Origin: Gammaproteobacteria bacterium LSUCC0096
Lineage (GTDB): Bacteria; Pseudomonadota; Gammaproteobacteria; Pseudomonadales; Litorivicinaceae
NCBI GenBank assembly: GCA_008087055.1
Contig: VIEA01000001.1
Span: 1,364,014 to 1,428,013 of the forward strand
Direction of reading: 5' to 3'
Length of the DNA stretch: 64,000 nucleotides
Part shown: piece after piece, positions 1 through 64,000 of the stretch
Position numbering within the stretch: position 1 is the first letter of the stretch
Layout: the number at the start of each line of letters is the position of its first letter
Notes under the pieces: model-generated
Told to the model about the DNA's origin: nothing
The model's database searches: none
Seen by the model: only the letters and a program-made list of their open reading frames with translations
Position numbers and translations under genes: made by a program

Positions 1-1
1 A

Positions 2-1378
2 ACGGACTACCGCTCAAGCTTTTCTAAAGCGGTGATCCAACGACTACCCTCAGAATCATCCGGAGCCATTGGAGCTCTAGCAATCGAAGGCACCGAACCC
101 GTTGCTGCTCGTTTGGGTCGGTATCCAACATTACGTGCACTTGCCCTGATCCAGCCGATTCTGGTCTTGCTTGTCATGGGCTACATCCACTGGCCAATTG
201 CGCTGGGTATCCTCATCACGACACCGCTCATTCCCCTGCTGATGGCACTCATTGGCATCGGTGCAAAATCAGCCAGCCAAAAACAAGTCGACGCACTGAC
301 TCGATTGGGCGCGCATTATCTCGATCGAATTCGAGGACTCGAGACATTGTGGATGCTCGGCGGCGCTCGCAATGTTGGCGCTGAAATTGAAGACAAGGCA
401 GACCAACTAAGACGTTCAACCATGGGTGTTCTAAAATTGGCTTTCCTAACATCAGCGGTCCTCGAGTTCTTCAGTTCACTTGCCATCGCAATGATCGCGG
501 TCTACATCGGCTTATCTCTGTTAAATCTCATTACACCACTGTTCGGCTTACCCTTATCGCCGCTCGAAGGCCTCTGCTTATTGGTTCTTGCACCCGAATT
601 TTATAACCCCATTCGACGGCTCATGGCTGCTTGGCATGATGCGTCTGAAGCGAAAAGTGCCGATGAAAAAGTCAAAGCAGTACTCGGAACGCAATGGCAA
701 ATTCCGCAAGAACATGAAGTAGAAAATAACCCGTCATCTGCATTGCTCTCGCTTCAGAACTATTCAGTCGGATTCGATCCTGAATCTCCGCTCATACAAC
801 CGGTTGATCTCGCAATTCAGACAGATGATCTCTGTGTCATTTTTGGACCCTCAGGCTCGGGTAAAAGTCAGTTTCTAGGGAGCCTACTTAATGGGAATGC
901 ACGACTCTCGGGTTCTATCCACATGGATGGGCAAACAATTCGATCACTGACAGATCAACGCCAACACATCGCATGGATGGGCCAATCACAGTGGTTTGAT
1001 GAGGGCAGTATTCGTCACGCTTTGAGTTATGGCCAACCAACTGCTGAAGATCAACGCTATCTGGATATTCTTGATCAAGTTGGGCTCTTAGAACAGCTCG
1101 GTCAAAAGCCTCTAGATCGGGAGCTCGGACCGCGAGGAGCTGGCCTTTCTGGAGGACAATTAAGACGACTGGGACTTGCCCGAGCTCTGCTCAGACAACC
1201 ACGACTTCTAATCCTCGATGAGCCGACGGCACATCTTGATGCTGACTCAGCTGACCAATTAGCTCAATTAATCCGTGATCTCAAAACCACATGTTTACTG
1301 GTGACTCACGATAGTCGATTTGAAAATGAGACGCTCATTTACGATCTGAAAAATCGTTCTTTGGAACGTCGCTCATGA
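2..1378 (+). CDS. cydD: Glutathione/cysteine ABC exporter subunit CydD (5' end outside window)
   Basis: The frame is open to the left edge, so the GTG at 32 is internal and the N-terminal part of the membrane domain is missing. What remains has the later transmembrane helices and a full ATPase domain: Walker A GPSGSGKS near residue 280 of the visible part, signature LSGGQLRRLGLARA and Walker B LLILDEPT. The stretch reading GAHYLDRIRGLETL after the helices is typical of CydD. In the family, CydD pairs with CydC to export cysteine and glutathione to the periplasm, which is needed to assemble cytochrome bd. Its stop overlaps the cydC start (ATGA), so the two are co-translated. No cydAB is seen here. 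Confidence 0.9.
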   Translation, partial: TDYRSSFSKAVIQRLPSESSGAIGALAIEGTEPVAARLGRYPTLRALALIQPILVLLVMGYIHWPIALGILITTPLIPLLMALIGIGAKSASQKQVDALTRLGAHYLDRIRGLETLWMLGGARNVGAEIEDKADQLRRSTMGVLKLAFLTSAVLEFFSSLAIAMIAVYIGLSLLNLITPLFGLPLSPLEGLCLLVLAPEFYNPIRRLMAAWHDASEAKSADEKVKAVLGTQWQIPQEHEVENNPSSALLSLQNYSVGFDPESPLIQPVDLAIQTDDLCVIFGPSGSGKSQFLGSLLNGNARLSGSIHMDGQTIRSLTDQRQHIAWMGQSQWFDEGSIRHALSYGQPTAEDQRYLDILDQVGLLEQLGQKPLDRELGPRGAGLSGGQLRRLGLARALLRQPRLLILDEPTAHLDADSADQLAQLIRDLKTTCLLVTHDSRFENETLIYDLKNRSLERRS

Positions 1379-2934
1379 CATTACGCGGTCTTATCAAACA
1401 CCTGAATGTGAAAATGACTCCGCTCATTTTAGCGATCGTTCTAACCATCATCATGACCTTATCATCACTTGGACTATTAGCCTTGTCAGGCTGGTTCTTA
1501 AGTGCCGCGTCGATCGCAGGGCTCGCCGCTTTAAGCGGAGCTTTCGGTTTCAATATCCTACAACCGTCGTCCATGATTCGAGGCTTGGCTGTCAGCCGGA
1601 CGCTATCACGTTACGTAGAGCGCTTATTGAGCCATGACGCGACATTGCGTGTGGTTGTGAAGTTGAGGCGTTTCATTTTCGATGGCCTTTTAGATGGCAT
1701 TGGGCACCGGCCAAGCAATGACCAAGAGGCGCTCGACCGATTAGTACAAGACGCCTCAGTGGTTGAAGGTGCATTATTGCGAACCCTTCTTCCCCTGGTT
1801 GGCGCCGTTATCGCAGGATTATTTGTACCAATCCTCGCAGCGATTGTTGCACCCTCAGCTGTGATCCCCGCATTCATTCCTCTCGCAGTCTTCATCGGCA
1901 CTTTAGTGGTCCGTCGGCCGGGTTATCGAGCGCTTGCCGAACAGATTGATGTTCAATCACGCAGAGCGAGAAACCGCGCCATCGCGCTGGCTGATGGCCG
2001 CTATGAACTACAACTGGCATTTGACGATAACGAGTTAAGTGAGCTGACTCGCGATGCATACAAACCACTTGCCGATCTGCGACTGGCCAAGGTATCAAGA
2101 GAGCTGACAGACAAAGTTTGCATGGGTGTAGCCCATGCTGTCTCACTTGTTTGGATCGCGACCTTACCCATTGATCTTCCGATATTGGTCGCATTACTCA
2201 TCAGCTCGCTTGGGGTCGGTGAATTATTAATTCCCGGTATCTTAGTGTCATTCGAGTCACGTCGCGTTGAACTGTCGCTTGCGCGCCTACCTCACACTCA
2301 AGACGCACCCGAGGCACAATCGCAGTCTGATGGGCTCAACGTATCGGATTTACAATTCAGTCCAACGCCCGACTCGGACCCGCTTTGTGCACCCTTCAGC
2401 TTCCAATTAAGCAACGGCCACCATATACGTTTAACCGGGCCATCAGGCGTTGGTAAAACGACCTGCCTGAAAACAATTATCGGACTTCTCCCGGCATATT
2501 CAGGTTCAGTGACAAAGCCTGATACGGTTGGCTTAGTTGAACAAACACCCTGGCTACCATCAGATGTTCTCTGGCGATCGCTCACACTCGGCCTGCCAGA
2601 GCAGCCAAATGAGTCAGAGTTCTGGAGAGCCCTGCAAGTAGTTGAACTCGATGAATGGGTGAACAATCTCCCAAATCAAGAACGGACTTGGATTGGGACA
2701 GATGGTGTGATGCCATCTGGGGGACAATGGCGACGTCTTGCAATTGCGCGTCTGATTCTTCAAAAACCACAACTTGCTTTACTTGATGAACCAACTGAAG
2801 GCCTTGAAGAGGAACTTGCTTACCGATTAATGGAGCGTCTGGTTGAGGAGTTCAAAGACCACATACTAATTGTTGTCTCTCACCGAGATGAAGCAACCCG
2901 CTTCATCCCAAATGAGATTCGACTCACGCCTTAA
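1375..2934 (+). CDS. cydC: Glutathione/cysteine ABC exporter subunit CydC
   Basis: This 519-residue protein has an N-terminal exporter membrane domain (about residues 15-285) followed by an ATPase with Walker A GPSGVGKTT, signature PSGGQWRRLAIAR and Walker B LALLDEPTEGL. The early segment LSGWFLSAASIAGL is characteristic of CydC. It forms the heterodimer with the upstream CydD, whose stop it overlaps by 4 nt. All ATPase motifs are intact, in contrast to the degenerate ABC proteins further on. Its stop shares a TTAA with the stop of the convergent hydrolase gene. Confidence 0.92.
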   Translation: MTLRGLIKHLNVKMTPLILAIVLTIIMTLSSLGLLALSGWFLSAASIAGLAALSGAFGFNILQPSSMIRGLAVSRTLSRYVERLLSHDATLRVVVKLRRFIFDGLLDGIGHRPSNDQEALDRLVQDASVVEGALLRTLLPLVGAVIAGLFVPILAAIVAPSAVIPAFIPLAVFIGTLVVRRPGYRALAEQIDVQSRRARNRAIALADGRYELQLAFDDNELSELTRDAYKPLADLRLAKVSRELTDKVCMGVAHAVSLVWIATLPIDLPILVALLISSLGVGELLIPGILVSFESRRVELSLARLPHTQDAPEAQSQSDGLNVSDLQFSPTPDSDPLCAPFSFQLSNGHHIRLTGPSGVGKTTCLKTIIGLLPAYSGSVTKPDTVGLVEQTPWLPSDVLWRSLTLGLPEQPNESEFWRALQVVELDEWVNNLPNQERTWIGTDGVMPSGGQWRRLAIARLILQKPQLALLDEPTEGLEEELAYRLMERLVEEFKDHILIVVSHRDEATRFIPNEIRLTP

Positions 2935-3605
2935 ACGAGACGAATTTCCAAGTCTTTCAATCCATCAATTTTGCCATGCAAATGATCTCCGCGAACCACA
3001 GCACTGACTCCTGAAGGCGTTCCTGTGAATACTAAATCCCCCGCCTTCAGTTCCTGTAATGTTGATAGAAAGGCAATCAACTCCACCGTGTTATAGGCCA
3101 TCTGATTGATATCGCCCGCTTGACGCTCTTGGCCATTCACATCAAGAGTGATTGACGCATTCTCCATCAAACCAGTTTCTGATTTTGGAGTAACAACACC
3201 CATGACTCCTGCGTCATCGAAGTTTTTCGCAATTTCCCAAGGGCGACCTTTGTCTTTGGCTTCGGCCTGACGATCACGACGCGTAAAATCGAGTCCCACC
3301 GCATAGCCAAAGATAATTGCTTCTGCTTCTTTGAGGCTCAGATTACGACCACCTTCTCCGAGCACTGCAACTAGCTCTACTTCGTGATGCAAATCTTGAG
3401 TATGACTTGGATACCGAACATCCGGTCCAAATGTGAGCGCATCGAAGCTTTTCTGAAAATGAAAAGGTGCCTTTCGATCAACTTCGCCACCCATTTCTTT
3501 TGCATGCTCTTCATAGTTTTTAGCGATACAAAAGATGCGGTTCACTGGAAGGCGACGACCATCTGTTGTTAAAAATTCTGGATGTGTTGGGGAATTCCAA
3601 TTCAT
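2931..3605 (-). CDS. Fumarylacetoacetate hydrolase family protein (YcgM-like acylpyruvase)
   Basis: The protein is 224 residues from the ATG at 3605. It has the FAH fold hallmarks: FCIAKNYEEHAKEMGG near the N-terminus, the metal-binding HHEVELV segment, FTRRDRQ, and the C-terminal GDLVFTGTPSGV loop. Short FAH proteins of this type are acylpyruvate hydrolases or oxaloacetate tautomerase/decarboxylases. The exact substrate cannot be read here. An in-frame GTG at 3614 is an alternative start and lies where transcription from the predicted promoter would begin. Longer reading frames upstream overlap the divergent gene and are not needed by the family length. Confidence 0.82.
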   Translation of the reverse strand: MNWNSPTHPEFLTTDGRRLPVNRIFCIAKNYEEHAKEMGGEVDRKAPFHFQKSFDALTFGPDVRYPSHTQDLHHEVELVAVLGEGGRNLSLKEAEAIIFGYAVGLDFTRRDRQAEAKDKGRPWEIAKNFDDAGVMGVVTPKSETGLMENASITLDVNGQERQAGDINQMAYNTVELIAFLSTLQELKAGDLVFTGTPSGVSAVVRGDHLHGKIDGLKDLEIRLV

Positions 3606-3629
3606 AGGGATCACGAAACCTCGTATACT
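3601..3629 (+). promoter_or_regulatory. Predicted sigma-70 promoter for the QueD-like gene
   Basis: TTCATA (3601-3606) and TATACT (3624-3629) are 17 nt apart. The ATG of the QueD-like gene is 7 nt after the -10, the usual start-site distance, which suggests a leaderless message. There is no Shine-Dalgarno sequence before that ATG. The -35 overlaps the start codon of the divergent gene. Confidence 0.38.
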
Positions 3630-3650
3630 TTTTGTATGAGTATTTACCAA
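3622..3650 (-). promoter_or_regulatory. Predicted sigma-70 promoter for the FAH-family gene
   Basis: Read on the minus strand, TTGGTA (3650-3645) and TATACG (3627-3622) are separated by exactly 17 nt. Transcription would start about 3615, right at the in-frame GTG, so the message could be leaderless. The -10 shares the palindrome GTATAC with the opposing promoter. This is a pattern match only. Confidence 0.35.
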
Positions 3651-4079
3651 ACCATTAAAACCTTCGACAACTACCCATGCAGTCATCGACAGTGGCGGCA
3701 TCAGGGTCATTGTAGATTCATTCACGGCTACTCACGTAGCTTTAAAATGACTTTTGGTTGCACAGATTTAACTGAATCTGGGTTCGGAGTCGATTTTGGT
3801 GAATTTTCAGATATCAAGGATTGGCTTTCACACTGGTTCGACCACACAACACTGATCAATGAAGACGATCCTGAACTCCAGTTGTTCAAAGAACTCCACG
3901 ACAAAGAAATCTTGGATTTGCGTGTGTTACCAAACGTCAGCATGGAACGAACCGCTGAATTCGTATTTGAATATGTCGATACCTGGATACGCGAACAAAC
4001 CAACAACCGATCATTTTTAATCGAAGTCGAATGCAGAGAAAACAGTAAGAATGCGGGTATTTATCGACCCAACGTTTGA
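3636..4079 (+). CDS. 6-pyruvoyl-tetrahydropterin synthase / QueD-like protein
   Basis: Starting at the ATG at 3636, the 147-residue protein follows the T-fold synthase family: SHRQWRHQGHC then FIHGYSRSF, GFGVDFGEFSDIKDWL, FDHTTLINEDDP, and the C-terminal Glu of VECRENSKN. The family zinc site normally has a His outside and HxH inside the second motif. Here the second motif reads HGY, so one expected ligand is Tyr. From memory a whole subfamily shares HRQWRH...HGYSR, so this is probably not decay, but its reaction may differ from queuosine synthesis. No other queuosine genes are nearby. Its 3' end overlaps the convergent MFS gene by 19 nt. Confidence 0.75.
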   Translation: MSIYQTIKTFDNYPCSHRQWRHQGHCRFIHGYSRSFKMTFGCTDLTESGFGVDFGEFSDIKDWLSHWFDHTTLINEDDPELQLFKELHDKEILDLRVLPNVSMERTAEFVFEYVDTWIREQTNNRSFLIEVECRENSKNAGIYRPNV

Positions 4080-5230
4080 TTGATACGTCCATAGAGCCAC
4101 ATACACAAAGCACCGACTCCACCGATCATGGCGAGCATAATCAAAAATGCATTCCATCCAAACAACTCGTAAACGTAACCCATGAGCCAAGCACCAAGCG
4201 CACCTCCCGCGTAATAGCAGGACACATAGAGACCATTCACAACGCCACCAAGTGAACGCGCATTATGGTTCACTTCAGAGGCAGCCAGCGTGTGAATTAA
4301 AAACATCCCAAGACACATCACAAAGACTTGCGCGATCAGCATCCAGACATCGCCCAATGACAGCGCCAGTGATCCAATCATCACAATAAAACCCATCATG
4401 GCGACGCGAATCGGTCCACCGAAGCGTTTAGCGAGCCAGCCAGCCGTTAACGCTGATACGATCCCAATGCTATATCCGAGATAGCTCTGACCAATCAAGC
4501 CAGTCGATGCATTGGGGTCGACCTCATTAATTCGAAACGGCAAATAATTCAGGTAGCCAGCAAATACCCAAAACATACAGAGAACCGACAAATAGATCAG
4601 GGCGTTTCCTCGACTTGTCATTGCTTGCTTAATCAGTGCTGCATCAGGCTTAATCAAATTCAACGGTTTCGGTGTTGCGCGCCGCCAAGGAGTCAATGTG
4701 ACCAACACCAAAAGAATGGCCCACATCGAAGCGACCCATTCCCATTCAATCACTGCAGCCAGTTGACCCGACACGACACGCCCAGCCATACCACCAAAAA
4801 TTGTCGACGAAATATAGAGCGCCATCACACGTGATAATTCAGCTCCTTCTCGACCAGATGCCAAATAGGCCATTGTTGCAGTCATGATCGCCGGAAGCAG
4901 AGCGCCTTGGATCAGCCGAAGAATCAACATGCCCTCATAAGAATGGACAAACCCAGACCATGCCATAGCGATCGCCAATAAAGGCAATGCCCATTTCAGG
5001 ATTGTCAGTGCACTGAGTTGTTTTAAAAAAATGCCATAGCTGAGTGGAGCAATTGCCAGAGGGATTAAGGTCACAGAGACCAAAAGACCTGCCTCAGGTT
5101 TTGAAACCATGAAGCGCTCAGCAAGTTCTGAGAGCATTGGCTGCGGTGCATACAAGACGCAGAAACAAATCATGATCGAGAGATACAAAAATACCTCTCC
5201 TTGATGGTTTGATGCTTGTTTTGTGTTCAC
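4061..5230 (-). CDS. MFS transporter (YnfM-like)
   Basis: This 389-residue protein has about twelve hydrophobic helices in the usual 6+6 pattern and a central basic loop around WRRATPKP. The N-terminal segment CVLYAPQPMLSELAERF is typical of the YnfM/arabinose-efflux group of major facilitator exporters. The substrate is unknown. It starts with GTG overlapping the stop of the preceding cNMP-domain-like gene (GTGA, 5227-5230), so it is translationally coupled to the degenerate ABC cluster and may work with it. Confidence 0.8.
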   Translation of the reverse strand: MNTKQASNHQGEVFLYLSIMICFCVLYAPQPMLSELAERFMVSKPEAGLLVSVTLIPLAIAPLSYGIFLKQLSALTILKWALPLLAIAMAWSGFVHSYEGMLILRLIQGALLPAIMTATMAYLASGREGAELSRVMALYISSTIFGGMAGRVVSGQLAAVIEWEWVASMWAILLVLVTLTPWRRATPKPLNLIKPDAALIKQAMTSRGNALIYLSVLCMFWVFAGYLNYLPFRINEVDPNASTGLIGQSYLGYSIGIVSALTAGWLAKRFGGPIRVAMMGFIVMIGSLALSLGDVWMLIAQVFVMCLGMFLIHTLAASEVNHNARSLGGVVNGLYVSCYYAGGALGAWLMGYVYELFGWNAFLIMLAMIGGVGALCMWLYGRINQTLGR

Positions 5231-5691
5231 TTCAGAAAATTCTGCCTGAGTTCATGAAAGCGCCTGACTCCGCGCTCGAAGCCCCGTATCAAAGCAACTG
5301 GAACTTCCTGGGTCTCGCACAAATCGCGATAAAGACGACCAGCTAACATCGGCGTCACGCTCTCATGAAATACACGCTTTCTCCGAGGCTCGACAGATAA
5401 CATTTGTCCAAAACGACCGGAGTCGAGATAAATCAGCGTCATTGAACGGTCAGCAAGCCACTCTCGATCCGTCATCCAGCCTGTGAGAAATTCATCCAAT
5501 CCCACAATACCCGGGGACCTTTCTCCGCGTCGCATCGCAAATTGCCCACGTAGCACGATATAAATATCAGGAAAATCATCTTCAGCAATCAGGGTTTCAC
5601 CAGGACTCAGCGTTTTAATCACAGCATTATCGAGCCAATGCCGATATTCTTGCTCGGTCAGAGCTCCAAGGAAAAGTTGCTGCTCAATCAT
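5227..5691 (-). CDS. Cyclic nucleotide-binding-domain-like protein (degenerate export cluster)
   Basis: Starting at the ATG at 5691, which overlaps the preceding stop by 8 nt, the product is 154 residues. Residues about 8-100 look like a cNMP-binding/cupin beta-roll: TLSPGETLIAEDD, then YIVLRGQFAMRRG, then a GLDEFL turn. A basic helical C-terminus follows (RGFERGVRRFHELR). The phosphate-binding Gly-Glu and Arg of true cAMP receptors are not evident and there is no helix-turn-helix, so it is probably a structural or regulatory partner. Such domains accompany NHLM-type export ABC proteins. The call as a domain is fairly safe; the function is inferred. Confidence 0.6.
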   Translation of the reverse strand: MIEQQLFLGALTEQEYRHWLDNAVIKTLSPGETLIAEDDFPDIYIVLRGQFAMRRGERSPGIVGLDEFLTGWMTDREWLADRSMTLIYLDSGRFGQMLSVEPRRKRVFHESVTPMLAGRLYRDLCETQEVPVALIRGFERGVRRFHELRQNFLK

Positions 5692-7522
5692 GCGCAATCT
5701 CCCAATGAATCGAAGCTTGACCTTTGAGCAGCTCATTTCGATCAACGACAAATCGCGTACCGGAGCGCTCAACCAAACTATGGATGACATGCGCTCGCGA
5801 CGATTGATCGAGACCCATCAACCAATGATCCAACCACATCAATTGACCTTTTCGCGACAACGCCCTCGCCAGTTTCAGGCGATTCATGCCATGTGGACCC
5901 GCCATCGATTGCAAAGCCCCTAATGGTGCATTGAGACGATCATGGAGCAGTTCAATCCAATGATTCGCAGATAGTGCTTGGAGATGCATCTCGAGCGTTG
6001 AGGGCTCGATGCCTTGCTCAATAAATAACCATTCCCCAACGGTCGAAACTTCAGAATCCCTGGGGTGATCCAACATGATGACTGAATATGCCAACACTCG
6101 AGGGTCTAAACGTGCCACGTCCATCCCACCGACGCGAACAACACCACGCTCGGGAGACACTTGGCGGAGTAATAAATACTTAAGCGTTGAAAGACCTGCA
6201 CCTTCGGCAGCCGTAATTCGAACCAAGCTGTCATCCGGACAATGGAAGTTCATTTGATCAAACAGCGGCGCTTCGCCTGCATGACGACGAAACACGACTC
6301 CCTCGTATTGCACTTCACCACTCAACGCTAGTGGTCTTATTGTTTTACGACGGCCTTGCTCGGCCGGTGAATCAAAACTCACAGGCATGGCAGCTCGCAA
6401 ACGCTCAAGTAACAGGAGAGCCCCAAGGGATAGGCCTGTTAACACCACAGGTCGGACGTCATCAGTCGATGCGATCGCTGGAATCACTAAACTTGCTGCA
6501 ATGACAGAGCGACTGAACCGACTATACTCAGCCACCAATTCAATTCGGGCCACGACCCACTGACGCGCCTGGTCCCAGACCTCTAAAATACGCTCTCTGA
6601 CGGATGGCACGCCATCACGCGACAAGCGAAGTGAGAGCCAACGCATGGGTTGATCAATAGCGGGAAGATCTGGCAATAGTCGTCGCACATACACCCAGTA
6701 TGCTCCGCTAATCAAACAGCCCGAAAACATCAGTGATATTGCAAGTATTGGAGCTTCAAACAGAAGAATCAGCGTTGTCATTGCCAGTGCCGCAGCTAAA
6801 CCAACCAGTGAGACATCTCGAAACTGCTGCGCTAATAGGTGAATTGCCCAGATAGACAGAGCGCTGATTCCCAGCGAGCCAACAGCAACTGCTGAATAGT
6901 GATAACTCAAAGAGAAGCCTGGAGCCTCAAGAGCAACTAATGCGCAGAGCCAACTGACTACGGCGACGATCGACAATATCGAAGCGATAACCAAAACCAC
7001 CAGTGCTCGACGTTCTTCGGGGACCGAATCCTGTTCTAGAATTGTGCGTGGGACGTGGTCGGCAATCAGTGGTGTGACAACATCTGGCGACATTGGTTGA
7101 TTCAGTTTGATTGCTTGGTCCAATGACTCGCCAAACCAAGATCGGAATGTGGGCTGTGCTAACTTCACACTCCAGTCGACCAGACCATCATCTATTCCTG
7201 CGGAAGACATCATTTGACGGATCGGTTGAATCAGCTGATTACGACCTAAATCACCAAGTCTTGGTATGAGGCTTAACGGTAAGCGGCTCTCAAATGAGAT
7301 TGCGGTCTCCGCGATCAATTGAACACGGAGATAGTCTGACTCAGGCACCAAAAACCACCCGGATTCAGGGACTGGCATGGTACCGACTTCATCGCCTGCA
7401 ACCAAAACTCGAAGCCTGGCATGCCCCTCTTTCACTTGCCATAAGCGATCTCTAGCAAGGCCAGCTGACACCTTGCCGGCTTCGAGTCTAAAAATTTGTG
7501 GTTCAGTCAAGCTCAATGACAT
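5684..7522 (-). CDS. NHLM-ABC2-like exporter protein with degenerate ATPase domain
   Basis: This 612-residue protein has three parts: an N-terminal cupin/cNMP-like region (about 10-90), about five or six hydrophobic helices (172-375), and a C-terminal ABC-ATPase-like domain (about 400-612). The layout matches the second ABC protein of NHLM/NHLP peptide export systems. Every catalytic motif is changed. The Walker A position reads AEGAGLST (Lys replaced by Leu444), the signature reads AGPHG in place of LSGGQ, Walker B ends LDHW (Glu to His566), and the H-loop His is Asp. Flanking family sequence such as NRLKLARALSR is kept and the frame is intact. It therefore looks like a conserved pseudo-ATPase. 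It overlaps both neighbours. Confidence 0.7.
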   Translation of the reverse strand: MSLSLTEPQIFRLEAGKVSAGLARDRLWQVKEGHARLRVLVAGDEVGTMPVPESGWFLVPESDYLRVQLIAETAISFESRLPLSLIPRLGDLGRNQLIQPIRQMMSSAGIDDGLVDWSVKLAQPTFRSWFGESLDQAIKLNQPMSPDVVTPLIADHVPRTILEQDSVPEERRALVVLVIASILSIVAVVSWLCALVALEAPGFSLSYHYSAVAVGSLGISALSIWAIHLLAQQFRDVSLVGLAAALAMTTLILLFEAPILAISLMFSGCLISGAYWVYVRRLLPDLPAIDQPMRWLSLRLSRDGVPSVRERILEVWDQARQWVVARIELVAEYSRFSRSVIAASLVIPAIASTDDVRPVVLTGLSLGALLLLERLRAAMPVSFDSPAEQGRRKTIRPLALSGEVQYEGVVFRRHAGEAPLFDQMNFHCPDDSLVRITAAEGAGLSTLKYLLLRQVSPERGVVRVGGMDVARLDPRVLAYSVIMLDHPRDSEVSTVGEWLFIEQGIEPSTLEMHLQALSANHWIELLHDRLNAPLGALQSMAGPHGMNRLKLARALSRKGQLMWLDHWLMGLDQSSRAHVIHSLVERSGTRFVVDRNELLKGQASIHWEIAHD

Positions 7523-8732
7523 CCCCTTCCCACAAATCTGAAACGCTCGAGAAAACCAAAATACGGCAGTTGGCTGAGCCCAATCGGTTTAAGAGCTCCA
7601 TCTGCCGGTCGGCAGATAAAGGTGCCAATGCGTCCACCAGGATTAATGTGTCTGCGCCTTGCGCGAGCGCCCGAGCCACAGACAAAGCGGCGGCCTCTGA
7701 TGAGGAAAGGCCCTGATTATCAGGACCAATACGATAATTCAGTGATCCCCCAAACCGCTCTCGCCAATGATCAAAGCCGATCAAATCCATCAAATTACCG
7801 AAATGATATTCACCGACTTCGCTCGCATCCCAAGCGAAGTTACTTCGCAATGTACCCGGCAAAAACTCCGACTCAGGCCCTAAAACCGTAATCGGCTCTC
7901 CTTCGCGAACCAGTTCCTCGCTCGCTCTCAAGAGCATCTCAGGAACTTGAGTGCGTAATACGTGTACTCCAGGACCTTTAATGTTCAGCAAGTGACGAAG
8001 TTCACTCATCATTTTTTTAGGCTCACGTTCAGTTCGTACACGCGGGTTTTGAGTGAGTGCTCGTGCCTGCTTGAAATGGCGCGTCGGCATGAGATCAAGA
8101 AATAAAAAACCAAGCCCAACCACCCAGATTGATGCGGATAAATGCAGAACACTATTGAGTAACAACATTCCAATAATCGTACTGATCGCCAGAATACGCC
8201 CGCCTACGTCTCTCGAAAGACGCGGAATCCAATCAGGTGCCATTGCCTCAAGCGCAGCTTCTAAATCATTCCACTGAGACCTGTGGATGAGCGTGATCGA
8301 TGTATAGGTCGTGGATGCAAGAATAAGCGCGGTTAGAATCCAAAGTGGTGTCAATGAGGCATCAGTGACTTGGCCAAGGATACTGACCAACATTAGAAGT
8401 AGCAGTCGCGCAAGCACAACCAGAGTGAGAGCGAACCATTGAACTGTGAGGGCGTAATCAGGACTGTTTGGCTCAAGTACGTAGCCACCCACAGCAAATG
8501 CTTTTCGCCACCGTGTCACATGTATTTTTGAATCACCATCAACACTCATTACCCAACCAATCAATTGGTAACGAACGCGTTGAAGTAACCCTTTTTCATC
8601 AACAAAAACGGAGCCTGCGAGGGGAGGTTTGAGTCGGCGTTCTTTAACTTGGTAGCCGAGTGTTCCAGCTTCATCAGCGACAGCTTCAAAAGTCGCACCT
8701 GTCGCAATCAAACCATCAAGAATTGCCGTCAT
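7503..8732 (-). CDS. NHLM-ABC1-like exporter protein, degenerate peptidase and ATPase domains
   Basis: This 409-residue protein begins (1-92) with a segment resembling the second half of a C39-type leader peptidase, ending in RKAFAVGGYVLEP. No QxxxCG cysteine motif is present. About four hydrophobic helices follow (98-150 and 180-213), fewer than the six of normal exporters. The C-terminal part aligns with the later half of an ABC ATPase: PGTLRSN, then LSSSE in place of LSGGQ (342-346), then VARALAQGADTLILVD with Ala368 where the catalytic Glu should be. No Walker A can be found. It overlaps the next gene by 20 nt and the previous one by 4 nt. It is probably the partner of the 612-residue pseudo-ABC protein. 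Confidence 0.65.
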   Translation of the reverse strand: MTAILDGLIATGATFEAVADEAGTLGYQVKERRLKPPLAGSVFVDEKGLLQRVRYQLIGWVMSVDGDSKIHVTRWRKAFAVGGYVLEPNSPDYALTVQWFALTLVVLARLLLLMLVSILGQVTDASLTPLWILTALILASTTYTSITLIHRSQWNDLEAALEAMAPDWIPRLSRDVGGRILAISTIIGMLLLNSVLHLSASIWVVGLGFLFLDLMPTRHFKQARALTQNPRVRTEREPKKMMSELRHLLNIKGPGVHVLRTQVPEMLLRASEELVREGEPITVLGPESEFLPGTLRSNFAWDASEVGEYHFGNLMDLIGFDHWRERFGGSLNYRIGPDNQGLSSSEAAALSVARALAQGADTLILVDALAPLSADRQMELLNRLGSANCRILVFSSVSDLWEGDVIELD

Positions 8733-9235
8733 GGGTTCAGGCTACGCCCCAAAAGCTCCAAGAGACGGACGCGCCCACTGATCACAGTGACATCGCAATG
8801 TTCACCCGGTGCCGGAATATTGGCTCCTGATTCAGTGACAACCTGCTGCAGCCGCACACCCTCGTTAAATAGACGTTCAGCCAATAGACGGCTACCCACC
8901 CAATCACGAATATCTTGCACCGACAAAATATCGCCAGAATCTGTGAACACCTGTCCCGAGAGAGTAACTCCCTGGCAGGTTACATCGACACGTTCGCCAA
9001 GCGCCCGAGGCTGGATTGACGACGGAACAAACAACGCCACTTCTGCGCGCGCGGTATTTCCGAGACCACGGTGGGAAGTCACGACGCCAAGCGCTGTTTC
9101 TGTGTCTGCAACCCGGACCGCCCATAAGCTGATAGCCCAAATCACAATCAGTAGCGCAACAAATGGCCACAGCCACCACATGCGACGAGGCAATCCCAAG
9201 CTATCTGTCGCCGATTGGCGCATCTCTTCAGCCAC
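8729..9235 (-). CDS. Short HlyD-like membrane fusion protein (NHLM-type)
   Basis: This 168-residue protein has one membrane helix near the N-terminus (about residues 19-43, rich in Trp, Leu and Ile) and a periplasmic remainder. The C-terminal GEHCDVTVISGRVRLLELL resembles the end of NHLM-system HlyD proteins, and TETALGVVTSHRGLGN resembles the barrel strand after the helix. It is much shorter than a standard adaptor (300-400 residues), and no long coiled coil or lipoyl domain is visible. It overlaps the ABC1-like gene by ATGA, fitting an adaptor-plus-ABC unit. Confidence 0.55.
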   Translation of the reverse strand: MAEEMRQSATDSLGLPRRMWWLWPFVALLIVIWAISLWAVRVADTETALGVVTSHRGLGNTARAEVALFVPSSIQPRALGERVDVTCQGVTLSGQVFTDSGDILSVQDIRDWVGSRLLAERLFNEGVRLQQVVTESGANIPAPGEHCDVTVISGRVRLLELLGRSLNP

Positions 9236-9244
9236 TTAAGTCCC

Positions 9245-9655
9245 TCATAAAGTGGTCTCTAACTGACTCACAACATACCGGAATTTCAAGCGAGCCGCTT
9301 CCACATCAGCAAGCCCTTGAGCATCCGGTTGTGCAAGTCTCGTCTCAGCAGACATCGCAACAGCAATTGCGACACTCCAGGCTGATTTGTGCTGGCGAGT
9401 CAATGGAAGTTCGAGCGCCCAAACGGGCGTATTCACATTCCAAAGTGCACCGTGATCAACTTCTAAGTACCACTCAGAGATTCCGAGTAATGCTCCACTC
9501 CCTCGCACATGGCTTCGACATTCAAGCTGACCATCAAGAATCAATGTTGGCTTTGGGAAATGGACGTCAATTCCTGGGTCCAAATAGACACCCTGACCAT
9601 GATCAACGATCCATTTCAAATCTTGGTTTTCAAGATGTGCAATCCAAGGATTCAT
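9245..9655 (-). CDS. Cyclic nucleotide-binding-domain-like protein, first gene of the cluster
   Basis: This 136-residue protein has no signal peptide. The segments DLKWIVDHGQGVYLDPG, LILDGQLECRS and GALLGISEWYLEVDHG follow the pattern of a cNMP-binding/cupin roll (residues 1-90). A helical C-terminus follows (90-136). Canonical cyclic-nucleotide contacts and a DNA-binding domain are absent. It heads the coupled run that ends with the MFS gene, 9 nt before the HlyD-like gene and 66 nt after lysS. Function is unknown; by context it belongs to the same envelope complex. Confidence 0.5.
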   Translation of the reverse strand: MNPWIAHLENQDLKWIVDHGQGVYLDPGIDVHFPKPTLILDGQLECRSHVRGSGALLGISEWYLEVDHGALWNVNTPVWALELPLTRQHKSAWSVAIAVAMSAETRLAQPDAQGLADVEAARLKFRYVVSQLETTL

Positions 9656-9708
9656 CGGGTCACCGTCGAAGGCAAAGCGAATGGATCAACGCCTTTGAGT
9701 TCATCCAT
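9652..9708 (-). other. Possible 18-codon leader ORF
   Basis: An ATG at 9708 opens an 18-residue frame (MDELKGVDPF... ending STVTR) whose TGA overlaps the ATG of the following cNMP-like gene (ATGA). It fills most of the gap after lysS. Only a weak TGAGA precedes it. It could couple translation or be chance. Confidence 0.2.
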
Positions 9709-9721
9709 TCTCAGTATCTTC

Positions 9722-11236
9722 TTATGCCTGTGGACGCATTGCTGGAAACAGGATCACATCACGAATGGAGTGTTGCTCAGCCAGGAACATCACCAATCGA
9801 TCAATACCAATTCCTTCGCCGGCAGTCGGTGGCAAACCATATTCCAAAGCTCTGACATAGTCGTCATCGTAGAACATAGCCTCATCATCGCCATCAGCCT
9901 TCTGCTCCACTTGCTCGCGGAAGCGTTGTGCCTGATCTTCGGCATCATTGAGCTCGCTAAAACCATTTGCCAGTTCGCGTCCACCAATGAAAAACTCAAA
10001 TCGATCAGTCACAAATGGATTCTCATCGTTACGACGCGCCAGCGGGCTCACTTCAGCTGGGTACTCAGTGATAAATGTCGGATGCATCAACTGTTCTTCA
10101 GCAACTGCTTCGAAGATCTCAATCTGCACCTTCCCGAGCCCCCAAGATGACTCAACCTTCAGGCCTAATGATTGCGCGAGGCTTGTTGCCTGTGAAAGAT
10201 CATCCAACATGGCATCTGTCGCTTGATCGCAATACTTCAAGATTGCTTCTTTGACAGTGAGCTTATGGAAGGGCTCTTTCAAATCGACTTGTGAACCATC
10301 CTCGAGTGTAAACACAGTTTTGCCACACACGTTCTCTGCAACCTCACGAAGCAATACTTCAGTTGTTTCGATTAAGTCACGGTAGTCGGCATACGCCCAA
10401 TAGAATTCAAGCATCGTAAATTCTGGATTGTGACGCGTAGACAATCCCTCATTTCGGAAGTTACGGTTAATCTCGAATACACGCTCAAATCCACCAACAA
10501 CCAAGCGCTTCAAAAACAACTCTGGTGCGATTCGGAGATACATCTCGATATCGAGCGCGTTGTGATGGGTAACGAAAGGACGCGCGGTCGCTCCACCTGG
10601 AATGACCTGAAGCATTGGAGTTTCTACTTCTAAGAAATCACGTGACTCAAAGAAGTGACGGATCGCCGCGATGACTTTAGAGCGCATGGTAAACACTTTA
10701 CGCGTTTCATCATTCGTCATGAGATCCACGTAGCGCTGACGATAACGCAATTCTGTATCAGTTAGCCCTTTGTGCTTATCTGGAAGAGGACGCAGCGACT
10801 TTGTCAGTAACCGAATCTCAGTCAGATGAACCGATAACTCTCCGGTATTCGTTTTAAATAGCGTGCCACGACCACCAACAATATCGCCCAAATCCCATGT
10901 TTTAAAATCGTCGTAAACTCCTTCAGGAAGATCTGCTTTTCTGGCATAAAGCTGAATACGACCACTTACATCCTGAATAGTTAAGAAGCTCGCTTTCCCC
11001 ATGATTCGCCGCAACATGATGCGACCACAAACAGCGACTTCGATCCCCTTCTCAGCCAATGCTTCTTTTTCATCAGCACCATGCGCGTTTGCAAGATCAA
11101 GTGCTAAATGACTTCGTCTGAAATCATTAGGAAAGGTTGGACCCTCAGCATCACGAATCAAGGATAGCTTTTTCTGTCTCTCAGCAATGAGTTGATTTTC
11201 ATCGACTTCGATTTCTGGAGTGTTGTGATCAGTCAT
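9722..11236 (-). CDS. lysS: Lysyl-tRNA synthetase, class II
   Basis: This 504-residue class II synthetase has an N-terminal OB fold ([19 protein letters not shown]), motif 2 ([23 protein letters not shown]) and motif 3 ([10 protein letters not shown]). It charges tRNA-Lys in the cytoplasm. Its ATG overlaps the stop of prfB by one base (TAATG), the familiar prfB-lysS operon of gammaproteobacteria. The length is normal. Confidence 0.97.
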
Positions 11237-12331
11237 TACAGTCCCTGCTTCAAACTTGCTTCAATAAATGGATCGAGAGCACCATCCAATACAGACTGTG
11301 TATTGGAGGTCTCAACGCCGGTTCTCAAATCTTTGATTCGACTTGAATCCAGAACATAGGAACGAATCTGACTACCCCAGCCAATATCCGCTTTTGAGTC
11401 TTCAAGTGCTTGTGCTTCAGCACGACGCGCGTCCATCTCACGTTCGTACAACTTAGCGCGGAGCTGTTTCATCGCAAAGTCTTTGTTCTGATGTTGCGAA
11501 CGCTGACTTTGGCATTGCACGACAACACCACTCGGTTCGTGGGTAATTCGGACAGCGGAATCCGTCCGGTTAACGTGCTGACCTCCGGCTCCTGACGCTC
11601 GGTATGTATCGATCCGCAGATCTGACGGATCGATGTCAATTTCCACGTTATCGTCAATCTCAGGCGAAACAAAAATTGAGGAAAATGACGTGTGACGTCG
11701 GGCTCCAGAGTCAAAAGGACTCTTACGCACTAATCGGTGAACACCTGTCTCTGTTCGTAACCATCCATAGGCATATTCGCCTTGCACGTGGATCGTGGCG
11801 CTTTTAATTCCGGCTACCTCACCCTCTGAGACTTCGACAACCTCGACCTTGAAGCCTTTTTTCTCAGACCAGCGTAAATACATGCGAAGTAACATATTGG
11901 CCCAATCCTGTGCCTCAGTTCCGCCAGAACCAGCCTGAATATCCAGATAGCAATTATTAGCGTCCGCTTCGCCTGAGAACATCCGACGAAATTCAAGACC
12001 AGCGACTAGGGTCTCTAAACGCTCGAGTTCCTCATCTACCTCAGCGAGACCACTCTCGTCGCCCTCTTCAAGCAACATGTCCGTTAACTCTTTCTGATCA
12101 GAGAGGCTCTGATCTAACTCGTCAATTGTCTCAACAACGGCTTCTAAGCTTGCGCGCTCGCGCCCGAGTGCTTGCGCTTTTGATGGATCATTCCAGACGT
12201 TTGGGTCTTCAAGCTCTAAATTGACTTCGTCGAGTCGTTCGCGTTTGGCAGTGTAGTCAAAGATACCCCCTCAGCACGTCAGTACGCGCTTTGAGGTCTG
12301 CCATCATTGCATTGCGGGCATTTATTTCCAT
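11236..12331 (-). CDS. prfB: Peptide chain release factor 2 with programmed +1 frameshift
   Basis: The first frame starts at the ATG at 12331 ([24 protein letters not shown]) and meets an in-frame TGA at 12259-12257. The slippery site is AGGGGG TAT CTT TGA C, identical in layout to the well-known RF2 autoregulatory frameshift. A +1 shift continues with [12 protein letters not shown] and gives about 364 residues, the normal RF2 length. The body carries the GGQ loop (SGAGGQHVN) that triggers peptidyl-tRNA hydrolysis; RF2 reads UGA and UAA. When RF2 is scarce, shifting at the UGA increases. Confidence 0.96.
12253..12272 (-). promoter_or_regulatory. prfB programmed frameshift site
   Basis: On the minus strand an internal Shine-Dalgarno AGGGGG lies three nt before CTT TGA C, with TGA as codon 25. 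This is the canonical +1 recoding signal of RF2 genes. Confidence 0.95.
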
Positions 12332-12355
12332 AAATGGTCTCAGTGAATTTTGAAA

Positions 12356-12381
12356 GCCCGAGATTCTACAGAATCTCGGGC
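12356..12381 (-). terminator. Terminator after the RND pump operon
   Basis: A 12-bp perfect stem (GCCCGAGATTCT with its complement) with almost no loop lies just after the RND pump stop. On the minus strand it is followed by TTTCAAAATT, a weak U tract. It separates the pump operon from prfB. Confidence 0.6.
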
Positions 12382-12387
12382 GTCTCG

Positions 12388-15300
12388 TCAGGCAGTTTGA
12401 GAAAGAGGGGCCGTCATCTCTTCAGTGGTGTCGCCAATTGGTGAGGCAGGTTTAAACCGCTTCATCAAAACAGCCATCAACGGTGGGATGAAGAAGAGCG
12501 CCAGAACCGTCGATAACAGCAGCCCTCCAAACACGACAATACCAATCCCTCGATACAACTCAGATCCAGCCCCCGGGAAAATAATAAGAGGTAGTAGTCC
12601 AAACAGACTGGTTAGCGTCGACATAAAGATCGGTCGAATCCGATTGCTTGTTGCTTCTAGAATAGCGGCCGCAGAGTCCATTCCATCGTGCTGAATGTGC
12701 CATAGCGTCTGCTCAACCATGAGGATCGCATTATTCACTACGACACCGGTCAAGATGATGAAGCCAAGCATGGTCAACATATCAAGCGGCTGATCCATAA
12801 ACACGTTCAACAGCGCAAGACCCAAAATTCCACCCGTTGCCGCGATAGGCACTGTCACTAAGATAATCAATGGAAGCGCAAAACTCTTCAAAAGCACGAC
12901 CAGTAACAAGTAGATCACAGCAATAGCCAAAACGACGTTCGCTTGCATCGCACTCCAAGCTTTCGACAATTCATCAGCCGCACCTGATAGCTCAAGGCGA
13001 ACTCCATTTTGAGAATTGATATTGAATGGATCGACAACTTGTTCGTTAATCTGAGCAATCGCTGTCTCGAGAGGAATCGACTCATGTAGACGCAATTCGA
13101 TTGTCACAACCCGACGCCCCGCTTTTCTCAAAAGCTGGTTAGGGGCTGACTCAATCGATACCTCAGCGACTTGCCCTATTTTCACCAAGGAGCCATCGCG
13201 GGCAATCACTGGGATATCAGCGATATCCTCGATCTTCGCTGTCTCACGCGTTTGTGTTGTGAGAACCAGTTCAACCAATTCCCCGCCCAATGGAATTTCG
13301 CGGACGACAATTCCGTCATTATAAACATCGAGGGCTTGCGCAAAATCACGTGCTGATACGCCCGCACGCGCAAGAGCATCGGGATCTGGTCTCACAACAA
13401 GCTCGGGACTGACGGCATTTTCCGATGGTCGGACACGAACCTGATGGCCATCCTTCCGGGGGAATAATTCGCCGACTTGTCGTCTGATATCGCGAAATGC
13501 AGGTTCAACTGTCGCGTAGTCAGGGCCAAGCACATCGATCAAGATACCCCGTGATCCCCCGACCGAACGACCGAACAACGAGGCTTGGGTCACAAATGCG
13601 CGTGCACCCGGTGCTTTTGCAACCGGTTCAGCCAATACAGGGATGAGTTCACGAATTCGTCCAGCATCTTCTGTCGCAGCACCCGCAAAAGCGCCGCCGT
13701 TATATGCAACAAAAAAGAAGCGGTCGATATGCGGTAGCTTTTCTGGATTGGGGTTTTCCCATAGAGGTCGTGCAACGTCCTCCATCGACTGAGCAAAGTT
13801 CAACGTCGCTTCACGGGTATAGCCAGAAGGCACCGAAATTCGTCCGAACACAAAGTTTCGGTTGCCATCCGGTAAATAGTCGAGCGGCGGCATCATGATG
13901 ATTAGGATACCGATAGATCCTGCGATCAAAGCGAAAACTACTATTAATCCTCGTGATGTCGACTGAACAACCGTTCTGCAATACGACAAGACCAAACGTT
14001 TAAAGCCGCCAGCCAACGTATCAATCACAGGAACACGCGTTTGCTGGTCAAAGCTTTTCGCATCCTTAATCAAACGGGAAGCTAATGCCGGTATCACGGT
14101 TACCGAAACGATGACTGACACGATGACTGAAGCACTGATCGCAACTGCAATATCGCGAAATAACTGACCGACAGGGAGATCGAGCACCAAGATCGGAATA
14201 AACACCACAACGGTTGTCAGCGCTGAACCAAGAATCGGAGCCCAAACCTGTCTCGCGCCCCAATAGGCTGCTTTCATGGTCTGAACACCAGACTGTTTCA
14301 ATCGATAGATGTTCTCAAGACTGACGATTGACGCATCAACAACCATCCCCACAGCAAACGCGAGACCAGCAAGCGAAATCACGTTAATTGATAAGCCAAG
14401 TCCAGCGATCACGACAAATGTTGAGATAATCGAAACAGGAATCGCAATCATCACAATGGCTGTGGGGGCCAGAGCGCGTAAGAAGGTTAAAAGAACCACG
14501 ATCGCCAAAATACCACCGATCATGATGTTGTTTTGAACGAGATCCAGAGCTGAACCAATGTAGACCGTTTCATCATAAACGATCCGCATATCAAGTCCTC
14601 GCTCGGCAAGGACACCGGCATTTAAGGCATCGACTTCTTTCTTCAATCCTTCCAATGTGGTGACTACATTCGATGCGGGCTCTCTCAACACTGCGAACGT
14701 GATTGCTGGCTTACCGTTAAGTCGTCTAAAACTGTCAGGCGTTTTGTAACCCAGTTCAATGTCAGCCACATCTGACAACTTCACATTAAAGATTCGACCA
14801 TTGCGAAGCTCAGTGCGTACCACGAGTTCTTTTGCAGTCTCTGGCGTGTAACTGATGGCCTCGGTACGTAACGTAAAGCTCCGATTCCCTTCGGTAATCT
14901 CTCCGGCCGTTACCTCAGCGGATGATGCTCGTATTGCATCCGCAATTTCGGCAACCGACAATCCAAACTCAGCAACACGGTCCATATCGAGAGCAATGCG
15001 AATCTCACGTGCCGCACCGCCTCTCGATGTGACTTCAGAGACCCCTTGAATACGGCTTAGTGGCTCGATAATTACCGTATCAACAAACTCACCAAGCGTA
15101 TCGATGTCGACATTAACACCGTCTTGGGCTACCAAAGCCATTCGCGCAATCGGAGAATCATCTGAGTTGGACGTCCTCACCTCAGGCTGTTTTGCATCAC
15201 TTGGTAATCCTGAAACGCGGGCCAATTGACCCAAGAGTTTCACCAAGGCTGCATCCATGTCCTGGCCCACGCCGTAGGTCAACGTCACTCGAGCTTGTCC

Positions 15301-15561
15301 CCGGCGGCTATCGCTCTCGACGCTTTGTACACCTGAGAGGCCTGTTAATTCACGTTCAAGACGAAGTACGACCTCTTGTTCTACATCTTTGGGAGATGCA
15401 CCGGGCCAACTCACGCGCACCTGAAGGACCGGCTTATCGATATCAGGTGTCATTTGGATTGGAATCGTTTGGAGCGAGGCCACCCCAAATAAAATCATCG
15501 AGAGAACAATCGCCAAAACCGCGATCGGGTGCGCAATCGCACCACGAATCAATCCATTCAC
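12388..15561 (-). CDS. RND efflux pump, inner-membrane transporter (AcrB-type fold)
   Basis: This 1057-residue protein has the RND layout: a first helix, a large porter loop beginning PDIDKPVLQVRVSWPGASPKDVEQEV, helices 2-6, a second porter loop, and helices 7-12. In helix 4 the proton-relay segment reads GMVVDASIVSLEN, so only one of the two AcrB aspartates is present, as in several RND subgroups. Helix 10 has TGVVVNNAILMVEQ. It starts with GTG overlapping the adaptor stop (GTGA). No outer-membrane channel gene is nearby, so a TolC encoded elsewhere is presumed. The substrate is unknown. Confidence 0.9.
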   Translation of the reverse strand: MNGLIRGAIAHPIAVLAIVLSMILFGVASLQTIPIQMTPDIDKPVLQVRVSWPGASPKDVEQEVVLRLERELTGLSGVQSVESDSRRGQARVTLTYGVGQDMDAALVKLLGQLARVSGLPSDAKQPEVRTSNSDDSPIARMALVAQDGVNVDIDTLGEFVDTVIIEPLSRIQGVSEVTSRGGAAREIRIALDMDRVAEFGLSVAEIADAIRASSAEVTAGEITEGNRSFTLRTEAISYTPETAKELVVRTELRNGRIFNVKLSDVADIELGYKTPDSFRRLNGKPAITFAVLREPASNVVTTLEGLKKEVDALNAGVLAERGLDMRIVYDETVYIGSALDLVQNNIMIGGILAIVVLLTFLRALAPTAIVMIAIPVSIISTFVVIAGLGLSINVISLAGLAFAVGMVVDASIVSLENIYRLKQSGVQTMKAAYWGARQVWAPILGSALTTVVVFIPILVLDLPVGQLFRDIAVAISASVIVSVIVSVTVIPALASRLIKDAKSFDQQTRVPVIDTLAGGFKRLVLSYCRTVVQSTSRGLIVVFALIAGSIGILIIMMPPLDYLPDGNRNFVFGRISVPSGYTREATLNFAQSMEDVARPLWENPNPEKLPHIDRFFFVAYNGGAFAGAATEDAGRIRELIPVLAEPVAKAPGARAFVTQASLFGRSVGGSRGILIDVLGPDYATVEPAFRDIRRQVGELFPRKDGHQVRVRPSENAVSPELVVRPDPDALARAGVSARDFAQALDVYNDGIVVREIPLGGELVELVLTTQTRETAKIEDIADIPVIARDGSLVKIGQVAEVSIESAPNQLLRKAGRRVVTIELRLHESIPLETAIAQINEQVVDPFNINSQNGVRLELSGAADELSKAWSAMQANVVLAIAVIYLLLVVLLKSFALPLIILVTVPIAATGGILGLALLNVFMDQPLDMLTMLGFIILTGVVVNNAILMVEQTLWHIQHDGMDSAAAILEATSNRIRPIFMSTLTSLFGLLPLIIFPGAGSELYRGIGIVVFGGLLLSTVLALFFIPPLMAVLMKRFKPASPIGDTTEEMTAPLSQTA

Positions 15562-16637
15562 GATTGACCCCCAGCCACACTTACTTCCTGGCCTTTACGT
15601 AACCCTTCCTGCCCTTGCGTCACAACAAGATCACCAGCTTTGACACCTTTGACCACAGCAATCCGGTTACCAACGCCCGCACCCAATTCAATTCGTCGCG
15701 GCTCAGCCTTACCATCAACGATTAATACAACACGATGACCCTCTTTACTTGGGATCACAGCGTCTTTCGAAATGGTCACTTGCTCAGACATCTGACCGAT
15801 CGGCAATTCGAGGTCAATCGACTCGCCCAGTACCAAATTCGCTTCTGGTGGGCTAACGAACTGCAAGCGGATTACGCGCGAACCAGTTCGTTGATTCTGT
15901 TCTGCAATCAGCGCTCGCACTTTCAGGTCGTAAGATGTCTTTCGAAGCTGCCCGGAAACGATCTGTCCCACTGACATCGAATTGTAAGCTTCAGGTCTTA
16001 CTTCAGCCTCGATCTCGACCCCAAAATTGGGTAGAAGCCTGAACAACTGATCACCCGGCTTCACGTATTGGCCTTCAGTGACGCTCACATCAATCACGCG
16101 ACCTGCAGCGTTTGCTGTAACACGCGTATGCTTCAACTGACGTTCAATATCAGCAATTTCGATATTGAGATCTTCAAGATCATATGTTGTCTTCACAATA
16201 TCACTCTGCGTCTGAATCACGTTCAATTCAGCTTGTTCGGTCGCATCACGAGTTAACAAGTCTTTTGTGTTCAAGCTCTTCGCTCGCGCGAGCTGTTGCT
16301 CTCGAACAGTTTTCCGTTGCTTTAACAAATCTAGGTGCGCGGTCAGGTAAGTTTTACGTGCTTTCAGGCTCTTCAGTTGATTCCGAATTTCCGTATCGTC
16401 AAGCCGTGCAAGCTCTTCACCGGCTTTCACTGAGTCGCCTACCCGAACATTCATGGTCGCTACTGATTCAGAGACTTCAGCAGATAGGGTGAACACTTCG
16501 CCAGCAACAACTCGTCCCGTGACAGCAGTCCCAGTTTGAACCTGACTACTCATCGCCTCATCGACGTAAACGGGAACGCCAGCTGCCATCAACGACTGCG
16601 AGAGAACTAGAGATAAACCAACCAATATGTGACGCAT
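15558..16637 (-). CDS. RND periplasmic adaptor (membrane fusion protein)
   Basis: This 359-residue protein has an N-terminal signal peptide ending near SLMAAG. Next come a lipoyl-type half motif (VRVGDSVKAGEELARLD), a coiled-coil hairpin (about 80-150), the second lipoyl half (GRVIDVSVTEGQYVKPGDQLFRL), and beta-barrel and membrane-proximal domains (KGVKAGDLVVTQGQEGLRKGQEV). It links the downstream RND transporter to an outer-membrane channel. The genes overlap by 4 nt. It is slightly shorter than AcrA. Confidence 0.9.
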   Translation of the reverse strand: MRHILVGLSLVLSQSLMAAGVPVYVDEAMSSQVQTGTAVTGRVVAGEVFTLSAEVSESVATMNVRVGDSVKAGEELARLDDTEIRNQLKSLKARKTYLTAHLDLLKQRKTVREQQLARAKSLNTKDLLTRDATEQAELNVIQTQSDIVKTTYDLEDLNIEIADIERQLKHTRVTANAAGRVIDVSVTEGQYVKPGDQLFRLLPNFGVEIEAEVRPEAYNSMSVGQIVSGQLRKTSYDLKVRALIAEQNQRTGSRVIRLQFVSPPEANLVLGESIDLELPIGQMSEQVTISKDAVIPSKEGHRVVLIVDGKAEPRRIELGAGVGNRIAVVKGVKAGDLVVTQGQEGLRKGQEVSVAGGQS

Positions 16638-16727
16638 AGTATTCGACTTCTGTAGTAACCTGAGCTTGCTTTATGCGCCTTATTTTGAACAAATAAAAGT
16701 CCTTTCTAAAAAAAATTTGGAGGCTTC

Positions 16728-17168
16728 GTGCAATACCTTCACACCATGGTTCGAGTCACTGATCTCGATGCATCATTACGGTTTTATTGTGATGGTTTAG
16801 GACTTAAAGAGATCCGCCGCTATGACAGTGAACAAGGACGGTTCACGCTTGTTTTTTTAGCGGCAGCAGACGATTTAGATAGCGCTCAAAAAACCAAAGC
16901 CCCACTCATTGAGCTCACCTATAACTGGGATCCAGAAGACTATACCGGCGGCCGAAATTTCGGCCATCTGGCCTACCGCGTCGACAACCTTTATGCACTC
17001 TGTTCACACCTGCAGGATCTTGGGGTCACGATCAATCGCCCACCACGTGATGGACATATGGCATTTGTCAGAAGTCCCGATGGAATCTCTGTTGAACTCT
17101 TGCAATCTGGAGACGCGCTACCACCCATGGAACCTTGGGTATCAATGCCAAATACAGGCACTTGGTAA
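16728..17168 (+). CDS. gloA: Glyoxalase I (lactoylglutathione lyase)
   Basis: This 146-residue vicinal-oxygen-chelate protein keeps the four metal ligand positions: His in YLHTMVRV, Glu in PLIELTYN, His in FGHLAYRV and Glu in ISVELLQ. It isomerises the methylglyoxal-glutathione hemithioacetal; gshB is in the same window. The GTG start at 16728 has GGAGG upstream and matches the family N-terminus, whereas the ATG at 16746 would lose the first ligand. Confidence 0.9.
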
Positions 17169-17172
17169 AACC

Positions 17173-17181
17173 TGATACACT
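17173..17181 (+). promoter_or_regulatory. Possible extended -10 promoter of the amino-acid ABC operon
   Basis: TGATACACT fits an extended -10 (TGnTATAAT-like) about 29 nt before the ATG of the binding protein. No clear -35 is visible. This is a weak prediction. Confidence 0.3.
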
Positions 17182-17209
17182 TTTGCGATCAATAACAAGG
17201 ACTTCAATT

Positions 17210-17953
17210 ATGATGAAAAAAATCCTCACAGCTCTCGCGTTTTGTGCCGCATCTTCAGCTTCAATGGCAGGAGGAATTCCTGATCCACTGCGTATTGCAA
17301 CAGAAGGTGCCTACCCTCCATTCAACGGTGTCGATGCCAATGGAAACCTCATCGGCTTTGACGTTGATATCGCGATGGCTTTATGTGAAGAGATGAAAGC
17401 GAATTGTGAATTAGTCGCTCAAGACTGGGATGGAATCATTCCTGCACTTGTCGCCAATAAATACGATGCAATCATTGCGTCAATGTCGATCACTGACGAG
17501 CGTAAACAAACAATCGATTTCACAAATAAGTATTATTCAAATTATCTGGCTGTTATTGGACCAAAAGGAAAAATCTCTGGCCCTCAAGAGTTATCAGGCA
17601 AAACAGTCGGAGCACAGCGCTCAACATTGGCCTCTCAATGGGCTGAAGATAATTTGATGGGACAGGCTGATGTGAAACTGTATGACACACAGACTGCCGC
17701 ATATGCTGATCTTACAGCAGGCCGTCTTGATGCAATGGTATCCGATATCTATCCTGCGATGGATTGGCTAAACGGCAACTCAGGCTATGAACTTGCCGGC
17801 AATAAGATCGACATCAATGACCAAATTGGTATCGGTATTCGTCAAGGTGAGGAAGATCTCAAAGCAGCTTTCAACAAGGCGATCGAAGCAATTCGTGCGA
17901 ACGGAAAATATGCTGAGATCAACGCGAAATACTTCTCTGCTGACATCTACTAA
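17210..17953 (+). CDS. Polar amino acid ABC transporter, periplasmic binding protein
   Basis: Starting from the double ATG at 17210 the product is 247 residues with a clear signal peptide (KKILTALAFCAASSASMAGG). The mature start PLRIATEGAYPPFN, then GFDVDIAMALCEEM, DWDGIIPALVANKYDAIIASMSIT and the hinge region, are those of HisJ/ArgT-type proteins that bind histidine, arginine, lysine or ornithine. An upstream in-frame start at 17135 would add 25 residues overlapping gloA and ahead of the signal peptide, so it is rejected. Two permease genes follow. Confidence 0.92.
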   Translation: MMKKILTALAFCAASSASMAGGIPDPLRIATEGAYPPFNGVDANGNLIGFDVDIAMALCEEMKANCELVAQDWDGIIPALVANKYDAIIASMSITDERKQTIDFTNKYYSNYLAVIGPKGKISGPQELSGKTVGAQRSTLASQWAEDNLMGQADVKLYDTQTAAYADLTAGRLDAMVSDIYPAMDWLNGNSGYELAGNKIDINDQIGIGIRQGEEDLKAAFNKAIEAIRANGKYAEINAKYFSADIY

Positions 17954-17960
17954 TCAAGTG

Positions 17961-17978
17961 CGGGGGCGAAAGCTCCCG
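17961..17978 (+). promoter_or_regulatory. Intra-operon hairpin after the binding-protein gene
   Basis: CGGGGGC and GCTCCCG form a 7-bp stem (one G-T pair) around a GAAA tetraloop. Its position between binding-protein and permease genes suggests a message stabiliser or partial terminator that raises binding-protein yield relative to the permeases. Confidence 0.45.
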
Positions 17979-17986
17979 TCTCTTTC

Positions 17987-18694
17987 ATGGATTCGCTAAG
18001 CAAACTATCGGTCGGTGCGTCTGGCTGGGGTGATGAACTACTCCTCGGCGCATTGATGACAGTCAGCTTAGCGATTGCCTCTGTTGCCGTCGGACTTCTC
18101 ATTGGCGGCAAACTCGCCTTCTTAAAGATACAACCTAATAAACCACTTCGTGGCATCGCCCATGGCGTCACTCTGTTATTTCGTGGAACGCCTGAATTTT
18201 TGGTGATCTTAGTGGTATTTTTTGGTCTTGATATACTGATTAACGCATTGCTCGGCGTCATGTCGATCGACCTGACGGTCTCCACGCCAAAATTTTGGGC
18301 AGGCGCTCTTGGACTCGGCTTGATCTTTGGTGTTTATGCCTCTGAAGTGTTTAAGGGAGCTTATCTAGCCGTCCCTAAAGGAGTGATCGAGGCATCACGT
18401 GCACTCGGACTCTCGCAGATACAAACGGTGAGACAGGTTCATATCCCATTGATGTGGAGATATGCACTGCCGGGATTAATGAATCTTTGGCTCGTGTTAC
18501 TCAAAGACACATCGCTGGTCGCAGTCATTGCTTTTGATGAGCTCCTACGCACAGCCAAAGTCGCCGGTGAAACAGAGCGCGAGCCCTTTATCTTTTTCTT
18601 CGCTGCAGGCGCCCTCTACCTGCTCATGACTTGGTTGAGTGACCGAGCGAAAGGGCGGCTTGAAGATCGCGTCGCTCTGGTAGGTCGAAATTAA
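17987..18694 (+). CDS. Polar amino acid ABC transporter permease (HisQ-like)
   Basis: This 235-residue inner-membrane protein has about five helices and the family loops LFRGTPEFLVILVVFFG and EVFKGAYLAVPKGVIEASRALGLSQIQ. The latter is the EAA loop that contacts the ATPase. It begins with an ATG 33 nt after the binding-protein stop and overlaps the next permease by one base (TAATG). Confidence 0.9.
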   Translation: MDSLSKLSVGASGWGDELLLGALMTVSLAIASVAVGLLIGGKLAFLKIQPNKPLRGIAHGVTLLFRGTPEFLVILVVFFGLDILINALLGVMSIDLTVSTPKFWAGALGLGLIFGVYASEVFKGAYLAVPKGVIEASRALGLSQIQTVRQVHIPLMWRYALPGLMNLWLVLLKDTSLVAVIAFDELLRTAKVAGETEREPFIFFFAAGALYLLMTWLSDRAKGRLEDRVALVGRN

Positions 18695-19491
18695 TGATCG
18701 AAGCAATCTTCAAGAGCATTTATTTTTGGTTTAAAGGGTGGCACTACGACGTCGGTAAATCGGTATGCGGCCCATTTGAATCGATCCTTCCAACATCGAT
18801 AGGACCTCACTGCCCTCGTCTGATTGATGGCTTTTTCACGACTTTTGAGTTGGTCACTTTGGCTTTAATACTGGCGTTTCTCATCGCTCGCTCGCTCTCA
18901 AAGCTTCTCGCGCTCGGTCCTGGTTTCATCCAAAAACCAATAGCCAGCTATGTGTATGTATTCCAGGGGACACCCATCCTCATTCAGTTATGGCTCATCT
19001 ACTATGGACTTGCTCAATTTGAATTCATCCGAGAGTCAGTTGCATGGCTGTTCTTAGGGAGTGGCTGGTGGGTCGGGCTAATTGTCTTGACGCTCAATTC
19101 AGCCGCCTATCAAACGAATATATTGATTGGTGCGATTCGTAATCTGCCGCTAGGGCAACTGGAAGGTGCTCAATCAATCGGACTCAACGGCCGACAGACC
19201 TATCTGAAAATTCTGTTCCCACAAGCGTTACGAGCATCTTGGCCTGCACTCGCCAATGAAGGTATTTTACTTCTCAAAGCCAGTGCGCTCGTCAGTACGA
19301 TTACAGTTCTTGATTTAATGGGACACGCGAGAACGGTGTTCTCCCGAAGTTACGATTTATGGGTGTATGGCGGAGCAGCGATGTTATACATTTTATTGAC
19401 GGCCCTAATGACCTTAATCGCGTTTGTGATCCGCCGGTATTGGTTCCAAAGCTTACCATCCGACCCCTGGTTTAAAGGGATCTCGCGCTAA
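18694..19491 (+). CDS. Polar amino acid ABC transporter permease (HisM-like)
   Basis: This 265-residue permease has the loops VFQGTPILIQLWLIYYG and IGAIRNLPLGQLEGAQSIGLNGRQT (EAA loop), typical of HisM. It forms the heterodimeric channel with the preceding permease. An ATPase gene would normally follow; instead the gene ends 3 nt before a convergent phosphoribosyltransferase. The ATPase must be encoded elsewhere or shared. Confidence 0.9.
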   Translation: MIEAIFKSIYFWFKGWHYDVGKSVCGPFESILPTSIGPHCPRLIDGFFTTFELVTLALILAFLIARSLSKLLALGPGFIQKPIASYVYVFQGTPILIQLWLIYYGLAQFEFIRESVAWLFLGSGWWVGLIVLTLNSAAYQTNILIGAIRNLPLGQLEGAQSIGLNGRQTYLKILFPQALRASWPALANEGILLLKASALVSTITVLDLMGHARTVFSRSYDLWVYGGAAMLYILLTALMTLIAFVIRRYWFQSLPSDPWFKGISR

Positions 19492-19494
19492 GCA

Positions 19495-20061
19495 TTAGTT
19501 TCGGTATGCAGCCTTCGCCTCGGCTTCATCAACCTCAAGCACACCACCCTTAGCGGCATCACGCTCATGCTGGACGATGTCACGTGCATCCCACGGATAA
19601 TCAACCCATACATCTTCGATATCTTTACCGACAAAGACATGGCGGACGGAATCTGGAAATTCTGCTTTTTTCTCTTTTAATTTGTTGTGCATGACAAACA
19701 CACCAATTTCAGCAGGGTTTTCTGTGAGCAGTTCACCAATAGCAAACGCCAACGTAGTGCGCTCATCATCCACTTCATCAACCAACAAAACGCGCTTACC
19801 TGTGATCATGTTATTCACACCTTCGACCCATTGGATCTTGTGTGGAACATCCGATGGCGGTTCATCCGGGTGGTAACGAGCAAGAGAAATCGCAATCAAA
19901 GGCTTCTCGATATATGTACGCAAAATGCGAGCAGGAATAAATCCGCCGCCGCCGATCGCTAAAATCACATCAAACTGAAAGTCACTTGCGATAATTTTCT
20001 CAACGCCATCAGCAATGGTTTGGTGAAGATCCGCATAGGAAAAACGAAGACGGGTGCTCAT
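19495..20061 (-). CDS. Purine phosphoribosyltransferase (xanthine/hypoxanthine type)
   Basis: This 188-residue protein has the PRPP-binding loop VLLVDEVDDERTTL, an early ILAIGGGGFIPARIL segment, and VDYPWDARD near the C-terminus, a pattern seen in Gpt/XPT-like enzymes. It probably salvages a purine base to its nucleotide. The preferred base cannot be told from sequence. Confidence 0.8.
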   Translation of the reverse strand: MSTRLRFSYADLHQTIADGVEKIIASDFQFDVILAIGGGGFIPARILRTYIEKPLIAISLARYHPDEPPSDVPHKIQWVEGVNNMITGKRVLLVDEVDDERTTLAFAIGELLTENPAEIGVFVMHNKLKEKKAEFPDSVRHVFVGKDIEDVWVDYPWDARDIVQHERDAAKGGVLEVDEAEAKAAYRN

Positions 20062-20090
20062 GAGATTTATCCTGGCAAAAAGTTAGTTTA

Positions 20091-20471
20091 TCACTGAGCA
20101 GTCGAGATATTCGACTGAGAAATCGAATCTCGAACCTGACCCAAACTCTTAACAAGCGCTGTCACTCGATCGCGCTCTTGGATGAGATACGCTTTCCGTT
20201 CTTCATGCGTTTCACCGGTAGGTTTAAATTCGGTCAGCCACTCAGCGGCGCGCTGCAACTCATCATCAATCTGTTGCTGCATTGTTCCTGACACCCTATC
20301 CCGAGTATTAACGAGCGTATCGGTGACAAGCTTCAGCTCACTCATTTGGTAGGTGATTTCTCCAAACAGTCGTTCTTCGATCTTCGCCTCACTCTCTGGC
20401 AACCACATTGAAACGATAGATCCAACTACCAGTGCGAGACCAAAAATTATCCCCATTCGGCGAATCGACAT
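20091..20471 (-). CDS. Small membrane-anchored protein of unknown function
   Basis: This 126-residue product has one N-terminal hydrophobic segment (about 8-24), with a predicted outside or periplasmic remainder that is strongly charged and helical (about 45-115), likely a coiled coil. I do not recognise the family. It lies 29 nt upstream of the phosphoribosyltransferase in the same direction and is divergent from maeB. Confidence 0.55.
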   Translation of the reverse strand: MSIRRMGIIFGLALVVGSIVSMWLPESEAKIEERLFGEITYQMSELKLVTDTLVNTRDRVSGTMQQQIDDELQRAAEWLTEFKPTGETHEERKAYLIQERDRVTALVKSLGQVRDSISQSNISTAQ

Positions 20472-20549
20472 CGTTTGTCCCCTTACCTAATTCAAGAAGT
20501 GCGTTACACTACCGGAAAACAACCCCACTACAAATTGGAAATCATTTCT

Positions 20550-22823
20550 ATGTCGAATGACCTCCGTGAAGCGGCCCTCCGGTATCACCGCGCTGAGCCA
20601 GCTGGAAAATTAGAGATCACACCAACTAAACCCATGGCTACGCAGCGTGATTTAGCTCTCGCTTACAGTCCTGGAGTTGCTTACGCGTGTACGGAAATTG
20701 CAGAAGACCCGAGCAAAGCTGCTGAGCTCACTGCTCGAGGTAACATGGTCGCTGTGATCACCAACGGCACCGCTGTCCTTGGTCTTGGTGCGATTGGGCC
20801 TCTGGCGTCCAAACCAGTCATGGAAGGAAAGTCGGTCCTTTTTAAAAAATTCGCCAACATAAACTCAATCGATATTGAAGTTGATACAACGGATGTTGAT
20901 CGTTTCTGCGATGTTGTATCGGCACTTGAACCATCATTTGGCGGTATCAATCTCGAGGACATCAAGGCACCTGAATGCTTTGAAATCGAAACACGTCTTC
21001 GTGAAAAAATGAATATTCCTGTATTTCATGATGATCAGCATGGAACCGCAATCGTTGTTGGTGCAGGCATGCTGAATGCCATGCGCTATCTCGGCAAGGA
21101 TATGAGTGAGATTAAGCTCGTCTGCTCAGGTGCAGGGGCTGCAGCACTCGCCTGTTTAAATATGCTCAAAACACTTGGCGTCAAACAAGAAAACATCACA
21201 GTGTGTGATCAACATGGCGTGCTTCGCCCTGATCGCGAAGAGCCGATGGACAAGTACAAAGCCCAATATGCCAAAGAAACGAATCTAAAAACGCTGAAAG
21301 AAGCGCTGGTTGGTGCTGATGCATTTCTTGGCCTTTCAGTCCCTGGCGTTATCAACCAAGACGACGTCAAGACAATGGCGGACCGTCCAGTGATTTTTGC
21401 ATTGGCCAATCCAACGCCTGAGATCATGCCTGAATTGGTCAAAGAAGTCCGTCCTGATGCGATAATCGCGACAGGCCGTTCTGACTACCCGAATCAGGTT
21501 AATAACGTTCTCTGCTTCCCATTTTTATTCCGTGGCGCACTGGATTGCGGCGCTACTGTGATCAACGAAGAAATGAAGGCAGCATGTGCCGAAGCAATTG
21601 CTGCAATGGTGCATACCCCACCGTCTGATGAGGTATTGAGTACCTATCAGGGAGAGCAACTGACTTTTGGCCCTGAATACCTCATTCCAAAGCCATTCGA
21701 TCCTCGCTTGATCATGGAAATTCCTCCGGGGGTCGCTAAAGCCGCCAACGAATCGGGTGTCGCGATGCGTCCAATCGAAGATTTGGAAGCCTATCGCGAT
21801 GACTTAAGCCGCTTTGTATTCCGCTCAGGCATGCTGATGAAGCCAATGTTTGAAGCTGCTCGCGCAACCAAGCGTCGCCTGGTGCTCGCTGAGGGTGAAG
21901 GTGGAAAAATGCTGCAGGCGTGCCAGTTGATCGTTTCAGAACAGCTCGCTGACGTCACCCTCGTTGGTCGACGAAATGTGATTGAAGAAAAGATCAAGTC
22001 GATGGGGCTTTCAATCGAGGCTGATAAAGACTTCTTAATCGTCGACAACCTCGATGATGAAGTCGTTACCCAGATTGGCGAGGAATATCATGCTCTGATG
22101 TCTCGACAAGGAATGACACCTAAGGCTGCGCAAACACGCGTCCGCGCAAATACGACTGTGGTCGCTTCAATGATGCTCCATCGCGGTGATGCAGATGCAA
22201 TGCTTTGCGGAACATTCGGGACCTATGGCAAACACCTCCAGCTCGCTGAAGAGATTATTGGACGTAAGAAAGGATCACCTGTCGTTGGTGCTTTGACAGT
22301 TTTGATTCTGCCGCAAGGAACAATTTTCCTAACCGATACACATGTGAACTTTGATCCAACAGCAGAACAGCTATGCGAGCTCGGTAAACTAGCCGCAGAC
22401 GAAATCCGTCGATTTGGAATTCAGCCGAAGGCAGCGTTCCTTTCGCATTCAAACTTTGGTTCATCAAATACGCCATCTGCGAAGAAGGTACGTGAAGCGA
22501 CTGCGATGTTCATGGAGCGTTACCCGGACATCGAAGCCGATGGTGAAATGCATGCAGATGCTGCTCTTGATGAGAAGGTTCGTCTCGACCTCCTTCCAGA
22601 TAGCAAGCTGACTGGCACTGCCAACTTGTTGATTTGTCCAAACCTTGACTCAGCAAATATCGCGAGAAATCTGCTAAAAGTCTTAGGTAACGGCGTAACC
22701 GTTGGACCATTACTGCTGGGACTTGATAAGGAAGCACACGTTGCAACCGCATCAAACTCACCACGTGGAATTTTCAATATGGCTGCTGTCGCACTGGCTA
22801 ACGTGAATCGTAACGACGATTAA
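20550..22823 (+). CDS. maeB: NADP-dependent malic enzyme with C-terminal phosphotransacetylase-like domain
   Basis: This 757-residue protein runs from [14 protein letters not shown]. The N-terminal malic domain contains [17 protein letters not shown] and the FHDDQHGTA metal/malate segment, followed by an NAD(P) fold ([16 protein letters not shown]). The last 320 residues or so are phosphate acetyl/butyryltransferase-like ([29 protein letters not shown]), which in MaeB is regulatory and senses acetyl-CoA. It decarboxylates malate to pyruvate and makes NADPH. An upstream in-frame start at 20475 is ignored because the family begins at 20550. A strong terminator follows. Confidence 0.95.
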
Positions 22824-22842
22824 GCGCGCAGACTCGCGACTG

Positions 22843-22874
22843 AAAACCCGAGCCTTACCCGCTCGGGTTTTTTT
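22843..22874. terminator. Bidirectional rho-independent terminator between maeB and the LysR gene
   Basis: AAAACCCGAGC pairs with GCTCGGGTTTT (11 bp) around a 7-nt loop, followed by T residues. The A run before the stem gives a U tract on the other strand too. It overlaps the LysR stop codon, so it serves both converging genes. Confidence 0.9.
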
Positions 22875-23760
22875 ATGCTAATTCTTCGACTAAAAAGTCA
22901 ATTAACGCGCGTGTCTTTAGTGGCAAATGACGACCGTGAGGAAATACCGCATACAGTTTTCGTTCAGGGAATACTTGGTAGTCAGGAAGAACTTCACGTA
23001 ACTGCCCATCCTCAATTTCTGTTTCAACCATAAAGCGAGGGAGCAAAATAAGGCCTTGGCCTGCTCGTGCAAATGACACCATCATTTGATCGTTATTTGT
23101 CGAAAGCTTTGCTTGCGTGACAACCTGCACCGGCTCTTCATTCCCACGCTGCAGCTTTAAACGTTGCATCACCCGCTCCGAGGCATAGTGAACGAACGGA
23201 ATATGAGCAAGGTCTTCCGGCGTTTTTGGGGCTCCGTATTCTGCGAGTAATATCGGCGCACCAACGAGCACCATCGGGACATCCGATAACCGCCGCGCCA
23301 CCAGAGACGAATCTTCTAGATGACCGATCCGGATCGCTAAATCAAACCCCTCACCAACCAGATCAACGAACCGATCTGACAGCTCAACATGCAAATTGAT
23401 ACCTGGATGATGCGATGCAAATGAGGTCAGTGGCTCTTTAAGGACACGTTGAGCAAGTGCGACGGGAGCAGAGATACGAAGAGATCCCTCTGGCTTCGCT
23501 TTTCGACCGGCGAGCATTTCACCCACTTCTTCGATGCCCTCCACCAAAGGAGCTGAGCGCTCAAAGAGGAATGAGCCTTCGTCAGTTAGACTCAGTTGAC
23601 GCGTGGTTCGGTGGAATAGTCGAACACCGAGATCATTTTCCAAGCGCTGAACTTGTTTACTGACTGCCGAGCCAGTCATTCCAAGTCGGCGGGCTGCCTC
23701 CGCAAAACTTCCATGACGGGCAACTGCGACAAAAATTGGTACGCGCGATAGACGATCCAT
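22873..23760 (-). CDS. LysR-type transcriptional regulator
   Basis: From MDRLSRVPIF the protein is 295 residues: an N-terminal winged helix (FVAVARHGSFAEAARRLGMTGSAVSKQVQRLE) and an effector domain similar to the DNA-binding-regulator group that ends with HLPLKTRALIDFLVEEL. It is divergent from doxX, which it most likely regulates; a long inverted repeat lies between them. An ATG-like start 6 codons upstream is possible but does not match the family. Confidence 0.9.
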   Translation of the reverse strand: MDRLSRVPIFVAVARHGSFAEAARRLGMTGSAVSKQVQRLENDLGVRLFHRTTRQLSLTDEGSFLFERSAPLVEGIEEVGEMLAGRKAKPEGSLRISAPVALAQRVLKEPLTSFASHHPGINLHVELSDRFVDLVGEGFDLAIRIGHLEDSSLVARRLSDVPMVLVGAPILLAEYGAPKTPEDLAHIPFVHYASERVMQRLKLQRGNEEPVQVVTQAKLSTNNDQMMVSFARAGQGLILLPRFMVETEIEDGQLREVLPDYQVFPERKLYAVFPHGRHLPLKTRALIDFLVEELA

Positions 23761-23810
23761 AACCCTTCCACCAAACACACAAGTGATATCGATTTATTAG
23801 TTCCAAAAAT

Positions 23811-23845
23811 GAATTAAACAAGTGCAGTAATGCCTAATTTAATTC
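23811..23845. promoter_or_regulatory. Candidate LysR operator between lysR and doxX
   Basis: GAATTAAA (23811-23818) and its exact reverse complement TTTAATTC (23838-23845) flank 19 nt in the divergent region. The spacing and AT-rich arms fit a LysR recognition region, here centred about 68 nt before doxX. Confidence 0.4.
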
Positions 23846-23895
23846 CATCGGTTTGGCAGTCATGATTGATGCAACATGAAACACAGGAGACAACC

Positions 23896-24336
23896 ATGTT
23901 CAATCAAGCATTTGGAATGACGATTACACGCATTGCCCTCGGGATCATTTTGTTTGCACACGGCTACATTTTGAAAATCGAGACATTCACAATTGAGGGG
24001 ACAGTAGGATTTTTTGAAAGCATCGGACTTCCGGCAATCGCTGCATACCTTGTCATCACAGGAGAGATCCTTGGAGGCATTGCCCTTATCCTTGGCGCTT
24101 TCACGCGTTTAGCGGCATTGCTTTCGCTGCCCATACTAATTGGTGCGACCTGGATGCATCTCGGGAACAGCTGGGTATTTTCAGCCGAGGGTGGTGGTTG
24201 GGAATTCCCTCTCTTGCTCGTCGCTATTGCGATAAGTGTTGGCGTCGGGGGTGCGGGAAAGTATGCGGTGGACAATCTTGATTGGATGAAAAAGTCAAAC
24301 CTCACCCAATCAACTGCAGAACAAGCGACCGCATAA
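23896..24336 (+). CDS. DoxX-family membrane protein
   Basis: This 146-residue protein has four membrane helices, with RIALGIILFAHGYILKI, ITGEILGGIALILGAFTRLAALLSLP and GWEFPLLLVAIAISVGVGGAGKYAVD, all typical of DoxX. Members are linked to redox stress or terminal oxidase function, but the exact role is unsettled. The ATG at 23896 has GGAGA upstream. Divergent LysR control is likely. Its stop is 2 nt from the convergent SDR stop. Confidence 0.87.
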   Translation: MFNQAFGMTITRIALGIILFAHGYILKIETFTIEGTVGFFESIGLPAIAAYLVITGEILGGIALILGAFTRLAALLSLPILIGATWMHLGNSWVFSAEGGGWEFPLLLVAIAISVGVGGAGKYAVDNLDWMKKSNLTQSTAEQATA

Positions 24337-24338
24337 TA

Positions 24339-25073
24339 TTAAGGCGTGATCGTTTGGCCATCCCAAGCGATCACTTGGCCTGTTTGCTCAGGCGTTAGTC
24401 TATTCAACACATCCCAAAGATAGCCAGCCGATTGCTCTGGAGTAAATAACCTATCGGGATCAACGCCTGCTTGAAATGGCTTTGACAGATCGGTATCCAC
24501 AGTCCCGGGGTGCAACCCAACAACAACTGCATTTGGATTGGTTCTTGATAATTCCAAACTCAAATTCTTTGTCAGCATATTTTGTGCAGTTTTACTTGCA
24601 CGATAACTATGCCAACCGCCTAGCCGATTATCACCAATCGAGGCGACGCGAGCAGATAGTGTTGCGACCGTGATCGGATCACAATGACGAATCATACGAC
24701 CAAGTGCCGCATACCAAAGAAACGGTCCAAAACAATTGACTGAAAACACCGTCTCGAGATTCGAGCGATTAAGATCCGCTAGCTTTTTCTCGGGCTTTAG
24801 ACCAAGCGATTCATCTTGCAAAATCCCAGCAGTGGTAACCACCAGATGGAGTTTATCGATATATGAAGCGATAAATGCAGCTGCATCTGAGATTGATTGA
24901 TCAGTTCGCAAATCCAATTCGACTGGAATGACACGTGGATCGTTCGAATCGATCTTTCGGATATCACGCGCGGTCACGAAAACATGATCAAATTGATTGG
25001 ACTGAAGAATCCGATTTACCAAGGCCCGTCCTAGGCCACCTGCACCTCCTTGTATCAGTGCAGACTGCGTCAT
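24339..25073 (-). CDS. Short-chain dehydrogenase/reductase
   Basis: From MTQSALIQGGAGGLG the product is 244 residues. It has the nucleotide-binding GGAGGLG loop, the Ser of ATLSARVASIG and the catalytic YRASK. It resembles the CsgA/C-factor group of SDRs. The substrate is unknown. It follows the ABC-2 permease by 4 nt in the same operon. Confidence 0.85.
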   Translation of the reverse strand: MTQSALIQGGAGGLGRALVNRILQSNQFDHVFVTARDIRKIDSNDPRVIPVELDLRTDQSISDAAAFIASYIDKLHLVVTTAGILQDESLGLKPEKKLADLNRSNLETVFSVNCFGPFLWYAALGRMIRHCDPITVATLSARVASIGDNRLGGWHSYRASKTAQNMLTKNLSLELSRTNPNAVVVGLHPGTVDTDLSKPFQAGVDPDRLFTPEQSAGYLWDVLNRLTPEQTGQVIAWDGQTITP

Positions 25074-25077
25074 CTCA

Positions 25078-26088
25078 TCACCATTTAAAGAGTTTAATAC
25101 TGAGGGCCATCCCAACAATACAAAAGCCGACAAGCACTGCGAGATGAATCGTAATATCAGCAAAACCCGCATTGTCCAACATCACAGCACGCGCCGCTTC
25201 CAATACATGTGTCAACGGAAGAACTTGGGCGAACATCTGCACCCACTCGGGAGAGCCGTCCAGCGAAAACCAAACGCCCGACAACAATAGCATCGGAAAG
25301 GTGACGGCATTCAATAACCCATCAGCGAACTCTTTACTCTCGGTACGACACGCTATCGCAAGACCTAAGGTAATCATCGCCAAGCCGCCCATGAGAGCTA
25401 TCAAGAACAGAAGCCAAATACTGCCGACCATTTTGTAATCAAGTATCAAATTGGTTCCCACAAAAACAATCGTACTTGCAGTCAAAGTCACCAACAGACG
25501 TGACAGTACTTGTGCTGACAAAAATTCAAATTTAGTCAGAGGCGTTGCTTTTAAACGCCTCAAATAGCCTGACTGTCGATAGCGTACGACGACATACCCA
25601 ACACCCCATAGCGCGCTGTACATCATATTCATTCCAAGAATGCCTGGTACAACCCAGTCAACGTAGCGAATCGCATCACCATCTGTTTCACCACGCTTGA
25701 GCGGTCTCGTTTCTGTGTATGTCAGGAGAAGTTCCAAAATCGCACCGGACGCCGAATTTCCGTTCACCCAATAATTCACAGAACCATCAACCACTTCGAC
25801 TACCAAATCGGTTTGTTGCCGTGAGAGTCGGTCGAGAGCTTTTGGTCGATCAGTCTCGATCGCCTCAACGCCCGGAAACTCGACGAGTTCAGGGAGATCA
25901 TCCGAAGAAATGGTCGTGATCGTGAATAATGCTCTTGGTGGCCCCGAAAAAACGACAGCGAGTGCGAAGACAATCAGTACCGGGAAAACTAAATTCCAAC
26001 CAAAGCTTGCTCTGTCACGCAGGTATTCGAGGTTTCGAGCGATAAAGACTGCCTTCATACGCCTGAATGATCGACCAATTGCACTCAC
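25078..26088 (-). CDS. ABC-2 type exporter permease
   Basis: This 336-residue protein has one N-terminal helix, a soluble loop (about 55-155) and five C-terminal helices, the ABC-2 layout. GILGMNMMYSALWGVGYVVVRYRQSGYLRRLKATPL is characteristic. It starts with GTG overlapping the ATPase stop (GTGA). It forms the membrane channel for the adjacent ATPase. The substrate is unknown. Confidence 0.88.
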   Translation of the reverse strand: MSAIGRSFRRMKAVFIARNLEYLRDRASFGWNLVFPVLIVFALAVVFSGPPRALFTITTISSDDLPELVEFPGVEAIETDRPKALDRLSRQQTDLVVEVVDGSVNYWVNGNSASGAILELLLTYTETRPLKRGETDGDAIRYVDWVVPGILGMNMMYSALWGVGYVVVRYRQSGYLRRLKATPLTKFEFLSAQVLSRLLVTLTASTIVFVGTNLILDYKMVGSIWLLFLIALMGGLAMITLGLAIACRTESKEFADGLLNAVTFPMLLLSGVWFSLDGSPEWVQMFAQVLPLTHVLEAARAVMLDNAGFADITIHLAVLVGFCIVGMALSIKLFKW

Positions 26089-26819
26089 TCAATGACCTCT
26101 TGTGTCTTGACCAATGTTTCGCCTGTCAGCGATAAAAAGAGCGTATCCAAGTCCGAAACACCGGCATCTGTAATGAGCTGTTCGGGCGTCCCTTGAAGTA
26201 GCGTTTTACCATGCGACAAAATCACGAGTTCATCACACAACACCTCAGCTTCTTCCATGTAGTGTGTGGTTAAAATTAGCGTCCGACCGTCAGCTTTCAG
26301 ATCAGATACGACATCCCACAAATCACGGCGTGATCTTGGATCAAGACCAGTTGTTGGCTCATCAAGGAACACAATTTCTGGATTATGAACGAGCGCTAGA
26401 GCAAGCAGTAAACGCTGCCTTTGACCACCCGACAGTCGACGCGAATCCCGATGCAGAAAATCTTTCAATCGGAACTGCTCAATCAACTGATCCATTGGAA
26501 TCGGATCATCATAGAAACTTGAGAACAGCTTTAAGTTGTCAAAAGGTGTTAAGAAATCTTGTAGCGCAGTTGCCTGAAACTGAATACCAACCCGAGTTTG
26601 ATAGTCAGAAGGCAGTGGCGCACCGTAATATCGAACGGATCCAGCAGTCGGCTCTTCCATCCCTTCAAGCATCGCGAGTGTCGTACTTTTACCTGCACCG
26701 TTGGGGCCAAGCAATCCAAAACACTCACCCTTTTCGATCTCAAAATCGAGACCATCGACCGCAATCACATCATCGTATGATTTCTCGAGACCGGCGACAG
26801 ATAGAACCACTTCAGACAT
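26085..26819 (-). CDS. ABC-2 exporter ATP-binding protein
   Basis: This 244-residue ATPase has Walker A LLGPNGAGKST, signature LSGGQRQRLLLALAL, Walker B IVFLDEPTTGLD and the H-loop LTTHYMEEAE. It is of the multidrug/daunorubicin-type ABC-2 class. The ATG at 26819 overlaps the IclR stop by 8 nt (ATGTCTGA). A start 10 codons upstream lies inside the iclR gene and is not used. Confidence 0.92.
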   Translation of the reverse strand: MSEVVLSVAGLEKSYDDVIAVDGLDFEIEKGECFGLLGPNGAGKSTTLAMLEGMEEPTAGSVRYYGAPLPSDYQTRVGIQFQATALQDFLTPFDNLKLFSSFYDDPIPMDQLIEQFRLKDFLHRDSRRLSGGQRQRLLLALALVHNPEIVFLDEPTTGLDPRSRRDLWDVVSDLKADGRTLILTTHYMEEAEVLCDELVILSHGKTLLQGTPEQLITDAGVSDLDTLFLSLTGETLVKTQEVIE

Positions 26820-27609
26820 TGCTATCCCAATGCTTGGGTGGTATCCCACCTAACAACTGTGTTGCCACATGGGCGGTTTTCGAAACCGCATCACCGTGAC
26901 CGACCAACACCTCTTCTGTCACACGAACGCTCGGCCCACTGACACTTAACGTACAAATTGGAGAACCGAGTTCGTTAAAGACAGGTGCCGCAACACATTG
27001 CATCCCTTCTACATGTTCTTCACGGTCATACGAACGACCCTCGGCAATGATCCGCTCGATTTCCTCGGTAAGTGATGCTTTTGAACATAATGTCTTATCT
27101 GTCATCGCATCGAAGCTCAATTGATCAATGAGCTCATTGCGCTCGTCTTGATCAAGTGCAGCCAACAATGCCTTACCTGCACCTGATGCATGCAAAGGGG
27201 ACAAACTCCCGAGCGGTGCGACCATCCGCATCATATTGGCGCTTTCAATTTGCGACACAAACAACGCTTTGCTACCTGAGAGAATCGCGAGGTTCACTGT
27301 CTCACCGGTTTGGTCTGACAGCTCAATCATCAGTGGTCGCAACTGCGCAACATAATCGCGCGAACGTACAAAAGCATTCCCCATACGGAAACCGGAGACA
27401 CCGATTCTCCAACGACCTGTTTCGTTATCGACCGACAAAAATGACTGGGCTTCCAGGGTCGCTAGCAGCCGATGCACTGTTGACGGAGCAAGCTCGGTCG
27501 CATCAGCAATCTCGACCAGAGTGAGTCCCGAACGAGATCCTGAGCAAGCATTCAAAATCGATAAACCACGGACCAGCGTTTTTGACTGCCCACCTGTCTC
27601 TTCAGACAT
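26812..27609 (-). CDS. IclR-family transcriptional regulator
   Basis: This 265-residue protein has an N-terminal winged helix (GLTLVEIADATELAPSTVHRLLATLE) and an IclR effector domain (GSLSPLHASGAGKALLAAL, EHVEGMQCVAAPVFNELG). It overlaps recJ upstream and the ABC ATPase downstream by 8 nt each, so it is embedded in the recJ-to-exporter transcription unit and may control the exporter or SDR. Confidence 0.9.
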   Translation of the reverse strand: MSEETGGQSKTLVRGLSILNACSGSRSGLTLVEIADATELAPSTVHRLLATLEAQSFLSVDNETGRWRIGVSGFRMGNAFVRSRDYVAQLRPLMIELSDQTGETVNLAILSGSKALFVSQIESANMMRMVAPLGSLSPLHASGAGKALLAALDQDERNELIDQLSFDAMTDKTLCSKASLTEEIERIIAEGRSYDREEHVEGMQCVAAPVFNELGSPICTLSVSGPSVRVTEEVLVGHGDAVSKTAHVATQLLGGIPPKHWDSNV

Positions 27610-29368
27610 GCATGTTTCCTTCTTGTTTTAATTCTCCATGACGGATAGTCAGTGACACTTCCTGGCCACGAAATGTGTTGATTGAAAGACTGTAAATGCA
27701 TTCGATCCAATCTCCGGATTGTACAGGAGGGGGTTGGTGAGGTTCGAGTGCAGAAAACCAAATCGCTTGAACTTGCCGACCCTCAACAATCAATGACAGA
27801 CTCAAGTGGGTTTTATCTTGTCCAACAAGACGAACCGATACGACCTGAAATACGCCAACAAAAGCGGGTTGATCAAAGCCTCGACCAAAAGGGCCGAGCG
27901 CTTCCATTTTTTCAATCCAAGCAATGCTGAGTTGCTCGGGTAATAGTTCGCCATCAACCAAAAATTGTGGCTTTGGACCGATATCTGAACAACGTGTCCG
28001 ATATATTTCCTGAAGCTCTCGACTAAACTCAGCAAGCGCATCTTTACGCACTGTCATTCCGCAAGCGCCGGCATGACCACCATATCGCAGCAATACTCCA
28101 GGCAGTTTTGTGTTGACGGTATCAAGTAATGCCTTGGCATCGACACCAGGTATCGAACGCATAGAGCCTGTTAACGTGTCGGCTTCGTTGCCCGACGTCA
28201 GGACAATAACTGGTCGACCTTCCGCCTCAACCAATCGACTCGCAACGATTCCTTGAACACCAGCATGTCCGTTTTCGAGAACAACACAAAGCACAAGCCC
28301 ACCATGTAAGTGTTGGCGACGCGCCAATGGTTTCGCTTGTTCAACCATCTCTTTTTCGATGGCACGACGGGTTTTGTTATCTGCATCCAAGTCAATAAAT
28401 GCATTAGTCGCCTCAGCGATCGATTCTGCAACAAGATACTCATACCCTCGAAGTGAGTGGCCAATCCGACCGCGGGCATTGAGTCGCGGAGCCAATTGAA
28501 ATGCCAAGAGCTCTGCGTTGATATCTCGTGATGACTTTGTCAGATGTGATGCAGCAACTTGCCAACATGGACGCTTCTGCCTTCGAATCAACGATAAGCC
28601 TGCTTTCACAATCGCGCGATTGGTCTCGCTTGAGCCAAGTGACACACAATCAGCAACAGTGCCGAGGGCAACATAATCCAATAGATCACCAAGCTTTGGT
28701 GTCTCAGCATCAATCACTTGTTGATCAATCAGACCCTGACGGACATGACTCATTACAAGCCATGACACCATACACCCAGCAATCGCTTTATCAGGGTAAT
28801 TACAGTCAGCCCGATTTGGATTCACAACCGCATAGGCACTGTTTGGTGGCCCCTGATCTGAGACACGGTGATGATCCGTCACAATGACATCGATCCCTGC
28901 CGCTTTGAGTCTCGCGATCTGTAACTCATCAGAAGACCCACAATCTGCTGAAATCACAAGCTGCGGTAATGGTGCACTTTCCAATAACCGATCAACTAAG
29001 GTTTCTGATATGCCATAGCCGTCTTCGAGCCGATGCCCGATCCAATGAGTAACACGCTCATTCGGTAAACCAAAGCGAAGTAGCGATTCGGTAATCACTG
29101 CGTGACTGGTCAGACCGTCTGCATCGTAATCAGTTAATACGCCGATGCGCTCACTCTGAGTCACAGCCTGTTGCAGCCGCTCGGACGCGCGATCAATGTC
29201 AGTGAGTAACGATGGTGGCGCAATGTGCTGCAATTGGGGATCGAGAACAGCATCTAAAGGTGTATCACTGCTAATCCGGCCAGCAACGATGCGTGCAATG
29301 ACAGGATCAAGACCACGAGATCGCGCCTCAGCAAACACTGAGGCATCGATTGACCGTGACTCGCGCAC
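27602..29368 (-). CDS. recJ: Single-stranded-DNA-specific exonuclease RecJ
   Basis: This 588-residue DHH phosphoesterase has GVLTDYDADGLTSHAV (DxD motif), ISADCGSSD, VTDHHRV (DHH) and, in the DHHA1 domain, RYGGHAGACGMTV. It degrades single-stranded DNA 5' to 3' in RecF repair and mismatch repair. The GTG start overlaps the thrC stop by one base (TAGTG). The length is normal. Confidence 0.95.
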   Translation of the reverse strand: MRESRSIDASVFAEARSRGLDPVIARIVAGRISSDTPLDAVLDPQLQHIAPPSLLTDIDRASERLQQAVTQSERIGVLTDYDADGLTSHAVITESLLRFGLPNERVTHWIGHRLEDGYGISETLVDRLLESAPLPQLVISADCGSSDELQIARLKAAGIDVIVTDHHRVSDQGPPNSAYAVVNPNRADCNYPDKAIAGCMVSWLVMSHVRQGLIDQQVIDAETPKLGDLLDYVALGTVADCVSLGSSETNRAIVKAGLSLIRRQKRPCWQVAASHLTKSSRDINAELLAFQLAPRLNARGRIGHSLRGYEYLVAESIAEATNAFIDLDADNKTRRAIEKEMVEQAKPLARRQHLHGGLVLCVVLENGHAGVQGIVASRLVEAEGRPVIVLTSGNEADTLTGSMRSIPGVDAKALLDTVNTKLPGVLLRYGGHAGACGMTVRKDALAEFSRELQEIYRTRCSDIGPKPQFLVDGELLPEQLSIAWIEKMEALGPFGRGFDQPAFVGVFQVVSVRLVGQDKTHLSLSLIVEGRQVQAIWFSALEPHQPPPVQSGDWIECIYSLSINTFRGQEVSLTIRHGELKQEGNMHV

Positions 29369-30747
29369 TACCCCATCACAGAACGAACGAATGATTGAAC
29401 ATCATCCAGATCGTTTTCGACAACGGTATAGCGCTCTTCACGCTCAAGTAGATCAGTCATATCCGAAGGGAGTGGGACCTCATCAAAACCTGCTTTTTCA
29501 ACAGCTTCAGCGAACTTCGCAGGATGTGCTGTCGCCAACACGACTTTGGTCATTCCGCTCGGTGTCACTTGTAAGGCATCAACACCTGTTGCTGTATGCG
29601 GGTCGATCAGTTCGCCTGTCTCTTCAAATATCCGAGAAATCGTCGCACACGTTTGGTCATCATCAACGGCGTGCGCCGAGAAAAGCGCTTTGGCTTGATT
29701 GACAACAGAGTCATCCAACTGCACTGCCCCTGTTTGGAATGAATCCATCACTTGTGACATTTTCAGGCCATCACGTCCGTGAAGATCGAACAGTAAGCGC
29801 TCAAAATTTGAACTCACAACGATATCCATCGACGGAGACAACGTCTTCTCCAAAGGCTTTCTGGATAAATCACCACGCAGCCCTCGAACCAATGCATCGT
29901 TCGCGTTAGTCGCAACTGTAAAGTGAGCGATTGGGAATCCCATCTGTTTTGCGAGATAACCTCCAAAGACATCACCGAAGTTCGCTGATGGAACGCTGTA
30001 AGCGATCTCTCGGTCAAGCGCACCCAAACGAAGTCCTGAGTAGATGTAATACACCGTCTGCGCCATGATTCGGGCGAGGTTGATCGAATTCACAGCCAAC
30101 AATCGATTCGGGCTGACAAACGCTTGATCCATAAACGACGCTTTAACGATCGCCTGGCAGTCATCGAAATTTCCTTTCAAGGCCACGTTATGTACGTTAT
30201 CAGACAACACTGTTGTCATCTGACGACGCTGCACTTCGCTCACACGTTGATACGGGTGCAAGATGACGACATCGAGATGTTCCGAATGTCGAGCACCTTC
30301 AATTGCAGCAGATCCGGTGTCACCCGATGTTGCACCCATGACAACACCACGTTCACCGCGTTCTGCCAAGAAGTAATCAAGCAGTCGACCCAGTAGCTGC
30401 AGAGCAAAATCTTTAAAGGCGAGCGTCGGTCCGTGAAACAATTCAAGAAGCCAGGTGTCATGACTGAGCTGTTTCGTTGGTGCAATAGCTGAGTGACGAA
30501 ATGAGCCATAGGCATCTTTTACCATCGACTCAAACGTTTCTCGCGGCATCGACCCTTCGACAAATGGCCACATTACTTCGACTGCGAGCTCATCATAGGG
30601 AAGCGACTGCCACTCCCTGAAAGTTGCTTCAGAGATTGTTGGCAGTGATTCTGGTACGTAAAGCCCGCCATCTGAAGCCAGCCCTGTCAGTACCACATCA
30701 TCAAAGTCTAAAACTGGAGCCTGACCTCGCGTTGATACAAACTTCAC
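29368..30747 (-). CDS. thrC: Threonine synthase
   Basis: This 459-residue PLP enzyme begins MKFVSTRGQAPVLDFDDVVLTGLASDGGLYVPE. The cofactor lysine lies in FHGPTLAFKDFALQLLG, and SGDTGSAAIEG binds phosphate. It converts phosphohomoserine to threonine. It overlaps hom by ATGA. No thrB is present in the window. Confidence 0.95.
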   Translation of the reverse strand: MKFVSTRGQAPVLDFDDVVLTGLASDGGLYVPESLPTISEATFREWQSLPYDELAVEVMWPFVEGSMPRETFESMVKDAYGSFRHSAIAPTKQLSHDTWLLELFHGPTLAFKDFALQLLGRLLDYFLAERGERGVVMGATSGDTGSAAIEGARHSEHLDVVILHPYQRVSEVQRRQMTTVLSDNVHNVALKGNFDDCQAIVKASFMDQAFVSPNRLLAVNSINLARIMAQTVYYIYSGLRLGALDREIAYSVPSANFGDVFGGYLAKQMGFPIAHFTVATNANDALVRGLRGDLSRKPLEKTLSPSMDIVVSSNFERLLFDLHGRDGLKMSQVMDSFQTGAVQLDDSVVNQAKALFSAHAVDDDQTCATISRIFEETGELIDPHTATGVDALQVTPSGMTKVVLATAHPAKFAEAVEKAGFDEVPLPSDMTDLLEREERYTVVENDLDDVQSFVRSVMG

Positions 30748-32054
30748 GCCGCACCTCCGAGAGTCTCGCAGCGCAGAACAACAGGGCTTCCATCAACGAA
30801 GGATTGCTGCTCTATCTGACCCAATGCAGCCAAAACATCTTTTTCACGTACAGAGTGGGTTAGAAGAATCAAAGCGACAGGCTCACCTTCCACACCATCT
30901 TTCTGAATGACGCTTTCAAGTGATACATTGTGATCAGCAAGCGTTCGCGTGATATGAGCAAGAACTCCAACCTCATCACGAACAGAGAGCCGAACATAGA
31001 ATGGGCAAACCGTCTCTTCAATCGGAAGAATCGGCAAATCATCAAGATGAGTGGGCTGGAATGCCAGATGCGGGACGCGATTTGTCGGATCTGCTGTCAA
31101 AACACGAGCGACATCAACCAAATCGGCAACCACAGCGCTCGCAGTCGGCAACGATCCGGCTCCCGGTCCATAGTGCAGGGTTGAACCCACAGCATCACCG
31201 TGAATCTGCACCGCATTCATCACGCCATTCACGTTCGCAAGGAGTTGCGACTCTGGAATCAATGTTGGATGAACGCGCATCTCAACGCCTTTGTCAGTGC
31301 GACGGGCGATACCTAAATGCTTGATGCGATAACCAAGCTCTTCAGCGTAATCGAGATCCATCAAATCAATTGTAGAGATACCTTGCGTATACACAGCATC
31401 AAAGTTGAGAGGAATACCAAAAGCGATTGATGCGAGGATACAGAGCTTATGCGCAGCATCGATTCCTTCGACATCAAATGTTGGATCGGCCTCAGCATAG
31501 CCAAGTGCCTGCGCCTCGGCTAAAACATCTGCAAAATCGCGGCCCTTGTCGCGCATCTCGGTTAAAATGAAGTTGCCAGTGCCGTTAATAATCCCGGCAA
31601 GCCAGTGAATTTGATTAGCTGCCAATCCTTCACGCAGTGCTTTAATCACTGGGATGCCACCAGCGACAGAGGCTTCAAACGCAATCGTCACACCCTTCGC
31701 CTGTGCTTTCTCAAAAAGTGCGTTTCCATGCTCGGCAATCAAAGCTTTGTTCGCTGTCACAACATGTTTGCCTGACTCGATCGCTGCTTCAATGAGTTCT
31801 CGCGCGTAATCACATCCGCCAATCAATTCGACGAATACTTCGACATCAGGGTCGCGAGCAACATCCATTAGGTCTCGAGACACTTTGATTCCCGATAAAT
31901 CCACTCCCTCGCGATCTCGGCGCGCGCCGACGTGCGTAATCTGAATTTCGCGACCAACTCGACGAGCTAATTCTTCACGATTATTCGCAAGCACATTCAG
32001 AGTGCCCTGTGCGACCGTACCGAGGCCGACTAGGCCAACAGAAATAGGTTTCAA
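30744..32054 (-). CDS. hom: Homoserine dehydrogenase
   Basis: This 436-residue monofunctional enzyme has an N-terminal NAD(P) fold (VGLVGLGTVAQGTLNVL), the catalytic domain (VTANKALIAEHG, GIINGTGNFILTEM) and a C-terminal ACT domain (about 350-430) for threonine feedback. There is no fused aspartokinase. It is co-translated with thrC and lies 10 nt after alaC. Confidence 0.95.
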   Translation of the reverse strand: MKPISVGLVGLGTVAQGTLNVLANNREELARRVGREIQITHVGARRDREGVDLSGIKVSRDLMDVARDPDVEVFVELIGGCDYARELIEAAIESGKHVVTANKALIAEHGNALFEKAQAKGVTIAFEASVAGGIPVIKALREGLAANQIHWLAGIINGTGNFILTEMRDKGRDFADVLAEAQALGYAEADPTFDVEGIDAAHKLCILASIAFGIPLNFDAVYTQGISTIDLMDLDYAEELGYRIKHLGIARRTDKGVEMRVHPTLIPESQLLANVNGVMNAVQIHGDAVGSTLHYGPGAGSLPTASAVVADLVDVARVLTADPTNRVPHLAFQPTHLDDLPILPIEETVCPFYVRLSVRDEVGVLAHITRTLADHNVSLESVIQKDGVEGEPVALILLTHSVREKDVLAALGQIEQQSFVDGSPVVLRCETLGGAA

Positions 32055-32064
32055 AAAACTGTCC

Positions 32065-33264
32065 TTAGAACGTTTGTGTCATTGTGGATTCAACGCGGAA
32101 TAGGCGTTTGATATTGCGTAGCGCTTGACGTGTGCGATGCTCGTTTTCAATCAATGCAAATCGCACGTGATCATCACCATATTGGCCGAACCCAATACCC
32201 GGGCTGACAGCAACATTGGCATCACGAATGAGTTTCTTAGCAAACTCTAACGATCCCATTTCGCGATATTGCTCAGGGATTTTAGCCCAAACAAACATTG
32301 TCGCTTTTGGCTTTTCAACCGGCCAGCCGAGAGCGCTCAGTCCTTCACACAACACATCACGACGCGATTGATACATATCACGGATGTCATGGACACATGT
32401 TTGATCACCCTCGAGAGCTGCTATTGCAGCCACTTGGATCGGCGTAAATGTTCCATAGTCGAGGTATGACTTGATTCGAGCGAGCGCACCAATCAATTCC
32501 TTGTTTCCGGCAGCAAAACCGACTCGCCATCCAGGCATATTGTAGCTTTTCGATAGCGAGAAGAATTCAACCGCAATGTCTTTAGCGCCCTCGACTTGCA
32601 ATATTGATGGTGCAACATAGCCATCAAACACGATGTCAGCGTATGCCAAATCCTGAACAACCCAAATGTTATGTTCACGAGCAATCTCAACTACTTTTTC
32701 GAAAAAATCGAGCTCTACGCACATTGCAGTAGGATTCGCTGGAAAATTGAGTACAAGCATCTTTGGGCGAGGCCAAGATGTCTCAATCGTCTTCACAAGC
32801 TCGCCAAAAAAGTCCTCGCCCGGAAGCAATGGCACATGACGGATATCAGCACCTGCAATCACAAATCCATATGGATGGATCGGATATGCCGGGTTGGGAA
32901 CCAGTACCGCATCTCCTGGACCCAGTGTGGCCATCGCAAGGTGAGCAAGACCCTCTTTTGATCCGATGGTTGTGATAACTTCCGTCTCAGCATCCAAATC
33001 AACGTCGTAGCGCGTCTTATACCAGTTAGCCATTGCGCGGCGGAGGCGGGGGATTCCCTTAGACTGTGAATACCGATGCGTATCTTCACGGTTAGCCGTT
33101 TCGACCAGCTTTTTAACAATATGATCCGGCGTCGGCTGATCCGGATTTCCCATCGAAAAATCAATGACATCCTCGCCTGCTGCTCGCGCTTTCTGACGCA
33201 TTTCACCAATGACGTTGAAAACATATGGAGGCAGACGCTCAATGCGCGGGAATCGTGTATCCAC
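32065..33264 (-). CDS. alaC: Alanine transaminase AlaC-like (class I aminotransferase)
   Basis: This 399-residue fold-type I PLP enzyme carries the cofactor lysine in [17 protein letters not shown] and the family start [16 protein letters not shown]. In Pseudomonas and E. coli this subfamily makes alanine from pyruvate and glutamate. It sits between dsbC and hom. Confidence 0.9.
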
Positions 33265-33303
33265 TTATCAATACTCAGTTCAGTTGAAACCAGAGATTGT
33301 AGC

Positions 33304-34017
33304 TCAAGAACCCTGCTGATTCATACGCTTTAGAAGCTCCTTCCATGGGGCATAACCTGGCTGCATTTCACCGTCTTCGAAAATCAAGGTCGGAGTTCCT
33401 GTAATTCCAAGCTTTTGACCCATTTGATACTGTTCAGCAACTGGATTGTCACAGGTTGCAACCTCCGGCGTCTCCCCTTGTTTGGCCTGTGTCATCATCG
33501 CATTTTGATCTTTTGCGCAGTACACGGAGACGTATTTGTTATATGACTCAGAGCCGACGCCCGCGCGCGGAAACGCCGCATAACTGACTTCGACACCATT
33601 GTCTTGGAGTTGTTCTATTTCACTGTGGAGCCGTCGGCAATACCCGCAATCGATATCAGTGAAGACCAAAAGACGATGCTTCACCTCTCCTTTTGGAGAA
33701 AACACAATTAAAGATGACTCATCCAACTGACCTAATAATTCCTGGCGATCAGCGCGACGACCAATATCAGTTAGATTTTTTACGCCACCAGTACCAACTT
33801 GATACAAATCGCCCGCCACAAAATGGGAACCGGTCGCGTTGGTATAGATCCGCTCCCCCGTCTTCAATGTCACCTCAAAAAATGGTGATTCATCGATTGG
33901 CTTAACAGATTCAATTTGAATCATCGGATTAATGCCTGTGATCGCTTTCTCAATCTGTGCTTGGTCAGCAATCGCAGTCACAGAAAATACGGCTAATAGT
34001 GAGACCAGCCAACGCAT
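33304..34017 (-). CDS. dsbC: Periplasmic disulfide isomerase DsbC
   Basis: This 237-residue protein has a signal peptide (cleavage after about residue 17, TAIADQ), an N-terminal dimerisation domain and a thioredoxin-fold domain with active-site CGYC (about residue 123) and cis-Pro loop GITGTPTLIF. A second Cys pair lies in VYCAKDQ and VATCDNP. It reshuffles wrong disulfides. The reductant DsbD is not in the window. Confidence 0.93.
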   Translation of the reverse strand: MRWLVSLLAVFSVTAIADQAQIEKAITGINPMIQIESVKPIDESPFFEVTLKTGERIYTNATGSHFVAGDLYQVGTGGVKNLTDIGRRADRQELLGQLDESSLIVFSPKGEVKHRLLVFTDIDCGYCRRLHSEIEQLQDNGVEVSYAAFPRAGVGSESYNKYVSVYCAKDQNAMMTQAKQGETPEVATCDNPVAEQYQMGQKLGITGTPTLIFEDGEMQPGYAPWKELLKRMNQQGS

Positions 34018-34053
34018 AGTTCGTCCTCGCTTTATTGATTAGAAAAGTGTAAC

Positions 34054-34941
34054 TCAAGCGCGTGGATGATGTGCGGTATGCAACTGCTTCAGGCGCTCTC
34101 TTGCTACATGGGTATAGATTTGAGTTGTTGAAAGGTCTTCATGCCCTAAAAGCAGTTGAACTACGCGTAGATCGGCCCCGTGATTCACCAAATGCGTTGC
34201 GAATGCATGGCGTAGTGTATGTGGACTCAATTCCGTTGTAATCCCCGCCACCTGAGCAATATGTCTCAAGCGATGCCAAAATGTTTGCCGTGTCATGGGT
34301 GAGCCAGAACGCCCCGGGAAAACTGCAGGTCCTCTTGGATCTGGAAACTCAGGGCGCGCTTCTAAGAAATAGCGCTGAAGCCAATCCCTCGCGGCATCAC
34401 CCAGTGGAACCAAGCGCTCTTTGCGTCCTTTACCCATCACGCGCACCACGCCTTGCTCAAGGCTAATGTTTGAGCGTTCGAGACCACAGAGTTCACTCAC
34501 CCGGAGACCCGATGCATACAAAACCTCCAACATCGTGCGATCTCTTAATCCAATCAATGTGTCTGTATCTGGAGCATCGAGAAGCCGAGACACATCACTT
34601 TCAGAAAGCGTTTTTGGTAACGGCCGCCCCTTTGACGGACGTTGAATTCGAGCCATCGGATCATCATCACGACGTCCGTGGCGGATTTGATATTTGTAAA
34701 ATCCGTGAAGCGCCGACAATTTCCGCTGAATCGATGTAATTTTTAGACCCTCAGAAAAGAGAGATCCGATGAACCCATTGATGTCTGCATCAGAGAGGAT
34801 TTCAATTGTTTTGTTGAGTGATCTTGCGTAAGTACTGACGCCCTCAAGATCAACTCGATAGGCCCGTAAAGTCGTTTCAGACAGGCCGCGCTCTAAATAG
34901 AGCGCGTCCAAATAAGCATCAAGATCCGAGCGCGTGTTCAT
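34054..34941 (-). CDS. xerD: Tyrosine recombinase XerD
   Basis: From MNTRSDLDAYLDAL the product is 295 residues. It has the N-terminal SAM-like domain and all catalytic residues: Arg in ASGLRVSELC, Lys in MGKGRKER, HTLRHAFATH, the His of LLGHEDLSTTQ, and Tyr in IYTHV. With XerC it resolves chromosome dimers at dif. The start lies 23 nt inside the preceding gene's 3' end, so the two are coupled. Confidence 0.95.
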   Translation of the reverse strand: MNTRSDLDAYLDALYLERGLSETTLRAYRVDLEGVSTYARSLNKTIEILSDADINGFIGSLFSEGLKITSIQRKLSALHGFYKYQIRHGRRDDDPMARIQRPSKGRPLPKTLSESDVSRLLDAPDTDTLIGLRDRTMLEVLYASGLRVSELCGLERSNISLEQGVVRVMGKGRKERLVPLGDAARDWLQRYFLEARPEFPDPRGPAVFPGRSGSPMTRQTFWHRLRHIAQVAGITTELSPHTLRHAFATHLVNHGADLRVVQLLLGHEDLSTTQIYTHVARERLKQLHTAHHPRA

Positions 34942-36106
34942 GAAGCGCGAGACTAGCACGCTCTTGCGCAAAGTTCCGCGTCAGTCGCATAAACACGATG
35001 ATTGTCACAATCATGACAACCAGCGGTAAGACGTTGAGAACGCTATAAGCAATTCCAAACTTACTCACCAATCCCGCTGCAACAAATCCTTTATTGATGA
35101 GGAAATGAAGACTCACAGATAGCGCGACACCCGGGCAAATTAGTGCAAATACAGGGGCTCCCTTCACATCACCACGCCAAACTTTCTGCAAATACTGATG
35201 GTTATGCATCGCAAAAGCGCCAAGTAACAAAACAAACACTTGGGCTGAAACAACGATCAAAAGTGGTGTCAGCCACTGCCCAGCCACACCCAACTCTAAT
35301 GTATGAGATACCCCGTGGTCTTGACGCATAAATGTAATCGCTAGAACGGTAAGGATTGGCACCCAAATCCATAATGTTGGAAGCGCTGATTCCTCAACAC
35401 CTTTGGTCAACATATGTGATAACGCCATTGCCGTTTTCAAGACAGCGATGATGATGGCAGCCACTGCAAAAAAAGTTGAGAAAGCCAAACTCACACCAAC
35501 AACCCAAGGAGTGTGGGACATGGCGGCGGGCGCCGCTAACCCCACTGACACCATCGCAAATGTGAATGCAGGAAGAACTTGCGCAAAGCTTGGGGTTCCG
35601 CCGATATTGATGTGACCACTCATCGCATGCGAATAGAGTCTCGCGTACAAGCGAATTGACCACACACCAATGGCTAAAAAGGCAATCATCGCCAGCGGGA
35701 ATAGGTATTCAACAACAGACCACAGGTGAGGAACAAACAAAGCACCCACAATGAATCCTGTGTTCACGGTCATTGCTGTCGCAAGCGGGGCAGCTAACTC
35801 CTGGGTCTGCAATGGGCTCTTTACAAACTCCTGATATTCAGACGTTTTCTTAAACTCTCCAAGGAGCCTATAGTTGATAACCAGTAAACGGATGTGATTA
35901 AACACAAAAAATGCGACACCAGTCAGAGCAACAATGATTGCAATCTGAGTTCCCACTGATCCGCTTTGGAATGCCAAAACCCAATCCTCGAATACAGGGA
36001 TCGGCTGTCCTGGATGTGGAATCCAAAACATCAACATCAAAAAGAACGAGACTGACAGACCGCCCGCACCAAGCGCCGCCAGAAAATACAGAGGTGAATA
36101 CATCAT
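34919..36106 (-). CDS. Ten-helix membrane protein of the TDT/TsoY-like type
   Basis: This 395-residue protein has about ten hydrophobic helices and almost no soluble domain. It resembles a TehA/TDT-like transporter fold and, from memory, the TsoY family that has selenoprotein members. A lone Cys in ICPGVALSV near residue 325 could be the position of that residue; this is recollection, not proof. It sits between a Crp/Fnr-like regulator gene and xerD, inside an otherwise housekeeping block. The start is ATGATG with GGGAG upstream. Function is unknown, perhaps sulfur or selenium compound transport. Confidence 0.5.
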   Translation of the reverse strand: MMYSPLYFLAALGAGGLSVSFFLMLMFWIPHPGQPIPVFEDWVLAFQSGSVGTQIAIIVALTGVAFFVFNHIRLLVINYRLLGEFKKTSEYQEFVKSPLQTQELAAPLATAMTVNTGFIVGALFVPHLWSVVEYLFPLAMIAFLAIGVWSIRLYARLYSHAMSGHINIGGTPSFAQVLPAFTFAMVSVGLAAPAAMSHTPWVVGVSLAFSTFFAVAAIIIAVLKTAMALSHMLTKGVEESALPTLWIWVPILTVLAITFMRQDHGVSHTLELGVAGQWLTPLLIVVSAQVFVLLLGAFAMHNHQYLQKVWRGDVKGAPVFALICPGVALSVSLHFLINKGFVAAGLVSKFGIAYSVLNVLPLVVMIVTIIVFMRLTRNFAQERASLALHEHALGS

Positions 36107-36113
36107 CTAATCT

Positions 36114-36127
36114 CCCATTTGAATGGG
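36114..36127 (-). promoter_or_regulatory. Small inverted repeat over the ribosome-binding region of the membrane protein gene
   Basis: CCCATT and AATGGG flank two nt just upstream of the start. On the minus strand the second arm holds most of the GGGAG ribosome-binding site, so pairing would hide it. Confidence 0.3.
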
Positions 36128-36158
36128 AATCATTATCCAGATTAATCGAAGTAATTTT

Positions 36159-36171
36159 GTGACAAAGTCAC
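36159..36171. promoter_or_regulatory. Candidate Crp/Fnr-type operator
   Basis: GTGAC-AAA-GTCAC is a perfect inverted repeat with a TGTGA/TCAC core like a Crp box but with 5-nt rather than 6-nt spacing. It lies between the Crp/Fnr-like gene and the membrane protein gene, on the promoter side of the latter. Confidence 0.4.
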
Positions 36172-36863
36172 TATTCAGCAGAGGATAATGCCAATAAGGA
36201 CTCAAAATCGATCAGTGTAATCGCGCCCCGCTTCATTTCTAATAACCCGTCGTTGGCAAACGCCTTCAGTTGTCGACTAATCACTTCTCGCGATGAGCCA
36301 ATCGCAGCTGCAAGATCAGCATGCGATGCTTCGACAATCCCTTCATGACCAGCCATCTCAAGAAGTTTTTCTGATAATCGCGAAGTCACAGAGCGAAAAC
36401 ATAAATCATGGATATCCCGCACAAAGTGAAAGCAACGTTCGGAGAGCGAGGCAACAACAAGTCGTTGCAGTGCGTTGGACTCTGAATAAGCGACTCGAAA
36501 GGCACCGGCATCCATCCAACCGATCTGACTATCGACCTCAGCTGTCGCCTGGGCCTGGTAGTCCTGATCATTCAATAGATTGGTCAGCGTATGGACACAC
36601 AACTGACCTGGCTCAACACGATAGAGCGTTTTTTCTCTTCCTGCGTGGACAAGACTGACGCGAATAGAGCCATCGATGACGACAGCAAATCGCTCGCAAG
36701 ACACACCTGGACGAAACAGGATATCTCCGCCATTCACTGTTCTGATATGCATTAACGCAAAAAGACCGGCGAGCTCGTGCCGGTCTTCTTGATTTAAGGA
36801 AGTGAACAGTTTGGACAGCGTGCGTGCTGAGTCAGCTCCGACTCGGTTGCTGTCAACTGTCAT
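36171..36863 (-). CDS. Crp/Fnr-family transcriptional regulator
   Basis: This 230-residue protein has a cNMP-fold sensor (about 20-130) and a winged helix (ASHADLAAAIGSSREVISRQLKAF, about 178-200). The cAMP phosphate-binding Gly-Glu and Arg are missing; instead the pocket segment reads PGQLCVHTL with Cys89. There is no N-terminal Cys cluster as in Fnr. Cysteines at about 56, 89, 144 and 155 leave a thiol or metal signal possible. It begins 6 nt after the rplS stop and probably controls the next gene. Confidence 0.82.
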   Translation of the reverse strand: MTVDSNRVGADSARTLSKLFTSLNQEDRHELAGLFALMHIRTVNGGDILFRPGVSCERFAVVIDGSIRVSLVHAGREKTLYRVEPGQLCVHTLTNLLNDQDYQAQATAEVDSQIGWMDAGAFRVAYSESNALQRLVVASLSERCFHFVRDIHDLCFRSVTSRLSEKLLEMAGHEGIVEASHADLAAAIGSSREVISRQLKAFANDGLLEMKRGAITLIDFESLLALSSAE

Positions 36864-36869
36864 ACCAAA

Positions 36870-37229
36870 TTACTTGGTATCCAACTTTTCCTTGATACGC
36901 GCTGCCTTACCAGACAGTGCACGCAAGTGGTAAAGCTTCGCTTTGCGAACATCACCACGACGCTTTACTTCGATCGAGTCAATCAAGGGTGAATGCAACT
37001 GGAACGTACGCTCCACGCCAACACCATGTGAAATTTTACGCACGATGAAACTTGAATGCAGGCCGCGGTTTGATTTTGCAATCACCACACCTTCATAAGC
37101 CTGAAGACGCTCACGCGTACCTTCTTTCACCTTGACCTGAATCACTACCGTGTCACCGGGCGCGAACGCAGGTAAGTCTGTCTTCATTTGCTCATTGTTG
37201 AGCGCTTCGATGATCGGATTCATGCTCAC
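36870..37229 (-). CDS. rplS: 50S ribosomal protein L19
   Basis: This 119-residue protein has [34 protein letters not shown] and [15 protein letters not shown]-like family motifs. The GTG at 37229 overlaps the trmD stop (GTGA) and has GGGAG upstream; the ATG two codons later is the alternative. It is the last gene of the rpsP-rimM-trmD-rplS operon. Confidence 0.96.
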
Positions 37230-37963
37230 GGCTTTGACTCCCTAATAAATTCATCCAGCAGTAACTGATCCTCATCAGATAGCTCCTGCTTCTCCAATAT
37301 CTCAGGCCGACGTAACCACGTCCGCCCCAAGGCCTGTTTGCGGCGCCACTTGGCAATGTCACCGTGATGCCCGCTAAGCAATACATCCGGTACTCTCAAA
37401 CCCGCTATTTCTTCGGGTCGCGTGTAGTGCGGACAATCCAGCAGGCCATCGCTGAATGAGTCCTCTGCTGCGCTACTCGCATGGCCAAGTACTCCAGGAA
37501 CCAAACGACCCACTGCATCAAATACCGCAATGGCTGCTGGTTCACCCCCTGAAAGCACAAAGTCTCCCAGAGAAATTTCTCGATCGATGTCGAGCTCGAT
37601 CACTCGTTCATCAATCCCCTCGTATCGACCACACACCAGAATCACTTCGGGCAGTTCGGCCAACTCGTGAACCACCGCTTGTGTTAGCGGTTCACCCTGA
37701 GGGCTCAAATACATCACTTGCGCCTTCGGCAACCTATCCTTCGCTTCAGCAATCGAGGCTCTCAACGTCTCGACTTTCATCAGCATTCCAGGACCACCGC
37801 CGTAGGGCCTGTCATCCACAGTTTGGTGCACATCGGTGGCATGAGCTCTCGGATTAAAGGTCATGAGTTCGACCAATCCATTTTGCATCGCTCTTCCGAT
37901 GACACCATGAGCCAACGCGTCGGCAACCATGGTCGGAAACAGGGTTATGACACCCCACTTCAT
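37226..37963 (-). CDS. trmD: tRNA (guanine-N1)-methyltransferase TrmD
   Basis: This 245-residue SPOUT methyltransferase has [31 protein letters not shown] and the knot segment [16 protein letters not shown]. It methylates G37 of tRNAs to prevent frameshifting. One-base overlap with rimM (TAATG). Confidence 0.97.
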
Positions 37964-38505
37964 TAAAATTCAGGGTCCCAATCGACCCGGATCAAACGTT
38001 CAGCCAAATTCACATCTAAGACGGTTTGGCTGATAAACGGAATTAACCGCTCATTCCGATCAATACTTTCAGCATCACCGCGGACGACTAACACATCATT
38101 CGCACCAGTCGGCATCACTGTTTTCACAACACCAAGCATCGCATTGCTCAGTGTCTCGACGCGACACCCTTCGAGGTCACGCCAATAAAACTCATCGTTG
38201 CTGAGTTGCGGAAGATGGCTTTTATCCACTTCAACTAAGCAGTTCACCAGCGACTCAATGCTGGTACGGTCGGGAAAACCGACCAGTCTCACGACAAACC
38301 CTTTGTCGCGCAGCTTCCATACTTCGGGAGCTGTTTCAATGCGTTCTATCGCAGGCCTTCCGCTGACTCGATCAGCCGGCCGCGTCAAAACCCAAGGTGT
38401 CCACTCAAACACCGAGGCTGGGTCGTCAGTAAAACTGTCCATCCACACCCAACCCTGTACGCCATAGGGAGATCGAATTCGCCCTACGACCATCCGATCA
38501 GCCAT
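37963..38505 (-). CDS. rimM: Ribosome maturation factor RimM
   Basis: This 180-residue protein has the start [31 protein letters not shown] at the PRC-barrel and C-terminal [23 protein letters not shown]. It helps mature the 30S head domain. It overlaps rpsP and trmD by one base each. Confidence 0.96.
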
Positions 38506-38753
38506 TAGGCTGCCTGACGCGCGTCCTTGAGCAAACGCTTCACGCGATCAGAAGTCTTCGCACCCAAGCCAATCCAGTGATCAACTCGCTCAAGGTCCAC
38601 ACGCAGACGCTCTGCCTGGCCTTGTGCCATTGGGTTAAAGAAACCGATACGCTCAATGAAGCGACCATCACGCGCATTTCTGTGATCCGTCACCGTCAGG
38701 TGATAGAAAGGACGCTTCTTAGAACCGCCGCGTGAAAGACGAATCGTTACCAT
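38505..38753 (-). CDS. rpsP: 30S ribosomal protein S16
   Basis: This 82-residue protein begins [19 protein letters not shown] and contains [14 protein letters not shown] and [19 protein letters not shown], the standard S16 pattern. First gene of the operon; a TTCG-loop hairpin lies in its leader. Confidence 0.97.
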
Positions 38754-38773
38754 GTTCTCTCAATCCTGTGTTC

Positions 38774-38787
38774 GCTCTCGAAAGAGC
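38774..38787 (-). promoter_or_regulatory. Small hairpin in the ffh-rpsP gap
   Basis: GCTCT-TTCG-AGAGC (minus strand) forms a 5-bp stem with a very stable UUCG loop. No U tract follows, so it is more likely a leader or processing structure than a terminator. Confidence 0.3.
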
Positions 38788-38830
38788 CTAAAATTCAAAG
38801 GCGCGCAATGATAATGACTTTGTGTGCAAC

Positions 38831-40198
38831 TTACAACCGTGGCATACCACCAGGAGGCATCATTCCTGAAATTCCGCGCATCATTTTCTGCATCCCACCT
38901 TTTTTGCCGACTTTTTTCATCATTTTCGACATCTGTTTGTGTTGTTTCAAAACTTTATTGACTTCCTGCACATCGGTGCCTGAACCAGCAGCGATCCGCT
39001 GTTTACGGGAACCATTAATTACTTCTGGATCACGGCGCTCGATAGGCGTCATTGAATTGATCACGGCTTCCATGCGAACGAATTGCTTTTCGTCGACCTG
39101 ATTCTGCATTTGAGCGCCCATCTGCCCCATTCCCGGCATTTTTTCTAAAAGAGCCTTCATGCCACCCATGTTGCGCATTTGCTGCAACTGATCTCGAAAG
39201 TCCTCGAGATCGAATCCCTTTCCTTTAAGGACTTTTCTTGCAACTTTCTCAGCTTTTTCTTTATCAAGCTTCTGCTCGGCCTCTTCGATGAGGCCCATGA
39301 TGTCGCCCATTCCGAGAATCCGGGAGGCCAATCGATCGGGATGAAATGCTTCAAGGCCATCGACCGTCTCACCGACACCCATGAACTTGATGGGTTGCCC
39401 TGTGATCGTTTTGACAGATAGTGCCGCACCACCACGTGCGTCACCGTCTGCCTTGGTCAAAATCACACCAGTGAGCGGTAGAACATCAGAAAATGCTTTG
39501 GCTGTATTCGCAGCATCCTGGCCTGTCATTGCATCAACAACGAACAATGTTTCGACAGGATTCAGCGCCTGATGAAGACCTGAGATTTCTTTCATCATTT
39601 CCTCATCGATACCTAAACGACCTGCGGTATCAACAAGGAGCACATCGTAAGCCGCAGACTCAGCTTTCTGCAGAGCGGATTGCGCTAGTGCGATAGGGGT
39701 TTGATCAGGCGTCGACGGAAACACATCGACTTCAATTTGTGCACCAAGTGTTGCCAGTTGCTCCATCGCTGCCGGGCGATACACGTCAACGCTGACCAAC
39801 AAAACCTTCTTCTTCTCACGATTGGTCAAGAATTTAGCGAGCTTAGCTGCCGTTGTGGTTTTACCCGCACCTTGAAGGCCAGCCAATAAAACGATTGCCG
39901 GCGGACGCTGTGCAAGATTCAACGATTCTGACGGCCCACCAAGAACAGCCTCGAGCTCGCTTTGAACAACTTTTAGAAACTGCTGACCAGGTGTCAGGCT
40001 TGCTCGGACCTCTCGACCCAAGGCTCGGGTACGCACCTGAGAGACAAACTGCTTAACAACAGGCAATGCAACGTCAGCTTCTAACAACGCTTTGCGGACT
40101 TCTTTGAGCGTACTCGCTATATTATCTTCCGTCAGACGGGCTTTTTTGCCCATGGACTGTAGTGTCTTCGAAAGACGTTCACTTAATGAATTAAACAT
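38831..40198 (-). CDS. ffh: Signal recognition particle protein Ffh
   Basis: This 455-residue SRP54 GTPase has the N domain, G domain (AGLQGAGKTTTAAKLA, DTAGRLGIDEEMM, LTKADGDARGG) and a Met-rich M domain (GGMQKMMRGISGMMPPGG) that binds signal sequences and SRP RNA. It targets membrane proteins with FtsY. No SRP RNA is seen nearby. Confidence 0.97.
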   Translation of the reverse strand: MFNSLSERLSKTLQSMGKKARLTEDNIASTLKEVRKALLEADVALPVVKQFVSQVRTRALGREVRASLTPGQQFLKVVQSELEAVLGGPSESLNLAQRPPAIVLLAGLQGAGKTTTAAKLAKFLTNREKKKVLLVSVDVYRPAAMEQLATLGAQIEVDVFPSTPDQTPIALAQSALQKAESAAYDVLLVDTAGRLGIDEEMMKEISGLHQALNPVETLFVVDAMTGQDAANTAKAFSDVLPLTGVILTKADGDARGGAALSVKTITGQPIKFMGVGETVDGLEAFHPDRLASRILGMGDIMGLIEEAEQKLDKEKAEKVARKVLKGKGFDLEDFRDQLQQMRNMGGMKALLEKMPGMGQMGAQMQNQVDEKQFVRMEAVINSMTPIERRDPEVINGSRKQRIAAGSGTDVQEVNKVLKQHKQMSKMMKKVGKKGGMQKMMRGISGMMPPGGMPRL

Positions 40199-40259
40199 GT
40201 GATCTCTTTAGCATGGAGTTCGAACGCACTATGATAACGAAAAATCGACTCAGAGTAGG

Positions 40260-41051
40260 ATGATGTCTTTATTAGTTCCGGGATTACTTGCGACATCAGT
40301 GCTGTTTGCATCAGGAATCCGCCAGTTTAATGCGTTTAAAAAGGGTGAAGTCCGCGATGCTACTTCACTGTTGCTTGGTATCGCAGGCTGTGCTCTTTCA
40401 GTCTTCTTGGTCGTTCAAGGCTTGGGCGACAATGGCGGCAGACCAACCACCGGGCTGATGGGCACATTACTCGGCGCTCTTCTTTTACTCATCGTCCTCG
40501 GATCGAGTTTTAAACATCCGGTCAATGCACTGTTAATCGGGGTCGCTCCACTGACTGGCCTCTTTACACTGATCACTTCAGTGATGGGCCCAGTGTCAAG
40601 CCAACTAAACCCGCTGAACTTTGAGACCGCTGTGCATGTCGCGACCTCGATCGTGGCCTACGGAGCAATCGCGTATGCGGGGACTCTCGCTATTTCGTTA
40701 TCCTGGCAACACGCCAAACTCAAAGAACGACCACTCTCGCCCTTGATCGCCGCCCTTCCGCCGTTAGATGCAATGGAGCATTTATTTTTACGGACAGTGC
40801 AAACCGCCTGGTTGGTATTAACAGTCGCACTTCTCACTGGCGTTTTTTATGTCGAAGATTTCTGGGCGCAACACCTTGCCCACAAAACAGCGCTATCTGT
40901 CATCGCATGGTGCGGAATGGCGCTTGCACTCTGGCAACATTTTAAAGAAGGCGGTGTCACCGGCACCATGAGAAAAACTGCAATTGCTGCCGCGGCCCTC
41001 CTATGCATCGGCTATCTTGGTAGCAAAGCGATTTTGGAATTTATTCTGTGA
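40260..41051 (+). CDS. CcsA/YpjD-family cytochrome c assembly membrane protein
   Basis: This 263-residue protein has about eight helices and conserved His residues (FETAVHVATSIVAYGAIAYAG, HLAHKTALSVIAW), the pattern of the YpjD branch of the CcsA heme-handling family. The neighbourhood (divergent from ffh, followed by a CorB/CorC-like gene) is the usual one in gammaproteobacteria. The exact role of YpjD is unsettled. The start is ATGATG. Confidence 0.85.
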   Translation: MMSLLVPGLLATSVLFASGIRQFNAFKKGEVRDATSLLLGIAGCALSVFLVVQGLGDNGGRPTTGLMGTLLGALLLLIVLGSSFKHPVNALLIGVAPLTGLFTLITSVMGPVSSQLNPLNFETAVHVATSIVAYGAIAYAGTLAISLSWQHAKLKERPLSPLIAALPPLDAMEHLFLRTVQTAWLVLTVALLTGVFYVEDFWAQHLAHKTALSVIAWCGMALALWQHFKEGGVTGTMRKTAIAAAALLCIGYLGSKAILEFIL

Positions 41052-41063
41052 TGGACTCTGCTT

Positions 41064-42359
41064 TTGAGTGATATCTCTAACGAATTTCTGTTTGGAATTC
41101 TTGTTCTTCTCATTGTCTTATCAGGATTCTTCTCGAGTTCAGAGACCGGTCTCATGGCAATCAACCGCGTGCGACTTCAACACCAGGCTGAGGAAGGTTC
41201 AAGAACAGCATCCAGAATCCTCTCGTTGCTGGAGCGCCCCGATCGCTTAATCGGACTCATTTTGATCGGCAACAACTTCGTTAATATCCTGGCATCAGCG
41301 ATTGCGACCGTGCTTGCGGTACGTATTTTTGGAGATGCGGGGGTCGCTATTGCAACGGGCGCCCTGACACTTGTTATTTTGATCTTTGCCGAGGTCACAC
41401 CAAAGACTTTTGCTGCACTCCATCCTGAGCGCATTGCAGGACCAGCAAGTTTCATCTTGCTCCCTTTACTGCGAATCACGTACCCACTCGTTTGGACGAC
41501 GAACCTATTATCCAATGGATTACTGAGACTTCTCGGAATCAATCCCGAGAGCTCAAACCGAGATCGCCTGACCAAAGAAGAGTTGCGGACTTTAATGATG
41601 CAAAGTGGGCACCGGATCCCAGCTCGACGCCACGGGATGCTGCTATCTATTTTGGATCTCGAAAAAGTACAGGTCGATGAGATCATGGTTCCTCGCGGGG
41701 AAATCATCGGACTCGATTTGACTGATGAAGTCGATGAACTCGTAAACCAATTGCGCTCAACGCAACACACTCGTCTCCCGGTTTTCAATGAAGATATCGA
41801 AGACCTCGTTGGTATTTTGCACGCTCGGACAGCGCTTAAACTTCTGGATGATTCCGAGCTCTTACGTGACGAACAGGAATTCAAGAATCGTATTGTCGAG
41901 TTATGCGAAGAACCTTACTTTGTTCCATTGAGCGCCGCTTTGCACACCCAACTCTTCAACTTCCAGAAAGAACGCGAACGCTTGGCCGTCGTAGTCGATG
42001 AATACGGTGAAATTGAGGGCTTGGTCACAATCGATGACATTCTTGAAGAAATTGTTGGTGAATTCACCACTGACCACATTCAAGAAACGTCCCCAGACGT
42101 CCATCCACAAGATGACGGCACCTATATCATTGATGGCTCAGCAACTGTCCGTGATCTGAATCGGATCCTTGAGTGGGAATTACCAACGGACGGACCCCGA
42201 ACAGTTAGTGGTGTGATCGTTGAATTATTGGAATTCATCCCTGAGAACAGTCTCGGAATTCAGTATGGCGACTACCGCCTTGAAGTGTTGGCGATTCAAG
42301 ATAACCGGGTTCGCTCAGTCAAAGCCTGGAAGGTCGATTCAGAAGGGTTTGATCAGTAG
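41064..42359 (+). CDS. CNNM/CorC-family membrane protein with CBS domains (CorB/YfjD-like)
   Basis: This 431-residue protein has a DUF21 membrane domain (about 5-190; GFFSSSETGLMAINRVRLQ, FAEVTPKTFAALHPE), two CBS domains (about 205-335; VDEIMVPRGEII, LAVVVDEYGEIEGLVTIDDILEEIVGE) and a CorC/HlyC C-terminal domain. It is linked to magnesium homeostasis. The start is a TTG at 41064; no in-frame ATG is better. Its 3' end overlaps the convergent NUDIX gene by 41 nt. Confidence 0.88.
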   Translation: MSDISNEFLFGILVLLIVLSGFFSSSETGLMAINRVRLQHQAEEGSRTASRILSLLERPDRLIGLILIGNNFVNILASAIATVLAVRIFGDAGVAIATGALTLVILIFAEVTPKTFAALHPERIAGPASFILLPLLRITYPLVWTTNLLSNGLLRLLGINPESSNRDRLTKEELRTLMMQSGHRIPARRHGMLLSILDLEKVQVDEIMVPRGEIIGLDLTDEVDELVNQLRSTQHTRLPVFNEDIEDLVGILHARTALKLLDDSELLRDEQEFKNRIVELCEEPYFVPLSAALHTQLFNFQKERERLAVVVDEYGEIEGLVTIDDILEEIVGEFTTDHIQETSPDVHPQDDGTYIIDGSATVRDLNRILEWELPTDGPRTVSGVIVELLEFIPENSLGIQYGDYRLEVLAIQDNRVRSVKAWKVDSEGFDQ

Positions 42360-42906
42360 CGACTGTCTGAAAGAAATCTCGAACGATGAGCGCAGTTAAG
42401 CCCCAGATTTCTTCGTTTTCGTAACGCCACCTTGGCATCCATACCTCAGGTGAGCGATGACGACTCACATCAAATGTCGGTGTTTGTTCAAAAAACTCCG
42501 TCATTGGCATCGTAAACACCCGGGCAATTTCTTGTTCTTTGGGCGCCCCGACTAAGAGATCATCTGACCAAAATACACATGGAATCACTGACAACTGATG
42601 CAAACTTTCGATCGGTTTCAGATAGCCTAGACAGTGGTTTTCTGTCAAAGACAAACCGGTTTCCTCGTCAAGCTCACGTAATGCCGCTTTCACAACCGAC
42701 GGATCATCTAACTCGATTTTTCCGCCGGGTAATGACACTTCTCCGGCATGTTTTCTCAAATGGGGAGCTTTGACACAGAGGGTCAAGCTCGGGCGCGCAG
42801 CTCCTGAAATCACGAAGGCTACCGCAGCATGTCCCCGACACATATCGAGGTGCGCTGGTTCTCGTTTTAATAGTTTTTCTCGAACACTCTGTTTCGTCAC
42901 ATGCAT
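42319..42906 (-). CDS. NUDIX hydrolase, CoA pyrophosphatase type (NudL-like)
   Basis: From MHVTKQSVREKLL the product is 195 residues. The NUDIX box reads SLPGGKIELDDPSVVKAALRELDEETGL, and the lead-in LRKHAGEVSLPGGK is typical of CoA-type members. It probably cleaves CoA derivatives. A longer frame to 43032 overlaps the divergent NUDIX gene and is rejected. Confidence 0.85.
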   Translation of the reverse strand: MHVTKQSVREKLLKREPAHLDMCRGHAAVAFVISGAARPSLTLCVKAPHLRKHAGEVSLPGGKIELDDPSVVKAALRELDEETGLSLTENHCLGYLKPIESLHQLSVIPCVFWSDDLLVGAPKEQEIARVFTMPMTEFFEQTPTFDVSRHRSPEVWMPRWRYENEEIWGLTALIVRDFFQTVATDQTLLNRPSRL

Positions 42907-42940
42907 TTGGTTAGTATAGGAACAAACACGGGAGAGCCCT

Positions 42941-43492
42941 ATGAACTTTTGCTCAAATTGTGGTGCCGCAACCATTCGACGCGTTCCGGAAGGCGACAAT
43001 CGGCCGCGAGATCTATGTGACCAATGCGGCACGATTCATTACCAGAACCCAAAGATCATTGCTGGATGTGTGGTACTTGAGAACGACAAGGTCCTTCTCT
43101 GCAAAAGAGCGATTGAGCCACGTTACGGACTCTGGACACTTCCCGCTGGATTCATGGAAAACGGTGAGACCGTAGCTCAGGCCGCTTTAAGAGAGACATG
43201 GGAGGAAGCACGTGCGACCCCTGATCTTGATCAGTTATATGTCGTCACATCCATTCCAACAATCAGCCAAGTCTATATGCTGTATTTGGCTTTTCTGACC
43301 AACGGCCAATATGGCTCAGGCCCTGAAAGTTTGGAGACAAAACTCTTTAGCATGGATGAGATCCCATGGGATGAACTGGCATTTCATACGGTCCGCGACG
43401 CACTGACTCAACTGAAGAGCGACCTCGAAATAGGGACATTTTCGTTGCACTGTATTGATCGCGACGAGACACCGATATCGGCACGCGTTTAA
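42941..43492 (+). CDS. NUDIX hydrolase with N-terminal zinc ribbon
   Basis: This 183-residue protein starts MNFCSNCGAATIRR, and a second pair LCDQCG completes a four-Cys zinc ribbon. The NUDIX box FMENGETVAQAALRETWEEA follows at about residues 70-90. It is similar to ADP-ribose/NADH pyrophosphatase-like members. The last Gly of the box is replaced. The two NUDIX genes are divergent with a 34-nt gap. Confidence 0.87.
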   Translation: MNFCSNCGAATIRRVPEGDNRPRDLCDQCGTIHYQNPKIIAGCVVLENDKVLLCKRAIEPRYGLWTLPAGFMENGETVAQAALRETWEEARATPDLDQLYVVTSIPTISQVYMLYLAFLTNGQYGSGPESLETKLFSMDEIPWDELAFHTVRDALTQLKSDLEIGTFSLHCIDRDETPISARV

Positions 43493-43812
43493 GTTCGAGG
43501 AGTCGGGTCCTCAACGCGAATCAAATCAAACGCCGGCTCCTCATAGGGATGCGACGAATACAATGCATCCTTAACAGCACTGATCAAGTTGTCCGGCACC
43601 AACATCTCGACCCTCCACTCTGCGACTCGTTCGATCATGCCAACCGCACCGATATGCGGATTCGCTGATTCATTTGGCAAAAACTGACCCGTTCCCTGAC
43701 ATTCCCAAGAACAGTGACTGTAGGCGCCGAGCGAACCAGCGCCCGCTTCGAAGAGCGCATTCTTCACATGCTCTTTTGCGTTATCTGGAATGAACACAAT
43801 CAGTTTGTACAT
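43489..43812 (-). CDS. NIF3/YqfO-like small protein
   Basis: From MYKLIVFIPDNAKEHV the product is 107 residues. ALFEAGAGSLGAYSHCSWECQGTGQF and SSHPYEEPAFDLIRVED match the CutA-like domain found inserted in YqfO and as a stand-alone protein in gammaproteobacteria. The ATG at 43812 has AAAGGAG 6 nt upstream. The longer frame upstream is hydrophobic, AT-rich and lacks family similarity. Function is unknown. Confidence 0.82.
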   Translation of the reverse strand: MYKLIVFIPDNAKEHVKNALFEAGAGSLGAYSHCSWECQGTGQFLPNESANPHIGAVGMIERVAEWRVEMLVPDNLISAVKDALYSSHPYEEPAFDLIRVEDPTPRT

Positions 43813-44042
43813 CGCCATCTCCTTTGTGATAACAGAATACCAGACGCCAACCTGTCTAAGTTTTAGATTAAAAAAATAGACAAAACCGAAACAAAAAAAC
43901 ATCACCAAAAGATAATTCCGAAAAAAATTCCTGAATTTCACAGATTTAGTTCGAAAACAGTTGACGACCCAGAAAAATAATAGCAATGTTCAGGACATTA
44001 ATTGGACAAACAACCCTACGGATAGAGAGAAGAGGTGATCCC
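43813..44042. other. Gene-free AT-rich region upstream of csrA
   Basis: This is the longest gene-free stretch in the window (230 bp). It contains several A runs on the plus strand, a TTGACG at 43961 that could be a -35 (no convincing -10), and three GGA motifs near csrA. No RNA gene or long hairpin was seen. Confidence 0.6.
43993..44022 (+). promoter_or_regulatory. Candidate CsrA-binding GGA motifs in the csrA leader
   Basis: GGA occurs at 43993, 44004 and 44020 in caGGAca, ttGGAca and acGGAta. The last is close to the CsrA consensus ACnGGAnGU core. Spacing of 11 and 16 nt would suit dimer bridging and suggests autorepression, as known in E. coli csrA. Confidence 0.35.
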
Positions 44043-44246
44043 ATGTTGGTATTAACCCGTAAAATTGGTGAAAAAGTAATGATCGGCGATGATGTATCTG
44101 TCACGATCTTGGGGCTTTTTGGTAACCACGTGCGTCTTGGCATCAACGCACCAAAGTCAGTCGACATTCACCGTGAAGAGATCTACGTCAAGATTCAGAA
44201 CGAAAACCAGGAATCGGACACACAACAGATCGCAATCGGCCAGTAA
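44043..44246 (+). CDS. csrA: Carbon storage regulator CsrA
   Basis: The 67-residue protein begins [18 protein letters not shown] and continues [19 protein letters not shown], the standard RNA-binding beta dimer with the conserved Arg of the binding face. It controls translation of many messages by binding GGA motifs. The start is the ATG with AGAGG upstream, not the GTG-like start 19 codons earlier. Confidence 0.96.
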
Positions 44247-44261
44247 TCCTCTGGTCTCCTC

Positions 44262-44306
44262 GGGGAGCCACGTGTAATCTCACACGACATGAACAAAAGG
44301 CTCCCC
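44262..44306 (+). promoter_or_regulatory. Nested hairpin before the second RND adaptor gene
   Basis: GGGGAGCC (44262-44269) pairs with GGCTCCCC (44299-44306), and inside it CGTGT (44271) pairs with ACACG (44282). The outer stem ends right at the ATG at 44307 and covers the AAAGG spacer. It could hide the start region or end the csrA message. There is no U tract. Confidence 0.4.
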
Positions 44307-45536
44307 ATGACACGCATTCCATTGAAATCGTTTGTCGTCGGCCTGGCTATATTTGGCGCGGGTATTGGCGGATTTGTATTACTGACACAATCGAAACCTT
44401 CTGCAGCTGTGCGAGAAGCGCCCGCTGCTGTTTGGCGAGTTTCAACCGAAGTCATTGAACTAAAAACAGTATCGCCAGTGTTTAACGGATTTGGGACGAT
44501 CGAAAATCCAGATACGCAAACGCTCAAAGCGCGGATCGCGACTGACGTTGCCTCTCTAAGAGTTCGCGAAGGTGCACGCGTTAGTGCTAACGAAGTCCTT
44601 ATGGAGCTCGATGCGGTCGATGCCGAAATCAAACTTTCACAGGCTAAAGCGAATTTAGCCGATGCAAAAGCGAACCTCATCGCACTCGACGCAACTGAAT
44701 CAAAGGATCAAGAGGCACTGCAACTCGATCAAGAAGCACTCGATATTTTAGAACACAAACTATCCCGCATTCAGGATCTGAAACAGCGTAATCTTGCTAG
44801 CGAACAAGACCTCGATACAGCGCGACAGGCTGTTGTCACTCAAAAACTTCAGATTAACCGGCGTGAGCTCGCATTAGCGACCGTCGACTCGAAGCGCGCC
44901 CAATTAAAAACAGCGATTCAACGATTTGAGGCGGAGGCGCGGGCGGCGACCCGCGATTTCGAGTCAACTGCAGTACGGGCACCCACAGATGGCCAGGTTA
45001 TTGAAGTCAATGTCGTTGCCGGCGATCGCGTCCAATCCAATCAAAATCTCGCAATCTTTGCCCCAGATTCTGGACGCGAAATTCGTGTTCAAGTCCCTGC
45101 AGTTGTCGGACAGACCCTGTCCCAAGCCTTAATCAAAAAAGAACCAGTCAGTGCAAAGACTGATCGCAACCACCAATTGTCATTAACACGGGTGAGCGGC
45201 GCAGTCCGTGACAACACAGGTTCTATCGATGCGTTCTTCACATCCGATGAGCCCCTTCCCCCAACCGGAACGGTGATCTCTGTGTCGATCCAATTGGCAG
45301 CAGAGCCGGATGTCGTCGTCTTACCTACTGACGCGCTCTATGGGGGTAATCTGATTTATCGCATCACCCCATCGAATACGTTGGAGGCGATTTCAGTTGA
45401 ACGTCTCGGACAACGCCCTGGACCAGAGAAAACCGAAGTGTTAGTCCGCTCGTCGTTGCTCGTCACCGGTGATCGAATTCTCGTCTCGCGCCTACCAGCA
45501 GCTGTGACAGGCCTGCACGTTGAGGTTATCCAGTGA
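44307..45536 (+). CDS. RND periplasmic adaptor (second pump)
   Basis: This product is about 409 residues with one N-terminal membrane anchor (SFVVGLAIFGAGIGGFVLL), then a lipoyl half (LRVREGARVSANEVLMELD), a long coiled coil (about 100-215) and the second half (GQVIEVNVVAGDRVQSNQNLAIF). It connects the following RND transporter to an outer-membrane channel. The ATG at 44307 has AAAGG 6 nt before it; an ATG at 44289 lacks a ribosome-binding site but remains possible. It overlaps the transporter gene by GTGA. Confidence 0.87.
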   Translation: MTRIPLKSFVVGLAIFGAGIGGFVLLTQSKPSAAVREAPAAVWRVSTEVIELKTVSPVFNGFGTIENPDTQTLKARIATDVASLRVREGARVSANEVLMELDAVDAEIKLSQAKANLADAKANLIALDATESKDQEALQLDQEALDILEHKLSRIQDLKQRNLASEQDLDTARQAVVTQKLQINRRELALATVDSKRAQLKTAIQRFEAEARAATRDFESTAVRAPTDGQVIEVNVVAGDRVQSNQNLAIFAPDSGREIRVQVPAVVGQTLSQALIKKEPVSAKTDRNHQLSLTRVSGAVRDNTGSIDAFFTSDEPLPPTGTVISVSIQLAAEPDVVVLPTDALYGGNLIYRITPSNTLEAISVERLGQRPGPEKTEVLVRSSLLVTGDRILVSRLPAAVTGLHVEVIQ

Positions 45537-48500
45537 TCGGATTTGTACACATGTTTGCTAAACATCGTGTCGCTGCCAACTTACTGATGGTGATTATGAT
45601 CATCGCCGGTGCAATCGGCGTGGATCGCTTGAGAACACAGTTCTTTCCAACGTTCGAACTCGACATTATTACTGTCTCAGTTGCATGGCCTGGAGCGACC
45701 GCGGAAGATGTGCAAGAAGGGCTCACTGTTCCGATCGAGAATGCGATCGAAGAATTAGCGGTCATTGATTCGATCGATGCCACCAGCCAGTTTGGATCTG
45801 CAAGTTTTCGTATCGAACTCGTCGAAGGCACGAATCTCTCACAAGCTCTCGATGATATTAGCCAACGGATCGATCAAAACCTGACGCTACCTGAGGGCGC
45901 TGAAGACCCAATGGTATCTTCGTTGACCCGGTATGAAGACATCTCCAACCTACTAATCACCGGCCCCCTGACGCCTTTTGAGCTTCAAAAGCTTGCACTT
46001 CAAGCAGAGCAAGAACTTCTCGCGCGCGGTATTCGCAAGGTCGACTTTCGAGGTTTACCGACCCGTGAAATGCAGATCGAGACGACTGCAGAGACGCTTG
46101 CCTCACTCGGACTGACTTTAGACACGCTAGCCGATCGCATACTCACCCAAGCACGCGATCTGCCGGCAGGAACCGCCGGTCGTGATGATGGCGAACGACA
46201 GCTCAGAAGTCTCGAACAGGGACGGAGCCAAACAGATATTTCGAATACACTGATTGCGCTTGATGGCTCGCCAATCGGAACTCGACTTGGCGATATCGCC
46301 ATTGTGCGTGATCGCGTCGATCCAAAAGCACCCTATCTCACCTACAAAGGTCAGCCTGCCGTCGAGATTATTCCGCAGCGCACGGAGAATGATTCAACTC
46401 TCGCAATGGCTGAAATTACCAATCAATGGATTGCCGAGGCGCAACCGTTACTACCAAGTGGTACCCAGCTTATCGTTCTCGATGAGCGCTGGCAGTATCT
46501 AAACGATCGAATCAATTTGCTGCTCGAAAATGGACTGACCGGTTTACTGTTTGTCGTCATCATTTTGTATCTCTTTTTAAATCAACGCGTCGCATTCTGG
46601 GTCACTCTTGGAATTCCAGTTTCATTTCTGGCGACGCTAGCCATTCTTTGGATGATCGGTGGCACCATCAACATGATCAGTCTATTCGGCATGATCATGG
46701 CGCTTGGAGTCATTGTGGATGATGCGATTGTTGTTGCTGAAGACACACTATCCCTCTACCAATCAGGACAAACACCGCTGAACGCAGCATTACACGGCTC
46801 AGAGCGTATGCTTGCACCCGTTGTCTCATCGAGCTTGACCACCATTGCCGCCTTCTCACCACTCCTGATTGTGGGTGGAATTATTGGCTCGATTCTGAAA
46901 GATATTCCCATCATCGTGATTTGTGTCATTGTGGCGTCATTGATCGAATGCTTTTTGATTCTTCCAGGCCACCTGCAGCAGAGTCTTAATCGCGGACACC
47001 GCCACGACGAGGGAAAAATCAGGCAAGCACTGGACCGCGGGTTCATCCATTTCCGCGACAATGTGTTTAAACCATTCGTAGGAACAATCTTAAAAGCGCC
47101 AGCGCTGACTTTGGTCACAGCGCTCACCTTGTTCGTTCTTTCCATCGGATTAATTTCCGGAGGACGCGTTAAGTTCACATTCTTCCCATCGATCGATGGC
47201 ACTACGCTGTGGGCTGGAGCTCAGTTCACGACAGGGACCACGCCTCAGGAAGTGGATCAATTCCTCAACCACCTCGAAGACACCGCCCAGGCTGTCAATG
47301 ACGAGTTTGGCGGCACAGTCATCCGTCATACGCTGCAGCAACATCGGCAACTGTCAGCGCCTGGCGTCCGAGGAGGAACTGGAGATCATTACGGAACACT
47401 GAAGGTAATCCTTACAGGAGAGCTTGAGGGTCCACCGAACGACGCGATCATTGATGCATGGCGAGCCAAGATCAAATTACCTGGCGGTATTGAGAAATTC
47501 TCCATTCGACAAGCACAAGGTGGGCCACCATCGAAGCCCATCGAAATTAAGTTGACTGGCGGTAATGCCGAAATTCTCAAAGCCGCTTCGCTGGAGATAC
47601 AAGATGCGCTCAGGCGCTATCCCGGCGTCTCAAATATCGACGATGATCTCCCATTTGGCGCAGAACAATTGGTGGTTAAATTGACCCCGCAGGGGCGTCA
47701 GTTAAATCTCAGTTCACAGCAGCTCGCACGCCAGTTACGTAGTGCATTTGAGGGGCGAACTCTGCAGACATTTTATGAGGATGGAATTGAAATTGACGTC
47801 CTGCTTTCACTCTCTGAAACCGAACGTGACCGACTCGCAACGCTCGATCAACTCCCAATCATCACACCGAATGGAACCATCGTCCCGCTCCCGGTGGTGG
47901 CTTCATTTGAAGCCCGACGAGGGCTTGATGAATTGCGACGCACAGATGGGCAAATGAGTATCGTAGTGAGTGCTGATGTGAATAATCTCACTGCTAACGC
48001 GGCAGAAATTTTGACTGATGTACGCACGAATGCACTACCAGAAATCACAGCCAAGTACGGATTAAAATCCAATATTCAAGGTCGCGCCCAAGACCGAGAA
48101 GAAACCTTTGCAGATATGAAAGTGGGTGTACTGGTTGCGCTGACCATGATTTACATCATTCTTGCCTGGGTCTTCTCGAGCTACTCCTGGCCATTTGCTG
48201 TTTTGATCGCAATCCCTCTCGGACTGACTGGCGCGATCGGTGGTCATTGGCTGATGGGGCTCGACCTCACTGTACTGTCATTGTTTGGATTCTTTGGGCT
48301 GTCTGGAATTGTGATCAACGACTCGATCGTATTAGTGGATACTTATCGTCGCTTAATCCAGGCAGGTGAAGATCACATGGAGGCAATCGTTAAGGCGAGT
48401 TGTCTCAGATTTCGAGCTGTCTTGGTCACCTCATTGACGACCATTGCTGGTCTTACACCGATCTTATTTGAGACATCACCACAGGCACAGTTTCTCATCC

Positions 48501-48652
48501 CAATGGCGACGACGATTGTCTTTGGTCTGGCCTACGGAACTGTTCTGGTGTTGATGATTGTGCCATCTGTTCTTAGTTTGATTGAACGAAATCGTAATCG
48601 AACAAATTCCGCGCATTCTGGGTACACAGTTGCTGAAGAGCCGTCTCACTAA
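45533..48652 (+). CDS. RND efflux transporter (second pump)
   Basis: This 1039-residue RND protein has porter domains beginning TFELDIITVSVAWPGATAEDVQEGLTVPIE, helix 4 GVIVDDAIVVAEDTL with both Asp residues of the proton relay, and helix 10 SGIVINDSIVLVDTYRR. It uses proton entry to extrude unknown compounds. The start is GTG. The 3' end runs 80 nt antisense into the tatD-like gene. Residues differ clearly from the first pump in the window, so it is not a recent duplicate. Confidence 0.9.
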   Translation: MIGFVHMFAKHRVAANLLMVIMIIAGAIGVDRLRTQFFPTFELDIITVSVAWPGATAEDVQEGLTVPIENAIEELAVIDSIDATSQFGSASFRIELVEGTNLSQALDDISQRIDQNLTLPEGAEDPMVSSLTRYEDISNLLITGPLTPFELQKLALQAEQELLARGIRKVDFRGLPTREMQIETTAETLASLGLTLDTLADRILTQARDLPAGTAGRDDGERQLRSLEQGRSQTDISNTLIALDGSPIGTRLGDIAIVRDRVDPKAPYLTYKGQPAVEIIPQRTENDSTLAMAEITNQWIAEAQPLLPSGTQLIVLDERWQYLNDRINLLLENGLTGLLFVVIILYLFLNQRVAFWVTLGIPVSFLATLAILWMIGGTINMISLFGMIMALGVIVDDAIVVAEDTLSLYQSGQTPLNAALHGSERMLAPVVSSSLTTIAAFSPLLIVGGIIGSILKDIPIIVICVIVASLIECFLILPGHLQQSLNRGHRHDEGKIRQALDRGFIHFRDNVFKPFVGTILKAPALTLVTALTLFVLSIGLISGGRVKFTFFPSIDGTTLWAGAQFTTGTTPQEVDQFLNHLEDTAQAVNDEFGGTVIRHTLQQHRQLSAPGVRGGTGDHYGTLKVILTGELEGPPNDAIIDAWRAKIKLPGGIEKFSIRQAQGGPPSKPIEIKLTGGNAEILKAASLEIQDALRRYPGVSNIDDDLPFGAEQLVVKLTPQGRQLNLSSQQLARQLRSAFEGRTLQTFYEDGIEIDVLLSLSETERDRLATLDQLPIITPNGTIVPLPVVASFEARRGLDELRRTDGQMSIVVSADVNNLTANAAEILTDVRTNALPEITAKYGLKSNIQGRAQDREETFADMKVGVLVALTMIYIILAWVFSSYSWPFAVLIAIPLGLTGAIGGHWLMGLDLTVLSLFGFFGLSGIVINDSIVLVDTYRRLIQAGEDHMEAIVKASCLRFRAVLVTSLTTIAGLTPILFETSPQAQFLIPMATTIVFGLAYGTVLVLMIVPSVLSLIERNRNRTNSAHSGYTVAEEPSH

Positions 48653-49316
48653 GATTGAGATCATGCGCTAAAACACGTCCAATCATTGGCAAGTGAGCCG
48701 GCGAGCCTTCTTGCTTGCCAGCAATCGGTAGATCTGGCGCATCACTCTCGAGCAATATCCGATTTTTTGGAATCGATTGAAAAACAGATAATGCACGAGG
48801 CTTCGGATCTCGCGTCATCAACCCTCCAGCGCTCAGATACCCACCCAGCGAGAGATATTCTTTTGCAATGTCCATCGATCCATTAAATGCGTGGATAACA
48901 AAACGTTCAGAACAAACCTTCTTCAGTGAGGAGATCACATCATTATGAGATTTCACGGCATGAATAATGACTGCGCGATCCTGCGACCGAGCGAGCGCTA
49001 ACTGACTTTCAAATGCATCAATCTGAGCAGTTCGTTCGGGCATTCCAGATCGAAAATCAAGACCAATTTCACCAATTGCACTCTGCTGATGCCGGAGCAA
49101 CAAGTCTTCAAGAATTGAAAGCCAATCGAATGTTTGATTGAGATGGTGCGGATGAAGCCCAAATGCTACCTGTGGAACTCTGTCTTCGATCCAAAGCCAC
49201 TGATCAGGATGTGTACCCGTCGCAATAAAACTGACGCCGACTGAACCTGCTTCCTTGAGCACTTGAGCAGGAGGGGAAGACATCAACTCAAGATGAGTAT
49301 TGATATCAACCCACAT
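48573..49316 (-). CDS. TatD-family metallohydrolase-like protein
   Basis: From the ATG at 49316 (MWVDINTHLE) the product is 247 residues. Family motifs GLHPHH, AIGEIGLDF, VIIHAVKSHNDVI and ILLESDAPDLP are present. The first metal motif, normally HxH (DTHCHL), reads NTH, so one His ligand is Asn6. Phosphodiesterase activity may be lowered or metal binding changed. It follows prfC by 3 nt. A TTG one codon earlier is an alternative start. Confidence 0.82.
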   Translation of the reverse strand: MWVDINTHLELMSSPPAQVLKEAGSVGVSFIATGTHPDQWLWIEDRVPQVAFGLHPHHLNQTFDWLSILEDLLLRHQQSAIGEIGLDFRSGMPERTAQIDAFESQLALARSQDRAVIIHAVKSHNDVISSLKKVCSERFVIHAFNGSMDIAKEYLSLGGYLSAGGLMTRDPKPRALSVFQSIPKNRILLESDAPDLPIAGKQEGSPAHLPMIGRVLAHDLNLSETALQQLCTQNARNLFDYDFVQSN

Positions 49317-49319
49317 CAA

Positions 49320-50900
49320 TCAATGCTCTCGCGTTTCCAAGAACTGAACGTCTGGCCATCGTTCTTGCATCAATTGCAGATTCGCTCGTGACGGAGCGAG
49401 ATAGGTCAAGTATCCACCGCCATCATCTGCAAGATGTTCGTAGGCCTTCTTCTTAAAATCGGCGAGCATCTTAGGATCATCACATTTGATCCAACGCGCT
49501 GTGTGGACGCTAATTTGGTCGTAGACCGCCTCCGCTTTATATTCATCAAGAAGACGAAATGCGACCACATCAAACTGCAATACACCCACCGCACCAACGA
49601 TCAAATCATTATTTTTATGGGGCATAAAGACCTGTGTTGCACCCTCTTCTGATAATTGCGTTAACCCTTTTTGAAGTTGTTTTGTTTTCAACGGATCTTT
49701 AAGTCGGACTCGACGAAATAATTCAGGGGCGAAGTGCGGAATCCCAGTAAATTGGAGATCCTCGCCCTCTGTAAACGTATCGCCAATTTGAATCGTGCCA
49801 TGATTATGTAGACCCAAAATATCACCTGGATACGCTTCTTCAGCCGAGGCACGGTCGCCAGCCAAAAATGTCACCGCATCAGAGATACGCACATCTTTGC
49901 CAATCCGTGTGTGTTTGATTTTCATGCCCTTTTTATAAGCTCCAGAGCACACACGCAGAAACGCAATACGATCACGATGCTTCGGATCCATATTGGCTTG
50001 AATCTTAAACACGAAGCCTGAAAACTTCTCTTCAGTTGGATCGACAGATCGTGTTTCTGTGTCACGAACAATCGGCTTTGGAGCGTATTCGACAAAATCA
50101 TCGAGCATCTCGCGAACACCGAAGTTGCCCATTGCTGTACCAAAAAATACAGGAGTGAGTTCACCTGCCAAGAATCGTTCTACCTCGAATTCTGGAGTTG
50201 CTTCTCGCACAAGCTCAACTTGATCTGCAAAGTCCTGCCACTCAGATCCGAGCAACTCGCGCGCCTCTTCTGAATCAAGACCTTCAATCTTTACATCATC
50301 AGGAATCCGGTCGCCTTGTCCTTTTACGTAGACGTGGATCGTATCGGTTCTTAAGTGGTAAACGCCTTTGAAATGCGGACCCATTCCGATTGGCCATGTG
50401 ACGGGAGTCGCTTCAATTTTTAAAACGTCTTCAACTTCATCCATTAACTCGATCGGATCGCGAATATCGCGGTCCAACTTATTGACAAATGAGACGATCG
50501 GAGTGGTTCTCAAACGGCACACCTGCATCAGCTTGATTGTGCGGTCCTCAACACCCTTTGCACCGTCCAGTACCATCAGCGCAGAATCGACGGCGGTCAG
50601 CGTCCGATAGGTATCTTCAGAAAAATCTTCGTGCCCCGGCGTATCCAAGAGATTCACGACACGATTTTTATACGGAAACTGCATCACTGAAGTTGTTACT
50701 GAAATACCGCGCTCCTGCTCCATCTGCATCCAGTCAGATGTTGCATGGCGAGAGGCTTTGCGCGCTTTAACAGTACCAGCAACAGAAATCGCATTACCGA
50801 ACAACAGAAGCTTTTCTGTCATTGTCGTTTTACCAGCATCCGGGTGCGAGATGATTGCAAATGTGCGGCGGATCGCACCTTCCCGTTCAATTTGATTCAC
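49320..50900 (-). CDS. prfC: Peptide chain release factor 3
   Basis: This GTPase of about 526 residues has [16 protein letters not shown] (P-loop), [24 protein letters not shown], and domains II and III typical of RF3. It recycles RF1/RF2 after termination. The start is probably GTG at 50900, with GAGA upstream; a TTG at 50912 is possible. It sits between phaC and the tatD-like gene. Confidence 0.95.
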
Positions 50901-50962
50901 AGTGAGTCTCAATCAATATTCAATGCGCGCGAAGTGTATAGAAGAGTCGTCAAAACACCAAA

Positions 50963-52561
50963 CTAAGGCTGTTTCACATAACGACCCGGAGCTTCTTCGA
51001 TGACTGGTCGAAGGCCTCCACCCGGCTTCGGCGGGCTAACTTCATCACTGGCATAAGACAATAGAAATTCATTCCATGTCACCCACCAGCTACCCTCGCG
51101 TTTTTCAGCCGATTGTTTGTTGAACGGATCTTTTGAGTTCAACACGTAATGATGATGGCGATTCTTTGCTGGCGGAGTGATCACACCCGCATTATGACCG
51201 CCCTCGCCGAGCACGCACGTCGGTGTCTTACTGAAATGCCTCGCAGCCATCATCACACTTGGCCATGGACTGATGTCATCACTCTCTGCACCAAAAAGAA
51301 ATACTGGACATGTGATCGAAGCGATATCGATGGTTTGACCCGCCAGCTCTATTGGCGTGTCCGCAACCAGCGTGTTGTTGAGATACAGCTCTTCTAATAC
51401 CCACAACACAAGAGACGCAGGCGTTCGTGTTCCGTCGCCGAGCCAGTGCAAGAGTGGAAAAGGCTTACCGCGCTGACCCAAGACATATGAATTGAGGACG
51501 CGACCAAACAAAAGATCATGAGGACGCAAGCTTGCGAAAGTTCTCAACATCAGTTCAGCGGGCAAATAGCCCATATCGGTCAATGGTTTTCGGATCGATT
51601 CAATACTGTCCGCTGACACAAAATGTCCAAGCGGCCCGGGGTCCTCGTAATCCAGCAAAGTGGTTAGTAGCGATAAGGAGGCGATGCGATCTTCTCCACG
51701 TGCGCTGAGCCAAGCAGCGAGAATAGTCGCGATGACTCCACCTGCGCAGTACCCCATCAACTGTGTTTTCGCTCGAGGAAGCATGCGTTCAATCTGATCC
51801 AGAGCCGCAAGTGCCCCATCTAAAACATAGTGGGTCATCTCATATGGAGCGAGCATTTCGGTTGGATTCACCCAACTGATCAAGAAAACAGTGTGGCCTT
51901 GATCGACAAGCCAACGCACCATTGAATACTCGCCAGACAGATCAAGGATGTAAAAACGATTCACAAATGCCGGAACCAACAATACGGGATTCTCATATAC
52001 CGTGGCTGTATTCGGTCGATATTGAATTAACTGAAATAACTGATTTTCAAATACAACATCACCAGGAGTCGAAGCGAGATTCTGACCCAAGGAAAATGCA
52101 TCCGGTCGAATTGTGTCCGGTAGCATTGCGCCAGCCAAAATATCTTGTCGCCAGTTTTCGAGCCCTTGCTCGACGTTGATTTCACCAGACTCGATAGTTG
52201 TCCGAAGTTTCGCTATCAGATCATCTGTTGCCTGGACTTGGCGAATTAACCAAAGAATTTGAGATCGATCGAAGCAATCGATCTCTGGAAATGATGAAGT
52301 TACCTCATCAAATAGTCGCGCCCAGGATGAATCATCGGTATCCGTATCGAGGAGCGCCCGCAGAATCTTAGGTAATAGATCACCCGAAAATTCCCGAAAA
52401 CGTTCAGGATCTTCAACAGAGAGAGAGGTCAGCAAACGACCGAATTCATTGACTCCAGACGGCTCAAAGAACTTAAGGAGCTGACTTTCGGCATTCAGCC
52501 TCGAAAGCCACGCTTGAATCCATTCGTGTTGTGAGGGGTCAAAGCCCTGTAATCCCTGCAA
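50963..52561 (-). CDS. phaC: Class I polyhydroxyalkanoate synthase PhaC
   Basis: The product is about 532 residues from the TTG at 52561, which has AGAGG 6 nt before it. It has the alpha/beta-hydrolase fold with the lipase-box Cys in MGYCAGGV (Cys272), Asp in AESDDISPW and His in LGEGGHNAGV. It polymerises hydroxyacyl-CoA into storage granules. A longer frame to 52693 overlaps phaR and is not family-like. The N-terminal region is acidic and variable, as usual. Confidence 0.93.
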   Translation of the reverse strand: MQGLQGFDPSQHEWIQAWLSRLNAESQLLKFFEPSGVNEFGRLLTSLSVEDPERFREFSGDLLPKILRALLDTDTDDSSWARLFDEVTSSFPEIDCFDRSQILWLIRQVQATDDLIAKLRTTIESGEINVEQGLENWRQDILAGAMLPDTIRPDAFSLGQNLASTPGDVVFENQLFQLIQYRPNTATVYENPVLLVPAFVNRFYILDLSGEYSMVRWLVDQGHTVFLISWVNPTEMLAPYEMTHYVLDGALAALDQIERMLPRAKTQLMGYCAGGVIATILAAWLSARGEDRIASLSLLTTLLDYEDPGPLGHFVSADSIESIRKPLTDMGYLPAELMLRTFASLRPHDLLFGRVLNSYVLGQRGKPFPLLHWLGDGTRTPASLVLWVLEELYLNNTLVADTPIELAGQTIDIASITCPVFLFGAESDDISPWPSVMMAARHFSKTPTCVLGEGGHNAGVITPPAKNRHHHYVLNSKDPFNKQSAEKREGSWWVTWNEFLLSYASDEVSPPKPGGGLRPVIEEAPGRYVKQP

Positions 52562-52642
52562 CCAAAGCCTCTCAAACTTTTTGCGCTCGCATCCATTTGT
52601 GAGTATCGTGCGTAATAATAATTCACGAAAGCGGTCATTCCC

Positions 52643-53098
52643 ATGCGTACATTGAAAAAATACCCCAATCGCCGTCTCTACGATACATCTCAAAGTTGCT
52701 ACGTTACCATCGATAACGTCAGGGATTTAGTTTTGGGTCATGAACGCTTCCGTGTCGTTGATTCAAAGTCTGGCGAAGATCTCACCCGTTCGATCCTGTT
52801 ACAAATCATCATGGAGCAAGAAAATGACGCCGGTGAGCACGTATTAACAAATGAAGTTCTCCAACATCTCATCCGGTTCTACGGATCTGGAATGCAAACC
52901 AATATGGCTCACTTCCTCGAGCAATCCATTTCATTTTTCTTGAATCAACAGGAAGCGATGCAAGATCAGGTTCGTTCCGTTATTGGTACAAACTCACCAA
53001 TCGGAATGTTCCAAAAAATGGCCGAAGACAATATGAAACTTTGGGAATCAATGTCCCAGACCATGCTTGGCAAAAAACCTTCGACCAAAGACGAATAA
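52643..53098 (+). CDS. phaR: PHA synthesis repressor PhaR
   Basis: This 151-residue protein starts MRTLKKYPNRRLYDTSQSCYVTIDNVRDLV, the DNA-binding domain, followed by the PHB-accumulation domain (ILLQIIMEQENDAGEHVLTNEVLQHLIRFYGSGMQ). It senses free PHA and represses phasin genes. It is divergent from phaC (81-nt gap) and upstream of the phasin. Confidence 0.93.
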   Translation: MRTLKKYPNRRLYDTSQSCYVTIDNVRDLVLGHERFRVVDSKSGEDLTRSILLQIIMEQENDAGEHVLTNEVLQHLIRFYGSGMQTNMAHFLEQSISFFLNQQEAMQDQVRSVIGTNSPIGMFQKMAEDNMKLWESMSQTMLGKKPSTKDE

Positions 53099-53106
53099 TT
53101 TTTTTG

Positions 53107-53117
53107 GTGCAACGCAC
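53107..53117. promoter_or_regulatory. Candidate PhaR operator 1
   Basis: GTGC-AAC-GCAC is an inverted repeat just upstream of the predicted phasin -35. With following AAAA it is almost identical to operator 3. Confidence 0.5.
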
Positions 53118-53126
53118 AAAAAAGTG

Positions 53127-53154
53127 TTGACGTTGCACTGCAACATGGTATCTT
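53127..53154 (+). promoter_or_regulatory. Phasin promoter with palindrome in the spacer
   Basis: TTGACG (53127-53132) and TATCTT (53149-53154) are 16 nt apart. The palindrome GTTGCA-C-TGCAAC (53132-53144) fills the spacer, so a bound repressor would block RNA polymerase. PhaR proteins are known to bind TGC-rich sites. Confidence 0.6.
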
Positions 53155-53165
53155 TCTCTCAAATC

Positions 53166-53180
53166 TTGTGCATCGCACAA
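53166..53180. promoter_or_regulatory. Candidate PhaR operator 3
   Basis: TTGTGC-ATC-GCACAA is a perfect 6-bp inverted repeat downstream of the -10. GTGCATCGCACAAAA matches operator 1 at 14 of 15 positions, 61 nt apart. Confidence 0.55.
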
Positions 53181-53202
53181 AACTGTTGAAAGGGGAATTA
53201 CT

Positions 53203-53568
53203 ATGTACGCAAAAATGATCGAAGATATGCAGGCTAACATGAAGCAAGCGTTTGACGTTAAATCATACGAAGTTGCTATGAAGCCTATGACTGACTTGTT
53301 CGAAATTAACAAAGCAACTGTTGAAGCATTGGCTGAACAGCAAACCGCTCTTGTTAAAGAACTTGTTGAAGGCGCGATGGAGCAAGCTAAAGCTCTTTCA
53401 TCTGAAAAAGATATGGCTGCTGTTGTTGAATCACAGAAGTCTTACCTTCAGGGTCTTCAAGCTCGCCTAATCGACGCTGCTAAAGCTTCACAGGAAACTC
53501 TTGTAAAGAGCCGTGACGAAGCGACTAACATCGTTAAGGGCGCTATCGAGACAGCAACTAAGCACTAA
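53203..53568 (+). CDS. Phasin (PHA granule-associated protein)
   Basis: This 121-residue protein is fully helical and amphipathic, rich in Ala, Glu and Lys, with no Cys or Trp. MKPMTDLFEINKATVEALAEQQ and KALSSEKDMAAVVESQKSYLQGLQARLIDAA are typical of phasins. It coats granules made by PhaC. A strong AAGGGG-type ribosome-binding site precedes it, and a strong terminator follows. Confidence 0.92.
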   Translation: MYAKMIEDMQANMKQAFDVKSYEVAMKPMTDLFEINKATVEALAEQQTALVKELVEGAMEQAKALSSEKDMAAVVESQKSYLQGLQARLIDAAKASQETLVKSRDEATNIVKGAIETATKH

Positions 53569-53585
53569 TCGCTCTGCTACTCGAG

Positions 53586-53617
53586 AAAAAGAGGAACTTC
53601 GGTTCCTCTTTTTTTTT
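53586..53617 (+). terminator. Rho-independent terminator after the phasin gene
   Basis: AAAAAGAGGAAC and GTTCCTCTTTTT form a 12-bp stem around a TTCG loop, followed by more T residues. A textbook terminator. Confidence 0.95.
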
Positions 53618-53664
53618 GCGCAAAACACCCTACCATTAGGGGAATAACATCAAGGATATTCCCC

Positions 53665-54657
53665 ATGACAGATTTCCGCGCTTTACGCTTGCATCAGACA
53701 GACACGTCAGCACCAGACGTCAAAATTGAACGATTGACCAAAGATGATTTATCAATTGGCAACGTCCTCATTGCCAATGAGTTCAGCTCCCTCAACTACA
53801 AAGATGCGCTCGCAGTCACAGGCAAAGGAAAAATTATCCGCGATTTTCCAATGATTCCCGGTATTGATGCTGCCGGCGTTGTTCTTGAATCTAGCGATCC
53901 AAGCTTCCACGAAGGTGAACATGTGATCCTCACAGGTCATGGCGTTGGTGAAACACATACCGGAGGTATGTCGGAGCAAGTGCGTGTTCCAGGTTCCTAT
54001 TTAGTAAAAACACCACAAGCTCTCGATAGCAAAAAAGCAATGCAATTTGGAACAGGCGGACTGACGGGAATGCTTTGTGTGCTCGCGGTCCTCGATGCAG
54101 GCTTAAAGCCCGCTGACGGGCCGATCGCTGTCTCAGGCGCTGGTGGCGGCGTTGGCGGGATCGCCACCACAGTACTTTCAACCCTCGGATATGAAGTGCA
54201 TGCAATCACCGGAAGAGAATCTGAGCACGCTCGATTGAAAGAACTCGGCGCAACAGAGATTTTGAATCGCGCCGACTTTGCACGCGATCCTAAGCCGCTT
54301 GAAAGCACTCGCTTTGCAGGTGCGATCGATACAGTTGGTGGTCAGGTCCTTGCGACACTCATCCCTCAGATTATGTATAACGGAGTCATCGCAGCAACAG
54401 GTAACGCTGGTGGATTCCAGTTCTCAACAACCGTGTTCCCGTTTATCTTGAGAAATATTCGTTTGCAAGGTGTTGACTCTGTTCATGCGCCAACAGAAAT
54501 CAGAGAGCGTGCGTGGCAATTACTCTCAGAGAACGTCACAACCGATCAGTTGGATGGAAGCACACGCACAATCGGCCTAGACCAAGTCGTCGATACAGCA
54601 GAGCAACTGATTAATAACGAAGTTTCAGGACGGATCTTGATCGACGTGCGCGCTTAG
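53665..54657 (+). CDS. acuI: Acrylyl-CoA reductase AcuI / YhdH-type quinone oxidoreductase
   Basis: This 330-residue zinc-free medium-chain reductase has MIPGIDAAGVVLES, VSGAGGGVGGIATTVLSTLGYEV (NADPH fold) and the C-terminal ILRNIRLQGVDSVHAP, a signature of AcuI/YhdH. It reduces acryloyl-CoA to propionyl-CoA, important when cells use DMSP or 3-hydroxypropionate. Its stop overlaps the gshB stop antisense (TTAG). Confidence 0.87.
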   Translation: MTDFRALRLHQTDTSAPDVKIERLTKDDLSIGNVLIANEFSSLNYKDALAVTGKGKIIRDFPMIPGIDAAGVVLESSDPSFHEGEHVILTGHGVGETHTGGMSEQVRVPGSYLVKTPQALDSKKAMQFGTGGLTGMLCVLAVLDAGLKPADGPIAVSGAGGGVGGIATTVLSTLGYEVHAITGRESEHARLKELGATEILNRADFARDPKPLESTRFAGAIDTVGGQVLATLIPQIMYNGVIAATGNAGGFQFSTTVFPFILRNIRLQGVDSVHAPTEIRERAWQLLSENVTTDQLDGSTRTIGLDQVVDTAEQLINNEVSGRILIDVRA

Positions 54658-55709
54658 TGCGCGCCGTCTAAGTGTTGACGCAGTTCTGCTAAGCGACTTA
54701 ATCGAATTTCCAATTCAGAATGCTTGGCGTGACGTTCGGCAACCAAACGCTCAACATAATCAAGCACATTCTTTTCGAGCTTCTTACGGCTCAACCGATT
54801 GATGTTGGTGATACCACCCGGATTCAAGACGTTCACTTCAAGCAGTTTGTTGCCGATCAAATCGAGTCCGACAAAGTGCAAACCGTCCGCCATCAGTTGC
54901 GGTCCAATTTTTCGAAGCAACTGGTGTTGCTCATCAGATAATGTCACTTTATGCGCTGTCGCACCTGCTTGGATATTGGCTCGAATATCATCAGGAGACG
55001 GCTTTCTTTGATACGCACCTAAATATTCACCGCCCAGCATCAAAACACGCACATCGCCCTCTTGAGCAGCCTCAAGATATTCTTGGAGAATCACGTAGTT
55101 GCTTTGCCCATGATTGGTATCGATATAGAAATCCAATAGAGAATTCAAAGATCCTTGTGCCTTCGTTTCAAGCAAAATCACACCACGACCACCAGATCCA
55201 TCCAGTGGTTTTAAGATCCAACGATCCCGATCCGATTCCCGGATGATTCGCTTGAGATAATCCTTATTCTTCGATACGTATGTTTCAGGTAAATACTCAG
55301 GTCCAACGGTATGAAAACTGGTTGTGTAGATTTTATTGTTGGCTTTTCGAATCCCGTCAACATCATTCAACACAACCGTTTCCGCTTTGATGGAATCTAA
55401 GAAGTTCAACACAATTGGATCAAGCGGAGGATCACGCCGAACAAAGATTGCATCCAGCGAGTGGAGTGGGAGCATCTTTTCAGTCAGTGTCACCTTCTTA
55501 TAAAAGCTCGGCACAGCCTCTGAGACTTTCCCCTCGACATTGATACGCCTGGCGAAGCCATACGCCACGTTGTCTCGAACGGTGAGATTCCTTGGGTACA
55601 AAATATACGTTTGATGGCCACGTGCGACTGATTCACGAATCATCGCAAGCGTTGAACTTTTACCGGGAGTCATCTCGGTCCAATCAGCAACTACAAAAGC
55701 AATCCGCAT
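54654..55709 (-). CDS. gshB: Glutathione synthetase
   Basis: This 351-residue ATP-grasp ligase has an N-terminal RIAFVVADW fold, the FVRRDPPLD segment, WILKPLDGSGGRGVILLE (ATP lid) and LLEVNVLNPGGITNIN (metal site). It adds glycine to gamma-glutamylcysteine. A Lys/Arg-rich helical tail of about 35 residues follows the usual end. Glutathione made here could feed CydDC and glyoxalase I. Confidence 0.92.
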   Translation of the reverse strand: MRIAFVVADWTEMTPGKSSTLAMIRESVARGHQTYILYPRNLTVRDNVAYGFARRINVEGKVSEAVPSFYKKVTLTEKMLPLHSLDAIFVRRDPPLDPIVLNFLDSIKAETVVLNDVDGIRKANNKIYTTSFHTVGPEYLPETYVSKNKDYLKRIIRESDRDRWILKPLDGSGGRGVILLETKAQGSLNSLLDFYIDTNHGQSNYVILQEYLEAAQEGDVRVLMLGGEYLGAYQRKPSPDDIRANIQAGATAHKVTLSDEQHQLLRKIGPQLMADGLHFVGLDLIGNKLLEVNVLNPGGITNINRLSRKKLEKNVLDYVERLVAERHAKHSELEIRLSRLAELRQHLDGAH

Positions 55710-55742
55710 GGAAACCTCCGCGGCAGGGGGAATGAAGCGGCG

Positions 55743-56003
55743 CTATGAATACAATCGATTGGTCGTCTCGGCAAGCGAAATATCACGTGAGGTCACACCT
55801 TTTACATCGTGCGACCACCAATCCACTCTCACAACACCCCAACTTACAGTGATTTCAGGATGATGATCTGCTGCATCCGCGGCTTCACCAACACGGGTAG
55901 CAAAGGCCATAGCCTGCGTGAAATTGTCAAACTGAAAGGTCCGAGTCAGCACATAAACTCCATTCTTGAGTTCGCGACTCCAGCCTTGAGGGGCGCGCTC
56001 CAT
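55743..56003 (-). CDS. phhB: Pterin-4a-carbinolamine dehydratase
   Basis: This 86-residue protein starts at the ATG at 56003 (MERAPQGWSREL) with GAGG 5 nt before it. The active-site region ADAADHHPEITVSWGVVRVDWWSHDVKGVTSRD is intact. It recycles tetrahydrobiopterin made by aromatic amino acid hydroxylases or acts in molybdopterin-type chemistry. No hydroxylase gene is in the window. A TTG further upstream gives 92 residues but a poorer spacing. Confidence 0.87.
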   Translation of the reverse strand: MERAPQGWSRELKNGVYVLTRTFQFDNFTQAMAFATRVGEAADAADHHPEITVSWGVVRVDWWSHDVKGVTSRDISLAETTNRLYS

Positions 56004-56111
56004 CATCACCTCTCTGGTCAATATTTACTCAATTAGAACAACAGCTTATCACGACTCATCACAGCTTTAAATCACTACCGAAACACATCCATGTATCGGC
56101 AGTCATCGCAC

Positions 56112-57626
56112 TCAACCGACATTCTTTGCCAGAATTTTCTGCGCCCATTCTTGAGGTCCTGTTTGATGTACGCTGGTTCCTTCAGAATCCACCGCCACTG
56201 TCACCGGCATATCTTCGACCACAAACTCATGAATCGCTTCCATACCAAGATCTTCAAACGCGATAATCCGCGACGACTTGATCGCTTGGGCGACCAGATA
56301 TGCAGCACCACCAACAGCCATCAAATAAGCAGCTTGGTGTTTCTTGATCGCCTCAATGGCAACCGGCCCGCGTTCGGCCTTCCCAACCATCGCAAAGAGA
56401 CCTGTTTGCTCAAGCACTTGATCAGTAAACTTATCCATCCGAGTGGAGGTCGTTGGACCTGCTGGACCAACCACTTCTTCACGAACCGGATCCACCGGTC
56501 CAACGTAGTAAATCACTTTACCCTTCAGGTTGACTGGCAGTTCTTCACCTTGATTCAGCATATCAACGATCCGCTTATGCGCAGCGTCTCGACCGGTCAG
56601 CATCACACCATTCAACAACAATGTTTCACCTGGTTTCCAAGACTTCACTTCATCATGTGTCAGGGTGTCTAAATTGACACGTCGAGCGCTTGGGCCAACG
56701 TCCCAGGTTATATCTGGCCAATCAGATAGCGATGGCGCCGTTTGAAGAGCGGGTCCGGATCCGTCTAACACAAAATGTGCATGACGCGTCGCTGCACAGT
56801 TTGGAATCATAGCGACAGGTTTGGATGCGGCATGCGTTGGATAATCTTTAATCTTGATATCTAAAACTGTCGTTAATCCACCGAGTCCTTGAGCGCCGAT
56901 ACCCAAATTATTGACCGCCTCAAAAATCTCAAGACGCAGTTCTTCGGCGCGCGTCTGGGGACCGCGAGCTTTCAATTCATGAATGTCTATCGGATCCATC
57001 AGTGACTCTTTCGCCATCACGGCCGCTTTTTCGGCCGTTCCACCGATACCGATACCGAGCATTCCTGGAGGACACCAACCTGCCCCCATGGTTGGTACCG
57101 TTTTGACGACCCAGTCCACAATGGAATCTGATGGATTCAACATCACCATTTTCGACTTATTCTCAGAGCCGCCACCCTTCGCAGCAACTTGAACATCAAC
57201 CGTATCACCCTCGACGATTTCATAGTGAATAACAGCTGGAGTGTTGTCTTTCGTATTCTTCCGCGCACCATCCGGATCTTCAAGAATTGACGCACGCAAA
57301 ACATTATCTGGGTGGGTGTATGCACGGCGAACACCCTCATTGATCATGTCAGATACTGACATCGTGGCGCCTTCCCAAGACACATTCATCCCAACTTTGA
57401 TGAATACAGTCACGATTCCAGTATCCTGACACAGCGGACGATGACCCATAGCAGACATGCGTGAGTTAATCAGAATTTGAGCCAAAGCATCCTTTGCAGC
57501 AGGCGACTCCTCACGCTCATAGGCCTCATTCACAGCCTGAATAAAATCCACAGGGTGGTAGTAAGAGATAAATTGAAGTGCATCTGCGACGCTATCAATC
57601 AGATCGTCCTGACGAATCACTGTCAT
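56112..57626 (-). CDS. Fumarate hydratase class I
   Basis: This 504-residue iron-sulfur fumarase has three cluster Cys ligands visible at about 66 (PLCQDTG), 185 (GWCPPG) and 277 (NCAATR). The N- and C-terminal domains are fused in one chain as in FumA/FumB. It hydrates fumarate to malate in the TCA cycle and is oxygen sensitive. Malate is also the substrate of the maeB product in this window. Confidence 0.93.
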   Translation of the reverse strand: MTVIRQDDLIDSVADALQFISYYHPVDFIQAVNEAYEREESPAAKDALAQILINSRMSAMGHRPLCQDTGIVTVFIKVGMNVSWEGATMSVSDMINEGVRRAYTHPDNVLRASILEDPDGARKNTKDNTPAVIHYEIVEGDTVDVQVAAKGGGSENKSKMVMLNPSDSIVDWVVKTVPTMGAGWCPPGMLGIGIGGTAEKAAVMAKESLMDPIDIHELKARGPQTRAEELRLEIFEAVNNLGIGAQGLGGLTTVLDIKIKDYPTHAASKPVAMIPNCAATRHAHFVLDGSGPALQTAPSLSDWPDITWDVGPSARRVNLDTLTHDEVKSWKPGETLLLNGVMLTGRDAAHKRIVDMLNQGEELPVNLKGKVIYYVGPVDPVREEVVGPAGPTTSTRMDKFTDQVLEQTGLFAMVGKAERGPVAIEAIKKHQAAYLMAVGGAAYLVAQAIKSSRIIAFEDLGMEAIHEFVVEDMPVTVAVDSEGTSVHQTGPQEWAQKILAKNVG

Positions 57627-57763
57627 CTGTTCATCATCCTTTGTTGTTGAGATGGGCTCTGAAGCCTACCAGATGTGCCTAAAAAACGTATGCTCATTAA
57701 GGCGTAAACCGATTCAGTCAATGCAAAATCTGCACTTCATTCAGACTGCGCCTTGGTTTCTGG

Positions 57764-57769
57764 TACACT
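57764..57769 (+). promoter_or_regulatory. Possible -10 of the fabA promoter
   Basis: TACACT lies 42 nt before the fabA ATG, with TTCAGA 18 nt upstream of it as a poor -35. No clear FabR or FadR palindrome was identified in the 185-nt gap. Confidence 0.3.
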
Positions 57770-57811
57770 CGCGTTTTTGGTCAGTCTTGCCCATTGAGGC
57801 CACGAGGATTA

Positions 57812-58321
57812 ATGCAAAACCAGTACAACCGAGATGAACTGCTCGCCTGCGCCCACGGTGAATTATTTGGCGAAGGAAATGCGAAATTACCAGCACCAAA
57901 TATGTTGATGATGGATCGCATCGTGACGATTACTCAAGACGGTGGTCAATTTGGCAAAGGACATATGCTCGCTGAACTCGATATCGATCCAAGTCTTTGG
58001 TTCTTTGATTGCCATTTCCCAGGAGACCCTGTCATGCCTGGATGTCTCGGCCTGGATGCGATGTGGCAGTTGGTCGGTTTTTTCCTCGGTTGGAGTGGAC
58101 ATCCTGGTAAGGGACGTGCGCTGGGTGTTGGCGAAGTTAAGTTCACTGGACAGATTCTGCCAACAGCGAAGAAAGTAACATACGAAATTGACATGAAGCG
58201 TGTGATTGCACGCTCATTGGTCATGGGACTGGGCGATGGAGTCGTTCGAGTTGACGGCCGCGCGATTTATCATGCAACTGATCTGAAAGTTGGCCTTTTT
58301 ACGTCGACGGACGGATTCTAA
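57812..58321 (+). CDS. fabA: 3-hydroxydecanoyl-ACP dehydratase/isomerase FabA
   Basis: From [20 protein letters not shown] the product is 169 residues. Catalytic His68 ([11 protein letters not shown]) and Asp82 (GLDAMWQ) are present. It introduces the cis double bond in unsaturated fatty acid synthesis. GAGG lies 4 nt before the ATG. fabB follows 37 nt later. Confidence 0.96.
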
Positions 58322-58358
58322 AAACAACAATAAAACGCACGACAAGAAAGGAGTCGGT

Positions 58359-59573
58359 ATGCGTAGAGTAGTAATTACAGGATTGGGGATTACGTCGTGC
58401 CTTGGTCTCGACGCAAAGGCAGTGACTGAAAGCTTGCGGCAAGGTCGCTCAGGGATTTCAGCAAACCCAACGTACGCCGAACTTGGTATGCGGAGTCAGG
58501 TTTCAGGATCAATCGATCTTGATCTTGCTGAACACATTGATCGCAAACTGCTTCGGTTCATGGGGAATGCTGCAGCCTATGCATATTTATCACTGCAACA
58601 AGCGATTGATGATGCCGGCCTCGAAGCATCTGATGTCAGCAATCCGAGAACCGGTTTGGTGATGGGCTCAGGTGGTGCATCGTCTCAAAGCCAAGTCGAA
58701 GCTGCAGACATATTAAGAGAGCGTGGCGTCAAGCGGGTCGGCCCTTATCGCGTTACCCAAACCATGGGCTCAACAGTCTCGGCAAATCTCGCGACAGCAT
58801 TCCAAATTAAAGGTGTGAACTACTCCATGTCATCTGCGTGCTCAACCAGCTTGCATTGCATGGGAAATGCCATGGAGCAAATCCAACTTGGTAAGCAAGA
58901 CATCGTCTTTGCAGGCGGTGGCGAGGAAGAGCACTGGACGCTGTCATGCCTGTTTGATGCGATGGGCGCACTCTCTTCGAAATACAATGACACACCTGAA
59001 AAAGCATCCCGTGCATATGATGCAAATCGCGATGGATTTGTTATTGCAGGCGGCGGCGGTGCCCTTGTGCTTGAAGAATACGAGCATGCGAAAGCCCGTG
59101 GCGCAAAGATCTATGCTGAAATCGTCGGATATGGCGCAACCAGTGATGGCGCAGACATGGTGGCTCCATCTGGGGAAGGTGCGATTCGCTGCATGCAACT
59201 GGCGACAGAGGGCATTGAAGGTCCGATTGATTACATCAATGCGCACGGCACATCCACACCAGCAGGTGACATTGTGGAACTGAACGCAATTAAAACCGTG
59301 TTCGGTACAAATGCTCCGATTATCGGTTCAACAAAATCACTATCGGGTCACTCGCTCGGCGCTGCTGGAGTCCAAGAAGCGATTTATTCAATTCTCATGA
59401 TGCAGAATGACTTTATCGCCGCATCAGCCAACATTGAAACGCTGGATCCGGGAGCTGAGGGAATGCCAATTGCGCTTCAGCGCGTGGACAAACCGATCAA
59501 CACGATTTTGTCGAACTCATTTGGATTCGGCGGAACAAATGCGTGTATGACGTTCCAGAAACTCAGTTCATGA
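58359..59573 (+). CDS. fabB: 3-oxoacyl-ACP synthase I FabB
   Basis: This 404-residue ketosynthase begins [16 protein letters not shown] with AAAGGAG upstream. The triad is Cys161 ([10 protein letters not shown]), His296 ([11 protein letters not shown]) and His331 ([11 protein letters not shown]). It elongates the unsaturated intermediate from FabA. Its stop overlaps the GST start (ATGA). Confidence 0.96.
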
Positions 59574-60175
59574 AGCTGTATTCATCACCTCCCTCGCCAT
59601 TTGGGCGAAAAGTTAAAATTACGGCCCATATCACAGGGCTGTTTGACCAAATCGAGGTGGTGAATATCGACGGAAATGATCCTCAAAGCGCTGCGCTGAA
59701 TCCGAATCCACTCAACAAGATCCCAGCGCTTGAGTTAGCCTCTGGAGAATTGATCGTTGATTCAAAAGTCATCTGCGAACATCTCATCCAACAATCAGGC
59801 CGTCTCGAGCTCTTACCAGAGAGCAACCGCGTCCATCTTCTGAGCCGCGCTTCTTTAGCCGATGGAATCACCGAAGCTGCACTGTTGATGGTTTACGAAC
59901 GTCGCTTCCGTGATGAATCACAAATTAATTCCGATTGGCTCAATCGTCAGAATCAGAAGGTGCTTGGCGGTCTTGGCTGGTTTACCGAAAATCTAAACGA
60001 TATTGCAAATACACCGACTCTAGACCAGATCGGGTTAGCAGTGGCTCTCGGCTATCTCGATTTCCGCTTCTCTGGGGAATGGAGAACGCGCTTTACTGAT
60101 CTTGCTCTGTGGCTGACCCAGTTCCAACAGATGGTTCCTGGATATCAGTTAACTGACCCTCAGGCTCATGCTTAG
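59570..60175 (+). CDS. Glutathione S-transferase family protein
   Basis: From [17 protein letters not shown] the product is 201 residues. It has an N-terminal thioredoxin-like domain ([27 protein letters not shown], with the cis-Pro and Ser/Asp glutathione contacts) and a helical C-domain. It is co-translated with fabB. The substrate is unknown. Confidence 0.88.
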
Positions 60176-60270
60176 TCAACAACATCTTTTCACGCAAGCT
60201 TTGCTGGCGCCTTAATACAGTTTTTCGCTTTTTCAGCCGTAACATCCGTTGCCGAATAACTGAACCTGAA
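60176..60270. other. Short gene-free gap between the GST gene and the RmlD-like gene
   Basis: No hairpin with a U tract, RNA gene or convincing ORF was seen. A 63-codon minus-strand frame spans it but overlaps both neighbours and resembles nothing known to me. Confidence 0.4.
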
Positions 60271-61233
60271 TCAAACCGACGCATGTTTAGATCCCTCTTG
60301 CGTGTAGTGGCGTTCGACTGTTTCCGCCAACTCTTGCCTCCAAGGTCTTGGTTTTATACCGAAGGTATACAGTAACTTTCTCGTCGACAAAACCAGTCTG
60401 CGCGGTCGCTCTGCACGACCTTGAATTGATTGGCCTGATATCCCGATGATCTCTTCCACAGCCAGCTCTTCAAATTGACGGGCCTGAGCGATGATGCACT
60501 CTCCAAGCTCCATCCAAGATGCATCACCCTGACAACCAACATGATAGACACCATAGGCACCTGCACCCGCGTGGAGTTGGTCGATGACCGCGCTGACGAC
60601 TCGACTTATATCAAAAATCGACGTGGGACACCCGCGCTCATCTTGGATCATTGGAAGTTCTGATTCGATTCGGGCTCGATCCAGAATATTCGTCACGAAA
60701 CTGTTTGGACCAGGAGCAAATAAATGAGACACGCGAAGGATGATATGCCGATCTAAGAGGCTCTCAATGTCGCGCTCTGCCTCAAGCCGCGTTTGACCAT
60801 AGAGATTGAGTGGGTTCGGGGCGTCATCTTCAAAATAGGCGATATCTTTCTGACCATCGAAGATATAGTCGGTCGACAACTGAACAAGCGTTGCATCAAA
60901 TTCTCGACAGGCAATCGCGAGACTCACGGGAAGATCATGATTGATTTGACGGCATTCAGTCGGATCAGTCTCGGCACGATCAACGCCTGACTCAACCATA
61001 CAGTTGACCACAAAATCTGGGCGACGCATTCGAATCGCCTCAAAGATCTCTCGATCATCCGCTAAGTTGACAGAACTCGGCAAAATCACCCGTTGCTGAC
61101 CCCCACTGGCATCAGTCTCAAAGAATGCGGTTGCTAAGCTCGTGTCTTCTCCGACAATAAGAACACGAGCCCGAGGAAACCGGTTGTCTGACTCGTCTTC
61201 AAAGCTTATGGGCTTAGAAGGGGATTTCGTCAT
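60271..61233 (-). CDS. RmlD-like sugar nucleotide reductase, degenerate active site
   Basis: This 320-residue protein follows the RmlD fold: [60 protein letters not shown] and [13 protein letters not shown]. The usual GxxGxxG cofactor loop is VGEDTSLA and the catalytic YxxxK is YGQTR, so both key sites are changed. It may bind but not reduce dTDP-sugars, or have a new role. The ATG overlaps the 3' end of ssb by 20 nt in another frame. Confidence 0.7.
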
Positions 61234-61684
61234 CGATATTTGGATCAGGCATCGGCTGACTTACAGGCTGCGGAGCTGCCTGTGTCTGAGGCGGCGGGGC
61301 GCTTTGTGGGCGTGATTGCATTGGTGCAGACGTAGTCATATCACCCTCACCACGACCATCGAGCATCATCATTTCGCGCCCAACAATTTCCGTTGCATAT
61401 TTCTTCTGGCCATCCTGCTCCCAAGAACGGGTACGCAAACTACCCTCGATATAAATACGCGAGCCTTTACGTAGATATTGGCCGCAAATTTCGGCTAACC
61501 GATCAAAACAAACAACCCGATGCCATTCAGTGCGCTCCTGCATCTCACCACTGTTACGATCACGCCATGAATCGGTTGTTGCGATACTTAAGTTCGCAAC
61601 CTGGCTGCCTGATGGCAGTGCTTTCATTTCCGGATCGTTACCTAGATTTCCAATCAAGGTGACTTTGTTGACTGAACGCGCCAT
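61214..61684 (-). CDS. ssb: Single-stranded DNA-binding protein
   Basis: This 156-residue protein has an OB fold beginning [20 protein letters not shown] with the [19 protein letters not shown] segment, a Gln/Pro-rich linker and the acidic tip DDEIPF that recruits repair partners. It is divergent from uvrA, the common arrangement. Confidence 0.96.
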
Positions 61685-61791
61685 GAATTCATCCTATGTG
61701 ATAAGTGTCGTTAACAAAGCGTAATGTAGCACGGACAAGTGTCTGTCAGCGACATCCGAACTGCAGTGTCGGAGAGTTCTGATTTTCTTCA

Positions 61792-61819
61792 TTGAATCGA
61801 TACATTAAAGCCCTATCAA
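61792..61819 (+). promoter_or_regulatory. Possible uvrA promoter
   Basis: TTGAAT (61792-61797) and TATCAA (61814-61819) are 16 nt apart and about 43 nt before the GTG. No CTG-N10-CAG LexA box was found in the ssb-uvrA gap by eye. Confidence 0.3.
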
Positions 61820-61861
61820 CAGGTACACTGGTACTTTTGTCACGATTAAAGACGGACCGTT

Positions 61862-64000
61862 GTGGACTCGATACAAATCCGTGGGGCACGAACCCACAAC
61901 CTAAAAAATATTCAATTAGATCTCCCACGCGACCGACTCATCGTGATCACTGGACTATCAGGTTCAGGAAAGTCGTCACTCGCTTTTGACACCCTCTATG
62001 CGGAGGGGCAAAGACGGTATGTTGAGTCATTATCTGCATATGCGAGACAGTTCTTATCGATGATGGAGAAGCCTGACGTTGATCACATCGAAGGGCTCTC
62101 TCCCGCAATCTCGATTGAACAGAAATCGACAAGCCATAATCCTCGATCAACCGTCGGCACAATCACAGAAATTTATGATTATCTCCGACTACTCTATGCA
62201 AGAGCAGGTGAACCTCGTTGTCCTGATCACAACTTAAGCCTTGAAGCACAAACAGTCAGCCAAATGGTAGACCAAGTCTTGGGTTTACCTGAGGGCTCAA
62301 AAATCCTAGTGCTCGCACCGATGATCAGTGAACGAAAAGGAGAGCACCTGCATGTCTTCCAAGAACTTAAATCCCAAGGATTCATTCGGGTTCGCGTCGA
62401 TGGCTTAGTAATTGATTTAGATGAGGCGCCCGCTCTCGACAAAAAGAAAAAGCACTCGATTGACGCTGTGGTTGATCGATTAAAAGTCGATGAGTCACAA
62501 CGACTTCGCTTGGCTGAATCGATCGAGACAGGTCTCAATCTCTCTGATGGTCAAATTATCATCCAATCAATGGATGATGCGTTTGAGCCACTCATGTTTT
62601 CATCAAAGTTCGCATGTTCAGTCTGCGGGTACTCAATTCCTGAGCTTGAACCACGAATTTTTTCATTCAATAGTCCATTCGGAGCCTGTCACACCTGTGA
62701 TGGTTTGGGTGTGCACCAATATTTTGATCCCGATCGATTAATCGTTGATCCCGAGCTTTCGCTCTCATCTGGTGCGATTAAGGGGTGGGATCGTCGGAGT
62801 ATGTACTACTTCCACCTACTGAAATGCGTTTCGAGACATTATGGATTTAGCCTCGACGCTGAATGGCAAGATCTATCCGAAGAGCATCAGCACAAAGTAC
62901 TTTATGGATCAGGCTCTGAATCTATTGACTTCAGTTATGTGTCTGATCGTGGTCGTGAAGTCTCAAAGAATCATCCATTTGAAGGTGTCATTCGAAACCT
63001 TGAGCGCCGTTACAAAGAAACGGATAGCCAGTCACAGCGTGACGAACTCGCAAAATTGATGACACACGCACCCTGTCCTGACTGCGGAGGGTCTCGCCTT
63101 AACGTTGCCGCTAGAAACGTATTTATTGATGAAACTCGACTACCGGAACTGGTCAAGCTACCCATCGGTGAGTGTTATGCGTTTTTTGACTCACTCAATC
63201 TTCCGGGACGGCGTCAAGAAATCGCGGACAAGATTCTAAAAGAGATCCAAGCGCGCCTTGGTTTCCTAGTCAATGTTGGCTTGGACTATTTATCGCTCGA
63301 TCGAAGTGCTGAGACGCTGTCTGGCGGCGAAGCACAGCGTATCCGCTTGGCTAGCCAAATTGGCGCGGGGCTCGTTGGCGTGATGTACATCCTCGATGAA
63401 CCATCAATCGGCCTACATCAGCGAGATAATGAACGCCTGCTTAACACGCTGTTTCACTTAAGAGATCTCGGCAACACCGTCATCGTGGTCGAACACGATG
63501 AAGATGCGATGCGAAGCGCAGATTACCTGGTTGACATTGGCCCCGGGGCGGGAGTTCATGGAGGTGAGATCGTCGCCGCAGGAACGCCCCAAGAGGTCAT
63601 GGCGAATCCTCAATCTGTCACCGGACAATATCTCTCAGGCAACAAAGAAATTGCTGTACCAACGAAGCGTCATCCCAGAGGTTTAAATTACCTGACACTC
63701 GAAGGCTGCACCGGCAACAATCTTCAGGATGTCACACTCAATCTTCCACTCGGTCTCTTAACCTGCGTGACAGGTGTATCTGGGTCCGGTAAGTCCACGT
63801 TGATTAACCGCACGCTGTACCCACACACAGCGAAGGTATTGAATAAAGCCAACACGCTGAAGTCAGCTCCATTTCAACATTGCCATGGGATCCATGAACT
63901 CGACAAAGTGGTCGATATCGATCAGAGTCCTATTGGCCGTACGCCAAGATCCAATCCTGCGACCTATACCGGTCTATTCACTCCGATCCGTGAGATCTTT
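61862..64000 (+). CDS. uvrA: Excinuclease ABC subunit A (3' end outside window)
   Basis: The GTG at 61862 starts [24 protein letters not shown], the UvrA N-terminus. The first ATPase has GLSGSGKSS, and [16 protein letters not shown] near 63310. A CxxC zinc motif ([10 protein letters not shown], then CHTCDG) follows the first half, and the second Walker [10 protein letters not shown] is at about 63775. About 713 of some 940 residues are present. It finds bulky DNA lesions with UvrB. Confidence 0.96.

Follow-up and report, generated by a model that had tools for sequence, protein, structure and literature searches.

Exporter-like genes lacking ATPase residues are maintained as a cluster across a marine bacterial genus

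Five adjacent genes (A to E) in the gammaproteobacterium LSUCC0096 (OM252 group, 'Ca. Halomarinus') encode exporter-like proteins whose two ABC-like members have lost their catalytic residues, yet the genes were kept across the genus, which suggests, from comparison of sequences, that a former pump has taken on another task, perhaps as a scaffold or in relaying signals. In its more specific form, which we regard as evenly balanced between right and wrong, this reading takes A to E as an ATP-independent, membrane-anchored scaffold or relay whose ancestor would have been a type IV ABC exporter of the heterodimeric kind. The genus, with the cultured strains LSUCC0096 and HIMB30 (PMC8269220), consists of small-genome marine bacterioplankton in which unused genes should disappear; A to E, whole or partial, are nevertheless present in 21 of its 22 genomes, and the one without them is 60% complete.

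The window, i.e., the whole analysed stretch of 64,000 nucleotides, carries on its minus strand a run of six genes at 4061–9655, as found by re-calling the open reading frames. Gene A (9245–9655, 136 aa) is separated by 9 nt from B (8729–9235, 168 aa); the following neighbours overlap, B and C (7503–8732, 409 aa) by 4 nt, C and D (5684–7522, 612 aa) by 20 nt, D and the start of E (5227–5691, 154 aa) by 8 nt, and E and F (4061–5230, 389 aa) by 4 nt. All of this agrees with the layout, gap and overlaps described in the initial annotation. C and D are ABC1-like and ABC2-like pseudo-ATPases, respectively, and F is an MFS transporter (PF07690, 105.6 bits). In the relatives, A to E are arranged as in the window, and the largest intergenic gap within A to E is 10 nt. 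A mechanically called, longer version of E starts at 5790, and its aligned stretch contains in-frame stops in 11 relatives besides G005, an incomplete metagenome-assembled genome (68%) in which E is disrupted. Because these stops vanish on trimming to the 154-aa body, except in G005, the longer frame is probably not the real gene, and the 154-aa version was preferred.

The earlier claim that both ABC-like proteins lack the ATPase residues was borne out by motif counts. In D, the Walker A lysine is replaced by leucine and the Q-loop glutamine by aspartate, and the H-loop reads Asp-Arg, each in 20/20 sequences; the Walker B glutamate is replaced by histidine, asparagine or glutamine (17, 2 and 1 sequences). 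C has no Walker A motif (0/19), carries alanine instead of the Walker B glutamate (19/19) and contains LSSSE throughout (19/19). A catalytic ATP site (Walker A lysine, Walker B glutamate and signature) was found in none of the 20 D and none of the 19 C proteins. By comparison, Walker A was present in 26/26 fairly picked proteins of a comparison panel; the full panel gives 42/42, which includes 16 LssB and MsbA proteins whose selection script accepted only sequences with Walker-like motifs. Since both composite ATP sites are without catalytic residues, pumping by the usual cycle is impossible. One could still imagine that the atypical residues bind nucleotide, or that an ATPase encoded elsewhere cooperates with the complex, as D retains the Walker B aspartate (20/20), a serine or threonine after the lost lysine (20/20) and the D-loop aspartate (17/20). 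However, the lysine, glutamine, glutamate and histidine positions are all replaced and C lacks the Walker A half altogether, and we consider an ATP-binding complex improbable. An 'RLSRD' element seems common to C and D over 16 aligned columns (hhalign 0.5%), which is an impression only.

The genes were described earlier as maintained and re-purposed, not decaying, and the relatives are in line with this. Of the 19 relatives examined, 17 have all five genes in the same order, and in the other two (G005 and G006) the cluster is cut by contig ends. The dN/dS of the cluster genes ranged from 0.00 to 0.20, compared with 0.014–0.106 for lysS; in 7 of 8 shared pairs, D had a higher dN/dS than lysS. 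This conservation of order and sequence excludes chance as an explanation for A to E. The dN/dS values were computed with the overlapping gene ends left in and skipped frames with stops, namely one of E (G005), three of F, seven of FAH and four of x165; we think that most of those in F, FAH and x165 are extraction artefacts, although the cases were not checked individually. That the operon is decaying and heading for loss might be argued from the missing nucleotide motifs, from the disrupted E of G005 and from the altered 5′ end of D in G001, where the frame aligns only from residue 27–28 and no start codon lies near the expected place. Against this, the frames of the 17 complete clusters are open except for that one D start, no relative carries canonical motifs in the same genes, and the replacements are frozen in 19/19 C and 20/20 D sequences across 44–96% identity to the window proteins. 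Together with dN/dS values far from the 1 that would indicate decay, which speak against simple decay, this makes loss in progress extremely improbable. Credible homologues outside the genus were not found for D (part of D against 293 genomes of the order), for B (369 genomes of the class) or for C (short-peptide contig scan of 84,980 species).

D consists of a beta-rich N-domain (residues 10–82), a helical membrane region (169–378) and a full-length degenerate nucleotide-binding domain (NBD, about 400–596). Its ABC homology is supported by PF00005 (25.2 bits, cut-off 25) and by profile matches to PDB chains. The AF2 model of D (pLDDT 69.8, pTM 0.41) has a pLDDT below 50 at 383–477, the Walker A half, and Foldseek matched it locally along its length to exporters of type IV, where an E-value of 6e-9 went with a TM-score of about 0.2; thus, the architecture of D as a whole is not reliably modelled. 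Six membrane helices can be read from this model, of which hydropathy flags the first four only, with a strong flag at 170–277 alone. C comprises an N-domain (about 1–92), hydrophobic stretches at 93–128 and 178–216 and a truncated pseudo-NBD (about 281–401). It matched no Pfam model, and no NHLM model up to E 1; its C-terminal part is homologous to ABC proteins at the profile level (hhalign, CydD 96.9% and NHLP ABC1 95.1%).

Invariant positions were counted in five genomes for D, CydD and CydC (for CydC, G013 replaces G000) and in four for C, with Fisher tests that assume independent positions. They are enriched in the NBD of D (90/197 vs 56/212 in the membrane region, p 5e-5) and in the pseudo-NBD of C (72/121 vs 40/126, p 1e-5), whereas CydD of the same five genomes shows no such difference (TMD 162/317, NBD 85/183, p 0.35). 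Invariant residues also account for 25/60 positions at D 286–345, a loop and a long helix (306–343), and for 17/33 at C 150–182, whereas D 169–285 is the least conserved part of D (6/117). Judged from these counts, constraint is in the pseudo-NBDs and the segments preceding them, not in most transmembrane helices, unlike in CydDC of the same genomes. Low conservation of the transmembrane part could alternatively reflect a broad or lipid-facing pathway. It weighs against a CFTR-like passive channel gated by a cytoplasmic ligand instead of ATP, and so do the only two strongly hydrophobic stretches of C. Such a channel would fit the weak matches of the C profile (E from 9e-5), which include CFTR NBD1 beside further ABC NBDs, but this list of PDB matches is noisy, since it is headed by a designed TIM barrel that has no passing stretch, and we give the channel little credence.

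A and E are soluble by hydropathy. E reached PF00027 with E 0.0069 (16.8 bits, below the cut-off of 27.5), and its profile matched PKG/PKA-type chains in the PDB (E 0.004–0.6). A matched no Pfam or NCBIfam model up to E 1 and can be called cNMP-like only through its kinship to E (hhalign 77.4%, E 1.9e-5); seven histidine and tryptophan residues are invariant in its 18/18 members. The AF2 model of B (pLDDT 75.4) has one N-terminal transmembrane helix (17–41), six strands predicted to form a barrel, presumably in the periplasm, and helices at 106–113 and 116–124; Cys87 and Cys147 occur in 18/18 members. Foldseek gave no match for B at E 0.001; among its 50 best rows, the first six are TdpAB (E 3.2e-3 to 1.2e-2), 18 are MexA/MacA/AcrA-type proteins (E 0.047–0.34) and the remaining ones are mostly other proteins. 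Going by its model, B is possibly a stripped membrane-fusion-protein domain. At 168 aa, it is too short for an alpha hairpin and a lipoyl domain, neither of which is present in the model, so an outer-membrane conduit is unlikely. B had no sequence match to HlyD (hhalign 0.4% with the NHLP HlyD), and TIGR03794 was absent from the NCBIfam matches of B and of 18 members. The N-domain of C showed no C39 domain (hhalign 0.3% with the NHLP C39 region), and that of D had no significant sequence match to cupins (Pfam/NCBIfam, hhalign). Hence, of the domain hints given for the cluster, ABC homology stood for D and, at the profile level, for the C-terminus of C, the cNMP hint stood weakly for E and via E for A, and HlyD, C39 and cupin were without significant matches. 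A candidate homologue of B in another family (G689, E 6.7e-4) was rejected, as it lies opposite a peptidyl-tRNA hydrolase-like ORF (by eye); no credible cluster neighbour is nearby.

A specific ancestry in NHLP peptide exporters, as proposed initially, was not supported. D scored 43.8 bits with the NHLM ABC2 model (cut-off 709.4) and 37.8 with ABC1 (cut-off 853.3), whereas the CydD model gave D a higher score (55.8). An NHLP panel of ten HlyD loci (7 HlyD, 8 ABC1 and 7 ABC2 proteins) was used beside LssB, MsbA, CydD and CydC panels. By hhalign, CydD is level with or above NHLP for the NBDs of both C and D, which leaves descent from NHLP in particular unsupported; B, the N-domains and the TMDs matched no NHLP protein of the panel. 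The cluster resembles NHLP/NHLM systems (TIGR03794, TIGR03796, TIGR03797) in that two tightly linked ABC-like genes, both with extra N-terminal domains, follow a one-TM gene. It differs by the missing C39 and hairpin/lipoyl parts, by the lost catalytic residues, by two additional cNMP-like genes and by the lack of a precursor within A to E, as already remarked in the initial annotation. A to E might still export a peptide, as a reduced system of the NHLP type or of another, and move this substrate without ATP hydrolysis, by ion-motive force or passively. The median HMM scores of the D NBD favour NHLP ABC2 (39.2 bits; MsbA 34.4, LssB 30.0, CydD 17.8), and B-C-D, with its short overlaps, would repeat the HlyD-ABC1-ABC2 order of true NHLP loci, but only if B is HlyD-like. 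Set against the NHLM scores, the missing matches, the CydD results, the lack of a precursor within A to E and the poor conservation of D 169–285, this exporter is rather unlikely.

The C and D proteins share NBD homology with type IV ABC exporters (CydDC, TM287/288, IrtAB, YbtPQ, HlyB), and D also a helical membrane region, but both ATP sites lack catalytic residues, and C has a truncated NBD and a shorter hydrophobic region. A local duplication of the adjacent cydDC was considered as the origin of C and D and is conceivable but unsupported: broad profiles placed D closer to CydD (98.4%) than to CydC (97.1%), and no TMD matched. Genus-only profiles, however, paired D with CydC (82.2% vs 20.0% for CydD) and C with CydD (76.0% vs 53.8% for CydC), which is what such a duplication predicts.

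In the scaffold or relay reading, the products of A to E would form one inner-membrane complex, in which C and D pair via their degenerate NBDs and the segments next to the membrane. B would provide the periplasmic face, whereas A, E and the N-domain of D would lie on the cytoplasmic side; their folds are cNMP-like or of cNMP size and are unlikely to bind a nucleotide. Pseudo-NBDs and cNMP-like proteins would thus make up a cytoplasmic platform to which a protein or small ligand may bind, and the signal may pass through the membrane-joining segments to B; alternatively, partners may merely be held at the membrane. Regulatory ABC subunits have a precedent in the SUR type, and the complex could similarly be a non-transporting pseudo-ABC core that gates another membrane protein, either F or a transporter encoded elsewhere. 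The overlap of F with E in the window and the position of the pseudo-NBDs among the most conserved parts would suit such a subunit. However, F is missing from 8 of the 19 relatives; it is thus not an obligatory partner, the MFS gene cannot be counted as part of the core system as had been assumed, and a SUR-like role is unlikely, though not negligible.

A to E may, as we suggest tentatively and with more doubt than conviction, represent a new class of pseudo-ABC complexes, fixed in one marine genus, in which all nucleotide-binding folds (both NBDs and as many as three cNMP-like domains) have become non-catalytic binding modules of an ATP-free scaffold or relay. In ABC exporters with one degenerate site, such as TM287/288-like and TmrAB pairs and MRP1, the catalytic residues of one composite site are likewise lost, but the other site stays active (PMC7756269), whereas both sites of A to E lack them. 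FtsEX also belongs to the ABC superfamily and is said to signal across the membrane instead of transporting (PMC11627006), similar to the role proposed here. FtsE has ATPase activity, unlike what is expected of the pseudo-NBDs of A to E. No described system of the same composition was met in our literature search, which does not contradict the initial statement to this effect. With an exporter-like pair that is strongly selected although both its sites have lost the catalytic residues, it would become possible to test directly whether NBDs serve as a structural platform independent of ATP.

The idea that gene Z points to a peptide pathway was considered and rejected: at 13 loci of other families, no match to the A, B or C profiles lies beside its homologues, although these 13 loci contained one generic match to the D profile (L106, E 2.7e-6) and two weak matches to the E profile (L104). 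Amino-acid uptake genes were seen by eye in at least three of the eight loci viewed, and we draw no functional link.

The six minus-strand genes lie where the initial annotation placed them, and the 9-nt gap and the overlaps of 4, 20, 8 and 4 nt that link them were reproduced: A (9245–9655) and E (5227–5691) are cNMP-like, B (8729–9235) encodes a protein with one predicted TM helix and a predicted barrel, C (7503–8732) and D (5684–7522) encode ABC-like proteins, and F (4061–5230) is an MFS gene. A mechanical ORF list puts the start of E at 5790, and this longer stretch carries stops in 11 relatives besides G005, all of which are gone after trimming to the 154-aa body. Because these stops sit outside that body, the sequence comparison points to 5691 as the likely start.

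Motifs were called by profile alignment with canonical NBDs and counted over all rows, and the suggestion that both ABC proteins are devoid of the ATPase motifs was borne out by substitutions in 20 of 20 D and 19 of 19 C sequences. D has Leu for the Walker A Lys, Asp for the Q-loop Gln and Asp-Arg at the H-loop position (each 20/20), and its Walker B Glu is replaced by His, Asn or Gln (17, 2 and 1 sequences); the Walker B Asp is retained (20/20). C has no Walker A half, its signature reads LSSSE and its Walker B ends in Ala, each in 19/19. In the canonical comparison panel, Walker A was found in 42/42 sequences, 16 of which had been picked by script for having it.

Simple decay, for which dN/dS near 1 would speak, is far from what we observed: A–E gave 0.00–0.20 (Nei-Gojobori, up to nine close pairs, overlapping gene ends kept in) vs 0.014–0.106 for lysS, with D tending to exceed lysS. 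Two relatives deviate. At L038 2297–2920 in G005, a 68% complete MAG, E is broken by stops and F is just 42% identical, and sequencing error and local decay cannot be told apart as the cause; in G001 (L033 6492–8297) the D frame matches the others only from residue 27–28, and no start codon was found near the expected place.

Constraint within D is unevenly spread. Among 19 sequences, 6 of 117 positions are invariant in the first four predicted membrane helices (169–285), 25 of 60 in the following loop and long helix (286–345, helix 306–343), 7 of 35 in 346–380 and 67 of 158 in the two scored NBD pieces. Canonical cydD and cydC from the same genomes served as control; since sites are not independent, all p-values of this comparison are indicative. 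TMD and NBD are equally constrained in CydD (162/317 and 85/183 invariant, p 0.35) and CydC (134/315 and 75/171, p 0.85). The membrane region falls behind the NBD in both D (56/212 vs 90/197, p 5e-5) and C (40/126 vs 72/121, p 1e-5), region limits being taken from the AF2 model for D and from sequence and hydropathy for C. Compared directly, the NBDs of D and CydD show no difference (p 0.92), whereas their membrane regions differ (p 1e-8).

The AF2 model of D (pLDDT 69.8, pTM 0.41) has a seven-stranded N-domain followed by helices, which we read as six membrane helices on the strength of the model; hydropathy strongly flags 170–277 only, and the Walker A half is poorly modelled. Foldseek aligned about 540 columns of D to YbtPQ, HlyB and IrtB entries (E 6e-9 to 2e-8). 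Because the TM-scores of these matches are 0.2–0.3 and the rmsd is about 20, D agrees with exporters in local structure only. For B (pLDDT 75.4) the predicted fold comprises a TM helix plus six strands, between which two helices are placed. Foldseek returned no match for B at E 0.001; the best six rows were TdpAB (3.2e-3 to 1.2e-2), 18 of the best 50 were membrane-fusion-protein entries (MexA, MacA, AcrA-type, Spr0693; E 0.047–0.34), and the rest of these 50 comprised V-ATPase, racemase, initiation-factor and other entries. Codons 87 and 147 of B encode Cys in 18/18 orthologues, within the predicted barrel domain, and could possibly form a disulfide. E had weak matches to PKG/PKA-type chains, and A matched E at 77.4% in hhalign.

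In regard to ancestry, the best NCBIfam models for D were CydD (55.8 bits), HlyB (51.8) and MsbA-related (50.2), and the NHLM ABC2 model gave 43.8 bits against a cut-off of 709.4. The D NBD scored closely in hhalign with CydD (98.3), NHLP ABC2 (98.2), NHLP ABC1 (97.9), LssB (97.2) and MsbA (96.8), and the C NBD scored 96.9 with CydD, 95.1 with NHLP ABC1, 76.3 with LssB, 40.4 with MsbA and 17.7 with NHLP ABC2. A wider CydD panel and a CydC panel gave 98.4 and 97.1 for D, 96.8 and 76.9 for C. With genus-only profiles, D was nearer to CydC (82.2) than to CydD (20.0), and C nearer to CydD (76.0) than to CydC (53.8). By HMM medians, NHLP ABC2 ranked first for D (39.2) and MsbA second (34.4); for C the values were 13.9 (CydD), 13.5 (MsbA) and 12.4 (NHLP ABC1). 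The TMDs and N-domains of the cluster proteins found no match in the profile comparisons. Judged by sequence, C and D are thus relatives of type IV exporters whose subfamily is not fixable; descent from NHLP systems, treated in PMC2887384, or from a cydDC-like pair would both be possible.

Going beyond the gene set, the motif loss, the selection and the constraint pattern, we infer the whole of the mechanism. The most economical reading would be a complex that descends from an exporter, works without ATP and serves as a scaffold or relay; in it, the pseudo-NBDs and the cNMP-like proteins would form a cytoplasmic platform as the receiving side and B would provide the periplasmic side. ABC exporters with one degenerate site have been described (PMC7756269). 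Among the papers listed in searches of the open full-text literature, we noticed no report of two paired exporter-like proteins in which both sites are dead and which have cNMP-like partners.

LSUCC0096 belongs to the OM252 clade, ‘Candidatus Halomarinus’, related to Litoricola and classified as Litoricola in GTDB; its assembly has 4 scaffolds, 1,935,310 bp and an N50 of 1,442,657 (PMC8269220), and the contig carrying the window measures 1,442,657 bases. A strong D orthologue is present in 19 of the 21 relatives from the genus, and in G017 the end of a contig carries A, B and C; with LSUCC0096 counted in, 21 of 22 genus genomes have the cluster or part of it. In G003 (60% complete) a LysS query yields weak partial matches only. 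Three same-family and 32 same-order genomes gave generic ABC matches only. Across 293 genomes from the order, a profile of D residues 1–395 matched in 11, every one within the genus; across 369 from the class, a B profile matched in two, LSUCC0096 and a second whose match was judged spurious. A contig scan with the C profile, keyed on two short conserved peptides so that distant relatives would escape, found 19 loci, all assigned to same-genus genomes, one of them from strain HIMB30.

Of the 19 relatives compared, 17 keep the whole A–E series in its order; contig ends cut the cluster in G005 and G006. The MFS gene F, initially counted as a member, did not hold its place: it is missing in 8 of these 19 (tblastn) and partial or <50% identical in others, so that by sequence it is not core. 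In G020 (L037 6607–7572) no MFS gene was found and, by eye, an opposite-strand EamA-type-looking transporter ORF occupies that place, which is therefore variable. In the window, a 6-pyruvoyl tetrahydropterin synthase family gene (PF01242, QueD-like; 3582–4079) converges on F and shares 19 nt with its 3′ end. A cydDC pair lies near the cluster in the window (32–2934) and in five relatives (L021, L033, L036, L037 and L039), behind FAH and QueD-like genes where those exist; the stretches compared from others, e.g., L023, showed no such pair.

Upstream, lysS precedes the cluster in 16 of 17 complete loci, the G010 contig ending before lysS. A further gene, Z (375 aa in G002; PF24827, AstE_AspA_cat), is matched in 5 of 22 genomes, namely G002, G005, G010 and the two most divergent ones, G006 and G020; LSUCC0096 and 16 other genus genomes, some of them incomplete, show no match. 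In G002, G010 and G020 it immediately precedes A and its end overlaps the A start, and the two ORFs overlap in G006 too; its place is between lysS and A at L034 4748–5875, L037 11955–13082 and L036 1–912, lysS not being reached in the last. In the window, an 18-codon minus-strand ORF (9655–9708) terminates on the A start (TGA/ATG overlap) and could serve as a coupling leader or be a remnant of Z; by eye, G013 and G015, the closest relatives, are alone in showing a similar frame.
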